The notes under the pieces: model-generated | What the model was told of the DNA's origin: nothing | Database searches by the model: none | What the model saw: only the letters and a program-made list of their open reading frames with translations | Program-made: the position numbers and the translations under genes | Shown here: positions 1-47,000 of the stretch, piece after piece | How the letters are laid out: each line of letters begins with the position of its first letter | Position numbering within the stretch: the stretch's first letter is position 1 | Assembly (NCBI RefSeq): GCF_000153305.1 | Contig: NZ_CH724107.1 | Location: 1,487,972 to 1,534,971 of the forward strand | Direction: 5' to 3' | Origin: Oceanicola granulosus HTCC2516 | Lineage (GTDB): Bacteria > Pseudomonadota > Alphaproteobacteria > Rhodobacterales > Rhodobacteraceae | DNA: 47,000 bases

Positions 1-1001
1 CAAGCCCGTCGAGAAGGCGCTCGTGGCGGTGATCCAGGAGGCCTGGATCGCCGGGGTCTCCACGAGGAAAGTCGACGAACTGGTCCAGGCGATGGGGATG
101 AGCGGGATCTCGAAGTCCTCGGTCTCCAAGCTCTGCCGCGAGATCGACGAGCGCGTGCAGGCCTTTCTGGAGCGGCCGCTCGACAGCGAGTGGCGCGCGC
201 CAGCGGGCTCGAACCGGTGGCGCCACACTGGCGCGCCTGTGGCTCGACGCCACCTACCTGAAGGTCCGCGAGGGCGGGCGGATCGTGAGCGTCGCGGCCA
301 TAATCGCGGTGGCGGTGAACACCGATGGCCGCCGGGAGATCGTGGGCCTGCACATCGGCCCCTCGGAGGCCGAGCCCTTCTGGACGAGCTTCCTGCGGAG
401 CCTCGTGAAGCGCGGCCTGTCGGGGACCCGGCTGGTGATCTCCGACGCCCATGAGGGCCTGAAGTCCGCCATCACGCGGACAATGAGCGGCGCCACCTGG
501 CAGCGGTGCCGCGTCCACTTCATGCGCAACGCGCTGGCCCATGTGCCTCGGTCACAGAACACCGTTGTGGCTGCCGCCATCCGCCAGGTCTTCGTCCAGC
601 CCGACCACGCAAGCGCGACAACCGCCTGGCGCCACGTGGCCGACCAACTCCGCGAGCGCTGGCCCAAACTTGGAAAGCTCATGGAAGACGCCGAGGCCGA
701 CGTGCTCGCCTACATGGCCTTCCCCGCCCGCCACCGCACCAAGCTGCACAGCACCAACCCGCTGGAGCGCCTCAACAAGGAGGTGAAGCGCCGCGCCGAT
801 GTCGTCGGCATCTTCCCGAACGAGGCGTCCATCACCCGCCTCGTTGGCGCCGTCCTCCTCGAGCAGAACGACGACTGGCAGCTCCAGCATCGCTACATGC
901 AGATCGAGGGAATGGCCGAACTCGACGCCGAGACCGCACCCGAGATCGCGGACAACAACGCACCCCACATCACACCGCCCCCTACACCCAAAGCCGCCTG
1001 A
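1..1001 (+). pseudogene. IS256-family (mutator-type) transposase, 5' truncated by window edge and frameshifted
   Basis: The DDE transposase of an IS256-family insertion sequence would catalyse its own transposition. The reading frame is split: positions 2 to about 230 read in one frame (family-like ISKSSVSKLCREIDERV) and 236 to 1001 in another. The second frame carries the expected acidic residues: the Asp in LWLDATYLKV, the Asp in VISDAHEGL and the Glu in NPLERLNKEVKRR. The two frames meet at a stretch with no family similarity between two copies of TGGCGCGC (191-198 and 229-236). An insertion with a one-base imbalance explains the shift. The N-terminal part lies outside the window. Family identity is clear. 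Loss of activity is inferred from the broken frame. Confidence 0.9.
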
Positions 1002-1053
1002 ACCGATGAACCCGGAGCCACACCGAAATTACACCTCATTGACGGACGTGATC
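1..1053 (+). mobile_element. IS256-family insertion sequence, right part
   Basis: The element runs from beyond the left edge to shortly after the transposase stop at 1001. Its right terminal repeat is expected at about 1020-1053, where an ACACC-rich stretch precedes the start of IS3-like coding similarity on the other strand. The exact end and the target duplication cannot be fixed without the left end. It appears to have inserted into an older IS3-family element. Confidence 0.55.
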
Positions 1054-1176
1054 CTGGCACCATGCCGGGACGGCCATCGAGGTGAGCTCGGTGCCATCGT
1101 CGGAGACCACCATGTCAGCGTCAGGCACCTCCAGCTTGTAATCATCGGCCACCGCCAGCACCCGAAAGCGCCGTTA
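1045..1176 (-). pseudogene. IS3-family transposase (OrfB) remnant with internal deletion
   Basis: On the minus strand this stretch reads RFRVLAVADDY and then MVVSDDGTELTSMAVPAW followed by CQDH. These match two parts of the IS3-family OrfB catalytic core, the first DD region and the SD(N)GTELTS region. About 35 residues that normally separate them are missing. The downstream end is cut where the IS256 element begins. It has no start, no complete catalytic triad and is about 40 codons long, so it is a fossil. Bases 1177-1290, leading up to the next gene, show nothing I recognise. Confidence 0.65.
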
Positions 1177-1296
1177 GTCGGTCAGCGGACCGCTGAACCT
1201 TGATCGCTTCATTGTCCGTTTCCGCTGCCTCAGACTGGAGGAAGAAGCGGGCTCAGGTGATTAGGGGTAGGTCATCTGGTGCCCGGCTAGAGCTTA

Positions 1297-1314
1297 TCAC
1301 GGGAATTCCCGTGA
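1297..1314. promoter_or_regulatory. perfect 18-bp palindrome upstream of the AlpA-like gene
   Basis: TCACGGGAATTCCCGTGA is a perfect palindrome 49 bases upstream of the AlpA-like start codon. AGCT-containing flanks (1291 and 1315) extend it imperfectly. Its length and position suit an operator for a dimeric repressor or a replication/excision protein site. No binding protein can be named from sequence alone. Confidence 0.5.
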
Positions 1315-1363
1315 GAGCTAGCAACAGCCGCTAGGACAACTCCTGCAACGCAAGGAGATCGTT

Positions 1364-1650
1364 ATGCACACAACCGGACGCCAACAAACCAACGCTACTG
1401 AGGGGGCACAGCCACCTGATCGACTGCTGCGCAAGTCCGAGGCCTTCGGGCCTAGCGGCCTCATCCCCGTCGCCATGTCGACAGCCTACGACTGGATCAA
1501 TCGCGGCCTGTTAGCCCCCCCGTCAAACTCGGGTCCCGTGTCAGCGCGTGGCGCTACAGCGACCTCAAGGACTTCATCCGCCGCTCCGAAGAAGCCACCA
1601 GTACCGGGCAACCTATCGCTCCTGTCGCTCATCACGCGGGAGGCGAGTGA
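1364..1650 (+). pseudogene. AlpA-family (MerR-like HTH) regulator/excisionase, frameshifted in a C7 tract
   Basis: AlpA-type proteins are small winged-helix regulators that activate integrase or excision functions of integrative elements. The first half reads DRLLRKSEAFGPSGLIPVAM then STAYDWINRGLL, the typical AlpA N-terminus. After the C7 tract at 1515-1521 the family-like sequence (VKLGSRVSAWRYSDLKDFIR) continues in a different frame to a stop at 1648-1650. One extra C would give a 95-residue protein. As read, translation continues in the wrong frame to 1669. A good Shine-Dalgarno (AAGGAG, 1352-1357) precedes the ATG. The restored stop overlaps the next start (TGATG), which supports the restored frame as the ancestral one. 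The C tract could also be a slippage site. Confidence 0.75.
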
Positions 1651-2456
1651 TGCGAGTCAGACTTTCTAAGCAGGAAGAACAGGACTCGAGAGGTCGACTA
1701 GCCTTTCTCAAGAAGCTGCACCTCCGGACTGGGTTTGGGGGAGAAGAACTTGAGAAAATGCTCAACGAGCAGTGCTGCACCGAGTTTCTATGTGGCAGAC
1801 GGGCGTGTCCGCGCTGCGCCAAGCTATCGTCACAGCGGATGGCAATCGAAATTGAAGGGCTAGTTGATGAAGGAGAGCTAGGACCTTCATTAACCTTCGT
1901 GACCCTGGTGCATGAGCGAGGCACGCTGTCTCCGGAAGACATTGTGCACAGCAATATCAAGAAATTTGCATCTCAGGAAGGTCGGAAAATCTGCGGAGCG
2001 CTCAGACGAGGGGCCGCGGTCATTGGAGCCGTGGACGATGGCTTTATCAAGGATGTGGACGGCAGCGAATACTTTCAGAGACATTCCCACTGCATCGTCT
2101 CCGGCAAGCTATCACGGGGACAGCTGAAAAATTTGAAGCAGCAGTATCCCAAGACTGAAAGCATACAGCGTCCTGTGCATACCAATCGCATAACTCCAAA
2201 CTCCATACTACCGCTTTGCAAGTACATGCTGAAGATAGAGCACTACGGGAAGTCGAAGTTTATTGCACGTCCTAAGTCTTCTGGCCGGAACCCATACAAG
2301 AGCTCCGCGACCATGAGGCTTCCTCAATACGCAGAGGAGGCACTGATCAGGAACCACGCCCAATTTAGGGTCACAGACAGCCTGATCCTAGTGGGCCTGC
2401 GGAGGAAGCGTTCGGCTGATCCTACAGCCTGCAACTCCACCATCCTGAAGCGGTAG
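1650..2456 (+). CDS. putative HUH-type replication initiator/relaxase-like protein
   Basis: This 268-residue protein is not one I recognise by name, but it has the layout of rolling-circle Rep/HUH endonucleases. A Cys cluster (C42, C43, C48, C53, C56) near the N-terminus could bind zinc. A hydrophobic strand SLTFVTLV (residues 80-87) resembles motif 1. HSH (145-147) followed by CIV resembles the HUH metal site. Y192 in CKYMLK is the candidate nucleophile. The start at 1650 overlaps the restored stop of the AlpA-like gene, suggesting coupled translation. A DUF927 helicase-like gene follows, as expected for a replication module. Base composition is visibly less GC-rich than the core genes to the right. 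The assignment is inferred from motifs and context. Confidence 0.45.
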   Translation: MRVRLSKQEEQDSRGRLAFLKKLHLRTGFGGEELEKMLNEQCCTEFLCGRRACPRCAKLSSQRMAIEIEGLVDEGELGPSLTFVTLVHERGTLSPEDIVHSNIKKFASQEGRKICGALRRGAAVIGAVDDGFIKDVDGSEYFQRHSHCIVSGKLSRGQLKNLKQQYPKTESIQRPVHTNRITPNSILPLCKYMLKIEHYGKSKFIARPKSSGRNPYKSSATMRLPQYAEEALIRNHAQFRVTDSLILVGLRRKRSADPTACNSTILKR

Positions 2457-2679
2457 TTGGTTTCAGGTTCTTTCTAAAAATTGGCTGTTGAGGGGTCTGG
2501 CGACCTTGGGAACGTCTTAAAGGCATAGGTTTGGGTGGGTAGTGTGACTAACTGCAGTGCCCACCAGCCCGCCATTCAGCCAGCATAATTTTTTATTGCG
2601 CAGTCGCAGGGGAACCGGGGGAAATGGGGGAAATCCCAGCCCACGTCACAGTCTCTTGTGCAATGAAGGAGGCCCAGAC

Positions 2680-4320
2680 ATGGCCAAGAGTAAGAAGTCA
2701 GTTAAGAGCACAAAGTCGGCGAAGAAAAAGATCGGAACAACAACGGCTGCAGAGGAGCAGAAAGTGACAGGCGTTCTGAGGATCGGCCAAGCAATGCTAT
2801 CGCAGGACAACGACAAGTACGTCGAAGTCGTCAAAGGAGATGAGCGTTGCTGGATCAGCGCCTCCGACGCAGTGTCACGTGATGGCTGGATTACGGCAAA
2901 GGAGCGACTAAGGCAGAACAATATCCTTGTCATCTCAGAGCAAACCACGCGCCAGTGCAAGTCTCTACTTGAAGACGCCGATGCAACCGGACGGGGCCTT
3001 GTGGCTAAGCAACCAGGTTGGGTTGATGACGAGGTTTATGTTCATCCGGATGGGACGATACAAAAGCGGGAAGATGATGATCGAATAGTATTGGTGGACT
3101 TCGTCAGACAAACGATGTTTGATGAAAGGGGCAGTGTTGAGGAATGGAAGAACCGGATGGCGCCCTTCCTCAAAGCCGATCCGGTACTTTCTTTCGTCAT
3201 GGCCTTCGCACTCATGGGGCTGATTGTGCCGAAGCTCCCGAACCAACTTGAAAACCCCATGATGGAGCTCGTCGGCGAGAGGGAGTTGGGTAAGACGACT
3301 GTCGCTGTGGCAGTAGGTTCGATGTTTGGAGGTTCGACAAAAAGCGGTCTGGGCGTTATACGGAGCGCCAACATGACACTGAATGCGTTTCGGCAGATAC
3401 ACCGACAGCACTCCGATTCAACACTATTGCTTGATGAAACGAATGTGGCGACGCCTCAGGTCAAAGAGAATCTCAATGTCGTATTCGATGCTGCTGCCGG
3501 ACTGGACAAAGCCAGGTTCGGCGACAGCGGTCGCAAGGCTCCAATCCGAGGCTGTGTTCTGATGACTGGGAACATGCCGCTGGAAGATCACGGTCGTACG
3601 CCTCCGGATATAAGAGAGGCCGCTCGAACTCGCCTGATCACCATCAAGATGAAGCACCCCCTCTTTCGTAGGCTTCCCGATGGCTTTGACAGGCGTGAAG
3701 AGGCCATCGGCTCCCTTCTGACGCTTGTCCGCGAGCAACACGGCACGATATCTCGCGCATTGATTGAAGAGATCATCAAGGATGAGCAGCAGTTCCTTGA
3801 AGAACTTCAACGAAGGGCATTTAAGTTCGAGAAAAGGATTGATCCGCTTCAGACTAAGGTTTTGAACCGCGTGATCCGCGTATTCGCACTTTGCTATGCC
3901 ACCGGGAGGATGGCAGCAAACCGAGGAATCCTACCAGAGACAAACGTTTGGTCACGCACACTCAAAGCCTTTCGTCAGTACGCCTATGATCTCCAGGTGA
4001 CAAGAACTTCACCCTCGAAGCGGGCTCTCTTAGGGGCCTTGAAGAAGTTCGAGCCTGAAGTGGCACGCATCGACAAGACGAAACGGAACAAAAAACGCCA
4101 GACTGCCGAAGCGTGGATGTACATAGATACGGAAGAGAGCGTCTTGTTCCTCACTAGTTCTGCCGCCAAGCGCTGGTTCGGCGACGAGCTGTCGAAGATC
4201 AAACGTGAGCTGAGGGCTGAAGGCGTGCTGCAAGGCGAAAAGGGCAAGTCGCCGAAGCCCTCCATTAAGGCGCCAAAGTGCGTCCCGTTCGACGGCCGCG
4301 TGTATAGGTTCTCGATCTGA
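2680..4320 (+). CDS. DUF927-family P-loop ATPase (replicative helicase/primase-like)
   Basis: DUF927 proteins are ATPases of plasmids, prophages and integrative elements, thought to act as replication helicases. The 546-residue protein opens with a Lys/Ser-rich basic tail (residues 1-18), then a region with the family's GW..(V)YVHPDG pattern (113-125). A Walker A motif GERELGKTT follows (199-207), then a Walker B-like LLLDE (249-253), a sensor Asn in LMTGN (298) and a candidate arginine finger in RTRLI (316-320). The ATG at 2680 is chosen because AAGGAGG (2666-2672) lies seven bases upstream. An in-frame start at 2557 has no such site. It lies 223 bases after the HUH-like gene on the same strand and is low in GC compared with the core region. 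Confidence 0.75.
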   Translation: MAKSKKSVKSTKSAKKKIGTTTAAEEQKVTGVLRIGQAMLSQDNDKYVEVVKGDERCWISASDAVSRDGWITAKERLRQNNILVISEQTTRQCKSLLEDADATGRGLVAKQPGWVDDEVYVHPDGTIQKREDDDRIVLVDFVRQTMFDERGSVEEWKNRMAPFLKADPVLSFVMAFALMGLIVPKLPNQLENPMMELVGERELGKTTVAVAVGSMFGGSTKSGLGVIRSANMTLNAFRQIHRQHSDSTLLLDETNVATPQVKENLNVVFDAAAGLDKARFGDSGRKAPIRGCVLMTGNMPLEDHGRTPPDIREAARTRLITIKMKHPLFRRLPDGFDRREEAIGSLLTLVREQHGTISRALIEEIIKDEQQFLEELQRRAFKFEKRIDPLQTKVLNRVIRVFALCYATGRMAANRGILPETNVWSRTLKAFRQYAYDLQVTRTSPSKRALLGALKKFEPEVARIDKTKRNKKRQTAEAWMYIDTEESVLFLTSSAAKRWFGDELSKIKRELRAEGVLQGEKGKSPKPSIKAPKCVPFDGRVYRFSI

Positions 4321-4372
4321 AGCGACGAAGGTCTCTTTCGCAAGAGTCCGTAAATCGGCATCTCCATAAAGG

Positions 4373-4412
4373 GGGGCGGACACAGCAGGTCACCTACTGG
4401 TGACCCCGCCCC
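4373..4412. other. long two-part hairpin in the gap 4321-4779
   Basis: GGTCACC (4388-4394), TACT, GGTGACC (4399-4405) form a perfect 7-bp stem with a 4-base loop. Outside it, GGGGCGG (4373-4379) pairs with CCGCCCC (4406-4412), leaving an 8-base bulge on the left. There is no T-run, so it is a poor intrinsic terminator. It lies 53 bases after the helicase gene and could be a replication-origin structure. Nothing else is recognisable in the 459-base gap. Confidence 0.45.
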
Positions 4413-4779
4413 ACCCCCACATCTGATCTCGCTGCACGTCCCCCCACAGATTGGCCAGCAGAAGCGAGCTTGAGTTGGCGTGAGCGAGGGCGCCGGTCCG
4501 AGAGGCAACGCGATCCCGTCCTGGTATATGCCCCTTGAGGGGTAGAGAAGTCATGTCGGCTCCCGGCCCACAGTCGCCGTTCAAGAGTGCGCCGCGCGAC
4601 CCGGCAGCATCCACCAGAGCTGCCGTTCGTGCAAAGAGCAGCAAAGTTAATTTCAGAGGAGACTGTTCGCTCCAAAGGATGAGGTGCTGATCTGCCCGAT
4701 CGAAAATACGCGCGGGCAGATGGGCGTCGATATCTAAGCGGACGAACCATCCTGGCGGAGACTGAACATCTTTGTGCCG

Positions 4780-5319
4780 TCAGGCTGCTAACTGCCCGTG
4801 CCGTTCGAGGAGCCGCATCAATACCGAATTGGCGTGTGTAAAGTTCGCCTGCTGGCCCTGGAGTTGATACGCCCACTTCTGGCCATGGAACAGATTGTTG
4901 CGAAAGCGCCAGACGATGATCAGCACGGTCAGCAGCCGATCTCGCGGGGCGTTATTGCGCCCGTCCAGAACCGACCGGACCATATCGGGCTGATCGGCGG
5001 GGCGCAGATGCAAGTGGTCGAAGTGATGAGTGAATTCCCCATTGGCGAAATAGCGCTGCCGGAAATAGGCCAACTCTCCATCATACTGGTCGGCGTCGAG
5101 CATTCCCGCGTCGCGCCACTCGTCGGCCTTCGCGCAAATCCGGTCGGCGCGAGCAAAATTGCCCATCACCTGGGCCTCGAACAGGCTCCACAGAAAGGTG
5201 AAGTTGAAGATGGCGGCGCGGTCGTCTTCGGGCAGCGCTTGGAATCCCGGTGCTCGCGCCAACAGCCATTGCATACTCACTTTATACCCCCATTCTTTGT
5301 TGGTTTTAATGTCAGTCAA
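4780..5319 (-). CDS. HEPN-domain protein with Rx4H motif
   Basis: HEPN proteins are all-alpha domains, often RNases in toxin-antitoxin and defence loci, with a catalytic Rx4-6H motif. This 179-residue protein has R140-NNLF-H145 followed by GQK, in an Ala/Leu-rich helical sequence, and an IFNFTFLWSLFE stretch (37-48) typical of one HEPN branch. The start codon is TTG at 5319, which overlaps the stop of the preceding gene in a TTGA junction. Translation is therefore probably coupled. It is the last gene of a minus-strand operon of HEPN, HEPN and type ISP enzyme. RNase activity is inferred from the motif. The target is unknown. Confidence 0.7.
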   Translation of the reverse strand: MTDIKTNKEWGYKVSMQWLLARAPGFQALPEDDRAAIFNFTFLWSLFEAQVMGNFARADRICAKADEWRDAGMLDADQYDGELAYFRQRYFANGEFTHHFDHLHLRPADQPDMVRSVLDGRNNAPRDRLLTVLIIVWRFRNNLFHGQKWAYQLQGQQANFTHANSVLMRLLERHGQLAA

Positions 5320-6176
5320 TCCTCTGGCCCGTCGCGGTCATCTGGGGACATTTCCGAGAAGTCGGTGAGCGTGTCGCAAAACTCGCGGTCGACGACTTCC
5401 CAGATCGCATGCTCATCGCGCTCCTCGCTGATGTCTTCGCCGGTTTGCTCGCCGGTCAAGAAGGCTCGGCATTTGCAGGCCGGGCAGCTCTCCGACCAGA
5501 TCTCGTCGTGGCTGCCCTTGAAGATTCCCATCTGGTGCTGCGGTTCGCGCAATTCCGCTTCGGCTGTCAGGCGCTCACGCTCTGCCCTCTTCAACGCCTC
5601 GAACTGCTCGCGGGCGGCCTCGACGCGTAGTTTGACGGCCGCCGCGAGGGCCTTCGCGGCCTCATCGAGAAGCTGGCGGGGCGCTTTTGCATCGGCCGCG
5701 CCGAGCCATTGCTCCAGAGATGAACCCATCTGGTGCAAGATCGTGTCGCACGCATGCCAATAGCGTGCCTCCCAGGCGTCGAGTCGCATCGTCCGGAACG
5801 GAAGATCGGCCGAATGCAGCTCAGCGTTTCGACGCTCGGCGATGTCCTGGCAGAACTTCTGGACCGTCTTGTCGAAGCGAGGGACGAGATGGGCCAAGCG
5901 CTCAAACAAGGTCTTGGCGGTGATCGTCTTTACGTCTGTGGTGACGTTGATGCCGGCGGCGACGAACATCGATTGCCAGTGGATTGGATCGACCACGAGG
6001 CTGGGATGCTTGCGAGCGAGCGCGGCCTTGCCGAGCAGTTCAAGCGCGAGAGAGGCCCAGAGCTGATACTCGTCGAGATCGCCGGCGCTCTTCCGTGCCA
6101 GCGCGCGGCCGATGTAGACCTTCGATTTCGCTTGGAGCGCGTCGCCGTTTATGGCGATGAAGACGTCGTCAGGCAT
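5316..6176 (-). CDS. HEPN-like protein with Rx4H motif and Cys-rich C-terminus
   Basis: This 286-residue protein is predicted to be helical. It contains R116-NAEL-H121, an Rx4H motif like that of HEPN RNases, and an early WASLALELLGKAAL segment (40-53). The C-terminal third has a charged coiled-coil-like stretch (about 185-215), then CPACKC, a likely zinc knuckle, and an acidic tail rich in Asp and Glu. The ATG at 6176 lies inside the last codons of a TauD-like remnant, and its stop overlaps the next HEPN start. Two different HEPN proteins in tandem could act as a pair (catalytic plus partner) or as independent RNases. I know no name for the pair. Function is inferred. Confidence 0.6.
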   Translation of the reverse strand: MPDDVFIAINGDALQAKSKVYIGRALARKSAGDLDEYQLWASLALELLGKAALARKHPSLVVDPIHWQSMFVAAGINVTTDVKTITAKTLFERLAHLVPRFDKTVQKFCQDIAERRNAELHSADLPFRTMRLDAWEARYWHACDTILHQMGSSLEQWLGAADAKAPRQLLDEAAKALAAAVKLRVEAAREQFEALKRAERERLTAEAELREPQHQMGIFKGSHDEIWSESCPACKCRAFLTGEQTGEDISEERDEHAIWEVVDREFCDTLTDFSEMSPDDRDGPED

Positions 6177-6360
6177 CGATGAGAATCCTTGCGAGGCGTC
6201 GGCCGGACCTTGGGTCCGACGGACTGCGCCCGTGAAGGACGCGCCAGTTGTCGATGATGAGGATGTCGCCTTGGCGCCAGTGATGGGCTTGGGGCGACGC
6301 GGCGGCGATCCGGTCCTCGATGAGCGCAAGGGCCATACGGCCGCGCTGGTCAACGGCTTC
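6169..6360 (-). pseudogene. 3' remnant of a TauD/TfdA-family Fe(II)/2-oxoglutarate dioxygenase
   Basis: The minus strand encodes about 60 residues ending with W-RQGDILIIDNWRVLHGR and then RRLARILIDA before the stop. The GD-hydrophobic-DN-x-R-x-x-H-G-R pattern is the C-terminal iron-ligand/2-oxoglutarate-binding block of TauD/TfdA dioxygenases. Family members are about 250-330 residues, so the first three quarters, including the HxD iron ligands, are missing. The remnant begins where the type ISP gene ends (6359), which suggests that an insertion or deletion joined them. It cannot be active alone. Confidence 0.6.
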
Positions 6361-9300
6361 AAGACAGCCGGGATGTCTTGACCGACGATACCGCGCGCAG
6401 CTGGTCCACGACCTCCAGCGTGCGGACGGAGACGGTGGCGACGCGGGCGAGGAGGTCGATGACACGCTCCTTGTGGTCGGCGAAGCGGTAGCGGGCGTCG
6501 GGGTTGTCCTTCAGCCACGCCTCGACGGTCCTGTCGCGTACCTTCCTCTCCTTGTGTTGGTCGAGCACCCAGTCGAGGCCGCTGCGGTTGCCCAGCCGGT
6601 AGTCCCATGCCTGGGGCGGAAGACCGGTGAGGGTGGTGGCGGCGTCGATCTCGATACGGCCGTCCGCCGGATGAGATTTGAGCTTGGGCTTGCCGGGGGC
6701 TGCGTCGGTGTCGTGGCGCTTGACGGGCCAGGGATCGGCGGTCTCGTAGTCGGTGTGGAGGTCCATAAGCGCCGCCCCTTGTGCGGCCCACCACGCGAAA
6801 TCGGCGTGGAACGGGATGCGGGGAAACTCGCGCCGCAGGTTGATGGCGTAGATCTCGCGCCAAATGGGATCGTGGAGGCAGGCGTAGACGTAGTGAAAGA
6901 TTGCATCCTTGGTGACGCCCGCGCGCTTGCCGTAGCGCTTAAGAAACTTGTTGAGGGCCCAGTCGGTGACGTTATCCATGCGGTCGCCTGTGGAGGTGTA
7001 GCGGTAGCGGGGAAATGCCTCTGTGTCTTCAAGCGTATGATAAGAATGAATTGCGCGCGAAGCGAGTGCCTGGAATGGCCGCTTAGCCGGATGTCCACCT
7101 ACAAGAATGGCAAGGTCATCCTCCCTGTCTTGACTGATGCTATGGACGAGATATTCCATCTCGATCAATCGAGGATCATACGCGATCAGGCGCGAGCGGA
7201 ACGGTCGATAAAGAATAGGTCGGACGATTGGTTTGGTTGTATCTAGACGTGTGGACCTTTCAAACCTAGCCTTGAGAGATCGCGTCCATTTAATTGGCGT
7301 GTTCTCCTTTTCCCACGGCGTGCGCTTTCCAATCAGACGATTGTATTTTTCTCGGAAGTCTCTGACGGCTTTCTTTGCGTATTTCTTTCTGTCCCATATG
7401 ACCCATTCATCACGCGCCGTGACGACACCTTTCGAGAACAGCTTGAATACTGCCCGCTCCTGCCCCTTCACCTTCGCGGCCTTGGTCTTCTTGTCCGCCA
7501 CCGGCAGCAGGTCGTCCCACTCGTTTTCCACCTGGTCGATCCAGTTGCCGCGCTTGGACGGTACGATCTCCCGCATCCGGCGCTCCGACAACGGTGTAGA
7601 CAGGAACTGGATCTTGGCGGGCGCTTTCGCGTAGTCCTCCACCTCGTCGTAAAAAACTCTGAACCCCTCCGTCGCCGAAGACTTCACGAAGAACGCGATG
7701 GCGACGCCGACCTTGATCTTATCGTCGAAAACGTTGCCGCCCTCTTGCCGTCGCCGCTCCCCACTCGTGCGCGCGTTGCCCTTAAGGTTCAGCACCCATG
7801 CCTCGTTGAACTCATCGCCTACGTAGGCGCGGAAGCCGTCGAAGGTGCGGGCGTCGATGAAACTGCTGTTGGTCACGAAAGCAACGATCCCCTCGTCCGC
7901 GATGCGGTCGAAGGCCCAGCGGTAGAACCGGGAATACATGTCGTACACCTTGGTCTTCTGCGCCGTGGACAGCTTGACGAAGGTGTTCCTCACCCGCTCG
8001 TCGATGCGGGGATATTCGCGGTTCTTGTTGTTGTCGTTCTCGTTCTGCTGGTTGGCGTTGTAGGGCGGGTTGCCGATCACCACGCTGATCTTGCGGCGGT
8101 TCTGGGCCTGCACCCGCTCGGTGTTCTCGTCGGTAAACTGGCCGAGGAAGGACATCTGCTGGCCGCGCCGAATGCCGAGCCCTCCCACGTTGTCCAGCGT
8201 GTCCACGAAGCAGAGGTTCGGGTATTCCGCGATCTGGCCGGTGATGCCCGCGTAGGTCGCCTCGATATTCAGATTGGCTACGTAGTAGGGCAGGATCGCC
8301 ACCTCGTTGGCGTGCAACTCCTCGCGGTACTTGCGCTCCAGTACCGCGCGCGGCTCGCCCCGCATGTGCTCGATCAGTTCGCAGACGAAGGTGCCGGTGC
8401 CCGTGGCCGGGTCGAGGATCTCGACGCCTTGGTCCGCCAGCCGCTTGCCGAAGTGCCGCTCGCACAGCCAATCGGTGGCGCGGACCATGAAGCGGACGAT
8501 CTCGTTCGGGGTGTAGACCACGCCCAGCCGGTCGGCGGCGTCCGGGTTGTAGGACTGGTAGAAGCCCTCGTAGATCACCTTGAGGAAGGTCTGCTTCTCA
8601 GCATGATCGGTGATTTCGGCCGCCGCCGTCTCGATGGCCTGGTAATAGGGGCGCAGGCCGCGCAGCATTTCGCGCTTGGCGGTGCCCGCGAGGAACAGGG
8701 CCTCCAGTTCGTAAAGCTCCCGCGCCACATTGTTGGTGCGGTGGAACTCCCCGTCGTCGAAGACATGCGCGAAGATGTTCTCGGTCAGGACATGCTGGAT
8801 CAACATCTCGCGTACGTCGGCCTCGACGATGTTCGGGTTCACCGTCTCTCGCGCGTGTTGAAGGAAAGCAGTGGCCTTAGCCGTGAAGGCTTCGTTGTCG
8901 TCATAGGCTTTGTCGATCCGCTCGCGAAGGTGACCCAGGATGGCTGGCAGTTCGACGCGGAACTGCTGGACCGCGCTGCGCCATTCGCCGATCACGGCGG
9001 GCTGCCAGTCGAAGAAGGCCACGAGGAGGCGATTGAGATCCTCGGCCGAGGCCATCGAACAGCGCATGACTTCGCGCCCGTCCTGGAAAAGGACGGCGGT
9101 CTCGGTGTCCTCAAAGATGGTGTTCGTGATCGGGTAGCCGACGGCACGCTTCTTCGCGATCTCCTCGTCGAGGTTGTCGTCGGAATCCTTTGCTTCCCAA
9201 TAGCCGTGTTTGATCCTGATCTCGTGGAGGACGGTGCCGTCGGGAACGCGGGACGCGGCGGGGCCGTTGCCGCCGATAGGCAGCTCTGGTGCGAAGATCA

Positions 9301-9433
9301 GATCCTCGGCGTCGGACCAGTCCTCCAGAAGGCGCTGGAAGGCGGCCCGCAGTACCGTCTCCAGCCGAGAGCCGGTGGTAGCGCGGAGCTTGTCGATGCG
9401 GGCGTGATAAGTGCGAACCCTTGTGATAGTCAC
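6359..9433 (-). CDS. type ISP-like restriction-modification enzyme (nuclease + N6-adenine methyltransferase + specificity domain), helicase-less
   Basis: Type ISP enzymes fuse nuclease, translocase, methyltransferase and target recognition in one chain. This 1024-residue protein has an N-terminal PD-(D/E)xK-like region (D65, E80, K82 in YWEAK). A helical linker follows, then an adenine methyltransferase with motif I DPATGTGTFV (341-350) and motif IV NPPY (455-458). A long C-terminal region (about 600-1000) resembles the type ISP coupler and recognition part. The SF2 helicase of classical members such as LlaGI (about 1,570 residues) is absent. The start is GTG at 9433. It leads the operon that continues into the TauD scrap and two HEPN genes. 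Target specificity cannot be read from sequence. Confidence 0.85.
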   Translation of the reverse strand: MTITRVRTYHARIDKLRATTGSRLETVLRAAFQRLLEDWSDAEDLIFAPELPIGGNGPAASRVPDGTVLHEIRIKHGYWEAKDSDDNLDEEIAKKRAVGYPITNTIFEDTETAVLFQDGREVMRCSMASAEDLNRLLVAFFDWQPAVIGEWRSAVQQFRVELPAILGHLRERIDKAYDDNEAFTAKATAFLQHARETVNPNIVEADVREMLIQHVLTENIFAHVFDDGEFHRTNNVARELYELEALFLAGTAKREMLRGLRPYYQAIETAAAEITDHAEKQTFLKVIYEGFYQSYNPDAADRLGVVYTPNEIVRFMVRATDWLCERHFGKRLADQGVEILDPATGTGTFVCELIEHMRGEPRAVLERKYREELHANEVAILPYYVANLNIEATYAGITGQIAEYPNLCFVDTLDNVGGLGIRRGQQMSFLGQFTDENTERVQAQNRRKISVVIGNPPYNANQQNENDNNKNREYPRIDERVRNTFVKLSTAQKTKVYDMYSRFYRWAFDRIADEGIVAFVTNSSFIDARTFDGFRAYVGDEFNEAWVLNLKGNARTSGERRRQEGGNVFDDKIKVGVAIAFFVKSSATEGFRVFYDEVEDYAKAPAKIQFLSTPLSERRMREIVPSKRGNWIDQVENEWDDLLPVADKKTKAAKVKGQERAVFKLFSKGVVTARDEWVIWDRKKYAKKAVRDFREKYNRLIGKRTPWEKENTPIKWTRSLKARFERSTRLDTTKPIVRPILYRPFRSRLIAYDPRLIEMEYLVHSISQDREDDLAILVGGHPAKRPFQALASRAIHSYHTLEDTEAFPRYRYTSTGDRMDNVTDWALNKFLKRYGKRAGVTKDAIFHYVYACLHDPIWREIYAINLRREFPRIPFHADFAWWAAQGAALMDLHTDYETADPWPVKRHDTDAAPGKPKLKSHPADGRIEIDAATTLTGLPPQAWDYRLGNRSGLDWVLDQHKERKVRDRTVEAWLKDNPDARYRFADHKERVIDLLARVATVSVRTLEVVDQLRAVSSVKTSRLS

Positions 9434-9474
9434 AGTCTGCTAGACACTCTCATTTGATTCATTAAAAACCGGAT

Positions 9475-9501
9475 CGATGATGGGCCCAAACCCCATCATC
9501 G
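9475..9501. terminator. 10-bp inverted repeat in the divergent region 9434-9857
   Basis: CGATGATGGG (9475-9484), a 7-base spacer and CCCATCATCG (9492-9501) form a perfect hairpin. On the minus strand it is followed after a few bases by TTTTT (complement of 9464-9468), which would make it terminator-like for transcripts coming from the right. It lies 42 bases upstream of the type ISP start codon, so it could equally be an operator or attenuator for that operon. Confidence 0.4.
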
Positions 9502-9675
9502 GCTTTCTGATGCTCTGCACTCGACGCTTCGCTTGCGAGCAATAGACAATGAAACCGTATCATCTTTCAATAGAGTAGTGCGGCAGTGACCGCCGGCCGG
9601 CATCAAGGGAGGGAGGCAATAACGATCTGCTTCGTGCTCAATCGCTAAACGAAGGTTCATCGGGTGGTCACTGTA

Positions 9676-9745
9676 CCGCAGCGAACGACCGCTTCCCGCC
9701 ATTGCCTTACCTTTGCAGTGGCCGCAGCGAACACTGCTTCCCGCC
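9676..9745 (+). repeat. two near-identical 24-25 bp direct repeats
   Basis: Copies at 9676-9700 and 9722-9745 share CCGCAGCGAAC at the start and GCTTCCCGCC at the end and differ by a few central bases. They lie in the spacer between the divergent type ISP and helicase genes. They resemble a non-coding motif scattered between genes in alphaproteobacteria, but this is from memory. No gene is visible between 9434 and 9857. Confidence 0.45.
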
Positions 9746-9857
9746 CAGCAGCGACGTTGCCGTACGGACTACACGCCCGCTCGAGACTAATGCGCGCGGC
9801 AACATTCTCGGCTGTTCGATATCTGCTAGATCGGGAAAGGATGGCAACTTGGTGCTC

Positions 9858-12797
9858 ATGAACCTCGATTCAAAATTCTTCATGGGATTCCTGATTGATC
9901 CTCTCGGCCGACATCCGAGGTCCCTGACCCTGCAGGAGGACGGTATTGCGGCACGTGGCGCTGGGTCGCCCTGGATAGCGCTTGGAGCGATGGCGAAGCG
10001 GCCTTCCGTGAGGAAGGGCGTTCTTTCGTCGTCGCTTATGCTCGATCTCGGAGGCGGTCGATACCTAACCTTGCCAGCGGTGGATACGTCCGAGGCCGAA
10101 AAGTTCGCGCAGGCAGCTGCCAGCGCCTGGATAGATTTCCATCGGGCGGAGCTTGGAAAGGAGGACGTCGCGGTCCAGTGCATCCTGCAAGCGCTCCAGG
10201 CGCTGAAGGTGCCAGATGCTTACCCCGCAGCATGCCGGGTATCGCCTTTGGCGCGCGATGCTGCCGACCTGAACAACCGTGTGCTGTCTAAGCTGAACGC
10301 GGAAGCCGTCGGCAACAGGGCGATGTCTCGGGTTGCCCCTATCACGGCGTTCGCATCCGATCCGAATGCCGCCCGTGAAGCGGCTATCGATGTGTTCGTC
10401 GAAGCTCAGCTCCACCGTTGGAAGGGTTTTTTTGACACGGTCGAGTCCATGCCGCTGACGCCGGAACAGCGTCTGGCGGTCGTGATCGACGAGGACGCGA
10501 CGCTGGTTCTGGCTGGCGCGGGGTCGGGCAAGACCAGCGTGATCACTGCCAAGGCCGCCTATCTCGTGAAGGCCGGAATTCGAGAGCCGAGCGAGCTACT
10601 GCTGCTTGCTTTCGCGAAAGACGCAGCGACCGAGATGTCGGAGCGGTTCGAAGCCAAGTGCGGGGTCGCAGTGGCAGCACGCACCTTCCATGCGTTGGCC
10701 TATGAGATCATCGGCGAAGTGGAAGGCGAAAAGCCCCCTTTGGCGCCGACCGCGACCGACGATAAGGCCTTCTTGTCACTGGTGAAGGAGATCCTGCGGC
10801 ACATCGTGGCAACCGCCAGCGAGGTCGCGCAGACCGTGATCGGCTGGTTCGCCGGTTTCTTCGACGAATTCCCGACAGAATGGGACTTCAAGACGAAGCA
10901 CCACTGGTACGCGCAGATCGAAAGCCGCAACCTGCGGACGCTGCAAGGCGAGACGGTAAACGGCTTCGAAGAGCTTCTGATTGCCAACTGGCTGTTCCGG
11001 AACGGCATCGCTTATGAATACGAGCCAAGCTACGAGCACGAGCTCGAGAAGACCGGTCGTCGCGCCTACACCCCCGATTTCCGACTGATAGAGAGCGGCG
11101 TCTACATCGAGCATTTCGGCGTGCGCAAGAGGCGCAACAGGGATGGCGAGGAAGAGCTGACCACGGCGCCATACGTCGATCGCGACGAATACCTGGCGGG
11201 TATGGACTGGAAGCGAAAGGTCCACGCCGAGCACGATACAGTTCTGGTCGAAACCTTCAGTTGGGAGCGAGACGAGGGCCGGTTGCTTGAGGCGCTGGCG
11301 AAGAAACTCGAGCCCCACGTCACGCTGCGGCCGATCTCCGACATCGAAATCTATGACTGTGTGGCAGAGGTTGGGGCTGTGGACAGTTTCACCTCGCTGA
11401 TGGGCACCTTCCTGCGTCATTTCATGAACGGCGGCTACCGGGTCAAGGACTGCTCCGAGAAGGCGCGGAGGCTGAAGATGGGGAAGCGCGCCGAGGCGTT
11501 CCTCAAGATCTTCGAGGCAGTGTTTCGGGAGTATCAATCCCGCCTGGGCGATCGGATCGACTTCGAGGACATGGTGAACCGCGCCACAGCCCTCGTGGAA
11601 AGCGGACGCTACCAGAGCCCGTTCCGCCATATCCTTGTCGACGAATTTCAGGATATCTCGACTGGACGGGCGAAGCTGTTACAGGCCCTCAAGCGCCAGC
11701 ATTTCGATACGAAGGTGTTTGCCGTTGGCGATGACTGGCAGTCGATCTACCGCTTTGCCGGATCGGACATACACATCATGCGCAACTTCGGTGCCGAATT
11801 CGGCGGCACCTTCGCAGGGGCCACTGGTGTCCATCGGACCGTCGATCTTGGTCGGACATTCCGCTCTGTCGACAAGATCGCACTGGCCGCCCGTCGCTTC
11901 GTTCTTCGCAACCCCGCGCAGATCACCAAGACGGTGATCCCGGCCGGCGAGAGCGACGAACCTTCGATCAGGATCGCCTGGACGCGCCGCGACAATGGCG
12001 AGAAGGCCCTGAACGACGCCGTGGCTGCTCTTGCAGCGACGGAGGGAAAAGGGGGCGGGAAGCCGTCGATCCTGATCCTTGGCCGATATCGTTTCCTGCG
12101 CCCCGATGTGGCGCGGCTACAGCGCCAGAACCCGGGGGCGACAATCACCTTCAAGACTATTCACTCGTCGAAAGGCTTGGAGGCCGATCACGTGATCATC
12201 CTCGGTGCCGACAATGCCAAGATGGGGTTCCCGTCGATGATCGTCGACGACCCTCTACTCAGCTTGGTGTCGCCCGAGGTCGAACCATATCCAAATGCCG
12301 AAGAACGACGCGTTATGTATGTCGCCGTGACCCGGGCCCGACGAACAGTGACGATCCTTGCATCCGAAGCACGTCCCTCCGTTTTCGTCGAAGAGTTGAT
12401 GAAAGAGGCCGAATTCGGCGTGGTCGTGCCCCAAGAGGCCCAGAAGCACACCCACACCTGTCCGGGTTGCGGCGGGCGCTTGCTCCACATGGCTGGAAAG
12501 GACGGTCGCGACTGGTATCGCTGCGAGCATGTGAAGCTGTGCGGCAGTCGCATGCCGGCATGTCCGGCCTGCGGTATTGGCCTCCCGATCCACTCCCGAA
12601 TCAGTGGGGATCTGGTTTGCGGTAATTGCGGCGTGACTCAGCCGGGTTGCCCCAGCTGCAAAGCAGGATGGCTTGTAGAACGCCGTGGCCGCTATGGAGC
12701 ATTTCTCGGTTGTGTCCGCTTCCCCGACTGTGATGGCAAAGCCAAGCTGCAGACAGGCGCACGACACGCTGCGAGAGCGAGATCCCAACGACATTAG
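9858..12797 (+). CDS. helicase IV-like UvrD/Rep superfamily 1 helicase with nuclease-like insertion and C-terminal zinc ribbons
   Basis: This 979-residue protein is an SF1 3'-5' DNA helicase most like E. coli helicase IV (HelD). An N-terminal accessory domain (1-195) precedes the Q motif LTPEQ (200-204) and Walker A AGAGSGKT (219-226). Between helicase motifs there is a restriction-endonuclease-like insertion (about 370-480) with EELLIANWLF, YTPDF and IEHFG, where the usual ExK is replaced. DEFQD, GDDWQSIYRFAGSD, the IHSSKGLEADHV motif and YVAVTRAR follow. The C-terminus carries paired CxxC clusters (CPGC, CPAC, CGNC, CPSC), as in topoisomerase I zinc ribbons. The ATG at 9858 is where family-like sequence begins. 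It diverges from the type ISP operon by 424 bases. Confidence 0.85.
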   Translation: MNLDSKFFMGFLIDPLGRHPRSLTLQEDGIAARGAGSPWIALGAMAKRPSVRKGVLSSSLMLDLGGGRYLTLPAVDTSEAEKFAQAAASAWIDFHRAELGKEDVAVQCILQALQALKVPDAYPAACRVSPLARDAADLNNRVLSKLNAEAVGNRAMSRVAPITAFASDPNAAREAAIDVFVEAQLHRWKGFFDTVESMPLTPEQRLAVVIDEDATLVLAGAGSGKTSVITAKAAYLVKAGIREPSELLLLAFAKDAATEMSERFEAKCGVAVAARTFHALAYEIIGEVEGEKPPLAPTATDDKAFLSLVKEILRHIVATASEVAQTVIGWFAGFFDEFPTEWDFKTKHHWYAQIESRNLRTLQGETVNGFEELLIANWLFRNGIAYEYEPSYEHELEKTGRRAYTPDFRLIESGVYIEHFGVRKRRNRDGEEELTTAPYVDRDEYLAGMDWKRKVHAEHDTVLVETFSWERDEGRLLEALAKKLEPHVTLRPISDIEIYDCVAEVGAVDSFTSLMGTFLRHFMNGGYRVKDCSEKARRLKMGKRAEAFLKIFEAVFREYQSRLGDRIDFEDMVNRATALVESGRYQSPFRHILVDEFQDISTGRAKLLQALKRQHFDTKVFAVGDDWQSIYRFAGSDIHIMRNFGAEFGGTFAGATGVHRTVDLGRTFRSVDKIALAARRFVLRNPAQITKTVIPAGESDEPSIRIAWTRRDNGEKALNDAVAALAATEGKGGGKPSILILGRYRFLRPDVARLQRQNPGATITFKTIHSSKGLEADHVIILGADNAKMGFPSMIVDDPLLSLVSPEVEPYPNAEERRVMYVAVTRARRTVTILASEARPSVFVEELMKEAEFGVVVPQEAQKHTHTCPGCGGRLLHMAGKDGRDWYRCEHVKLCGSRMPACPACGIGLPIHSRISGDLVCGNCGVTQPGCPSCKAGWLVERRGRYGAFLGCVRFPDCDGKAKLQTGARHAARARSQRH

Positions 12798-13108
12798 CGT
12801 GATCTGCGACGAAATCTTTCCGGCCGCGCATCCCCGTCGTTCTTGGTCATCGCGGAGAACGGTGGCTCACCGCCCGGACCGCCGGAATTGTCGCTACTGG
12901 CCCAGAGCCGACCTCCACCGGGTTGGTCAACGCAGCATGCTCTAAGCAGCGCGCCAAGATCAGCAGTGCGGACACCGCGACCTCAAACCGCTGCAAATGA
13001 AGGTCTGCTCATCTCTGTCAGGTATAGTCGCAAGACATGAGGGGGGATGCCGAAATCGGCGAGAGCAGTGCTGTAGGGAGCACAGTGGTCCGATATTCTA
13101 GGGCATAG
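12798..13108. other. 311-base gap with no recognisable gene
   Basis: The stretch between the helicase stop and the convergent nuclease-like gene holds only short, unconvincing open frames on both strands. No hairpin with a T-run was seen by eye. Confidence 0.5.
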
Positions 13109-14002
13109 TCATCTAAACTCAATCATGGATCGATAGAGCTTTCCCAGAGCAAGCGGTCCGCCACGCTCCTTCGTTTCGGTTCTAATCCGGCTAACGGCCA
13201 GATTTAGTTGAATGCGCGCCAGACGGTCTTGGTTTTCGGTGAAATCTCTGCGAGCCTCTTCCTCGAACTCCTTCACGACATCGCCGAGTATCTCTGAACG
13301 CAGGATGGCTTGACGAAAGGATCCTTGCGCCGTCTCTACTTCAAAGGGAAGCTCTATGGTCATTTCGCGTCCGAGATACTCGCCTGCTGATGTAAGGCGT
13401 TTGCGGTCGTCTTTTCCTTCCTCTCGAAGTTGGGCGGCGCGCCTACGGCGGAAGGACGTCGTCTCGTCATCGGCGCGGAGCCTTGGATCATCACCGAACG
13501 GTGCGGCCATAAGGCGCGATAAGTTGGGAGCACCGGCAAGCATCATTGCGCGCGCGATCGTACCCCGCGCCACGCAGTCGCGGATGAGCGGCCTGTCATC
13601 AGGTCCGATCTCTAACGGCGGGTCTTCCGGCTTGGGATCGATGATCACTAAACGGCTTGCGGTATCACTCGCCGCGCTGGCGATGTCGAAGCCCGTGACC
13701 AGCAATTGACCCTTAAGCGTCCCTCGAAACTCAATTGCACGCTTCTGAGCAAATCCAAGGCCCATCTGCTTTCGGCAGTAGCTAGGGCCCGATTGCGTCC
13801 CCTTGCACTCGATCACATACCACCGGCCCCTGGCGTCGAGAGCAACGAAGTCGGGCGACTTCCGTGCACCGTTCTTTGCCGTCGTTGCCGTGATGTGCAC
13901 ACCGCCTGGAAGACGCGGTGCCACACGGTCTATGAAGTATTTCCCATCACAGAAACCTACAAGGTCCAAGGCCTCGGTTAGTATATGGAGCGACATGCCC
14001 AT
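13109..14002 (-). CDS. PD-(D/E)xK nuclease-like protein
   Basis: The 297-residue product has KSPDFVAL (P50-D51) followed after 13 residues by YVIECKG (E65, K67), the signature of PD-(D/E)xK endonucleases. The rest has a charged helical C-terminal half with no domain I recognise. Restriction or DNA-repair roles are both possible. The first ATG of the open frame is 14002, but no Shine-Dalgarno is evident. The same frame continues upstream through a TAA (14030-14032) to a GTG at 14065, so the native start may have been lost to a nonsense mutation. It converges on the helicase gene. Nuclease activity is inferred from the motif only. Confidence 0.6.
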   Translation of the reverse strand: MGMSLHILTEALDLVGFCDGKYFIDRVAPRLPGGVHITATTAKNGARKSPDFVALDARGRWYVIECKGTQSGPSYCRKQMGLGFAQKRAIEFRGTLKGQLLVTGFDIASAASDTASRLVIIDPKPEDPPLEIGPDDRPLIRDCVARGTIARAMMLAGAPNLSRLMAAPFGDDPRLRADDETTSFRRRRAAQLREEGKDDRKRLTSAGEYLGREMTIELPFEVETAQGSFRQAILRSEILGDVVKEFEEEARRDFTENQDRLARIQLNLAVSRIRTETKERGGPLALGKLYRSMIEFR

Positions 14003-14113
14003 GCCGAAGTCATCGGAGAGGATAGTCTTTTAATGCGGGTCGAGTTTGGAGAACTCATCGCTCACTCGGAGGTCTGCATCGTCCGAGAAAGCTCCGAAAT
14101 ATCGCACCCAAGC

Positions 14114-14290
14114 TCAAAGAGCATTTATGGAATGGCGCGCCGCATGAGCCGGGACCGTACAGTGGCCAATCATGAGCATGAACGCGATTAGATCGACCTG
14201 CCGCGGACCGACGATCGCGTGCAGCGATTTAGGTGGCCGATTGCGTGGCCATGTCCGCGCGTCAATCTCCAACTCAAGCTCATTCTCCAC
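14114..14290 (-). CDS. possible small hypothetical protein
   Basis: A 58-codon frame starts at GTG 14290, with GGAGG four bases upstream, and ends at TGA 14114-14116. The sequence (for example IVGPRQVDLIAFMLMIGH) looks protein-like. Dropping one T of the TTT at the stop would extend it by 16 codons to a stop at about 14065, beside the possible old start of the nuclease gene. I do not recognise a family. Elsewhere in 14003-14538 I see nothing. Confidence 0.3.
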   Translation of the reverse strand: MENELELEIDARTWPRNRPPKSLHAIVGPRQVDLIAFMLMIGHCTVPAHAARHSINAL

Positions 14291-14538
14291 GATTCCTCCG
14301 TTCGTTCAGCTCCACGCGATGTGATCGTTCCTGCAAATGCGCACCGATGAATGGTCGTTCTAAAGCACGTGGCCCTTTTTGATAAGGCCCTCCCTGCGCT
14401 TTGGAACGGACCCAATTATGGGACTAGCTCGCGACACAACGCTTGAAGCGGTCGTGATTCGCGCCGCAGCATCTTTGACTCTGGGCTCGAAGCAGACTTG
14501 CGTTGGTGCGGCAGGCTTGGCCCGCCGTGATCGCACCG

Positions 14539-14848
14539 TGCACCGCCCCGGGTTTTCCGGGGGCTCCAAAGTTTGAGAGGACGGAGCCATGGGGGAGACA
14601 TCAGCAAGGTATGCGCCTGAGGTGCGCGAGCGGGCGGTTCGGATGGTGGGCGATCACGCGGCCGAGCATGCGAGTCCGTGGGCACCGATCCAGTCGATTG
14701 CGCCGAAGATCGGCTGCACGCGGAGACGCTGAGAAGGTGGGTGCGCGAGGCCGAGAAGGCAGCCCCCCCCGGAGCCGAAGCGAGGCCGGAGGAGGCGGCG
14801 CGGGTGGAGGCGCTGGAGCGCGAGGTCCGGGAGCTGCGTCAGGGCGAT
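14539..14848 (+). mobile_element. IS3-family remnant: left end and frameshifted, truncated orfA
   Basis: A terminal-repeat-like stretch at 14539-14567, with CCCCGGG-TTTT-CCGGGG symmetry, precedes an ATG at 14589. The product begins [20 protein letters not shown], the start of an IS3-family OrfA helix-turn-helix protein. The frame breaks near 14720 (after [10 protein letters not shown]). It resumes as [13 protein letters not shown], then LEREVRELRQ, and homology stops at about 14842, where recombinase-like sequence takes over. OrfB is absent. The element is inactive. Confidence 0.75.
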
Positions 14849-14851
14849 TGG

Positions 14852-15085
14852 TTTCGAGCCAAGCGCCTACGGCACCCACGCAACGCGTCGGACTAAAGTG
14901 GCGCAGATATATCGCAAGACTGGCAACCTCCGCGCGGTGCAGCTCCTGCTCGGCCATACTAGTTGGATGACACGGTGCGCTACCTCGGCGTCGAGCTCGA
15001 AGATGCGCTCGCCATTGCGGAGGCGGTGCCGCTATCAAGCCTAAGATCACACTCGGCGGAAAGCCGCCATAATCTTCATGCATGA
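14852..15085 (+). pseudogene. C-terminal remnant of a tyrosine recombinase/integrase
   Basis: One frame reads YGTHATRRTKVAQIYRKTGN, then LRAVQLLLGHT, matching the catalytic H-x-x-R and HxxxGH-type block of small tyrosine recombinases. A one-base shift near 14960 leads to LDDTVRYLGVELEDALAIAE, which contains the catalytic Tyr. The N-terminal half is missing and the frame is broken, so it is inactive. It abuts the IS3 remnant directly. It belongs to a different recombinase subfamily from the tRNA-proximal integrase, so an earlier element probably contributed to the island. Confidence 0.65.
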
Positions 15086-15194
15086 ACGAGGCACCTACTG
15101 CACGAAGATGCTGTGATCGCCGCCCACCATCTAAACGGGCCTCCCTCAAAACTGCTAAGTTGTGCGCTCCAACAAACAATGGTTCTCTGTGAAG

Positions 15195-15935
15195 ATGGAA
15201 GCTCTCGAAAACCTTCTGCAATTGCCCTACCAGACCCTTGCCATCTTGATTGCAGGCTACCTGTCCTATCGTCTGGCCTACACAGGCCGCGACACGACGC
15301 ACCGGACACTGGACACACTTGCCATAGCGCTGGTGTTTGCGTTCGTGGCACAGGCCGCGTCAGCGGCTCTCTTGATCCTTTGCCACTGGAATAATCCAGC
15401 CCCATCGGGCGGCGAATTGCCGTTATGGGTCGGCTACGGAGCGAGCGTTGGCGGGATAGTTGTTGCTCTGTCGTCGGCTGGGGTATGGCGGCGGGTGAGC
15501 GTAAGCGCTGTTCCTGAGCTTCTGCGAAGTGCAGGCATATCATCGGCGGATAGAAATACCGCCGCATGGGAAACCGTCATAAATCGTGAAGACTCTGGAC
15601 CATCGCAAATCACAATCGTGAAGAAGGACGGCACAACGCTTCAATGTGAGCGGCTGGACGATTTCAAGAAAGCACCGTTCGGCCCAATGATCTTGGGGCA
15701 AGACGGGTCAGTTGCGATATATGTCACCGATTATCGCGCAGCTAACTCAGATGAATGGGAAGAAGTGGACCCATCACATGGGGACTGGGGACTGGAGATC
15801 ACAATCATCCCGGCAGGCGAAATCTCGGAGGTGCGGATACGGCACGCCCCTTCACTTCTTGGGCGGTGGCGGCGAAGCCGGAGCGCTGGGGATGGGGCGG
15901 GCGTTGTCGGGTATATAGACGGGTCCGCCACCTGA
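15195..15935 (+). CDS. hypothetical membrane protein
   Basis: The product is 246 residues from the ATG at 15195. A GTG at 15162 would add 11 residues. Three hydrophobic segments lie in the first 100 residues (around LAILIAGYLSYRLAY, IALVFAFVAQAASAALLIL and GYGASVGGIVVALSS). A soluble C-terminal domain of mixed strands follows (ITIVKKDGTTLQCERLDDFK onwards). The layout recalls small DUF6338-type membrane proteins, but I cannot confirm that family. The last 28 codons overlap, on the other strand, the terminal member of the proline-rich ORF array. The tail (RWRRSRSAG...) looks unnatural, so the original stop may have been earlier. Function unknown. Confidence 0.55.
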   Translation: MEALENLLQLPYQTLAILIAGYLSYRLAYTGRDTTHRTLDTLAIALVFAFVAQAASAALLILCHWNNPAPSGGELPLWVGYGASVGGIVVALSSAGVWRRVSVSAVPELLRSAGISSADRNTAAWETVINREDSGPSQITIVKKDGTTLQCERLDDFKKAPFGPMILGQDGSVAIYVTDYRAANSDEWEEVDPSHGDWGLEITIIPAGEISEVRIRHAPSLLGRWRRSRSAGDGAGVVGYIDGSAT

Positions 15936-15971
15936 CTGTGCTTGAACCCCTGACTGCGCTTCAAACGGCAT
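15852..15971 (-). CDS. proline-rich micro-ORF a (39 aa, C-terminus SPPPPKK)
   Basis: The 39-residue product starts MPFEAQSGVQ and ends ARPIPSAPASPPPPKK. AAGAGGT lies seven bases before the ATG. That Shine-Dalgarno is formed by the last Lys-Arg codons and stop of the preceding ORF. The C-terminal 18 residues align with the neighbouring ORF b, and the terminal motif recurs in the ORFs at 16156 and 16335. The chain is rich in Pro, Ala and Gly and is probably disordered. No family recognised. The paralogous repetition is the main evidence that it is a real gene. Confidence 0.5.
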   Translation of the reverse strand: MPFEAQSGVQAQSGGGPVYIPDNARPIPSAPASPPPPKK

Positions 15972-15975
15972 AGCG

Positions 15976-16098
15976 TTACCTCTTGGGTGGCGGAGGCGAA
16001 GACGGGGCCGCAGGCATGGGGCGGGTGTTCGTCTCCGGGATCGGACGCAACGGCAGCGTTGTAGGACGCGTAGGCGGTGCGGAGGGTTTCCCACTCAT
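15976..16098 (-). CDS. proline-rich micro-ORF b (40 aa, C-terminus SPPPPKR)
   Basis: The 40-residue product starts MSGKPSAPPT and ends TRPMPAAPSSPPPPKR. It lies four bases upstream of ORF a on the minus strand. GAAAGG before its ATG supplies a ribosome site. It shares RP(I/M)P(S/A)AP(A/S)SPPPPK(K/R) with ORF a. The composition suggests a disordered peptide with a basic, proline-rich tail. No transmembrane segment or signal peptide is present. Function unknown. Confidence 0.5.
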   Translation of the reverse strand: MSGKPSAPPTRPTTLPLRPIPETNTRPMPAAPSSPPPPKR

Positions 16099-16102
16099 CG
16101 GA

Positions 16103-16189
16103 TTACCTTTCCGGGTTTGCTGGCAACAAGTTTCTGTGACCTTTCAACGACAACTCTAGCGACGGACGGCGTCGACGGGTGTCTGACAT
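16103..16189 (-). CDS. possible micro-ORF c (28 aa)
   Basis: ATG 16189 is preceded by AAAAGAGGTAG, the same ribosome-site layout as ORF a, and its stop lies four bases before ORF b. The product (MSDTRRRRPSLELSLKGHRN...) lacks the PPPPK tail. It overlaps ORF d in another frame. It is kept because the spacing fits the array, but it may be a degenerate copy or a by-product of the frameshift in ORF d. Confidence 0.25.
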   Translation of the reverse strand: MSDTRRRRPSLELSLKGHRNLLPANPER

Positions 16190-16332
16190 GTTCTACCTCT
16201 TTTGGGAGGTGGCGGCGTTCCCGGCGCAGCGGCACGGGGCTGTTGCGATCCTTGCACCCGCACCTCTCCCCGCTGTCGCGGGAGCGGTTTGGGTTTTGGG
16301 TTTTGGTGGTGGAGGCGTCGGTTTTTGACCAT
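16156..16332 (-). CDS. proline-rich micro-ORF d (58 aa, internal TPPPPKR, probably frameshifted)
   Basis: From ATG 16332, two bases after the stop of ORF e, the frame contains QQPRAAAPGTPPPPKR, which aligns with QQPMASAPSAPPPPK of ORF e. It then runs on for 12 residues instead of stopping. Removing one A from the AAAA after the proline codons would give PPPKR-stop at TAG 16193-16195, matching ORFs a and b. A second frame at its 5' end also encodes PTPPPPKPK. It is probably a damaged array member. Confidence 0.4.
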   Translation of the reverse strand: MVKNRRLHHQNPKPKPLPRQRGEVRVQGSQQPRAAAPGTPPPPKRGRTCQTPVDAVRR

Positions 16333-16334
16333 GC

Positions 16335-16517
16335 TCAGCGCTTCGGTTTAGGCGGCGGTGGCGCGGACGGTGCGCTTGCCATCGGTTGTTGCGAGTTGAT
16401 CGAGATGCGCGAGTAATCCGGTTTGGCAACATCATCTCGATTCGCTGTCTCGGTTTCTTCTTTGCTCAACTTCGCGCCCCTCTGACTCGATAGGTTGTCA
16501 GAGCATAAGGAAAACAC
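16335..16517 (-). CDS. proline-rich micro-ORF e (60 aa, C-terminus PPPPKPKR)
   Basis: The open frame from GTG 16517 gives 60 residues ending QQPMASAPSAPPPPKPKR. The N-terminal half (KLSKEETETANRDDVAKPDY) is charged and hydrophilic. The start is uncertain because the first 17 codons overlap the ORF upstream. It is the first member of the minus-strand array of ORFs with a PPPPK-type C-terminus. Function unknown. Confidence 0.45.
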   Translation of the reverse strand: MFSLCSDNLSSQRGAKLSKEETETANRDDVAKPDYSRISINSQQPMASAPSAPPPPKPKR

Positions 16518-16726
16518 GGCTTCGCTTCTAGCATGATCTGACGTAGTGACACCTTACTAGCACAAGATGTTGCGCGAGGCCACTGTTCGAGATGGATTAC
16601 CCTTGAAGGGTCTAGTCTTTCAAGCCGTATAAAGTCCGCCTCGACCTTTGCCGCCGCGCCCCCCTCCGGAAGTCTATGGTACTCTTTATCCTGTTCGCAC
16701 TCTGATTTGTCATAGTCATCACTCAT
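16466..16726 (-). CDS. hypothetical protein, 86 aa
   Basis: The start ATG at 16726 overlaps the stop of the DUF4238-like gene (ATGA), which suggests coupled translation. The N-terminus is acidic (MSDDYDKSECEQDKEYHRL) and the rest is mixed and basic. No motif or family is recognised. The 3' end overlaps ORF e. It may link the DUF4238-like gene to the proline-rich array as one transcription unit. Confidence 0.4.
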   Translation of the reverse strand: MSDDYDKSECEQDKEYHRLPEGGAAAKVEADFIRLERLDPSRVIHLEQWPRATSCASKVSLRQIMLEAKPCFPYALTTYRVRGARS

Positions 16727-17358
16727 TGAAACGCGCTCCGTTCGGTAACGTAGTTGACTTCAACAAATTCCTTCTCGGAGAAATACCGATAGTGCTGACT
16801 ATCCATCACGTTGAAAAGCGCCGCTGGCAGGAAATACTTCGGGTTCGGCCTCAGCTCGTGAGCGTTCTGGTATAGGTCGCGCACCCAAGCCAGATTCGTG
16901 AGGATAAGTATCTTGTCCGGCGATAGCGGAAAGTACCTTTGCGCGACCATACGGATATCTGGAACATTAGAACCCAAACATCGTTTAAACGCCGACAGCA
17001 TTTGCGAAGCTCGAGATAACGAATTCAATCGCGTGCTACTGGTATCGGCGATCTGCCAAACAGCTTCGATTCTGTATTCGCCGCATCTCAGGGAGAGAGT
17101 TCTATTCTTGCAGGTGCTACCCAGCATGGATCGAAGCCATCCTAGCCCCTTTGGCGTGTGAAGTTTCTGCACGCTCATATAAGGTAGAAGCGTATTGAAC
17201 GCGCCATTAGATTGGGAGTTGAACTCGAAGTCGGCAAAGTGTGCGACGGCGGCTGGGGCGCTTGCTGAGGGAAAAGGTGTGATTATGGCATGTAGATGCT
17301 GGCCGTGTTCTGTTTGATGGGATACTGTGGCTCTGCCTTTACAACAACGCCAATCCAA
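16723..17358 (-). CDS. DUF4238-like protein, N-terminus missing or start unresolved
   Basis: The C-terminal part (FPLSPDKILILTN, then RPNPKYFLPAALFN and LSEKE-like FSEKEFVEVNYV) resembles the end of DUF4238 proteins. These are uncharacterised and common in accessory regions. The usual N-terminal block of DUF4238 is not visible. The open frame begins only at a TTG (17358) just after an in-frame stop. An adjacent frame reads a plausible PEDLDVWIGVVVKAEPQYPI up to a stop. The 5' end therefore looks truncated or frameshifted. The ending (VTERSAFQ) is also shorter than expected. Family assignment is from memory of its pattern. Confidence 0.4.
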   Translation of the reverse strand: MDWRCCKGRATVSHQTEHGQHLHAIITPFPSASAPAAVAHFADFEFNSQSNGAFNTLLPYMSVQKLHTPKGLGWLRSMLGSTCKNRTLSLRCGEYRIEAVWQIADTSSTRLNSLSRASQMLSAFKRCLGSNVPDIRMVAQRYFPLSPDKILILTNLAWVRDLYQNAHELRPNPKYFLPAALFNVMDSQHYRYFSEKEFVEVNYVTERSAFQ

Positions 17359-17426
17359 ACGTCCAAGTCCTCAGGCGGATGAATTGATTGGAGCAACGGG
17401 GCGCAAATATACCCACATTCGTGGTC

Positions 17427-17780
17427 TCAGGAAGGACCCAAAGTGGGATCCAGATCCCGATAAGCTTGCATCACCTCGCGGAAGGCTAAGGTTTCGGCGG
17501 CTGGGCGGGGAAGGCCGGCATCGTGTTCCAGGATTGCAGCCCGTTCCTCGAACGCGTCGCGGGCGGTGTCATCCAGGGCCATGTACCTTGCAACAAGCGA
17601 CATCTGCGACGGATGCGACAACTGCCAGACGAGCGAGCCAGGCTCTGAGTCGCAGTTCGCCAAGTCGGCAAGCGCTGCGTGCTTGGCCGGTGCTTTGTCG
17701 ACGCCTTCCTGTCGCGGTGGGGTCGGCGGAATCTGCACCTTTTCCGCCTCGTCGAAATCGAAGCGAAACAAGTCATTCAT
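17427..17780 (-). CDS. hypothetical protein downstream of DUF3987 gene
   Basis: From ATG 17780 the product is 117 residues: MNDLFRFDFDEAEK, a Pro-rich linker, then a helical Ala/Arg/Glu-rich region ending AYRDLDPTLGPS. It overlaps the end of the DUF3987 frame by eight bases, so the two are probably one transcription unit. No domain recognised. The codon pattern agrees with a real gene. Confidence 0.6.
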   Translation of the reverse strand: MNDLFRFDFDEAEKVQIPPTPPRQEGVDKAPAKHAALADLANCDSEPGSLVWQLSHPSQMSLVARYMALDDTARDAFEERAAILEHDAGLPRPAAETLAFREVMQAYRDLDPTLGPS

Positions 17781-19315
17781 ATGCACAAAGCTCCCAAGAA
17801 TGGCTCGTGACATGTCCACCCACGACTGTGCCGAGCGGTAATGGGCGGATATGTCTATATTGAACCAGCACCACCAGCAAGCGTTCGACCGTCTTGCTGT
17901 CACGGATTTTCGCCGGGCCAGGACTTACGATCATGCGCTTATCGAACGGCTGCCCGCTGAGTCGGGGTTTTAGCCAATCCAGTAGCAGCTGCGCCTGAGC
18001 GAGCGTCTCATCGACCGGGCCGGCATCCATCAGCCGTTGAGCCTCTGCGACATACCAAGCAGAAAGTTTTACACCACACTGCATGGCCCGAAGCGGCAGC
18101 TCTCTGGCTTCCGGGTCATCGAAGACTGCCAGCACGCCGGCAATGCGAGCCGCTTGCTCTGCCGCCTTCGAAGCAAACCCGGTGATATGGGCCAACTCGC
18201 CGTTCGGGCACTGGGCCCCTTCGATCTTGTTTGCAAACTGGATCAACAGAGCGCGGGCTTCTGTGCTGAGCGGCAACAAGCGCGGTGCAAGCTCCAGCGG
18301 ATCATCATGCGATGGCGGAGGGCGGTGAAGAAGAGCAGACACCCGAGCTTGAAATGTTGCCAGCCTTTTCTCCGCCCGATGCCGCTTCTGCACTTCTACG
18401 TCAGAATCTTCGATAAGGCGCTGGCCGATCCTGCTGGTCGGCCAAGCGATGAGCATACGTGACATCAGTCCCTGATCTCTGAGAACCTCATTGCGCAGGA
18501 CCTCTTCCGCGATCCCCGGCTGGATCATCAAGTGCAGGGCGCCCCGCCGGTGCCGGTACGTTGCCTGAGGAGAGCCTGCGCGGGTCCGGTTGAGGGGGGC
18601 GGCATCCCAAAGCTTAGAAAGCCCGGCAGCGGTCTTGAGCTGATTGTCGCGGCCCATGCCGTGGCCGCCGAAGAACTGCCCCCCCTTCATCGGCAAATAT
18701 GCCGATCGACGGGTCCCCATCTTCGAAGTGGCGGAGAAGGCCCTCGAAAGTGATGTCCGAGAGCACCTTGCGTGGCACGATGGGGCAAGCTGGCGACTGC
18801 GGAGTGGTGCCCTCGACGACACCGCCTTCCTCAGCTCTAGACTTCAACGTCTTCCGCACGAGGGCTTCGTGGAGGCTCAGTTCGAACTTGTAGGTCTCGA
18901 GGTCGCGGCGGTACGCGGCTGACTTGGCTTCTTCCCAGTCATGGACCGGCTTCAATGACAGTCTATCGCAGGAGGACTTCCGCTCTCCCGAGGCGGCCAC
19001 TGTCAGCAAGAACAGACTGAGTGGCGTTTCCCCGCTGAGGTGCTCGACGTCGCAAAGGTGCTGGGTTGCCAGCGAGGCCATGGCCAGCACTGATTGAAAC
19101 GCGATTTCGATCGGAGCTCCGGTCAGATCGGCAATGGCCTTCGCCGGCTCTGCGATCGGGCCGAGGTAGTCAAGCGGCAGCGCCAGTCCCGACCTCCTTT
19201 GGCGGAGAAGGGGCTCAGGCCGATCCCTTGGTGCGGGATGAGGTGCAATTTGAGTGGAGAGGTCTGGAGCCCGTGTTCCAGACATAGCTCCGCAATTCCC
19301 TATTTGCATAGACAT
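17773..19315 (-). pseudogene. DUF3987 (primase/helicase-like) protein, frameshifted in a homopolymer
   Basis: DUF3987 proteins are P-loop-like replication proteins carried by integrative elements. The N-terminal frame (from ATG 19315) has LTGAPIEIAFQSVLAMASLA, SLFLLTVAASGERKS and GIFADEGG. The C-terminal frame continues GQFFGGHGMGRDN, AAGLSKLWDAAPLNRTRAG and so on to 17773. The two join at a run of seven Cs on the plus strand (18679-18685). Six would give the intact family motif DEGGQFFGGHGM. One inserted base therefore breaks an otherwise complete gene of about 513 codons. It lies between the integrase and a small hypothetical gene, a common island layout. Confidence 0.8.
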
Positions 19316-19442
19316 CAAGCCGTCCTTTCACCCGCTATCGGCGAGCCTATCTGTTTCGAAGTGCAGACCACAGGCCGGAACACTTCCCCCGGGTCAAGAG
19401 GAAAGTTTGGCTGACGCAGTTTCGGGGAAGTTCGCGCTTCAG

Positions 19443-20758
19443 CTAGATCGATATCTTCGCGAGAGCCTGCCGCCGTCCGAGAAGGCCCCCGCCTGCGCCG
19501 TAGGATGGCCGGTCGTACTTGTGGCCCAATATGTCGGCGCGTACTCGATCATCCACGCCCGCTTCCAGAAGCGCGTCCTCCACATAGTGCCGAAGACTGT
19601 AGGCGCTGTGCTGAGGCGTCTCTTTCAGCCCGTGAGCATCGAGGAACTTGTTCACGAGGCTTGACCATGCATTTGACTTGTCTCTGTAGCGCTGGATTCC
19701 ACCTCGCGCGACGATCCGGCGCGCCGCTGCAAGTGAAACCCCCAACAGTGGGATGTCCCGAGCGGTATGGCGCTGTTTCAGCTCGCGCCCATGGGCTGCT
19801 ACACGAATGAATGGTATCTCGTCGTCGAGGCAGAAGTCTTCCAGGGGACATAGGAGCACCTCGCTTGGGCGCAGCCCGGTGTTCACCTGAACTAGAAGGG
19901 TATCTGCGGCCTCTTCGTTGAGCCCATTTAGCGCTCCTGCAGCCAACAATTTGCCTTCGACCCAAGCGCGCGAAAACGGAGGGCGGCTTATCTCTGGGTC
20001 CACAGATTTGTCGAAGCGAAGCTTCGCGAATGGGTTCTCTAGGGCAAAATGCCCCTTCAGCTCGCACCACTCATGAAAGAGCTGTGAGAGATGCCCAAGT
20101 CTTTGTTGGCCGTCTCTGCGCGGGTCTCACCGGAATGAACCCGCTCGGCCCACCAGCTTCGAAACGCCAACGCATCCTCGCGAGTGATCTTGTCGATGCC
20201 GGACGCACGCCGCTTAGGCACGGCTTTCTCGAAATTTGTAACGGCGCGCTCCCGCGGAAGCCGCCAAAGATGGCGCTGTCGATCAGATTTCCGAATGCGG
20301 CGGGTTTTCGTGAGCTCGATGTAGTCATCGAGGACGGCCCTCAAGGGCGGCAGAGCAACCGGAACGCCGCCGAGCAGGGCATTGGTGACCTCGGGAGGCT
20401 GCGGCTTCTCGAGGATGCCTGCGGCTGCCATCAGGCGCGGCAGGTTCTCCGTGAAGGATCGTTGCAGCAGGATGTCGCTCGGCAAATAGTCGAAGCCATG
20501 GCTTTCTGCGATATCCTTCGCTGCCTGATACTTCTCGTGCGCAAGAGCGTCCTGCCCAAGCTCTAACAAGCGCCACTCTGTCCGTTTGAGGTCCTCAAGT
20601 TCGTTCGCCTTGCGCCTTGCAACGCTCAAGTCAGCGGTCCTTAGTGCTTGCCGGACCTGGCGGATCGGCTGACCGTTTCTGCCTCGAACTTTGCCGAACA
20701 GGTGCTTGGGCACGTTCAGAACGAAGTAGTATCGACCTCGATCAAGTGTCAGACCCAT
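19443..20758 (-). pseudogene. island tyrosine recombinase (integrase), frameshifted
   Basis: This is the site-specific recombinase that would have inserted the island at the neighbouring tRNA. The first frame (from ATG 20758) has an N-terminal DUF6538-like domain (LTLDRGRYYFVLNVPKHLFG) and the SAM-like core-binding domain. It stops early at 20057. The second frame (to 19443) has the catalytic domain: NTGLRPSEV (first Arg), YSLRH (second Arg block), LGHK and the candidate nucleophile Tyr in RPSYGAG. Adding one base at CCC 20094-20096 joins them into about 438 residues, the usual length. It lies 150 bases from the 3' end of tRNA-Ser. As read it is inactive. Confidence 0.85.
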
Positions 20759-20785
20759 CGCCTCACCCTCCTCGAAAATCTGCAG

Positions 20786-20807
20786 CTATGCGGGAATCTA
20801 TGCGGGA
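20786..20807 (+). repeat. direct repeats CTATGCGGGA upstream of the integrase
   Basis: CTATGCGGGA occurs at 20786-20795 and again at 20798-20807. A related TCTGCGGGATG starts at 20874. They lie between the integrase start and the tRNA 3' end, where integrase arm-type sites or excisionase sites are expected. A 12-base period places both copies on roughly the same DNA face. The role is inferred. Confidence 0.4.
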
Positions 20808-20908
20808 TTTCATGAGGGACAGGATGCCATGCGCAGGTTAACAAAACCTTACGCGACTGATTTTCCGACGTTTTCTGCGGGATGACTGCCTTCATAGTGG
20901 CAGATTAC

Positions 20909-20998
20909 TGGCGGAGGAGGTGGGATTCGAACCCACGGGACGCTCTCACGCCCAACGGTTTTCAAGACCGCCGCAATCGACCACTCTGCCACTCCTCC
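20909..20998 (-). tRNA. tRNA-Ser(UGA)
   Basis: The minus strand folds as a class II tRNA. GGAGGAG at the 5' end (20998-20992) pairs with CTCCTCC (20919-20913), followed by a G discriminator and encoded CCA (20911-20909). The anticodon loop CTTGAAA gives UGA, the T loop contains GTTCGAATC, and a long variable arm is present. It is probably the integration target of the island, whose integrase lies just past its 3' end. The second att copy would lie beyond the left edge of the window. Confidence 0.97.
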
Positions 20999-21218
20999 GG
21001 CCGCGCCGACGCACGTAGCCAACGGGGTGCGATTCGGGAAGGGTGGCGGGTGGGGGAAAGTTGGCGGGGGACCGGGGCGAGGCTTTCAAAGGAAGGGCGA
21101 TGCGGCTATCCTCGCGCGGGAGGCTCGCGGGAGACGACCGACGGGCCGGGTCGAGCAGGAAGGGCCGGACAACACGGCCGGCGGTCGGGACAGGCCGCGT
21201 CAACGAGGGGGCAAACGA

Positions 21219-22085
21219 ATGACGGGCAGCAATTCTCGCCGTGGGGTGTCGGGGCGGACCGCGATCTTCGTCGTCCTGGGGCTGGGTCTCGCCGGGTGCG
21301 ACGGCGACGGCGGGCTCCGGATGCCGTTCGACATGCCAGGCCGCGCCGCCGCCGGAGAGGGCAGCGCGACCGGCGGGTCGGTCCAGTTGGTGGAGCGCGA
21401 CCTGGAGGCGCCGGAGGTGTTCCAGGTCACCGAGCAGGGGCTGTGGGACGGGCGGCCGTCGCTCGGCGGGGTCTGGGTGGCGCACCCGGACGTGACCGAT
21501 CCGGAGCGGGTCATCATCCGCAACCGCGACAACGGCAAGTTCGTCATCGGCGCGCTGTTCCGGCGCGAGCGCGAGAACCCGGGGCCGCGGCTGCAGGTTT
21601 CCTCCGACGCGGCGGACGCGCTCGGGGTGCTGGCCGGGGCGCCGGTCGAGCTCAATGTCACGGCGCTGCGCCGCGAGGAGGCCGCCGAGACCGCGCCGGC
21701 GGCCGCCGCGAGCGCCGCCGAGGCGGGGCTCGACGCACCCGCCGCCGTCGAAACGACGAGCCTCGCGCCGGCGGCCGAGAGCGCCGCGCCGGTGGCCGAG
21801 GCCGCGACGCCTCCGGCGCCCGCCCCTGCCCCGGTGGAGACCGCCTCGACGCTGGAGAAGCCCTACATCCAGATCGGCATCTTCTCGATCGAGTCCAACG
21901 CCGAAGGCACCGCCGACCGGATGCGCGCCGCCGGCATCGTGCCGACGGTGCTCGCGCAGGAGAGCCAGGGCAGCCCGTTCTGGCGGGTCATCGTCGGGCC
22001 TGCGCGCGATGCCGCCGAGCGGGAGCGGCTGCTCGAAAAAGTGAAGGCGCAGGGGTTTGCCGACGCGTACGCCGTGACAAACTAG
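21219..22085 (+). CDS. SPOR-domain lipoprotein with RlpA-like barrel
   Basis: The 288-residue protein has a lipoprotein signal with lipobox LAGC (Cys27). The middle region (VIIRNRDNGKFVIGALFRRE and then VSSDAADALGVLAGAP) resembles the double-psi barrel of RlpA-type proteins. A low-complexity Ala/Pro/Glu linker follows. The C-terminal SPOR domain (about 213-288, starting PYIQIGIFS) binds denuded septal peptidoglycan. ATG 21219 is used because GAGGGGG precedes it. It is followed 37 bases later by a D,D-carboxypeptidase gene, fitting a role in cell-wall remodelling at division. The catalytic Asp of true RlpA transglycosylases is not obvious, so enzymatic activity is doubtful. Confidence 0.8.
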   Translation: MTGSNSRRGVSGRTAIFVVLGLGLAGCDGDGGLRMPFDMPGRAAAGEGSATGGSVQLVERDLEAPEVFQVTEQGLWDGRPSLGGVWVAHPDVTDPERVIIRNRDNGKFVIGALFRRERENPGPRLQVSSDAADALGVLAGAPVELNVTALRREEAAETAPAAAASAAEAGLDAPAAVETTSLAPAAESAAPVAEAATPPAPAPAPVETASTLEKPYIQIGIFSIESNAEGTADRMRAAGIVPTVLAQESQGSPFWRVIVGPARDAAERERLLEKVKAQGFADAYAVTN

Positions 22086-22122
22086 CGCCACCGTTTTCCC
22101 ACAGGACAGGACGCGCCGCCAC

Positions 22123-23358
22123 ATGATCCGACGCTTCACCGCCCGCCTGCTGGTCGCTCTCGCGGCCGGCCTCGCCTTCGCCCAGATGGCCGCCGCGCAG
22201 GGCTTCGATACCCGCGCGAACGCCGCCTACGTCTACGACGTGACGACCGAGACGATCCTGCTCGAGAAGAACGCCGACGAGCCGCTGCCGCCGGCGTCGA
22301 TGTCGAAGCTGATGACGCTCTACATGGCGTTCGAGGCGATCGAGAGCGGCCGGCTCCGGCTCGACGAGCAGTTGCCGGTGAGCGAGCACGCGATGTCGTA
22401 CGGCGGCTCGACCATGTTTCTCGACACGACCGACCGGCCGACGGTGGAGGACCTGCTGCGCGGGGTGATCGTGCTGTCGGGCAACGACGCCTCGGCGGTC
22501 CTGGCGGAGGCGCTGTCGCCCGACGGGACGGAGGCCGGCTTCGCGCGGCTGATGACCGAGCGCGGGCGGCAGATCGGGCTGACCAACTCGACCTTCGCCA
22601 ATTCCAACGGCTGGCCGGCGCCCGATCACCGGATGTCGGTGCGCGATCTCGGCGTCGTGGCGACGCGGCTGATCGAGGATTTCCCCGACCTCTACCCGAT
22701 GTTCGCGGAGCAGACCTTCGAGTACGACGGCCGCGCGCCCACCAACGTCCGCAACCGCAACCCGCTGCTCGGGCTCGGGATCGGCGCGGACGGGCTGAAG
22801 ACGGGGCATACCGAGGAGGCCGGCTACGGGCTCGTCGGCTCGGCGGTGCAGGAGGACCGGCGGGTGGTGTTCGTGCTGGCGGGGCTCGACAGCACGGCCG
22901 AGCGGGCCGAGGAATCCGAGCGGGTGGTGAACTGGGCATTCCGCCAGTACGTGGAGAAGGGCCTGACCGAAGCGGGCACGCGCATCGCCGAGGCCGACGT
23001 CTGGATGGGCGCGGCCTCGACGGTGGGGCTGACGGTGGCGGAGGACGTGTCGCTGCTGGTGCCGGTGCTGAGCCAGGGCGGGGTCGCGGCGGAGGTGGTC
23101 TATACCGGCCCCGTCGAGGCGCCGGTGGCGGCGGGCGACGAGATCGCCGAGCTGCGCATCACCCGCGCCGACCTGCCCGAGGTGCGCATCCCGCTCGTCG
23201 CCGAGAGCGACGTGGCCCGCGGCGGCTTTGCCGAGCGGGTGAAGGTGGCGGCGCTCGTGCTGCTGGGCAAGGTCGCGCCGGGGGCCGACCTCGAGGCGCT
23301 GCCGCTGCTGGGCGACGAGGCCGAGCCGGCGGCCGAGCCCGAAGCCGACGGCGCCTGA
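22123..23358 (+). CDS. D-alanyl-D-alanine carboxypeptidase (penicillin-binding protein 5/6 type, S11)
   Basis: It removes the terminal D-Ala from peptidoglycan pentapeptides in the periplasm, limiting cross-linking. The 411-residue protein has an N-terminal signal peptide ending near MAAAQ. The serine peptidase motifs are in order: S59-M-S-K62, S119-G-N121 and K226-T-G228. A C-terminal beta domain follows, then a hydrophobic/amphipathic stretch and an acidic Glu/Ala-rich tail. It lies between the SPOR lipoprotein and tmk, with five bases before the tmk start, so co-transcription is likely. Confidence 0.93.
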   Translation: MIRRFTARLLVALAAGLAFAQMAAAQGFDTRANAAYVYDVTTETILLEKNADEPLPPASMSKLMTLYMAFEAIESGRLRLDEQLPVSEHAMSYGGSTMFLDTTDRPTVEDLLRGVIVLSGNDASAVLAEALSPDGTEAGFARLMTERGRQIGLTNSTFANSNGWPAPDHRMSVRDLGVVATRLIEDFPDLYPMFAEQTFEYDGRAPTNVRNRNPLLGLGIGADGLKTGHTEEAGYGLVGSAVQEDRRVVFVLAGLDSTAERAEESERVVNWAFRQYVEKGLTEAGTRIAEADVWMGAASTVGLTVAEDVSLLVPVLSQGGVAAEVVYTGPVEAPVAAGDEIAELRITRADLPEVRIPLVAESDVARGGFAERVKVAALVLLGKVAPGADLEALPLLGDEAEPAAEPEADGA

Positions 23359-23363
23359 TCCGC

Positions 23364-23972
23364 GTGGCACCGGGCCGGTTCATCACCTTCGAGGGCATCG
23401 ACGGCTCGGGCAAGTCCACCCAGGCGCGGCTGCTGGCCGAACGACTGCCCGACGCGCTGCTGACGCGCGAGCCCGGCGGCAGCGCGGGGGCCGAGGAGAT
23501 CCGCGCGCTGGTGCTCAACGGCGATCCCGGCCGCTGGTCGGCCGAGACGGAGCTGCTGCTCTTCACCGCGGCACGGCGCGATCATCTGGAGAAGACGATC
23601 GAGCCGGCGCTCGCCGCCGGGCGCACGGTGATCTGCGACCGCTTCGCCGACAGCACCCGGGTCTACCAGGGGGCGACGCGGGGCGACCTGCGCGCGACGG
23701 TCGACAAGCTCCACGCGCTGACGATCGGCCGCGAGCCCGACCTGACCTTCATCATCGACATGGACCCGGAGACCGCCCTCGCCCGCGGGGTGGCCCGCCC
23801 CGGCGCGGAGCGGCGGTTCGAGGATTTCGGCCTCGCGCTGCAGGAGACCGTGCGCCACGGCTTCCTGTCGCTCGCCCGCCAGTTCTCCGAGCGCTGCATC
23901 GTCATCGACGGCGACCGCCCGGCCGAGGCCGTCGCCGCCGAGATCGCCGCCCGCCTCGAGCTCGCCGACTGA
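23364..23972 (+). CDS. tmk: thymidylate kinase
   Basis: It phosphorylates dTMP to dTDP in dTTP synthesis. The 202-residue protein has the P-loop GIDGSGKST (11-19), the DRFADSTRVYQG substrate-binding block and an Arg-rich lid (RPGAERRF). Its length is normal for bacterial Tmk. The start is GTG at 23364. It sits five bases after the carboxypeptidase stop and is followed by holB, a conserved bacterial gene order. Confidence 0.95.
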   Translation: MAPGRFITFEGIDGSGKSTQARLLAERLPDALLTREPGGSAGAEEIRALVLNGDPGRWSAETELLLFTAARRDHLEKTIEPALAAGRTVICDRFADSTRVYQGATRGDLRATVDKLHALTIGREPDLTFIIDMDPETALARGVARPGAERRFEDFGLALQETVRHGFLSLARQFSERCIVIDGDRPAEAVAAEIAARLELAD

Positions 23973-24051
23973 CGACCGGCCCGCGGCCGCGCGCCGACAT
24001 TCCCGTCACGCCCGATTGCGGCCCCGGCCCGATTGCGCGACAACCGCCGCG

Positions 24052-25191
24052 ATGCCCGTTTCCGCCGACCTCCCTGCCCCCGACCAGATCGAGGGCGCGC
24101 CGCACCCGCGCGAGACGCCGCTCCTCTACGGGCAGGCGCGCGCCGAGGCCGGCTTCCTCGACGCCTGGGAGTCCGGACGGCTCCATTCGGGCTGGCTGCT
24201 GACCGGGCCGCGCGGGGTCGGCAAGGCGACGCTGGCCTGGAAGATCGCGGCGTTCCTGCTCGCCGAGCCGGCCGATGACGGGCTGTTCGGCGCCCCGCCC
24301 CGCCCCGACCGGCTGGGCCTCGCGCCGGACCATCCCGACATGCGGCTGATCCTCGCCGGCGCGCATCCACGCCTCCACCTCGTGCGGCGCGGGCCGAACG
24401 ACAAGGGCGACAAGCTCTCCGCCGACATCCGCGCCGACGTGGTGCGCGGCATGAAGCGTTTCTTTCAGCTCTCCGCCGCCGACGGCGGCCGCCGCGCGGT
24501 CATCGTCGACGCCGCCGACGAGATGAACGTCTCGGCCGCCAATTCGCTGCTCAAGGAGCTCGAGGAGCCGCCCGAGCGGACCACGCTGCTGCTCGTCTCG
24601 CACCAGCCCTCGCGCCTGCTGCCGACCATCCGCTCGCGCTGCCGCGAGCTGCGCCTCGCGCCGCTGGGCCCGGACGACATGGCGGCGGCGCTGGCGCAGG
24701 CGGGGGTGGAGGTGGCCGAGACGGAGGCGCTCGCCGCGCTCGCGGCGGGCTCGGTGGGCGAGGCGATCCGGCTGGTGCGCCAGGACGGGCTGGCGCTCTA
24801 CGGCGACCTGGTGAAGCTGCTCTCGGGCGCGCCGCGCATCGACCGCCCTGCGGCGATCAAGCTCGCCGAGAGCTGCACCGGCCGCGCCAACGACCGCCGC
24901 TTCGAGATGACGCTCGACCTGCTCGACCGCCTGCTCGCGCGCATCGCCCGCGCCGGGATCGTCGGCGCGCCCGACGTGCAGGGCGCCCCGGGCGAGGCCC
25001 GCCTGCTCACCCGGCTCAGCCCCGACGCCGGCGCCGCGCGCCGCTGGGCGGAACTGTCGCAGACCCTCATCGAGCGCTCCCGGCACGGGCGGGCGGTCAA
25101 CCTTGACCCTGCCAGCCTGATCCTCGATATGGTCTTCAAGATCGAAGAGACCGCGCGCGCCACCGCCGCCGCGTCCGAGGCCCAGGCATGA
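24052..25191 (+). CDS. holB: DNA polymerase III subunit delta'
   Basis: This is a clamp-loader AAA+ subunit that helps open and load the sliding clamp. The 379-residue protein has a degenerate P-loop GPRGVGKATLAW near residue 55, the IVDAADEMNVSAANSLLKELEEPP block (Walker B/SRC-like region, with E in place of a strict DEAD) and LLLVSHQPSRLLPTIRSRC. The start ATG 24052 begins the family-like sequence. An in-frame upstream start at 24016 is less likely. Its stop overlaps the next start (ATGA). Confidence 0.92.
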   Translation: MPVSADLPAPDQIEGAPHPRETPLLYGQARAEAGFLDAWESGRLHSGWLLTGPRGVGKATLAWKIAAFLLAEPADDGLFGAPPRPDRLGLAPDHPDMRLILAGAHPRLHLVRRGPNDKGDKLSADIRADVVRGMKRFFQLSAADGGRRAVIVDAADEMNVSAANSLLKELEEPPERTTLLLVSHQPSRLLPTIRSRCRELRLAPLGPDDMAAALAQAGVEVAETEALAALAAGSVGEAIRLVRQDGLALYGDLVKLLSGAPRIDRPAAIKLAESCTGRANDRRFEMTLDLLDRLLARIARAGIVGAPDVQGAPGEARLLTRLSPDAGAARRWAELSQTLIERSRHGRAVNLDPASLILDMVFKIEETARATAAASEAQA

Positions 25192-25991
25192 GCATTCCCG
25201 AGATCGTCGACAGCCACTGTCACCTCGACTTCCCCGATTTCGAGGGCGAGCACGCGGCCCTGATCGCGCGCGCCGCCGAGGCCGGGGTGACGCGGATGGT
25301 GACGATCTGCACCCGGCTGCGCCAGGAGCCGCAGGTGCGCGCCATCGCCGAGGCGCATGCGCCCGTCTTCTACGCCGCCGGCACCCACCCGATGAGCGCC
25401 GCCGAGGAGCCGCTGGCGCGCGTTGACGAGCTGGTCGCGCTGGCGCGGCATCCGAAGTTCGTCGGCATCGGCGAGACCGGGCTCGACTACCACTACACCG
25501 CCGAGAGCGCCGAGGTGCAGCGCCGGTCGCTGCGGATCCACATCGACGCTGCGCGCGAAACCGGCCTGCCGCTGATCATCCATGCCCGCGACGCCGACGA
25601 GGACATGGCCGCCATCCTGCGCGAGGGCTACGCAAACGGCCCCTTCGACTGCGTGATGCACTGCTTCTCCTCGGGCGCCGGACTGGCCCGTGCGGCGCTC
25701 GATCTCGGCTTCTACCTGTCGATGTCGGGCATCGCCGCCTTCCCGCGCAGCCAGGAGCTGCGCGACATCTTCGCCACCGCCCCGCTCGAGCGGATCCTGG
25801 TGGAGACCGACAGCCCCTACCTCGCCCCGCCCCCGCACCGGGGCAAGCGCAACGAGCCGGCCTACACCGCCCATACCGCGAAGGTTGGGGCGGAGGTGTT
25901 CGGGCTCGACTACGCCGACTTCGCCGCGCGGACCTCGGCCAACTTCGACCGCCTCTTCTCCAAGGCCGCCGCCTGGGCCAGGGCCGCCTGA
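25188..25991 (+). CDS. TatD-family metal-dependent hydrolase/DNase
   Basis: TatD-family enzymes are metal-dependent hydrolases, several shown to be 3'-5' exonucleases. The 267-residue protein has DSHCHLDF (first metal ligands), the GETGLDYHY block, PLIIHARDADED, MHCFSSG and the ETDSPYLAP motif, all in the normal order. The start overlaps the holB stop by four bases. The tmk-holB-tatD order is widespread. Length is typical. Confidence 0.93.
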   Translation: MSIPEIVDSHCHLDFPDFEGEHAALIARAAEAGVTRMVTICTRLRQEPQVRAIAEAHAPVFYAAGTHPMSAAEEPLARVDELVALARHPKFVGIGETGLDYHYTAESAEVQRRSLRIHIDAARETGLPLIIHARDADEDMAAILREGYANGPFDCVMHCFSSGAGLARAALDLGFYLSMSGIAAFPRSQELRDIFATAPLERILVETDSPYLAPPPHRGKRNEPAYTAHTAKVGAEVFGLDYADFAARTSANFDRLFSKAAAWARAA

Positions 25992-26788
25992 TGGCGCGAC
26001 TGACCGTCCGCATCCTGGGCTGCGGCTCCTCGGGCGGCGTACCGCGGCTCGGCGGCCACTGGGGCGCGTGCGATCCGGCCAACCCGAAGAACCGCCGCAC
26101 CCGCTGCTCGCTGCTGGTGAGCCGCGAGGACGCGGGCGGCGTGACGCGGACGCTGATCGACACCTCGCCCGACATGCGCGCCCAGCTGCTCGCCGCCGAC
26201 GTGGGCCGGCTCGACGCGGTGCTCTACACCCACGCCCACGCCGACCACGTCCACGGGCTCGACGACCTGCGGCAGGTGGTGTTCAACACCCGCACCCGCC
26301 TGCCCGTCCATGCCGACGGCGAGACCTCGGAGGCGCTGCTCAACCGCTTCGCCTACGCCTTCGCCGCGCCCGCCGGCTCGCAGTATCCGCCGATCCTCGA
26401 CCTCTTCGACCTCTCCGGCCCGGTGACGGTCGACGGTGCGGGCGGCACGATCACCTTCACCCCCTTCCCCGTCCGGCACGGCGCGATCCATGCGCTCGGC
26501 TTCCGCTTCGACGACATCGTCTACCTGCCCGACGTGGCCACCATTCCCGACGACAGCTGGCCGATGCTCGCCGGCCTGCGCTGCTGGATCGTCGACGCGC
26601 TGCGCCGCGAGCCGCACCCGACGCACTCGCACCTCGCCAACACCCTCGCCTGGATCGAGCGCGCCGCGCCGGCGCGGGCGGTGCTGACGAACATGCATAT
26701 CGATCTCGATTACGAGACCGTCGCCGCCGAGACGCCCGCCCATATCGAGCCCGCCTACGACGGACTTACCCTCGCCTTCGACGTCTGA
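25991..26788 (+). CDS. metallo-beta-lactamase-fold hydrolase (PhnP-like)
   Basis: The 265-residue protein has the metal-binding THAHADHVHGLDD motif. Its family-typical N-terminus is GCGSSGGVPRLGGHWGACDP with RTRCSLLV, as in PhnP-like cyclic phosphodiesterases. Additional ligands are likely in PVRHG and in MHIDLDY near the C-terminus. It overlaps the tatD stop (TGATG), so it is in the same operon. The substrate in this setting is unknown. A phosphodiesterase activity is inferred from the family. Confidence 0.85.
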   Translation: MARLTVRILGCGSSGGVPRLGGHWGACDPANPKNRRTRCSLLVSREDAGGVTRTLIDTSPDMRAQLLAADVGRLDAVLYTHAHADHVHGLDDLRQVVFNTRTRLPVHADGETSEALLNRFAYAFAAPAGSQYPPILDLFDLSGPVTVDGAGGTITFTPFPVRHGAIHALGFRFDDIVYLPDVATIPDDSWPMLAGLRCWIVDALRREPHPTHSHLANTLAWIERAAPARAVLTNMHIDLDYETVAAETPAHIEPAYDGLTLAFDV

Positions 26789-26789
26789 C

Positions 26790-27719
26790 GTGGGGGCACT
26801 CGTCAACGTCATCCTGCCGGTCTTCATCGTGATCGGCTTCGGCTACCTGGCGCGCTGGCGCAGCCTCCTCGACGACGGGCAGGTCGACGGGCTGATGCGC
26901 TTCACCCAGAACTTCGCGATCCCCTGCCTGCTGTTCAACGCCATCTCCAGCCTCGACCTCGCGGCGAGCTACGACTGGCGGCTGCTGGTGAGCTTCTATG
27001 CCGGCGCCATCGCCGGGTTCGTCGCCGGGCTGGTCGGGGGGCGGGTGCTGTTCGGGCGCGCCTGGGAGGACAGCGTGGCCTTCGGCTTCTCGGGGCTGTT
27101 CTCCAACCTCGTGCTGCTCGGCCTGCCGATCATGGAACGCGCCTACGGCCCCGACGCGCTGATGAACAACTTCGTCATCATCTCGATGCACGCCCCCTTC
27201 TGCTACGGCATCGGCGTCACCGCGATGGAGATCATCCGCTCGCGGGGCGAGCCGGCGCGGACGTTGCCGCTCAAGGTGCTCAAGGCGATGTTCTCCAACG
27301 CGCTGATCCTCGGGATCGCGCTCGGCTTCGCGGTCAACGTGACGAACTTTCCGATGCCGACGGTGCTGAGCGAGGCGCTCGACCTGATGGTGCGCGCGGC
27401 GCTGCCGGTGGCGCTGTTCGGGCTCGGAGGCGTGCTGGTGCGCTACAAGCCGCAGGGCGACATGCGCGCGATCCTCTTCGTCAGCTCGCTCAGCCTGGTG
27501 CTGCACCCGGTCATCACCTACGGCCTGGGCACGGCCTTCGCGCTGGAGCGCGACGCGCTGCGCTCGGCGGTGATCTGCGCCGCGATGGCGCCGGGGGTGA
27601 ACACCTACGTCTTCGCCAACATGTACGGCGTCGCCAAGCGGGTCTCGGCGTCCGTCGTGCTGATGGCGACGGGGCTGTCGATCCTGACGATCTGGGGGTG
27701 GCTGGCGGTGCTGCCGTGA
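26790..27719 (+). CDS. AEC-family transporter (auxin efflux carrier-like permease)
   Basis: AEC permeases export small organic anions. The 309-residue protein is strongly hydrophobic with about ten membrane segments. It has the N-terminal NVILPVFIVIGFGYLARWR and a central break before a second bundle. It carries FAIPCLLFNAISS, typical of the family. The start is GTG at 26790, one base after the preceding stop. It is the last gene of the plus-strand run. The substrate is unknown. Confidence 0.88.
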   Translation: MGALVNVILPVFIVIGFGYLARWRSLLDDGQVDGLMRFTQNFAIPCLLFNAISSLDLAASYDWRLLVSFYAGAIAGFVAGLVGGRVLFGRAWEDSVAFGFSGLFSNLVLLGLPIMERAYGPDALMNNFVIISMHAPFCYGIGVTAMEIIRSRGEPARTLPLKVLKAMFSNALILGIALGFAVNVTNFPMPTVLSEALDLMVRAALPVALFGLGGVLVRYKPQGDMRAILFVSSLSLVLHPVITYGLGTAFALERDALRSAVICAAMAPGVNTYVFANMYGVAKRVSASVVLMATGLSILTIWGWLAVLP

Positions 27720-27760
27720 GGCGCCTTTTTCGGGGCGGCGGGGATCGTGGAGAGTGCGCA

Positions 27761-27779
27761 GCCTCCGGCGGGGATATTT
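27761..27779 (+). repeat. intergenic motif GCCTCCGGCGGGGATATTT
   Basis: From memory, this short GC-rich motif followed by ATATTT and GACAGA occurs between genes in many Rhodobacteraceae genomes. Here it lies 41 bases after the AEC permease stop. A transcription-ending or processing role is possible. It is used only as weak support for the taxonomic assignment. Confidence 0.45.
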
Positions 27780-27874
27780 GCAGGACAGAGGGTGCAGGCG
27801 GCGCACCCGATCCCATCGGCGGCGCGGGCGGCGAGGTGGGTGGCGCGAGGTGGGGGGCGGCGTTGCGGTGCGCG

Positions 27875-27930
27875 TTAACCTTGAGCGGGCGGGATCAGCC
27901 TTAACCAGCCGCGCAGTTAACGCATTAACC
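27875..27930. promoter_or_regulatory. cluster of TTAACC/GTTAAC motifs in a convergent gap
   Basis: TTAACC occurs at 27875-27880, 27901-27906 and 27925-27930, with GTTAAC at 27916-27921. These AT-rich sites stand out in a GC-rich stretch. They resemble half-sites of the alphaproteobacterial regulator CtrA (TTAACCAT), but the spacing is not the canonical TTAA-N7-TTAA. No gene starts nearby on either strand. Confidence 0.25.
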
Positions 27931-27991
27931 TTAATACCAGGTTAGTGCGTCGAACTTGGCGCGGCGGAGGGCGCCGACCCTTGCGGAGGCG

Positions 27992-28010
27992 CCCCCGGAT
28001 CAGCCGGGGG
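27992..28010 (-). terminator. hairpin spanning the stop codon of the last transporter gene
   Basis: CCCCCGG (27992-27998), ATCAG and CCGGGGG (28004-28010) form a 7-bp GC stem that includes the permease stop codon. No T-run follows on the minus strand, so it is a possible 3'-end stabiliser or weak terminator of the importer operon. Confidence 0.35.
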
Positions 28011-29232
28011 ACATGCCGCGCAGGCGCTCGGAGCGGCGGCGCAGCAGTTCGACGGTGGTCAGCAGGATGATCGAGAAGGTCACGAGGATCGTCGCCACGG
28101 CGAGGATCGTCGGCGAGATCTGCTCGCGCAGGCCGATGAACATCTGCCAGGGCAGCGTCTTCTGCGCCGCCGCGCCGACGAAGAGCACCACGACCACCTC
28201 GTCGAAGGAGGTGATGAAGGCGAACAGCCCGCCCGAGATCACGCCCGGCAGGATCAGCGGCATCTGCACCGAGAAGAACGTCTTCACCGGCCCAGCCCCG
28301 AGGTTGGCCGAGGCGCGGGTCAGCGAGCGGTCGAAGCCGACCAGCGTCGCCGTCACGGTGATGATCACGAACGGGATGCCGAGCGCGGCGTGGGCGAGGA
28401 TGACCTTGATGTAGCCCGTGAGCTCGCGGCTGAAGCCGAGGTTGTCCTCGAGCCAGTTGCCCATCGCCGAGTAGAAGAAGAACATCCCCGTCGCCGAGAT
28501 GATCAGCGGCACGATCATCGGCGAGATCAGGATCGCCATGATCGCCTGCCGCCCCGGCACGTGGCTCTGGGACAGGCCGATCGCGGCGAGGGTGCCGAGC
28601 GACACCGCGATGATCGTCGCGAAGGGCGCGATGATCAGCGAGTTGCGCATCGCGAGCTGCCAGTCGCTGTTGGAGAAGAAGTCGCGGTAGTGGCGCAGCG
28701 AGTAGCCCTCGGGATCGAGCGCCAGCATCTCTGGGGTGAAGGTGAAGAACGCCTCGGCGTTGAAGCTGAGCGGGATGACGACCATGATCGGCGCGATCAG
28801 GAAGAAGAAGATCAGCCCGCAGATGAACAGGAAGGCGTTGTGCCACAGCACCTGCCCCGCCGTGGCGTAGGGAGGCACGCCCTTGCGGTAGTCGCCGCGC
28901 ACCAGCCAGTAGGCGACCCAGCCGAGGATGGCGCCGACGATGGCACCGCCGACGAGCCCGCCGAGGCCCCCGACGAGCAGGCCGAGCAACGCGCACACGC
29001 CGATCACCGCCCAGCGGCCGGTGGCGCGCTTCTCCCGCAGGCTGGTCCCGGCGAGGTAGGTCACGCCCGCGCCGACGACGACGCCGGCGATGGCCCCGAT
29101 CAGCGGCCAGCCGGCGGCGTTGCCGGCGATGAAGCCGAGGAACGCGCCCAGCAGGGCGACGAGCGGCAGGGAGAAGCCGAGCAGGTTGCTCTCGCCCCTG
29201 GAGGTGACCGGTTCGGTGGTGGCGGCGGTCAT
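28000..29232 (-). CDS. polyamine-type ABC transporter permease (PotC-like) with N-terminal extension
   Basis: This is the inner-membrane permease of a spermidine/putrescine-type importer. The last 270 or so residues of 410 are a normal PotC-like unit with six membrane segments. It has a coupling (EAA-like) loop RASANLGAGPVKTFFSVQMPLILPGV, which contacts the ATPase. The first 120 residues are an added Gly/Ala-rich hydrophobic region, probably three or four more membrane segments. It starts five bases after the other permease stop and is the last gene of the operon. Confidence 0.88.
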   Translation of the reverse strand: MTAATTEPVTSRGESNLLGFSLPLVALLGAFLGFIAGNAAGWPLIGAIAGVVVGAGVTYLAGTSLREKRATGRWAVIGVCALLGLLVGGLGGLVGGAIVGAILGWVAYWLVRGDYRKGVPPYATAGQVLWHNAFLFICGLIFFFLIAPIMVVIPLSFNAEAFFTFTPEMLALDPEGYSLRHYRDFFSNSDWQLAMRNSLIIAPFATIIAVSLGTLAAIGLSQSHVPGRQAIMAILISPMIVPLIISATGMFFFYSAMGNWLEDNLGFSRELTGYIKVILAHAALGIPFVIITVTATLVGFDRSLTRASANLGAGPVKTFFSVQMPLILPGVISGGLFAFITSFDEVVVVLFVGAAAQKTLPWQMFIGLREQISPTILAVATILVTFSIILLTTVELLRRRSERLRGMSPG

Positions 29233-29236
29233 GGGG

Positions 29237-30952
29237 TCAGCCTCCCAGCTTCACGTTGTCGATGCCCACGATGCGGTCGTAGAGCCAGTAGAGGACCAGC
29301 ACGAGGGCGAGCAGGATCGTCCCCAGCGCGGCGGCGAGGCCCCAGTTGAGCGATGTCGAGATGTGGTAGGCGATCCGGTTGGAGATGAAGACGCCCTTGG
29401 TGCCGCCGACGATCTCGGGGGTGATGTAGTAGCCGATGGCGAGGATGAAGACGAGGATCGAGCCCGCGCCGATGCCGGGCACCGATTGCGGGAAGTAGAC
29501 CCGCCAGAAGGCCGTCCAGTTGGTGGCGCCGAGCGACTTAGCGGCGCGCAGGTAGGAGGGCGGGATGGTCTTCATCACCGAGTAGAGCGGCAGGATCATG
29601 AACGGCAGCAGGATGTGGGTCATCGCCACGATGGTGCCGAACTGGTTGTTGATCATGATCAGGCGGTTGCTGTCGGAGACGAGGCCGAGCCAGACGAGGA
29701 TGTCGTTGATCACCCCCTGTTGCTGCAGCAGCACCTTCCAGGCCGAGGTGCGCACCAGCAGCGAGGTCCAGAACGGCAGCAGCACGAGGATCATCAGCAC
29801 GTTGGCGGTGCGCAGCGGCAGGTTCGCCAGCAGCCAAGCGACGGGGTAGCCGAGGGCGATGCAGGACACGGTGATCCCGAGCGACATCAGCATCGTGCGC
29901 AGGAACAGGGTGCCGTAGACCCTCTGGTCCTCGTCGACCGGCTGGATGCCGTCGGGCGTCAGCTTGCGGTCGGCGGAGGCGGCGAAGTAGCCGGCGGTGT
30001 AGTCCGAGGAGAAGGCGTCGATGGTGCCCCAGACGTCCTCGCCGAGCCAGTCCTCGTCGATCTCCTCGAAGGCGGCGGTGTAGTCGAACGGCTCGAGCCC
30101 GGCGGCGATCTCGGCGGCCTCGGCGAGCAGCTCGGCCTCGGCGCCTTCGAAGGCGGCGGGCGCGTCGGGGTTGGCGGCGAGGTCCTCGTAGAGCGACAGG
30201 TAGACTATGTTCCACGGCTCTTCGTCGACGGGGCTGTCTCCGTCTTCCGTGCGCAGCACGGCGGCGAAGTCGGCGTACATCTCGGTGGTGCGCGGCAGCG
30301 CCTCCTCGACGCCGTCGGCGAAGACGAAGCGCGGCGGCAGCTCGTCGAAGCCCCGGCCCGCCGCTTCCTCGCGCGCGGCCCACTCGTCGCTGGCGACGAT
30401 CCAGCCCTCGTTGGCGAGCAGCCGGACCCAGGTCTCGCCCTCTTCCCACGCCTCGTTGGCGTCGACGAAGGCGTCGGTGTAGTCCTCGCCGATGTCGTCG
30501 ACGCCGCGCCCGGCCTGGCGGAACAGCGACGACAGGCCCGTCGTCTCGTAGTTGAGGCGCGAGCCGAGGCGGGTGTGGTTCTTCAGTTCGGCGGCGACGA
30601 CCATATCGCGGGTCAGGGCGGCGAAGACCTCCCCGGACGGCGGGCCGCTCTCGGAATCGTACCCGTCGAGCGCGGCGACGGTGCGCGGCAGCGTCTCGGA
30701 GACGATTTGGTTCTCGACCGAGCGGAACAGCATCTGCCCGATCGGGATGATGAAGGTGAACATGATGAAGATCAGCAGCGGCGCGATCAGCAGCAGCGCC
30801 CGGATCTTCTGGCGGCGCAGGGCGCTCGCGAGGCTCTTCTTCAGCGGACGGCCGTCGGCGGCGAGCATGGGGCCGTCGGCCCGCTCGGCATCGCGGATGG
30901 CGGTGTCGGGGGTCGGGCCCGCGATCTTGTCCTGGGCGGTGGCGTCGGTCAT
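29237..30952 (-). CDS. polyamine-type ABC transporter permease (PotB-like) with large extracytoplasmic insertion
   Basis: This is the partner permease of the importer. The 571-residue protein has a first membrane segment at about 51-71. An acidic soluble stretch of about 270 residues follows (75-345) before the remaining five segments. The coupling loop is RAAKSLGATNWTAFWRVYFPQSVPGI. E. coli PotB is about 275 residues, so the insertion doubles the protein. Topology places the insertion in the periplasm, where it could contact the binding protein. It lies between the binding-protein gene (80 bases) and the PotC-like gene (4 bases). Confidence 0.88.
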   Translation of the reverse strand: MTDATAQDKIAGPTPDTAIRDAERADGPMLAADGRPLKKSLASALRRQKIRALLLIAPLLIFIMFTFIIPIGQMLFRSVENQIVSETLPRTVAALDGYDSESGPPSGEVFAALTRDMVVAAELKNHTRLGSRLNYETTGLSSLFRQAGRGVDDIGEDYTDAFVDANEAWEEGETWVRLLANEGWIVASDEWAAREEAAGRGFDELPPRFVFADGVEEALPRTTEMYADFAAVLRTEDGDSPVDEEPWNIVYLSLYEDLAANPDAPAAFEGAEAELLAEAAEIAAGLEPFDYTAAFEEIDEDWLGEDVWGTIDAFSSDYTAGYFAASADRKLTPDGIQPVDEDQRVYGTLFLRTMLMSLGITVSCIALGYPVAWLLANLPLRTANVLMILVLLPFWTSLLVRTSAWKVLLQQQGVINDILVWLGLVSDSNRLIMINNQFGTIVAMTHILLPFMILPLYSVMKTIPPSYLRAAKSLGATNWTAFWRVYFPQSVPGIGAGSILVFILAIGYYITPEIVGGTKGVFISNRIAYHISTSLNWGLAAALGTILLALVLVLYWLYDRIVGIDNVKLGG

Positions 30953-31032
30953 CTGTCGGCCTCCTGCGCGGCGGGTGCGGGCGTCATCGGGGTCGGAGGG
31001 CGCACGCGGCGCGCGCCCTCCGGTCTTTCGGC

Positions 31033-32175
31033 TTACTGGGCGAGCCAGGCCTGGAACTTGGCGTCCAGGTCGTCACGGTAGTCGGCCCACCACTCGTAGT
31101 TGTAGAGGAAGGTGTTCTCCGAGTTCGCCGGATCGGTCGGCATGTGCGGCGCCATGTCGACGCCGAGTTCGGCGTGCATCGAGACCATCGGCGCCGACGA
31201 GTCGCGCGCGGGGCCGTAGGAGATGTACTTCGACTGGTCAGCGAGGCGCTGGGTGTCGGTGGCGAACCAAAGGAAGTCCATCACCCGGTTCAGGCGCTCC
31301 TCGGGCAGACCTTCGGGGATGATCCAGCCGTCGAGGTCGAAGACCTGCGCGTCCCAGAGCATCTCGACCGGCTGGTCCTGCTCGACGATGAGCGAGAACA
31401 GGCGGCCGTTGTAGGTCGAGCCCATGACGATCTCGCCGTCGGCGAGGAGCTGCGGCGTGTCGGCGCCGGCGGTCCACCAGACGACGTTGTCCTTGATCTC
31501 GTCGAGCTTGGCGAAGGCCCGGTCCTGGCCCTCTTCCGTCTCGAGGACGTCGTAGATGTCTTCCTTGGCGACGCCGTCGCAGAGCAGGGCCCACTCGAGG
31601 TTGCCGATCGGACGGCGCTCGAGCGAACGCTGGCCGGGGAAGTTCTCGAGATCCCAGAGGGCGCAGATGTCCTCGGGGGTGCCGGTCCAGCCCTCGGCGT
31701 CGGTGCGGTAGCCGACGGTGGTCGAGTAGACGATCTGCGGGATGAAGCAGTCGGAGACGATCAGGTCGCCGAAGTCGTCGCTGGCGTCGGTGCCGTCGGG
31801 CGCGGGGGCCAGGACCTCGTCGTGATCGACCTCCATCGCCAGGCCCTCGTCGCAGAGGCGGATGGCGTCGGAGGCCACGACGTCGACGAGATCCCAGGTC
31901 AGGTTGTCGGCCTCGTTCATGGCGCGCAGCTTGGCCACGGCCTCGGCGGAGGATTCATCCCAGGTGATGGTCACGTCGGGGTTCATCTCGAGGTAGGGCT
32001 CGACGTAGGCCTTCTGCTGGCTCGCCTGGTAGGCGCCGCCCCAGCTGACGAGCGTCATGCTGTCGGCCATCGGCTCACCGGCGACGGGGCTTTCCATCGC
32101 GTGGCTTTCGGCGAACGCCACCGAGCCCGCGAGGGTCAGGGCGCTGGAAGCCATCAGGATTTTGGTCAGTTTCAT
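31033..32175 (-). CDS. polyamine-type ABC transporter periplasmic binding protein (PotD/PotF-like)
   Basis: It captures the substrate in the periplasm for the importer. The 380-residue protein has a signal peptide (MKLTKILMASSALTLAGSVAFA), then LVSWGGAYQASQQKAYVEPY, the typical start of PotD/PotF-like proteins. DVVASDAIRLCDEG and the C-terminal NPENTF-like NSENTFLYNYEWWADY follow. It is encoded between the ATPase and permease genes on the same strand. Polyamine specificity is a family-level guess. Other cationic amines are possible. Confidence 0.88.
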   Translation of the reverse strand: MKLTKILMASSALTLAGSVAFAESHAMESPVAGEPMADSMTLVSWGGAYQASQQKAYVEPYLEMNPDVTITWDESSAEAVAKLRAMNEADNLTWDLVDVVASDAIRLCDEGLAMEVDHDEVLAPAPDGTDASDDFGDLIVSDCFIPQIVYSTTVGYRTDAEGWTGTPEDICALWDLENFPGQRSLERRPIGNLEWALLCDGVAKEDIYDVLETEEGQDRAFAKLDEIKDNVVWWTAGADTPQLLADGEIVMGSTYNGRLFSLIVEQDQPVEMLWDAQVFDLDGWIIPEGLPEERLNRVMDFLWFATDTQRLADQSKYISYGPARDSSAPMVSMHAELGVDMAPHMPTDPANSENTFLYNYEWWADYRDDLDAKFQAWLAQ

Positions 32176-32255
32176 TCAATTCTCCCGTTTAGGACCCGGA
32201 TCGTATTTGTTCGGCGCGCGGACCGGGTGACCGGCGCACCGTGTCGTCATTGCGC

Positions 32256-33356
32256 TCAGGCGTCGAGCGCACGACAATCCTCGGGCAGCCAGCCGATCTC
32301 GATCTGGTCTCCCGGCGCCAGACGCACCTGGTCGGGCGCGTTCCGCGTCTTGATGACGAAATCGTCGTTGCCCGCCACGCGAAGGCGGGTCCGGAAGATA
32401 TCGCCCATGTAGATGAACTCGAGCACTTCCGCCTTGAGGGTGTGAGCCCCCTGCTGCAGGCGCTCGGGGTTGTACTCGACCCGCTCGGGCCGGATCGACA
32501 CCTTGGTGCGCTCGCCGACCTCGGAGACGTTGACGGGCTTGGCGTCGATGATGTCGCCGCTGTCGAGCTTCACCACGCAGTGATCGCCGCGGATCTCCTC
32601 GACCACGCCCTCGAGGGTGTTGTTCTCGCCGATGAACTGCGCGACGAAGCTGTTCTCGGGCGCCTCGTAGAGCTGGTCGGGCGGCGCGAGCTGCTGGATG
32701 CGGCCGTCGTCGAACACCGCGACGCGGTCCGACATGGTCAGCGCCTCGGTCTGGTCGTGGGTGACGTAGACCACGGTGATCCCGAGCCGGTGCGCGAGGT
32801 GGGTGATCTCGAACTGGAGCGTTTCGCGCAGCTGCTTGTCGAGCGCACCGAGCGGCTCGTCCATCAGCACGAGCTCGGGCTCGAACACCAGCGCGCGCGC
32901 CAGCGCGATCCGCTGCTGCTGGCCGCCCGAGAGCTGCGCCGGGCGGCGGCCGGCGAAGTCGCCCATCTGGACCATGTCCAGCGCGCGCTTGATCTTGCTC
33001 TCGCGCTCGGACTTGCCCATGCCGCGCACTTCCAGCGGGAAGGCGAGGTTCTCGGCGACGGTCATGTGCGGGAACAGCGCGTAGTTCTGGAAGACCATGC
33101 CGATCCCGCGCTTGTGCGGCGGAATGTTGTTGATCGGCTTGCCGTCCAGCTTGATCTCGCCGTGCGTGGCGGTCTCGAAGCCGGCGAGCATCATCAGGCA
33201 GGTGGTCTTCCCCGAGCCCGACGGCCCCAGCATGGTGAGGAACTCGCCCTTCGGCATGGAGAGGTTCAGATCCTTAACGACCAGCGTTTCGCCGTCGTAG
33301 CTCTTCTGCACTCGCTCGAAGGCGACGAACGCGGTGCCGTTCGCTGTATCTGCCAA
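32256..33356 (-). CDS. polyamine-type ABC transporter ATP-binding protein (PotA-like)
   Basis: This cytoplasmic ATPase powers the importer. The 366-residue protein has Walker A GPSGSGKTT (44-52), the Q-loop, signature LSGGQQQRIALARAL, Walker B ELVLMDEPLGALD and the H-loop YVTHDQTEA. A C-terminal TOBE-type domain follows (about 245-360), as in PotA. It is the first gene of the minus-strand operon, with the promoter expected in 33357-33766. Confidence 0.93.
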   Translation of the reverse strand: MADTANGTAFVAFERVQKSYDGETLVVKDLNLSMPKGEFLTMLGPSGSGKTTCLMMLAGFETATHGEIKLDGKPINNIPPHKRGIGMVFQNYALFPHMTVAENLAFPLEVRGMGKSERESKIKRALDMVQMGDFAGRRPAQLSGGQQQRIALARALVFEPELVLMDEPLGALDKQLRETLQFEITHLAHRLGITVVYVTHDQTEALTMSDRVAVFDDGRIQQLAPPDQLYEAPENSFVAQFIGENNTLEGVVEEIRGDHCVVKLDSGDIIDAKPVNVSEVGERTKVSIRPERVEYNPERLQQGAHTLKAEVLEFIYMGDIFRTRLRVAGNDDFVIKTRNAPDQVRLAPGDQIEIGWLPEDCRALDA

Positions 33357-33766
33357 ATGGCGCTCCCTGATGTTGTCCGACGGTAGACCCGCCTTGATGG
33401 AGACAATCTAAACCCAAGCCCGCCCACCTTTGCAACCGATTCACCAATGTTGAACATCGAGGGCTTCGATCTACGGCCGACCGCGCCGTGCCGGAAGTGC
33501 CGCAAAAATGGGCTGTTTTGTCGCTAACAGGCAATCCCGGCCTGCGCCGAATGTCGACCAGTGACGCAGCGGAAGCCGTGGTCGGGGCCGCTTCGGACGC
33601 AGGGGAAGCTCCGGCCTCACGCTGTAGCAATTCGCCCTTCAGGTTGCAGGATTGATCCATTGTGGCCTTAAGGGACCACTTCGGGCGTGTTGTCCGGACG
33701 CTCCCGTCACGCCTAGTGACACGCGGCCGGCGGGCGGGCAGAACGGTCGGGTAAGGGGGCCGATAG
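33357..33766. other. divergent promoter region between importer operon and sensor kinase
   Basis: This 410-base gap separates two divergent transcription units. I see no convincing gene and no clear operator palindrome. AAGGGGG at 33753-33759 is the ribosome site of the kinase gene. Long open frames crossing the gap are antisense artefacts of high GC. Confidence 0.5.
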
Positions 33767-36700
33767 ATGCACCCACCGCCAAAACGAGGCGCAGCAGTAA
33801 TGACGCAGGCCCCATCGCTCGCCAGAGCCGTGCTCCTCGCCGTTTGCGGCGCCGTCACCATTGGCGGGTTCGTCATGGTGCAGGATCGCAGCCAGACGCG
33901 CGCGGCCGAGGCCTTCATCACACTGACCGACAATGCCCGCACCGCGCTGATCGAGCGCGTCGAGCGGCACAACAACCTGCTCGTCGGGATGCAGCTCTAC
34001 CTCGACAGCTCCGACAACGTGACCTTCGCCGAATGGCGCGACTACGTCCGTTCCCTGGAGTCGGTGCGGGGGCTGACCAGCCTGGTCGGCCTCGGCTACG
34101 CCAACAACCTGCAGCCCGGCTCGCTGGAGCAATTCTTCGAGGCCACCACCTCCGACGGCATCGCCGACTTTCGGATCCGGCCCGCCCGGACCGGCGACAT
34201 CGAGCGCTACGTCATCAAGTTCTTCGAGCCGGTGGAGAGCCTTGACCTGCAGGGCCTTGACCTCGCCGCCTACCCTGCCCTCGCCGAGGCCGCCCGCGAC
34301 GCCGCGCGCAGCGGCGAGACCATCCTCGCGCCGCCGGGCCCGGCGAGCACCGGGGGCACGATCCTGATGCTGCGCCCGCGCTACAGCCTCGACGCGCCCG
34401 TCGACACGCCCGAGGAACGCCTCGCGGCGCTGCGCGGCTGGAACCTCGGCCCGCTCGACCCGCAGGTGCTGGTGCAGGAGATCGAGGACGAATTCGCCGG
34501 CGCCTTCCGCGTCAGGATCGACGATGCCGGCGCGCGCACGCGTCTCGCCGACACCACCCTGCCCGACGTCCAGCCCGACTTCCGCCTGACCGAGGTGGTG
34601 CCGGTGCTGGGACGCAACTGGGCCTTCACCTGGGAGAGCACCCCGACCTTCGAGGCGATGAACGCGCGCAGCACGCCGTGGATCGTGCTCGTCGCGGGCG
34701 TCGCGGTGACGGCGCTCGTCGCGGCGCTGGCCGGGGTGCTGGCGCGGCGCGAGATCGCCGTGCGCCGGCTGGTGGAGGAGCGGACCCGCGAGCTCGAGGC
34801 GCGCGCGGAGATGAACCGCTCGTTCCTCGACAACCGCGTCGTGGCGATGCTCATCGTCGACGCCGACGGCTCCGTGCTCAGCGGCAACCAGGCCGCCGCG
34901 CGGCTCTTCGGCTACGCGGTGAGCGACCTGAAGGGCGTGCTGCTCAACAACCTGATCCCCGGCGCCATCGCCTCGATCGACTGGACCCTCTCGACCACCC
35001 AGGGCGTCCACCGCGACGGCTCGACGCTCTATCTCGACGTGCAGGTCAACCGCTGGACCAACGCCGGCGACAACGCCCGCTCCACCGTGCTGATCCGCGA
35101 CGTCTCCGAGCAGACCCGCACCTCGCGCCAACTCGACGAGCAGGAAGAGCGCTTCAACCGCGCCATCAACGAGGCCGGCATCGGGGTCTTCGACATCGAC
35201 CTCGAGAGCGACGTCTCGGTCGTCTCCAACAGCTGGCTGCGGGTCATGGGCCTGCCCGCCGACGTCACGCTCGAGAACCCGCAGGCGCTGTTCCGCGAGC
35301 GGGTCCATCCCGAGGACCGGCCGATCATCGAGGCGGCGAACTACGCCCACATCGACGGCCACACCGACCGCACCGTGACCGAGTACCGGGTGCGCTTCGA
35401 CGACGGCACCTGGCGCTGGATGCGCTCCAACGCCGTCGTCACCGAGCGCGACGAGGACGGCCGTGCGCTGCGCCTTCTGGGCGTGCAGACCGACGTCACC
35501 GACCGCCACGAGGCGCAGGACGCGTTGCGCCGCAGCGAGGAGCGTTTCCGGAAGTTCCTCGCGCAGGCGCCAGTCGGCATGGCGATCTTCGACGGCCAGG
35601 GGCGTTTCCTCGGGCTCAACGAGGCGATGGTCAAGCTGACCGGCTACAGCGAGGCCGAGCTGCTCGAGATGCGCTTCGGCGACCTGCTCTCCAAGGACGA
35701 CCTGGCGCAGATCTTCGACACCGTCGTCGAAACCCACGGCGACGGCGCGCGCGGCTATACCGGCGAGCACCAGCTCAGCCACCGCAACGGCGGGCACGTC
35801 TGGGCGCTGCTGTCGGTCGCCTGGACCTTCGACGCCGATCGCGGCAGCGACCTCTACATCGTGCAGCTGCAGGACATCAGCGAGCGGCGCGAGATCGAGC
35901 GGCTGAAGAGCGAGTTCGTCGCCACCGTGAGCCACGAGCTGCGCACGCCGCTGACCTCGGTGAAGGGTGCGCTCGACCTCGTCGTGGGCGCGATGGCGGA
36001 CAAGCTGCCGAAATCGTCCCTGCGCCTGCTCGACATCGCCCAGAGCAACACCGACCGGCTGATCTACCTGGTCAACGACATCCTCGACCTCGAGAAGATC
36101 TCGGCGGGACAGATCGATTTCCACATCCAGCCCGAGAGCGCCAACGAATTGCTCGACGCCTCCGTCAAGCAGACCCGCCCGATCGCGGTGCAGCAGGACG
36201 TCCACCTCGTCTGGCGCCCGCAGGAGCCCGACCGGATGGTGCTGGCCGACGCCGGCCGCCTCAACCAGGTGCTGCTCAACCTGATCTCCAACGCCTGCAA
36301 GTTCTCCCACGCCGGCGGCCGCGTCGAGGTCTGGTTCGAGGTGCGGGGCGCGGAGGTGATGTTCTTCGTCAAGGACGAGGGCGTCGGCATCTCCGCGACG
36401 CACCGCAACAGCATCTTCAAGCCGTTCTCGCAGGTCGACAGCTCCGATACCCGCGAGAAGGGCGGCACCGGGCTGGGGCTGAACATCTGCAAGGAACTCG
36501 TCGAGCGCATGAACGGGCGCATCGACTTCGAAAGCACCCTCGGCGAGGGCACGACCTTCCGCTTCACCTGCCCGCTCGCCGAGCCCGCCGACGCCGAGCC
36601 GGACGAGACCGACGCCGCTTCCTCGCGCACGCGCATCCTGCTCGTCGAGGGCGACGCGGGGTTCGGCGGGCTGCTGCGCAGTCACCTGAGCGGCGATTCG

Positions 36701-36961
36701 GAGGTGGCGATCGTCACCTGCATCGACGCCGCGCGCGAGCGGCTGCGCAGCGCGCGCTACGACGTGGTGATGGTCGACCTCGGCCTCGCCAGCGCCGCCC
36801 GGCGGCTGGTGCGCGACATCGCGCGGGAGCACCCCGACTCGAAGATCGTCGCCCTCAACGCGCTCGCCCACGACCCGGGCGGCCTGCCCCTGACCGAGGA
36901 GGCGCTGCAGATCGGACGCTCCCTCGACCAGCTCCGCAACAGCTTGCGGAAGGCGTCATGA
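33767..36961 (+). CDS. CHASE/multi-PAS hybrid sensor histidine kinase with degenerate receiver
   Basis: The 1064-residue membrane kinase has a first membrane segment (about 25-43) and a periplasmic CHASE-like sensor (about 70-285, with VERHNNLLVGMQLYLDSS and VGLGYAN). A second segment follows (about 303-327), then three PAS domains (about 350-705). The HisKA domain has phosphoacceptor SHELRTPL, and the ATPase has N-box NLISNACKFS and DEGVGIS. The C-terminal receiver (about 957-1050) keeps an Asp in VMVDLG, but the acidic pair is altered (LLVEGD) and the conserved Thr and Lys are not evident. ATG 33767 has AAGGGGG seven bases upstream. ATG 33800 is an alternative. It begins a plus-strand signalling group. 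Confidence 0.9.
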   Translation: MHPPPKRGAAVMTQAPSLARAVLLAVCGAVTIGGFVMVQDRSQTRAAEAFITLTDNARTALIERVERHNNLLVGMQLYLDSSDNVTFAEWRDYVRSLESVRGLTSLVGLGYANNLQPGSLEQFFEATTSDGIADFRIRPARTGDIERYVIKFFEPVESLDLQGLDLAAYPALAEAARDAARSGETILAPPGPASTGGTILMLRPRYSLDAPVDTPEERLAALRGWNLGPLDPQVLVQEIEDEFAGAFRVRIDDAGARTRLADTTLPDVQPDFRLTEVVPVLGRNWAFTWESTPTFEAMNARSTPWIVLVAGVAVTALVAALAGVLARREIAVRRLVEERTRELEARAEMNRSFLDNRVVAMLIVDADGSVLSGNQAAARLFGYAVSDLKGVLLNNLIPGAIASIDWTLSTTQGVHRDGSTLYLDVQVNRWTNAGDNARSTVLIRDVSEQTRTSRQLDEQEERFNRAINEAGIGVFDIDLESDVSVVSNSWLRVMGLPADVTLENPQALFRERVHPEDRPIIEAANYAHIDGHTDRTVTEYRVRFDDGTWRWMRSNAVVTERDEDGRALRLLGVQTDVTDRHEAQDALRRSEERFRKFLAQAPVGMAIFDGQGRFLGLNEAMVKLTGYSEAELLEMRFGDLLSKDDLAQIFDTVVETHGDGARGYTGEHQLSHRNGGHVWALLSVAWTFDADRGSDLYIVQLQDISERREIERLKSEFVATVSHELRTPLTSVKGALDLVVGAMADKLPKSSLRLLDIAQSNTDRLIYLVNDILDLEKISAGQIDFHIQPESANELLDASVKQTRPIAVQQDVHLVWRPQEPDRMVLADAGRLNQVLLNLISNACKFSHAGGRVEVWFEVRGAEVMFFVKDEGVGISATHRNSIFKPFSQVDSSDTREKGGTGLGLNICKELVERMNGRIDFESTLGEGTTFRFTCPLAEPADAEPDETDAASSRTRILLVEGDAGFGGLLRSHLSGDSEVAIVTCIDAARERLRSARYDVVMVDLGLASAARRLVRDIAREHPDSKIVALNALAHDPGGLPLTEEALQIGRSLDQLRNSLRKAS

Positions 36962-37110
36962 CCGATCCTGCACCTCCTGCCACAAATCCGTCTCCGTTCG
37001 AGCAAAATCGAAGCTCAATGGTCGCCTACAAAAATGCCGAAGGTTCCCGCCGTATTTCGGGACCCCGCATTGGGAGAGACCGCCGGTGGCGGTCGCGGAG
37101 ATGGGTTTGA
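36958..37110 (+). CDS. possible 50-aa ORF coupled to the kinase stop
   Basis: ATG 36958 overlaps the kinase stop (ATGA), and the frame runs 50 codons (MTDPAPPATNPSPFEQNRSS..., ending in Arg/Trp-rich residues). No family is recognised. It ends five bases before the next kinase start. It could be a leader or a chance frame. Confidence 0.25.
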   Translation: MTDPAPPATNPSPFEQNRSSMVAYKNAEGSRRISGPRIGRDRRWRSRRWV

Positions 37111-37114
37111 GATC

Positions 37115-38773
37115 ATGCGCTTCAGGCAGTTGAACAAGGCTGGACTACTCGCACCGCTCGCGGCGCTCACGTCTTCGCCCGCAATTGCCCAGGTCACCGA
37201 TCCCGCCCCGTCCAACCAGGCGCTCTACTGGCTCGGCGTCAGCGTCGTCGCCGTCTGCGCCGGCCTCGTCGCCACCCGTCTGCGGGCGCAGACCGCCCCC
37301 CGCGAGCCCAGCGAGACCGAGAAGCAGCTCGCCCACGAGGTACGCGCGCTCAACGCCCACGCCATCGTGCTGGTCGCCGACAGCCGGATGCGGATCGTTC
37401 ACGTCAACGACCGCTTCGTCGAGGCTTCCGGCTTCACCCGCAGCGAGCTGGTGGGGCGTCCGACGAGCTGGATCTACCTGTCAAACGACCAGAAGACCCA
37501 CGGCGAGATCTGCCGCCACATCTTCGACGGCAAGACCTGGTCGGGCGAGACCCGGCTGCGGTGCAAAGACGGCACCTACCGCTGGACCCAGACGACGATC
37601 ATCCCGCGCCTCGACGAGAACGGCAAGGTGATCGGCACCGTCGGCATCCGCACCGACATCACCGCCTCGAAGACCGCGAGCGAAGAGCGCGACATCGTTT
37701 CCGCGCTGCACCGCCTGTCCGACGCCGTCGTGATGTTCAGCGCCGACAGCTTCCGCATTCTCTACCTGAACGAGACGGCGATGAGCCTGCTCGACTGGAA
37801 CGAGGCCAGGTACCCGACGAAGCGGATGTTCGACATCGATTTCGAGCACGATCCGGACGAGGTGCGCTCCGTCCTGCAGAAGCTGGTCAACGGCACCGCC
37901 AACAGCCTGAGCTTCGAGATCCGCCTGTCCGACCGCCCGTTCCTGGCCAACCTGCAGCTCGTCCGCCCCGCCGCGGGCGAGGCGCGTTTCGTGGCGATCC
38001 TGCGCGACCTGTCCGAGCGCGAGGAGATGGACCGGGCCAAGAACGAGTTTATCTCCACCGTCAGCCACGAGCTGCGCTCGCCGCTGACCTCGATCAAGGG
38101 CGCGATGGGGCTGGTCCTGTCGGGCGCGGCGGGGGAGATCTCGCCCAAGGCGGCGGAGCTCGTCGAGATCGCGCACCGCAACGCCGACCGGCTCGTGCTG
38201 ATCGTCAACGACATCCTCGACCTCGAGAAGATCGCCGCCGGGCGCATGGAATTCACCCTCGAGCGGCACGACCTGATGGTGATCCTGCGCGAGGCCCGCG
38301 CGGCCAACAACGCCTATGCCGAACGCTTCCAGGTCAAGATCAGCGTGCGGCCGCCCGCCGCCCCCGCCTGGGCGAACGTCGACGCCGACCGCATCCTGCA
38401 GGTGCTGACCAACCTGCTGTCGAACGCCGCGAAGTTCTCGCGCCCCGGCAGCGAGATCCTCGCCACCGTCAGCACCGAGGGCGGCCGCCACACCGTCTCC
38501 GTCACCGACCGCGGCGTCGGCATCCCGCAGGAGGCGCTGGCGACGATCTTCGAACGCTTCCAGCAGGTCGATAACCCCGGCCACAACGCGCCGCGCGGCA
38601 GCGGGCTCGGGCTCAGCATCGTGAAGGCCATCGTCGAGAGCCACGGCGGCAGCGTCAGCGTCGACAGCACGCCGGGCGAAGGCACGACGGTGAGCTTCAC
38701 ACTCGACGACGCCGACGCCGACGCCGCAGCGCCGGACGAGACTCCCCCGCTCATCGCAGCCAATTCTTCCTGA
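37115..38773 (+). CDS. PAS-domain membrane sensor histidine kinase
   Basis: The 552-residue protein starts with a signal-like segment (to about residue 26) and a membrane helix (about 38-55). A canonical PAS domain follows (about 70-200, with VLVADSRMRIVHVNDRF and WTQTTIIPRLDENGKVIG), then a second PAS-like region. HisKA (TVSHELRSPLTSIKGAM) and an ATPase domain with [17 protein letters not shown] and GSGLGLS complete it. ATG 37115 is chosen because it begins the signal-like sequence. An in-frame start at 37034 is possible. It precedes a stand-alone receiver by 11 bases, its likely partner. Its HisKA/ATPase part resembles those of the other two kinases in this window. Confidence 0.88.
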   Translation: MRFRQLNKAGLLAPLAALTSSPAIAQVTDPAPSNQALYWLGVSVVAVCAGLVATRLRAQTAPREPSETEKQLAHEVRALNAHAIVLVADSRMRIVHVNDRFVEASGFTRSELVGRPTSWIYLSNDQKTHGEICRHIFDGKTWSGETRLRCKDGTYRWTQTTIIPRLDENGKVIGTVGIRTDITASKTASEERDIVSALHRLSDAVVMFSADSFRILYLNETAMSLLDWNEARYPTKRMFDIDFEHDPDEVRSVLQKLVNGTANSLSFEIRLSDRPFLANLQLVRPAAGEARFVAILRDLSEREEMDRAKNEFISTVSHELRSPLTSIKGAMGLVLSGAAGEISPKAAELVEIAHRNADRLVLIVNDILDLEKIAAGRMEFTLERHDLMVILREARAANNAYAERFQVKISVRPPAAPAWANVDADRILQVLTNLLSNAAKFSRPGSEILATVSTEGGRHTVSVTDRGVGIPQEALATIFERFQQVDNPGHNAPRGSGLGLSIVKAIVESHGGSVSVDSTPGEGTTVSFTLDDADADAAAPDETPPLIAANSS

Positions 38774-38784
38774 AAGGTACCCCA

Positions 38785-39165
38785 ATGACCCTGCGCATCC
38801 TGCATGTCGAAGACGACGAGGACATTCGCGAGATCGCGAAGCTCTCGCTCGAGATGACGGGCGAGTTCGAGCTGATGCAGTGCGCCAGCGGCCCCGAAGC
38901 CATCGCCGCGGCGCCGGGCTACGCGCCCGACCTTCTGCTGATGGACGTGATGATGCCGGGGATGAGCGGCGAGCAGTTGCTGGCCGAGCTGCGCAAGCTG
39001 CCGGGCTTCGCCGACACGCCGGCGATCTTCATGACCGCCCGCGCCCAGCCCACCGAGGTCAAGGCGCTGCGCGACCAGGGCGCGCTGGAGGTGATCGTCA
39101 AGCCGTTCGACCCGCTGAGCCTCGCGACGCAGATCCAGGACATCCTCGCCGCCGCGCCGGCCTGA
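38785..39165 (+). CDS. single-domain response regulator
   Basis: The 126-residue CheY-like receiver has the acidic pair E9-D10-D11, phosphoacceptor D54 in LLMDVMMPGMSG, T84 and K106 in VKPFDP. There is no output domain, so it must act by protein contact or as a phosphorelay shuttle. It is coupled to the upstream kinase gene and followed by a strong terminator. Confidence 0.93.
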   Translation: MTLRILHVEDDEDIREIAKLSLEMTGEFELMQCASGPEAIAAAPGYAPDLLLMDVMMPGMSGEQLLAELRKLPGFADTPAIFMTARAQPTEVKALRDQGALEVIVKPFDPLSLATQIQDILAAAPA

Positions 39166-39181
39166 TCGGCAACGCTCAGAC

Positions 39182-39217
39182 GAGAAAAGGCGCGCCGGGC
39201 GGGCGCGCCTTTTTCTC
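39182..39217. terminator. bidirectional intrinsic terminator
   Basis: An AAAAGGCGCGCC arm (39185-39196), a five-base loop and GGCGCGCC (39202-39209) followed by TTTTT (39210-39214) form a strong hairpin with T-runs on both strands. It sits between the convergent response-regulator and Hpt genes and should end transcription from both. Confidence 0.9.
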
Positions 39218-39234
39218 GTCCGGGGGTAGAGGGA

Positions 39235-39570
39235 TCAGGCGGCGTCGCAGTAGTCGAGCGACAGGCCGAGGAACCAGTCGAGCGCGGTGATGCATTCCTG
39301 CACCTCGCCCTGCCCGTCCTCGAGCACGGCGATGAACACCAGCTCCGTCTCCCGCGCCGCGTCGCCCAGCGGGGCCAGGCCGAGCGAACCGGCGGCACCG
39401 GCGATGCGGTGCAGGATGGTCTGCGCCTCGCTGAGATCGTCGGAGCTGGCTTCCCCGGCGCGGGCGGCGGCGAGGATTTCCTCCATCCGGTCGTGCCGCT
39501 CCACGTGGACACGCAGAAACCCGGCGCGCAGCCGGATCAAGGCGCTGCTGCTGAGTTGAAGGCCGCTCAT
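39235..39570 (-). CDS. Hpt-domain phosphotransfer protein
   Basis: This 111-residue helical protein has the Hpt core ILHRIAGAAGSLGL, with candidate phosphorylated His54. The Lys usually found three residues after it is Ala57. Its ATG overlaps the stop of the upstream response regulator (ATGA), so the two are co-translated. The likely role is passing phosphate between the kinases and receivers encoded around it. Assignment rests on motif and context. Confidence 0.75.
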   Translation of the reverse strand: MSGLQLSSSALIRLRAGFLRVHVERHDRMEEILAAARAGEASSDDLSEAQTILHRIAGAAGSLGLAPLGDAARETELVFIAVLEDGQGEVQECITALDWFLGLSLDYCDAA

Positions 39571-40529
39571 CCCGCGCTCTCCATGAACCAGATGTCGTCG
39601 AGCTTGCGCTCCGCCTCGCGGGCGGCGTCCTCGGCCGAGCTGTGCGCCTCGGCGAGCGCCTCGATGGCGCGGTCGCCCGCGTGCCAGGTCAGGCGCATCA
39701 CCCGCCCCGGCGCGACGCGCACGTTGAGCGGCTCGCCGGTGCTGAGATGAAGCTCCATCTCGCGGATCACCCGGTGCATGTGGTCGAGGAAGTACTTCAG
39801 GTCCGGCGTCCAGCCGCCCTCGGTGACGCAGGCGAAGGTGCCGTTGCCCACGTAGGAGATCAGGAACTGGTGCGGCTTGAGGCAGTCGGAGATCGCCTCG
39901 GAGACGTCGACGATCATGCACTGGAAGTCGAACTCCGACATCTTCGCGTAAAGCTCCTCGACCCGGCGGATCGTGAAGGCGAAGACCGAAGAGCCGAACA
40001 GCGCCTTGCGGCTCAGCTGCATCAGGTAGTTCTCCAGCGCCTGGAACTCGATGACCCCGTCGACGTCGCGGATGTCGAAGGGTTCGTGCAGCGGCACCCG
40101 GGCCTGCGCGTGCGCGGCCTCGGTCGCGAAGAGCTTGGCCGTGTGGCGGCGGCGCTCGGTGACGAGGCCGTCGACGAGGTTGATGCGCGCGGTCAGCTCG
40201 TTCATCTCGAACGGCTTGGTGACGTAATCGGTCGCGCCCGCCGCGAAGGCGGAGTCGATGTAGCGCTTTTCCGACATCGCGGTGATCATCAGGATCGGCG
40301 TGCGGCGCAGGCCCTCGTAGGCCCGGATCTCGCGGACGAGCTCGATCCCGTCCATGCGCGGCATCTGGATATCGAGGAGGAAACAGTCGAATTCCTCTCC
40401 GTCGGCGATGCGTTCGAGCGCCTCCACCGCGGAGTCCGCGGTGTGCAGGTCATGGTCGCCGATCGTCCCGATGATCTCCGTCAGGAGTTCCAGGATGATC
40501 GGATCGTCATCTACGGCTAGGATTTTCAT
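39567..40529 (-). CDS. response regulator with unrecognised C-terminal domain
   Basis: The 320-residue protein has an N-terminal receiver: D7-D8-D9, phosphoacceptor D53 in LLDIQMPRMDG and K105 in VTKPFE. The remaining 180 residues contain FAFTIRRVEELYAKM, LISYVGNGTFACVT and a Trp/His-containing end. The strand-helix pattern and the VGNGTFA stretch recall a degenerate diguanylate cyclase fold, but no GG(D/E)EF is present. It overlaps the Hpt gene and diverges from the Mo-pterin-like gene. The output is unknown. Confidence 0.85.
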   Translation of the reverse strand: MKILAVDDDPIILELLTEIIGTIGDHDLHTADSAVEALERIADGEEFDCFLLDIQMPRMDGIELVREIRAYEGLRRTPILMITAMSEKRYIDSAFAAGATDYVTKPFEMNELTARINLVDGLVTERRRHTAKLFATEAAHAQARVPLHEPFDIRDVDGVIEFQALENYLMQLSRKALFGSSVFAFTIRRVEELYAKMSEFDFQCMIVDVSEAISDCLKPHQFLISYVGNGTFACVTEGGWTPDLKYFLDHMHRVIREMELHLSTGEPLNVRVAPGRVMRLTWHAGDRAIEALAEAHSSAEDAAREAERKLDDIWFMESAG

Positions 40530-40899
40530 TTGTTAACCCACCACTCGGTTTCGGTGCGCAGTTGTCCTGTCATTCGGAATCGGCACCGACGAGAACTGCC
40601 TTTCCATGCCAAGCTGGCCCTCAATCTGGGCGAGATTTGGGCTGCATCACGCTTTTTTGTTAGCCACCCGACACTCGCGGCTTGCACAACCGGCAGCCGC
40701 CATGGAGCGGCCCCCCACGCATGGGTGCGGCTTTCGGACCATTCTCGGTGAAAAAATACCATGTGTCGCAGCGGCATCGCGACGTCACACCGAAATTGCG
40801 CCACAATGGCGGTCTATCCCTTTCAAAGTTAATGAATGACTCGAAATCCATTGGCCGCCCCGGCGGGCATGGATATGACCAACAGACGGAGAGCAGGAG
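40530..40899. other. divergent promoter region, no gene seen
   Basis: This 370-base gap lies between the divergent response-regulator and Mo-pterin-like genes. Short frames on both strands look like chance. No clear palindromic operator was found. GGAG before ATG 40900 is the likely ribosome site. Confidence 0.5.
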
Positions 40900-41361
40900 A
40901 TGAAGCTAGCCCCTATGGTTGTCGGATCGGTCCTCGCGGTCCTCGCTGCCCAGGCTGGTGCGGAGACGGTGCTGACGATCAACGGCGCCGAACCCCGCGA
41001 GTACACCCTCGAGCAGCTCGAGGAGATGCCGCAGGCCGAGTACGAGACGACGAACGCCTTCGTCGGCGAGCCGACGACGTTTTCCGGCCCGCTGTTGCGT
41101 GACCTTCTGGCCGAGGACGAGCTGCCGGAGGACGCCGAGATCACGCTGCGCGCCATCAACGACTACGAGGTCGACGTTCCGCTGAGCGACGCGATGACCT
41201 ACGACGTCATCATCGCCACGCGGATGGACGGCAAGCACATGTCGGTGCGCGAGCGGGGGCCGCTCTGGGTGATGTACCCGATCTCCGACCACCCCGAGCT
41301 CGAGGATTCGATCTACAGCAGCCGCCTGATCTGGCAACTGGTCGCCATCAACACCGAATGA
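40900..41361 (+). CDS. periplasmic oxidoreductase molybdopterin-binding-like protein without cysteine
   Basis: The 153-residue protein has a signal peptide (cleavage near AQAGA). Its mature part (EYTLEQLEEMP, then FSGPLLRDLL, LRAINDYEVDVPLSD, RGPLWVMYP) matches the sulfite-oxidase/YedY Mo-pterin-binding fold. It has no cysteine at all, so the cysteine that binds molybdenum in that enzyme family is missing. Its stop overlaps the start of a sensor kinase (ATGA). A sensory or ligand-binding role for the kinase is therefore more likely than catalysis. This is inference from motif loss and gene coupling. Confidence 0.75.
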   Translation: MKLAPMVVGSVLAVLAAQAGAETVLTINGAEPREYTLEQLEEMPQAEYETTNAFVGEPTTFSGPLLRDLLAEDELPEDAEITLRAINDYEVDVPLSDAMTYDVIIATRMDGKHMSVRERGPLWVMYPISDHPELEDSIYSSRLIWQLVAINTE

Positions 41362-42725
41362 CCGCGACGCTGGTCCGATATCGCTGGATCATGTTCGTGA
41401 TCCTGATCGCCGGGCTGATGGCCGCCGCCGCCAGCCTGGGGACACTGCGCGGGCGCATCGCCACGCTGGGGGAGCAGAGCTCCACCGGCTCGGTCTGGTT
41501 CGTGACGGGGGTCGAGTTTGACCTGCTGCGTCTCGAGCATGCACTGTCGGACTACGTGCTGGGCCAGGCGACGGCGGACGACGTCAACCTGAAGTTCGAC
41601 ATCCTCTGGAGCCGCGTCGCCACCGTCCAGGCCGGGCAGATCGCCGACAAGCTCGCGCAGTACGAGATCGGCACCGAGCTCTTCGCCGAGATCGCCGACA
41701 CACTGCGCGCGGTCGAGCCGAGGCTCGTGGGGCTGCCGGAGACGGTGACCGACGTCAGGGACACGCTCGAGCTGCTCGAGATCTTCCGCGCCTACAACGT
41801 GCCGATGCGCAACGTCTCGCTCGACGTGCTCGAGGCGAGTTCGCGCGAGACCAAGTCCTGGCGCGACACGCTGCTGCAGATCGCCGAGTCCAACGCCTGG
41901 CTGAGCGGAGCGATGGGGATCTCGGTCGTGCTGCTGGTGCTGGTCTTCGGGCTCGACAGCGTCCAGTCGCGCCGCTCGCTGCGCGAGAAGGAGCGCCTGC
42001 TCGAGGAGACGCAGGCCGCCAACCTGGCGAAGTCCGAGTTCATCTCCGTCATCAACCACGAGCTGCGTACGCCGCTGGCCTCGATCAAGGGGGCGGTGTC
42101 GCTCATCAACGGCAACGCCGTGGGCGAGGTGCCCGAGCGCTTCCGCCGGATGCTCTCGCTCGCCGAGCGCAACTGCAACCACCTGATCCAGCTGGTCAAC
42201 GACCTGCTCGACGTGGAGAAGTTCAGCGCCGGCAAGATGGAGTTCCACTTCAAGAACATCGACCTGAAGAGCTTCCTCACCGCCGAGATCGCCACCAACC
42301 AGACCTTCGCCAACAACTTCGGCGTGACCATCGAGGCCGCGCCGATGCCCGAGGGCGTTCATGTCTGGGGCGACGAGAAGCGGCTCGGGCAGGTGCTGTC
42401 CAACCTCCTGTCGAACGCCGCCAAGTTCTCCAAGCCCGACAGCACGATCGTCGTCGGCCTCAAGGCGACCGGCACCGAGGCGGTGATCTCGGTGCAGGAC
42501 AGCGGCCGCGGCATCCCGCGCGAGAAGCAGAGCCGGCTGTTCGAGCCGTTCTACCAGGTGGATTCGTCCAACGAGCGCGAGCGCGGCGGCACCGGCCTGG
42601 GGCTCAGCATCGTGAAGTCGATCGTCGACGCGCACCAGGGCCGCATCCGGCTCGTCAGCGAGCCGGGCCGCGGCACCACCTTTTACATCAAGCTCGAACG
42701 CGTCGCCGTCGCGCAGGCCGCCTGA
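41358..42725 (+). CDS. membrane sensor histidine kinase
   Basis: The 455-residue protein has membrane helices at about 10-28 and 188-207 bordering a helical periplasmic sensor of about 155 residues. A coiled coil follows, then HisKA ([18 protein letters not shown]) and an ATPase domain with [17 protein letters not shown] and GTGLGLS. The start overlaps the Mo-pterin-like gene, so the exported protein is its likely sensing partner. No receiver is encoded next to it. Regulators at 38785 and 40529 are candidate partners. Its catalytic core is closely similar to the kinases at 33767 and 37115. Confidence 0.9.
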
Positions 42726-42750
42726 TTCACCTCTCCACAAGGAAGACAAC

Positions 42751-43365
42751 ATGTTGAAGTCCATCTCCGCCGTTCTGGTTCTGGCGCTCACCCCGCTTGC
42801 CGCCGCCGCAGAAGAGGTCCGCCCCGGCGTCACCTTCGCGGGCGAGCCCGAGGCCGCCGGCTCCGAGCGCGCGGCGATGCAGGACGTGATCTTCGACTTC
42901 GCCGCCGCCTGGGCGAATTGCGATGGCAGCTACATGGAGCACGCCTTCGCCGACGACGTGCTCTTCGCCTACCCCACCACCGCCATCGAGGGGCTCGACG
43001 CGATGCTCGCCGACCTCGAGCTGTTCTGCGGCATGGCCACCGACACCAGCTTCTACTTCCCCGCCGACGCCTTCTACATCGACACCGAGACCGGCCGCAT
43101 CGCCGCCGAGGTGCAGTTCCGCACCATCCAGCGCGGCGCGCGGCAGGTGGTCAACGACGTCTGGATCGCCACGATCGAGGACGGGCGCGGCACGGTGCTG
43201 AAGGAGTATCTCGACGGGCGGGTGAAAGACCTCCAGTCGCTCGGCGTGCTGCAATACGACGAGAGCCCCGAGACGCTGACGCCCTGGCCGCCGCGCACCG
43301 AGGCGTGGGCCGAGTGCTTCCCCATCGCCCGCGCCGCGCCGATCAACAGCTGCCCCGCCGAGTGA
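42751..43365 (+). CDS. exported NTF2/SnoaL-like protein
   Basis: The 204-residue protein has a signal peptide ending near AAAAEE. The mature part (MQDVIFDFAAAWANCDGSYM, VLFAYPTTAIEGLDAMLADL and VVNDVWIATIEDGRGTVLKEY) has the alpha-plus-beta cone pattern of NTF2/SnoaL-like domains. It follows the kinase gene by 25 bases with a good ribosome site (AAGGAAGA). Catalytic residues cannot be assigned. A ligand-binding role linked to the kinase is possible. Confidence 0.65.
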   Translation: MLKSISAVLVLALTPLAAAAEEVRPGVTFAGEPEAAGSERAAMQDVIFDFAAAWANCDGSYMEHAFADDVLFAYPTTAIEGLDAMLADLELFCGMATDTSFYFPADAFYIDTETGRIAAEVQFRTIQRGARQVVNDVWIATIEDGRGTVLKEYLDGRVKDLQSLGVLQYDESPETLTPWPPRTEAWAECFPIARAAPINSCPAE

Positions 43366-43366
43366 G

Positions 43367-43930
43367 CTAGAAGCTCGGCGGCGTGCAGGCGCTGACCACC
43401 TCGCAGACCGTGTCGCCCACGTTGCGGAACCGGTGCGGGGTGCTGGAGGCGAAGTAGTAGGCGTCGCCCCGGTTCAGCACGAACACCTCGTCGCCGACCG
43501 TCACCTCGAGGCTGCCCGCCACGACGATGGCGCATTCCTCGCCCTCGTGCGACAGCGGCCGCCGCCCGCTGTCGCGGCCGGGCTGGTAGAACTCGTGCAG
43601 CATCTGCAGCGCCCGGTTGGGCCGCTGCGCCGCGACCAGCCGGTAGGCGACGCCGGGCGCGCCGATGTCCACATGCTCCTCCTTGCGGAAGACGGGCGCG
43701 TCGCCGAGGGCGAGCTCAAAGCTGAAGAAGGTGGCGAGGTCCATCGGGACCCCGTCGAGGATCTTCTTGAGCACCGCCACCGATGGCTGCGTCGCCATCG
43801 ACTCGATCTGGCTGATCGTGCCGCTGCCGACACCGGTGCGCCGGGCCAGCTCGCGCTGGGAGAGTCCGCGCGACTGGCGCACCACCCGGAGGCGTTGGGC
43901 GACCATCTGGTCGTGCGAAGGCTGCGCCAT
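43367..43930 (-). CDS. XRE-family regulator with C-terminal cupin (PuuR-like)
   Basis: This DNA-binding regulator has 187 residues. The helix-turn-helix is at about 12-66 (GLSQRELARRTGVGSGTISQ). The cupin sensor is at about 105-185 (HEGEECAIVVAGSLEV and GDAYYFASSTPHRFRN). Such proteins often control amine or amino-acid catabolism in response to a small ligand. It diverges from the aminotransferase gene across 148 bases, which probably holds its operator. ATG 43930 begins the family-like sequence. Its stop lies just past the convergent NTF2-like gene. Confidence 0.9.
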   Translation of the reverse strand: MAQPSHDQMVAQRLRVVRQSRGLSQRELARRTGVGSGTISQIESMATQPSVAVLKKILDGVPMDLATFFSFELALGDAPVFRKEEHVDIGAPGVAYRLVAAQRPNRALQMLHEFYQPGRDSGRRPLSHEGEECAIVVAGSLEVTVGDEVFVLNRGDAYYFASSTPHRFRNVGDTVCEVVSACTPPSF

Positions 43931-44078
43931 GGGGGTGATTTCCCGCTTTCGATCCGAAGCAGCCCTAGCGCATTGGCCTTGTTTCGCGCAAGTCGCACGG
44001 CGGCGCAAAATCAGGATTGATCGGTTTTGCGAGCGCGTGCTTAGGCTGTGGACGACTCATCAGCCCCGGAGGTCCGCG
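43931..44078. promoter_or_regulatory. divergent promoter of cupin regulator and aminotransferase
   Basis: This 148-base gap is the only space for promoters of both divergent units and is the expected binding site of the cupin regulator. GGAGGT (44068-44073) is the aminotransferase ribosome site. No perfect palindrome was found by eye. Confidence 0.45.
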
Positions 44079-45401
44079 ATGAACCGTCCCCTCACTCCCA
44101 ACGACATGTCGAGCTTCTGGATGCCGTTCACGCCGAACCGCGATTTCGCCGCCGATCCCCGGCTGGTCGTCGCGGCGGACGGGATGCACTACACCAGCTC
44201 CGACGGCCGCCAGATCATCGACGGCGCCGCCGGGCTCTGGTGCGTCAATGCCGGCCACAACAGCCCGCGCATCGTCGAGGCGGTGAAGAAGCAGGTCTCC
44301 ACCCTCGACTACGCGCCGCATTTCAACTTCGGCACGCCGCAGGCCTACGAGCTCTCCGCCCGCCTCGCCGCGCTGTTCCCGGCCGGGCTCGAGCACGTGT
44401 TCTTCACCAATTCCGGCTCGGAATCCGTCGACACCGCGCTGAAGATCGCGCTGCACTACCACCGGATGCGCGGCGACGCCGCCCGCACCCGTCTGATCGG
44501 CCGCGAGCGCGGCTACCACGGGGTCGGCTTCGGCGGCATCTCGGTGGGCGGCATGGTCAAGAACCGGATGCACTTCGGCACGATGCTCGCGGGCGTCGAC
44601 CATATCCGCCACACCCACGACCCCGAGCGCAACGCCTTCTCGCGCGGATGCCCTGAGCACGGCGCCGAGTTCGCCGACGACCTGATCCGCCTCGCCGAGT
44701 TGCACGACCCCTCGACCATCGCGGCCGTGATCGTCGAGCCGATGGCCGGCTCCACCGGCGTGCTGCTGCCGCCGAAGGGCTACCTGCAGCGCCTGCGCGA
44801 GATCTGCGACCGCTACGGCATCCTGCTGATCTTCGACGAGGTCATCACCGCCTACGGCCGCCTCGGCAAGGCGTCGGCGGCCGAGAAGTTCGGCGTCACC
44901 CCCGACATCATCACCACAGCCAAGGGCCTCACCAACGGCACGATCCCGATGGGCGCGGTGATGGTGAGCGAGAAGATCTACGACAGCGCGATGGAGAACG
45001 CCGACGCGCCCATCGAGCTGTTCCACGGCTACACCTACTCCGCCCACCCGATCGCCACCGCCGCCGCGCTGGCGACGCTGGAGACCTACCGCGAGGACCA
45101 GCTCTTCGAGCGCGCCGACGCCCTCGCGCCGGTCTGGGAGGACCTGGTGCACGGGCTCAAGGGGCTGCCGCACGTCAAGGACCTGCGCAACCTCGGCCTC
45201 GTCGCCGCCATCGAGCTCGAGAGCCGCGAGGGCGCCGTCGGCGCGCGCGCGACGGAGGCGATGAAGGCGGCGTGGGCGAAGGGCCTGATGGTGCGCGTCA
45301 CCGGCGACACGATCGCCCTGTCGCCACCGCTCATCGTCACCGAGGCGCAGATCGCCGAGATCTTCGACATCCTGTCGGGCATCCTGCGCGACCTCGCCTG
45401 A
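44079..45401 (+). CDS. class III omega-amino acid:pyruvate-type aminotransferase
   Basis: This PLP enzyme moves the amino group of a beta- or omega-amino compound to a keto acid, probably pyruvate. The 440-residue protein has [15 protein letters not shown], the RGYHG motif, D253-E254 in [14 protein letters not shown] and catalytic K282 in [12 protein letters not shown] 44079 has GGAGGT five bases upstream. An alanine dehydrogenase gene follows 39 bases later, which would recycle the alanine formed. Candidate substrates include beta-alanine, taurine, 4-aminobutyrate and putrescine. Specificity cannot be read reliably. Confidence 0.9.
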
Positions 45402-45440
45402 CGCCAGAGACGTAACGCCAGACAAGAGAGGAGGGCCTGG

Positions 45441-46559
45441 ATGCTGATCGGGGTTCCCAAGGAGATCAAGAACCACGAATACCGGGTCGGGCTGACGCCG
45501 GAGAGCGTCGCCGAACTGGTCGGGCGTGGCCACGAGGTGATCGTGGAGACGTCCGCCGGGGCCGGCATCGGCGCCGAGGACGAGGCCTACGCCCAGGCCG
45601 GGGCGGAGATCGTCGGCGACGCCGCGACGGTCTTCGCGCGCGCCGAGATGGTGGTGAAGGTCAAGGAGCCACAGGCGGGGGAGCGCGCGATGCTGCGCGA
45701 GGGGCAGATCCTCTACACCTACCTCCACCTCGCCCCCGACCCCGAGCAGACCCGCGACCTCGTCGAGAGCGGCGCCGTCTGCATCGCCTACGAGACCGTC
45801 ACCGACGCGAGCGGCGGCCTGCCGCTGCTCAAGCCGATGAGCCAGGTGGCGGGGCGGATGTCGATCCAGGCCGGCGCGACGGCGCTCGAGAAGGCCCACG
45901 GCGGGCGCGGCGTGCTGCTCGGCGGCGTGCCCGGGGTGGCCCCGGCGAAGGTCGTGGTGATCGGCGGCGGCGTCGTGGGCTTCAACGCGGCGCAGATGGC
46001 GGTGGGGATGCAGGCCGACGTGACCATCCTCGATCGCTCGCCAGCGGTGCTCGAACGGCTCCAGACCCACTTCGAATCGCGCGCCCGGGTGATCTACTCC
46101 ACCGGCGCGGCGCTCGAGGCCGAGGTGCGCGCCGCCGACCTCGTGATCGGCGCGGTGCTGATCCCCGGCGCCGCCGCGCCCAAGCTGGTGAGCAAGGCGC
46201 TGATCGGCGAGATGCAGCCCGGCGCGGTCGTCGTCGACGTGGCGATCGACCAGGGCGGCTGCTTCGAGACCTCCCGCGCCACCACCCACGCCGACCCGAC
46301 CTACATGGTCGGCGACGTGGTTCATTACTGCGTCGCCAACATGCCCGGCGCCGTGGCCCGCACCTCGACCTACGCGCTCAACAACGTCACCCTGCCCCAC
46401 GCCCTCGCCATCGCCGACAAGGGCTGGAAAGCGGCACTGGCGGCCAACGAGCACCTCGCGAACGGCCTCAACGTGGCGTTTGGCAAGGTGACCTACGGCG
46501 CGGTGGCGAAGGACCTCGGATACGAGCACGAGCCGACGGAGCGGGTTCTGGCGGCCTGA
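45441..46559 (+). CDS. ald: alanine dehydrogenase
   Basis: It catalyses NAD-dependent interconversion of alanine with pyruvate and ammonia. The 372-residue protein has the family N-terminus [30 protein letters not shown] (substrate-binding His), the Rossmann motif [19 protein letters not shown] and [25 protein letters not shown] precedes the ATG. Placed after the aminotransferase, it would regenerate pyruvate and release ammonia. Length is normal. Confidence 0.96.
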
Positions 46560-46577
46560 TTTGATTTGGCGCCTGGG

Positions 46578-47000
46578 GTGCACAACGAAGATCGCGAGGT
46601 CCATCGACATGCCGGCCTCGGAGGTCGACAGCGGCGGGTAGAGCACCCAGCCCACGCCGGAGCCGAGCTGGCCGTTGCCGCCGGGCGACAGCAGCGAGGC
46701 GAGGCCGAGGCCGACGCCGGTGACGTAGAGCCAGAAGGACAGGTTGTTCATGCGCGGGAACGACATGTCCGGCGCGCCGATCTGCAGCGGCATGAAGTAG
46801 TTGCCGAAGCCGCCGAACAGGGCCGGGATGACGACGAAGAACATCATCAGCACGCCGTGATACGTGATCATCACGTTCCACAGATGCCCGTTGGGCGTGC
46901 ACTCGCTCTCGGCGGCGGGCCAGAAGCGGGCGCCTTCCTCGCACATGTACTGCACGCCGGGCGTCATCAGCTCCATGCGCATGTACACGGTGAAGGCCAC
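46578..47000 (-). pseudogene. ctaD: cytochrome c oxidase subunit I (aa3 type) fragment, 3' truncated
   Basis: The minus strand, entering from the right edge, encodes a central-N-terminal part of the haem-copper oxidase catalytic subunit. It includes [20 protein letters not shown] (with the haem a ligand His), [26 protein letters not shown] and [18 protein letters not shown]. Homology ends at about 46578, just after DLAIFVVH. The frame then runs into non-homologous sequence and antisense ald. The CuB and haem a3 histidines lie downstream and are missing. Its 5' part lies beyond the window. It may be a broken duplicate, a rearrangement junction or an assembly join. Confidence 0.85.

Follow-up and report, generated by a model that had tools for sequence, protein, structure and literature searches.

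What is the run of short, proline-rich reading frames in this piece of alphaproteobacterial DNA, and which gene does it work with? The window, a stretch of 47,000 nucleotides from Oceanicola granulosus HTCC2516, holds on its minus strand several small open reading frames (ORFs) with a basic polyproline tail that face the gene of a membrane protein. The array and the membrane protein may play an as yet unnamed role in the struggle of bacteria with their viruses, and what looked like an oddity of one genome becomes a recurrent gene module.

A five-ORF array, partly decayed in the window

All four minus-strand frames of the original prediction are open in the window (15852-15971, 15976-16098, 16156-16332 and 16335-16517), the first of them nested in a longer open frame that reaches a GTG at 16094. 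The full set of the array is five paralogous ORFs, A to E, of which the window keeps A, D and E, with B altered and C broken. Microprotein A (16335..16469, minus strand; 44 aa, C-terminus SINSQQPMASAPSAPPPPKPKR) has a probable TTG start; the longer frame first assigned to it was right in its PPPPKPKR end but not in its start, because the closest orthologue of A starts at the site of TTG 16469, which makes 16335-16469 the likely gene. Microprotein B (16156..16332, minus strand) is an altered copy with small indels that has lost its usual stop, and its frame continues for 13 residues past PPPPKR, where B of the relatives ends in PPPPKPKR. A remnant of C (16103..16189, minus strand) is frameshifted and lacks the tail. 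Microprotein D (15976..16098, minus strand; 40 aa) has the C-terminus IPETNTRPMPAAPSSPPPPKR, and microprotein E (15852..15971, minus strand; 39 aa) the C-terminus VYIPDNARPIPSAPASPPPPKK. The 3' part of E overlaps by 84 nt the 3' end of the convergent membrane-protein gene (15195..15935, plus strand; 246 aa). Orthologues of A and D, and intact orthologues of B, are present at loci L058, L061 and L074, and the membrane gene also adjoins the array in L058, L059/L074 and L061.

The tail is conserved while the upstream parts of the microproteins vary, as had been proposed; it forms the very end of E (PPPPKK), D (PPPPKR) and A (PPPPKPKR), but the PPPPKR of B is internal. Similarly, spacers of 2-4 bases hold for A-B (2 nt) and D-E (4 nt) but not for the 57-nt gap between B and D, which is the site of the frameshifted fifth ORF, C, whose tail is gone in the window.

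Arrays in the same order, with four or five intact ORFs, occur in three other elements. The array is more than a chance feature. We searched with a DNA pattern for PPPPK(K/R)-stop, whose degeneracy lets through N, S, Q or H after K as well, and Trp in place of the stop. It matched 81 of 295 family genomes, and the two matches in the genome of the window are D and E. Inspection of 26 pattern-match loci yielded one homologous array in the same order, G208:C30 (L058), with four ORFs (A, B, D and E) and no C; its E (6490-6603) and its membrane gene, which runs to 6573, share the same 84-nt overlap as in the window. At G145:C778, a pair of PPPPKR-stop matches separated by 531 bp was rejected, because the frames turned out to run antisense within a repeat-rich ORF. 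Further copies were located via the facing membrane protein: all five ORFs on plasmid CP081163.1 of Rhodobacteraceae bacterium S2214, the same five in the same-family genome G389, and an array at IMG/VR locus L059. C is intact at L061 (5299-5442) and L074 (5869-5979). The array faces the membrane gene in G208:C30, CP081163.1, L059, G389 and PP438431, the last with a membrane protein identical to that of G208:C30. The record concerned, PP438431.1 (L062), is labelled 'Synechococcus phage Ssp-JY41' and looks like a plasmid-like element rather than a cyanophage: besides RepA, ParA and a Txe/YoeB toxin it encodes a membrane protein with 100% identity to one on a window-family contig (L058).

Searches with the peptides themselves behaved differently. 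With D as tblastn query, matches at E <= 1 arose in 71 of 101 genomes, none of which was followed as true, the strongest besides the window's own having E 9e-4. A similarity search of plasmids with the E peptide gave no match; short-peptide queries evidently miss true copies, because CP081163.1 carries the array.

Substitution patterns were compared across 16 orthologue pairs of A-D, with the altered window copies of B and C left out. Pooled pS was 0.68 against a pN of 0.20, and differences at codon positions 1, 2 and 3 numbered 154, 118 and 381. Taken singly, A and D each had pS above pN in six of six pairs; E did so too in its six pairs, where the 84-nt membrane-gene overlap is a confounder. 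These substitutions show purifying selection on A-D and bear out the claim that the frames are coding; the codon pattern rules out the case that the original prediction had set against it, a GC-rich repeat without coding function. The array is thus real and coding in the window's subfamily, and the window copy is partly decayed.

Gaps of 2-8 nt separate successive intact ORFs. Within the window's subfamily, 11 of 13 intact junctions have terminal Lys-Arg codons (AAG AGG or AAA AGG) that double as an AGG-type Shine-Dalgarno sequence for the next ORF, the exceptions being A-B in the window and A-B in L074; E, the last ORF, ends in Lys-Lys codons instead. Translation of successive ORFs is therefore probably coupled.

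Family and predicted fold of the facing membrane protein

A profile search assigned the window membrane protein to phrog_12870 (E 1.9e-33, residues 5-220), which also matched in seven relatives (E 1e-27 to 2e-40). A profile built on the window protein found members in 10 of 394 family genomes, the window's own included. The protein has no Pfam match and falls below the gathering score of DUF6338 (PF19865), 26.5 bits, which one of nine group members passes: L079 (27.5 bits), a distant member with E 1.3e-21 to the window membrane-protein profile. When profiles were aligned with hhalign to canonical DUF6338 (A5), a diverse group profile (A9) gave E 2.2e-4 at a probability of only 45%, and a narrow profile (A3) gave E 0.095 at 0.6%. 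Because the diverse profile matches DUF6338 and the narrow one does not, we call the window protein a putative remote sister of DUF6338. Pfam DUF6338 and phrog_12870 are both of unknown function, and their descriptions mention no small partner.

AlphaFold2 (AF2) models of a canonical DUF6338 member and of the window protein (mean pLDDT 69 and 66) both have three long helices and a C-terminal beta domain. The top Foldseek matches of both models are Sm/LSm chains, with best E values of 0.02 (canonical) and 0.013 (window) and probabilities near 1; neither model had a match at E 0.001 or better. As a candidate MscS-type channel the protein offers an Sm-like domain after three transmembrane (TM) helices, but an MscS chain is absent among the best 50 of 570 Foldseek matches. 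A sequence profile search of the PDB returned only claudin-3 (E 0.65), and none of the PADLOC models matched either of the two membrane proteins tried. The membrane protein is thus predicted to have three TM helices and a cytosolic Sm-like domain. When a small ORF was read through as one chain with the membrane protein, AF2 modelled it at pLDDT 31-43 with no contact.

The gene at 16723-17358, suggested in the original prediction as a DUF4238-like partner, drops out: it has no match near other arrays, and no array lies near its relatives. A tblastn search with its product at E 0.01 found none in the array-flanking DNA of L058, L059, L061 and L074, and around its six relatives we found only chance PPPR frames. 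Its product matches no Pfam family up to E 0.1, DUF4238 included. At the thresholds applied, the 211-aa product of the gene has no counterpart in Pfam, NCBIfam, PADLOC or PHROG; five of its relatives are in Rhodobacterales-type records and one is in a Gemmatimonadetes MAG.

Small ORFs beside DUF6338-type genes

The facing membrane protein, the other proposed partner, is a constant neighbour: it adjoins the array in four of four distinct array copies, and in all six of its full-length distant relatives (L075-L080) one to three low-complexity ORFs converge on the 3' end of the membrane gene. In L076 three such ORFs end in KPQPKD, KPQPKD and KPKEKD. L081, which is truncated, was left unscored. 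Among three further class members, all from Alphaproteobacteria, L087 has one small ORF and L086 and L088 have no clear partner.

At canonical DUF6338 genes, the small ORF lies downstream on the same strand, overlapping the stop or just after it. By a strict composition test, a small disordered ORF directly follows 47 of 55 DUF6338 genes on viral contigs versus 1 of 177 control ORFs from the same loci. This count drops L136 and L177, where the gene runs off the contig, and includes L125 and L126, contigs of L111 and L110 that had been inspected before the thresholds were fixed. When the viral set is clustered at 80% identity, 23 of 29 clusters are paired, YxP and a PPx(K/R) tail being present in each of the 23 representatives. 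Scored by a motif chosen after inspection of the viral peptides, at least one ORF lies within 900 nt of 53/55 DUF6338 genes versus 10/174 control windows, and 19 of the 55 genes have two to four copies within that distance. Six of the eight strict misses (L137, L146, L166, L167, L176 and L178) hold a YxP..PPxK ORF just beyond the thresholds; in L179 the small ORF is convergent, and in L174 none was found.

Of 27 loci from plasmids, E. coli, phages and genomes, 21 satisfy the strict small-ORF test. Two of the six misses, L089 and L115, do have the ORF (the DUF6338 frame of L115 is interrupted), and L102, L103, L122 and L181 have no clear ORF. Of 19 plasmid records with DUF6338, 13 were examined, that is, all except H8, H9, H12, H15, H20 and H23. 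A phylum search found DUF6338 in 19 genomes, and a second search recovered this set of 19 again. Of three E. coli prophages, two have the small ORF annotated and the third does not. The pairing recurs in Proteobacteria, Actinobacteria, phages and plasmids; across the family the small ORFs adjoin the 3' end of the membrane gene, often in tandem.

The 71 distinct peptides of the viral set are 41-92 aa long with a median net charge of +4 (66 positive), and 36 of them end in PPPKKP. In the non-viral set, 19 of 21 strict peptides contain [YFW]xP and 17 have K or R in the last three residues; PPx(K/R) falls within the last twelve residues of only 12, in two of these not at the very end. Three copies in immune operons lack the tail: Proteus (..PPGEE), Streptomyces (..NGNED) and Mesorhizobium (..GGKK). 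Adjacency and disordered YxP character are thus general, and the polyproline-basic tail is found in many, not all, lineages. Some microproteins carry internal repeats, such as several GYQP units (viral loci L123-L178) or SPNAKVITAP twice in L079 (1844-2083, minus strand), as if copies of one binding unit had built up within single ORFs in addition to the duplication of whole ORFs. L155 (IMGVR_UViG_3300005308_000005) combines a Zot-domain gene of filamentous-phage type with DUF6338 and three tandem PPKKP microproteins.

Three predicted TM helices and a predicted beta domain, with an adjacent small disordered ORF, are common to canonical DUF6338 members and the window protein. The window array, with its VYIP or SxxP and PPPPK(K/R), is a variant of this theme, to which we join it because of putative remote homology, a shared predicted fold and matching partners, not because of similarity in peptide sequence.

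Our literature searches found no name for such a system, in keeping with the original prediction, but they did turn up one example. In Pseudomonas stutzeri ATCC 14405, the accessible part of a published report describes three proline-rich peptides of <50 aa, detected by mass spectrometry with 44-114 PSMs, whose genes share a predicted operon with DUF6338; the DUF6338 protein was not detected, membranes lying outside that analysis (PMC10433244). This was the only paper on DUF6338 that we found. Its authors reported no conservation beyond P. stutzeri, suggested de novo genes and raised an antimicrobial role (PMC10433244). The operon is like those described here in joining a DUF6338-type gene to proline-rich small peptides; unlike in the authors' view, the pairing is widespread here, a comparison of gene arrangement and not of their peptide sequences. 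If the P. stutzeri peptides are of the same type, the de novo reading should be revised, because the pairing is widespread though sequences diverge fast. The peptides are short and low in complexity, so that searches with the small partners fail and annotation is uneven, which may explain why those in P. stutzeri were called de novo genes (PMC10433244).

Surroundings and candidate roles of the pair

Several copies of the pair lie within or beside immune genes. In Proteus penneri pPp47 a small ORF lies 77 nt before a ThsB-like TIR gene and a caspase gene, and in Streptomyces sp. Caat 7-52 a 48-aa ORF lies 3 nt before a CHAT gene. Mesorhizobium mediterraneum has SMODS followed by SLATT (CD-NTase-SLATT), the latter 10 nt before DUF6338. 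On Acinetobacter plasmids an E2-ThiF-JAB gene lies 14 nt before DUF6338, with three tandem small ORFs after it, and on Curtobacterium pTCL the DUF6338 pair is divergent from TIR and caspase genes. On A. baumannii pA52-2 a convergent DUF4062 gene lies 82 nt past the second small ORF; DUF4062 is described, in the accessible part of a published report, as a TIR-like anti-phage NADase (PMC13174449). Altogether, an immune gene adjoins 6 of 12 plasmid loci (L061, L112-L122, L180 and L181, three alike Acinetobacter loci being counted once), a raw count. The other six have no immune gene next door, with a Dietzia TIR gene ~3 kb away.

Mobile elements also carry the pair by itself. In three P2-like prophages of E. 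coli the pair sits at the edge of the element, with mntR or a tRNA gene as its neighbour; in one strain (Combat13F7, L183), the gene just upstream of DUF6338 (6954-7979) matches the PADLOC candidate PDC-S64 (E 2.5e-47). Klebsiella phage pJN2-26 carries a DUF6338 pair as well, and prophage copies often have no immune gene next door. In the window, a Type ISP restriction-modification enzyme (6359-9433), which scores 2477 bits with the PADLOC type IIG model, and a helicase of UvrD type (9702-12797), whose PADLOC matches are GajB-like, place the array in an island with defence-type genes. The link of the DUF6338 pair to immune operons is suggestive.

Two published cases are comparable. Like the nuclease-protease pairs recurrently acquired by unrelated immune systems (PMC12799240, from the part available), one pair here adjoins several unrelated immune operons; unlike them, it joins a membrane protein to disordered microproteins, and no enzyme is apparent in it. 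The prophage copies resemble the defence systems of P2-like prophages (PMC9122126, again in part), which are accessory modules that include some with transmembrane proteins; unlike those, the E. coli copies, all three at the edge of the prophage, are not clearly in the gpA-gpQ hotspot. In the literature we found no phage assay of a DUF6338 protein.

The reading that we favour, at a probability of roughly 0.4, is that of a two-part module acting in phage-host conflict, in which a membrane effector or exclusion protein is controlled by tandem disordered microproteins. One part of the module would be the membrane protein, with three helices and an Sm-like cytosolic domain; the other would be a tandem set of one to five microproteins, disordered and for the most part cationic, that usually have an aromatic-x-P motif in common and often a PPx(K/R) tail. 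The membrane protein might form an oligomeric assembly to whose cytosolic domain the microproteins bind, in tailed subfamilies via the tail; when bound they would keep the assembly inactive (or arm it), and the presence of several copies would provide dosage and variety. Release could be brought about by phage infection or, where one is operon-linked, by an immune sensor (TIR, CD-NTase, caspase-like or E1/E2-like), and the released membrane protein would stop infection through membrane damage or exclusion of phage DNA. More tentatively still, this may be a widespread unnamed immune or counter-immune module, in which tandem disordered microproteins, with a PPx(K/R) tail in many lineages, gate an oligomeric membrane protein with an Sm-like ring. 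Such a module would have been taken up time and again by immune operons of unrelated kinds (TIR-caspase, CHAT, CBASS-like and ubiquitin-like), and by prophages as a stand-alone unit. If the immune link is true, the pair would extend several bacterial immune systems by an accessory part and offer a test case for the control of membrane proteins by disordered microproteins; copies in environmental E. coli prophages, such as that of the water isolate SC477 (NZ_LR778152.1) with its 56-aa small ORF, put it within reach of laboratory-strain tests.

A toxin-antitoxin or addiction pair, in which the membrane protein would be a growth-arresting pore and the abundant microproteins its antitoxins, serving maintenance of the element and not phage defence, seems unlikely to us. 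Arrays of up to five partners would be unusual for an antitoxin, and some copies lie within or beside unrelated immune operons. The two-part make-up, with abutting or overlapping genes on plasmids and prophages, does fit such a pair, as does the finding in P. stutzeri of abundant peptides and an undetected DUF6338 protein in an analysis that membranes lay outside (PMC10433244). Also doubtful is an exclusion module of a prophage or plasmid, whose membrane protein and microproteins would block the entry of competing phage or plasmid DNA with no killing. Exclusion would suit the occurrence in prophages, on small plasmids and in a phage record with plasmid-type replication genes, and the location of copies near contig ends: in 21 of 33 IMG/VR contigs of at least 27 kb, the DUF6338 copy lies within 20% of an end (binomial p 0.005, a rough value with related rows counted separately). 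However, it does not by itself explain the adjacency to TIR-caspase or CD-NTase genes. Both readings share most of their evidence with the microprotein-controlled conflict module that we prefer.

Much less probable is that the array encodes antimicrobial peptides, proline-rich and secreted, for which the membrane protein would serve as immunity or export factor. The peptides are mostly cationic and proline-rich, the P. stutzeri authors raised an antimicrobial role (PMC10433244), and the VYIP..RPIP of window microprotein E recalls the insect peptide apidaecin, presumably by chance; however, the inspected peptides have no hydrophobic leader by eye, their short repeated YxP units resemble a binding module, and the immune-operon context also counts against this role. 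The weakest reading, a non-coding GC-rich repeat or an antisense by-product of the membrane gene, could appeal to the overlap of E with that gene and to the similar DNA repeats, but it is refuted by the codon-position pattern of A-D, whose frames do not reach into the membrane gene and whose differences fall mainly on third positions, and peptides of this kind recur in Acinetobacter and enterobacteria and have been detected in P. stutzeri (PMC10433244).
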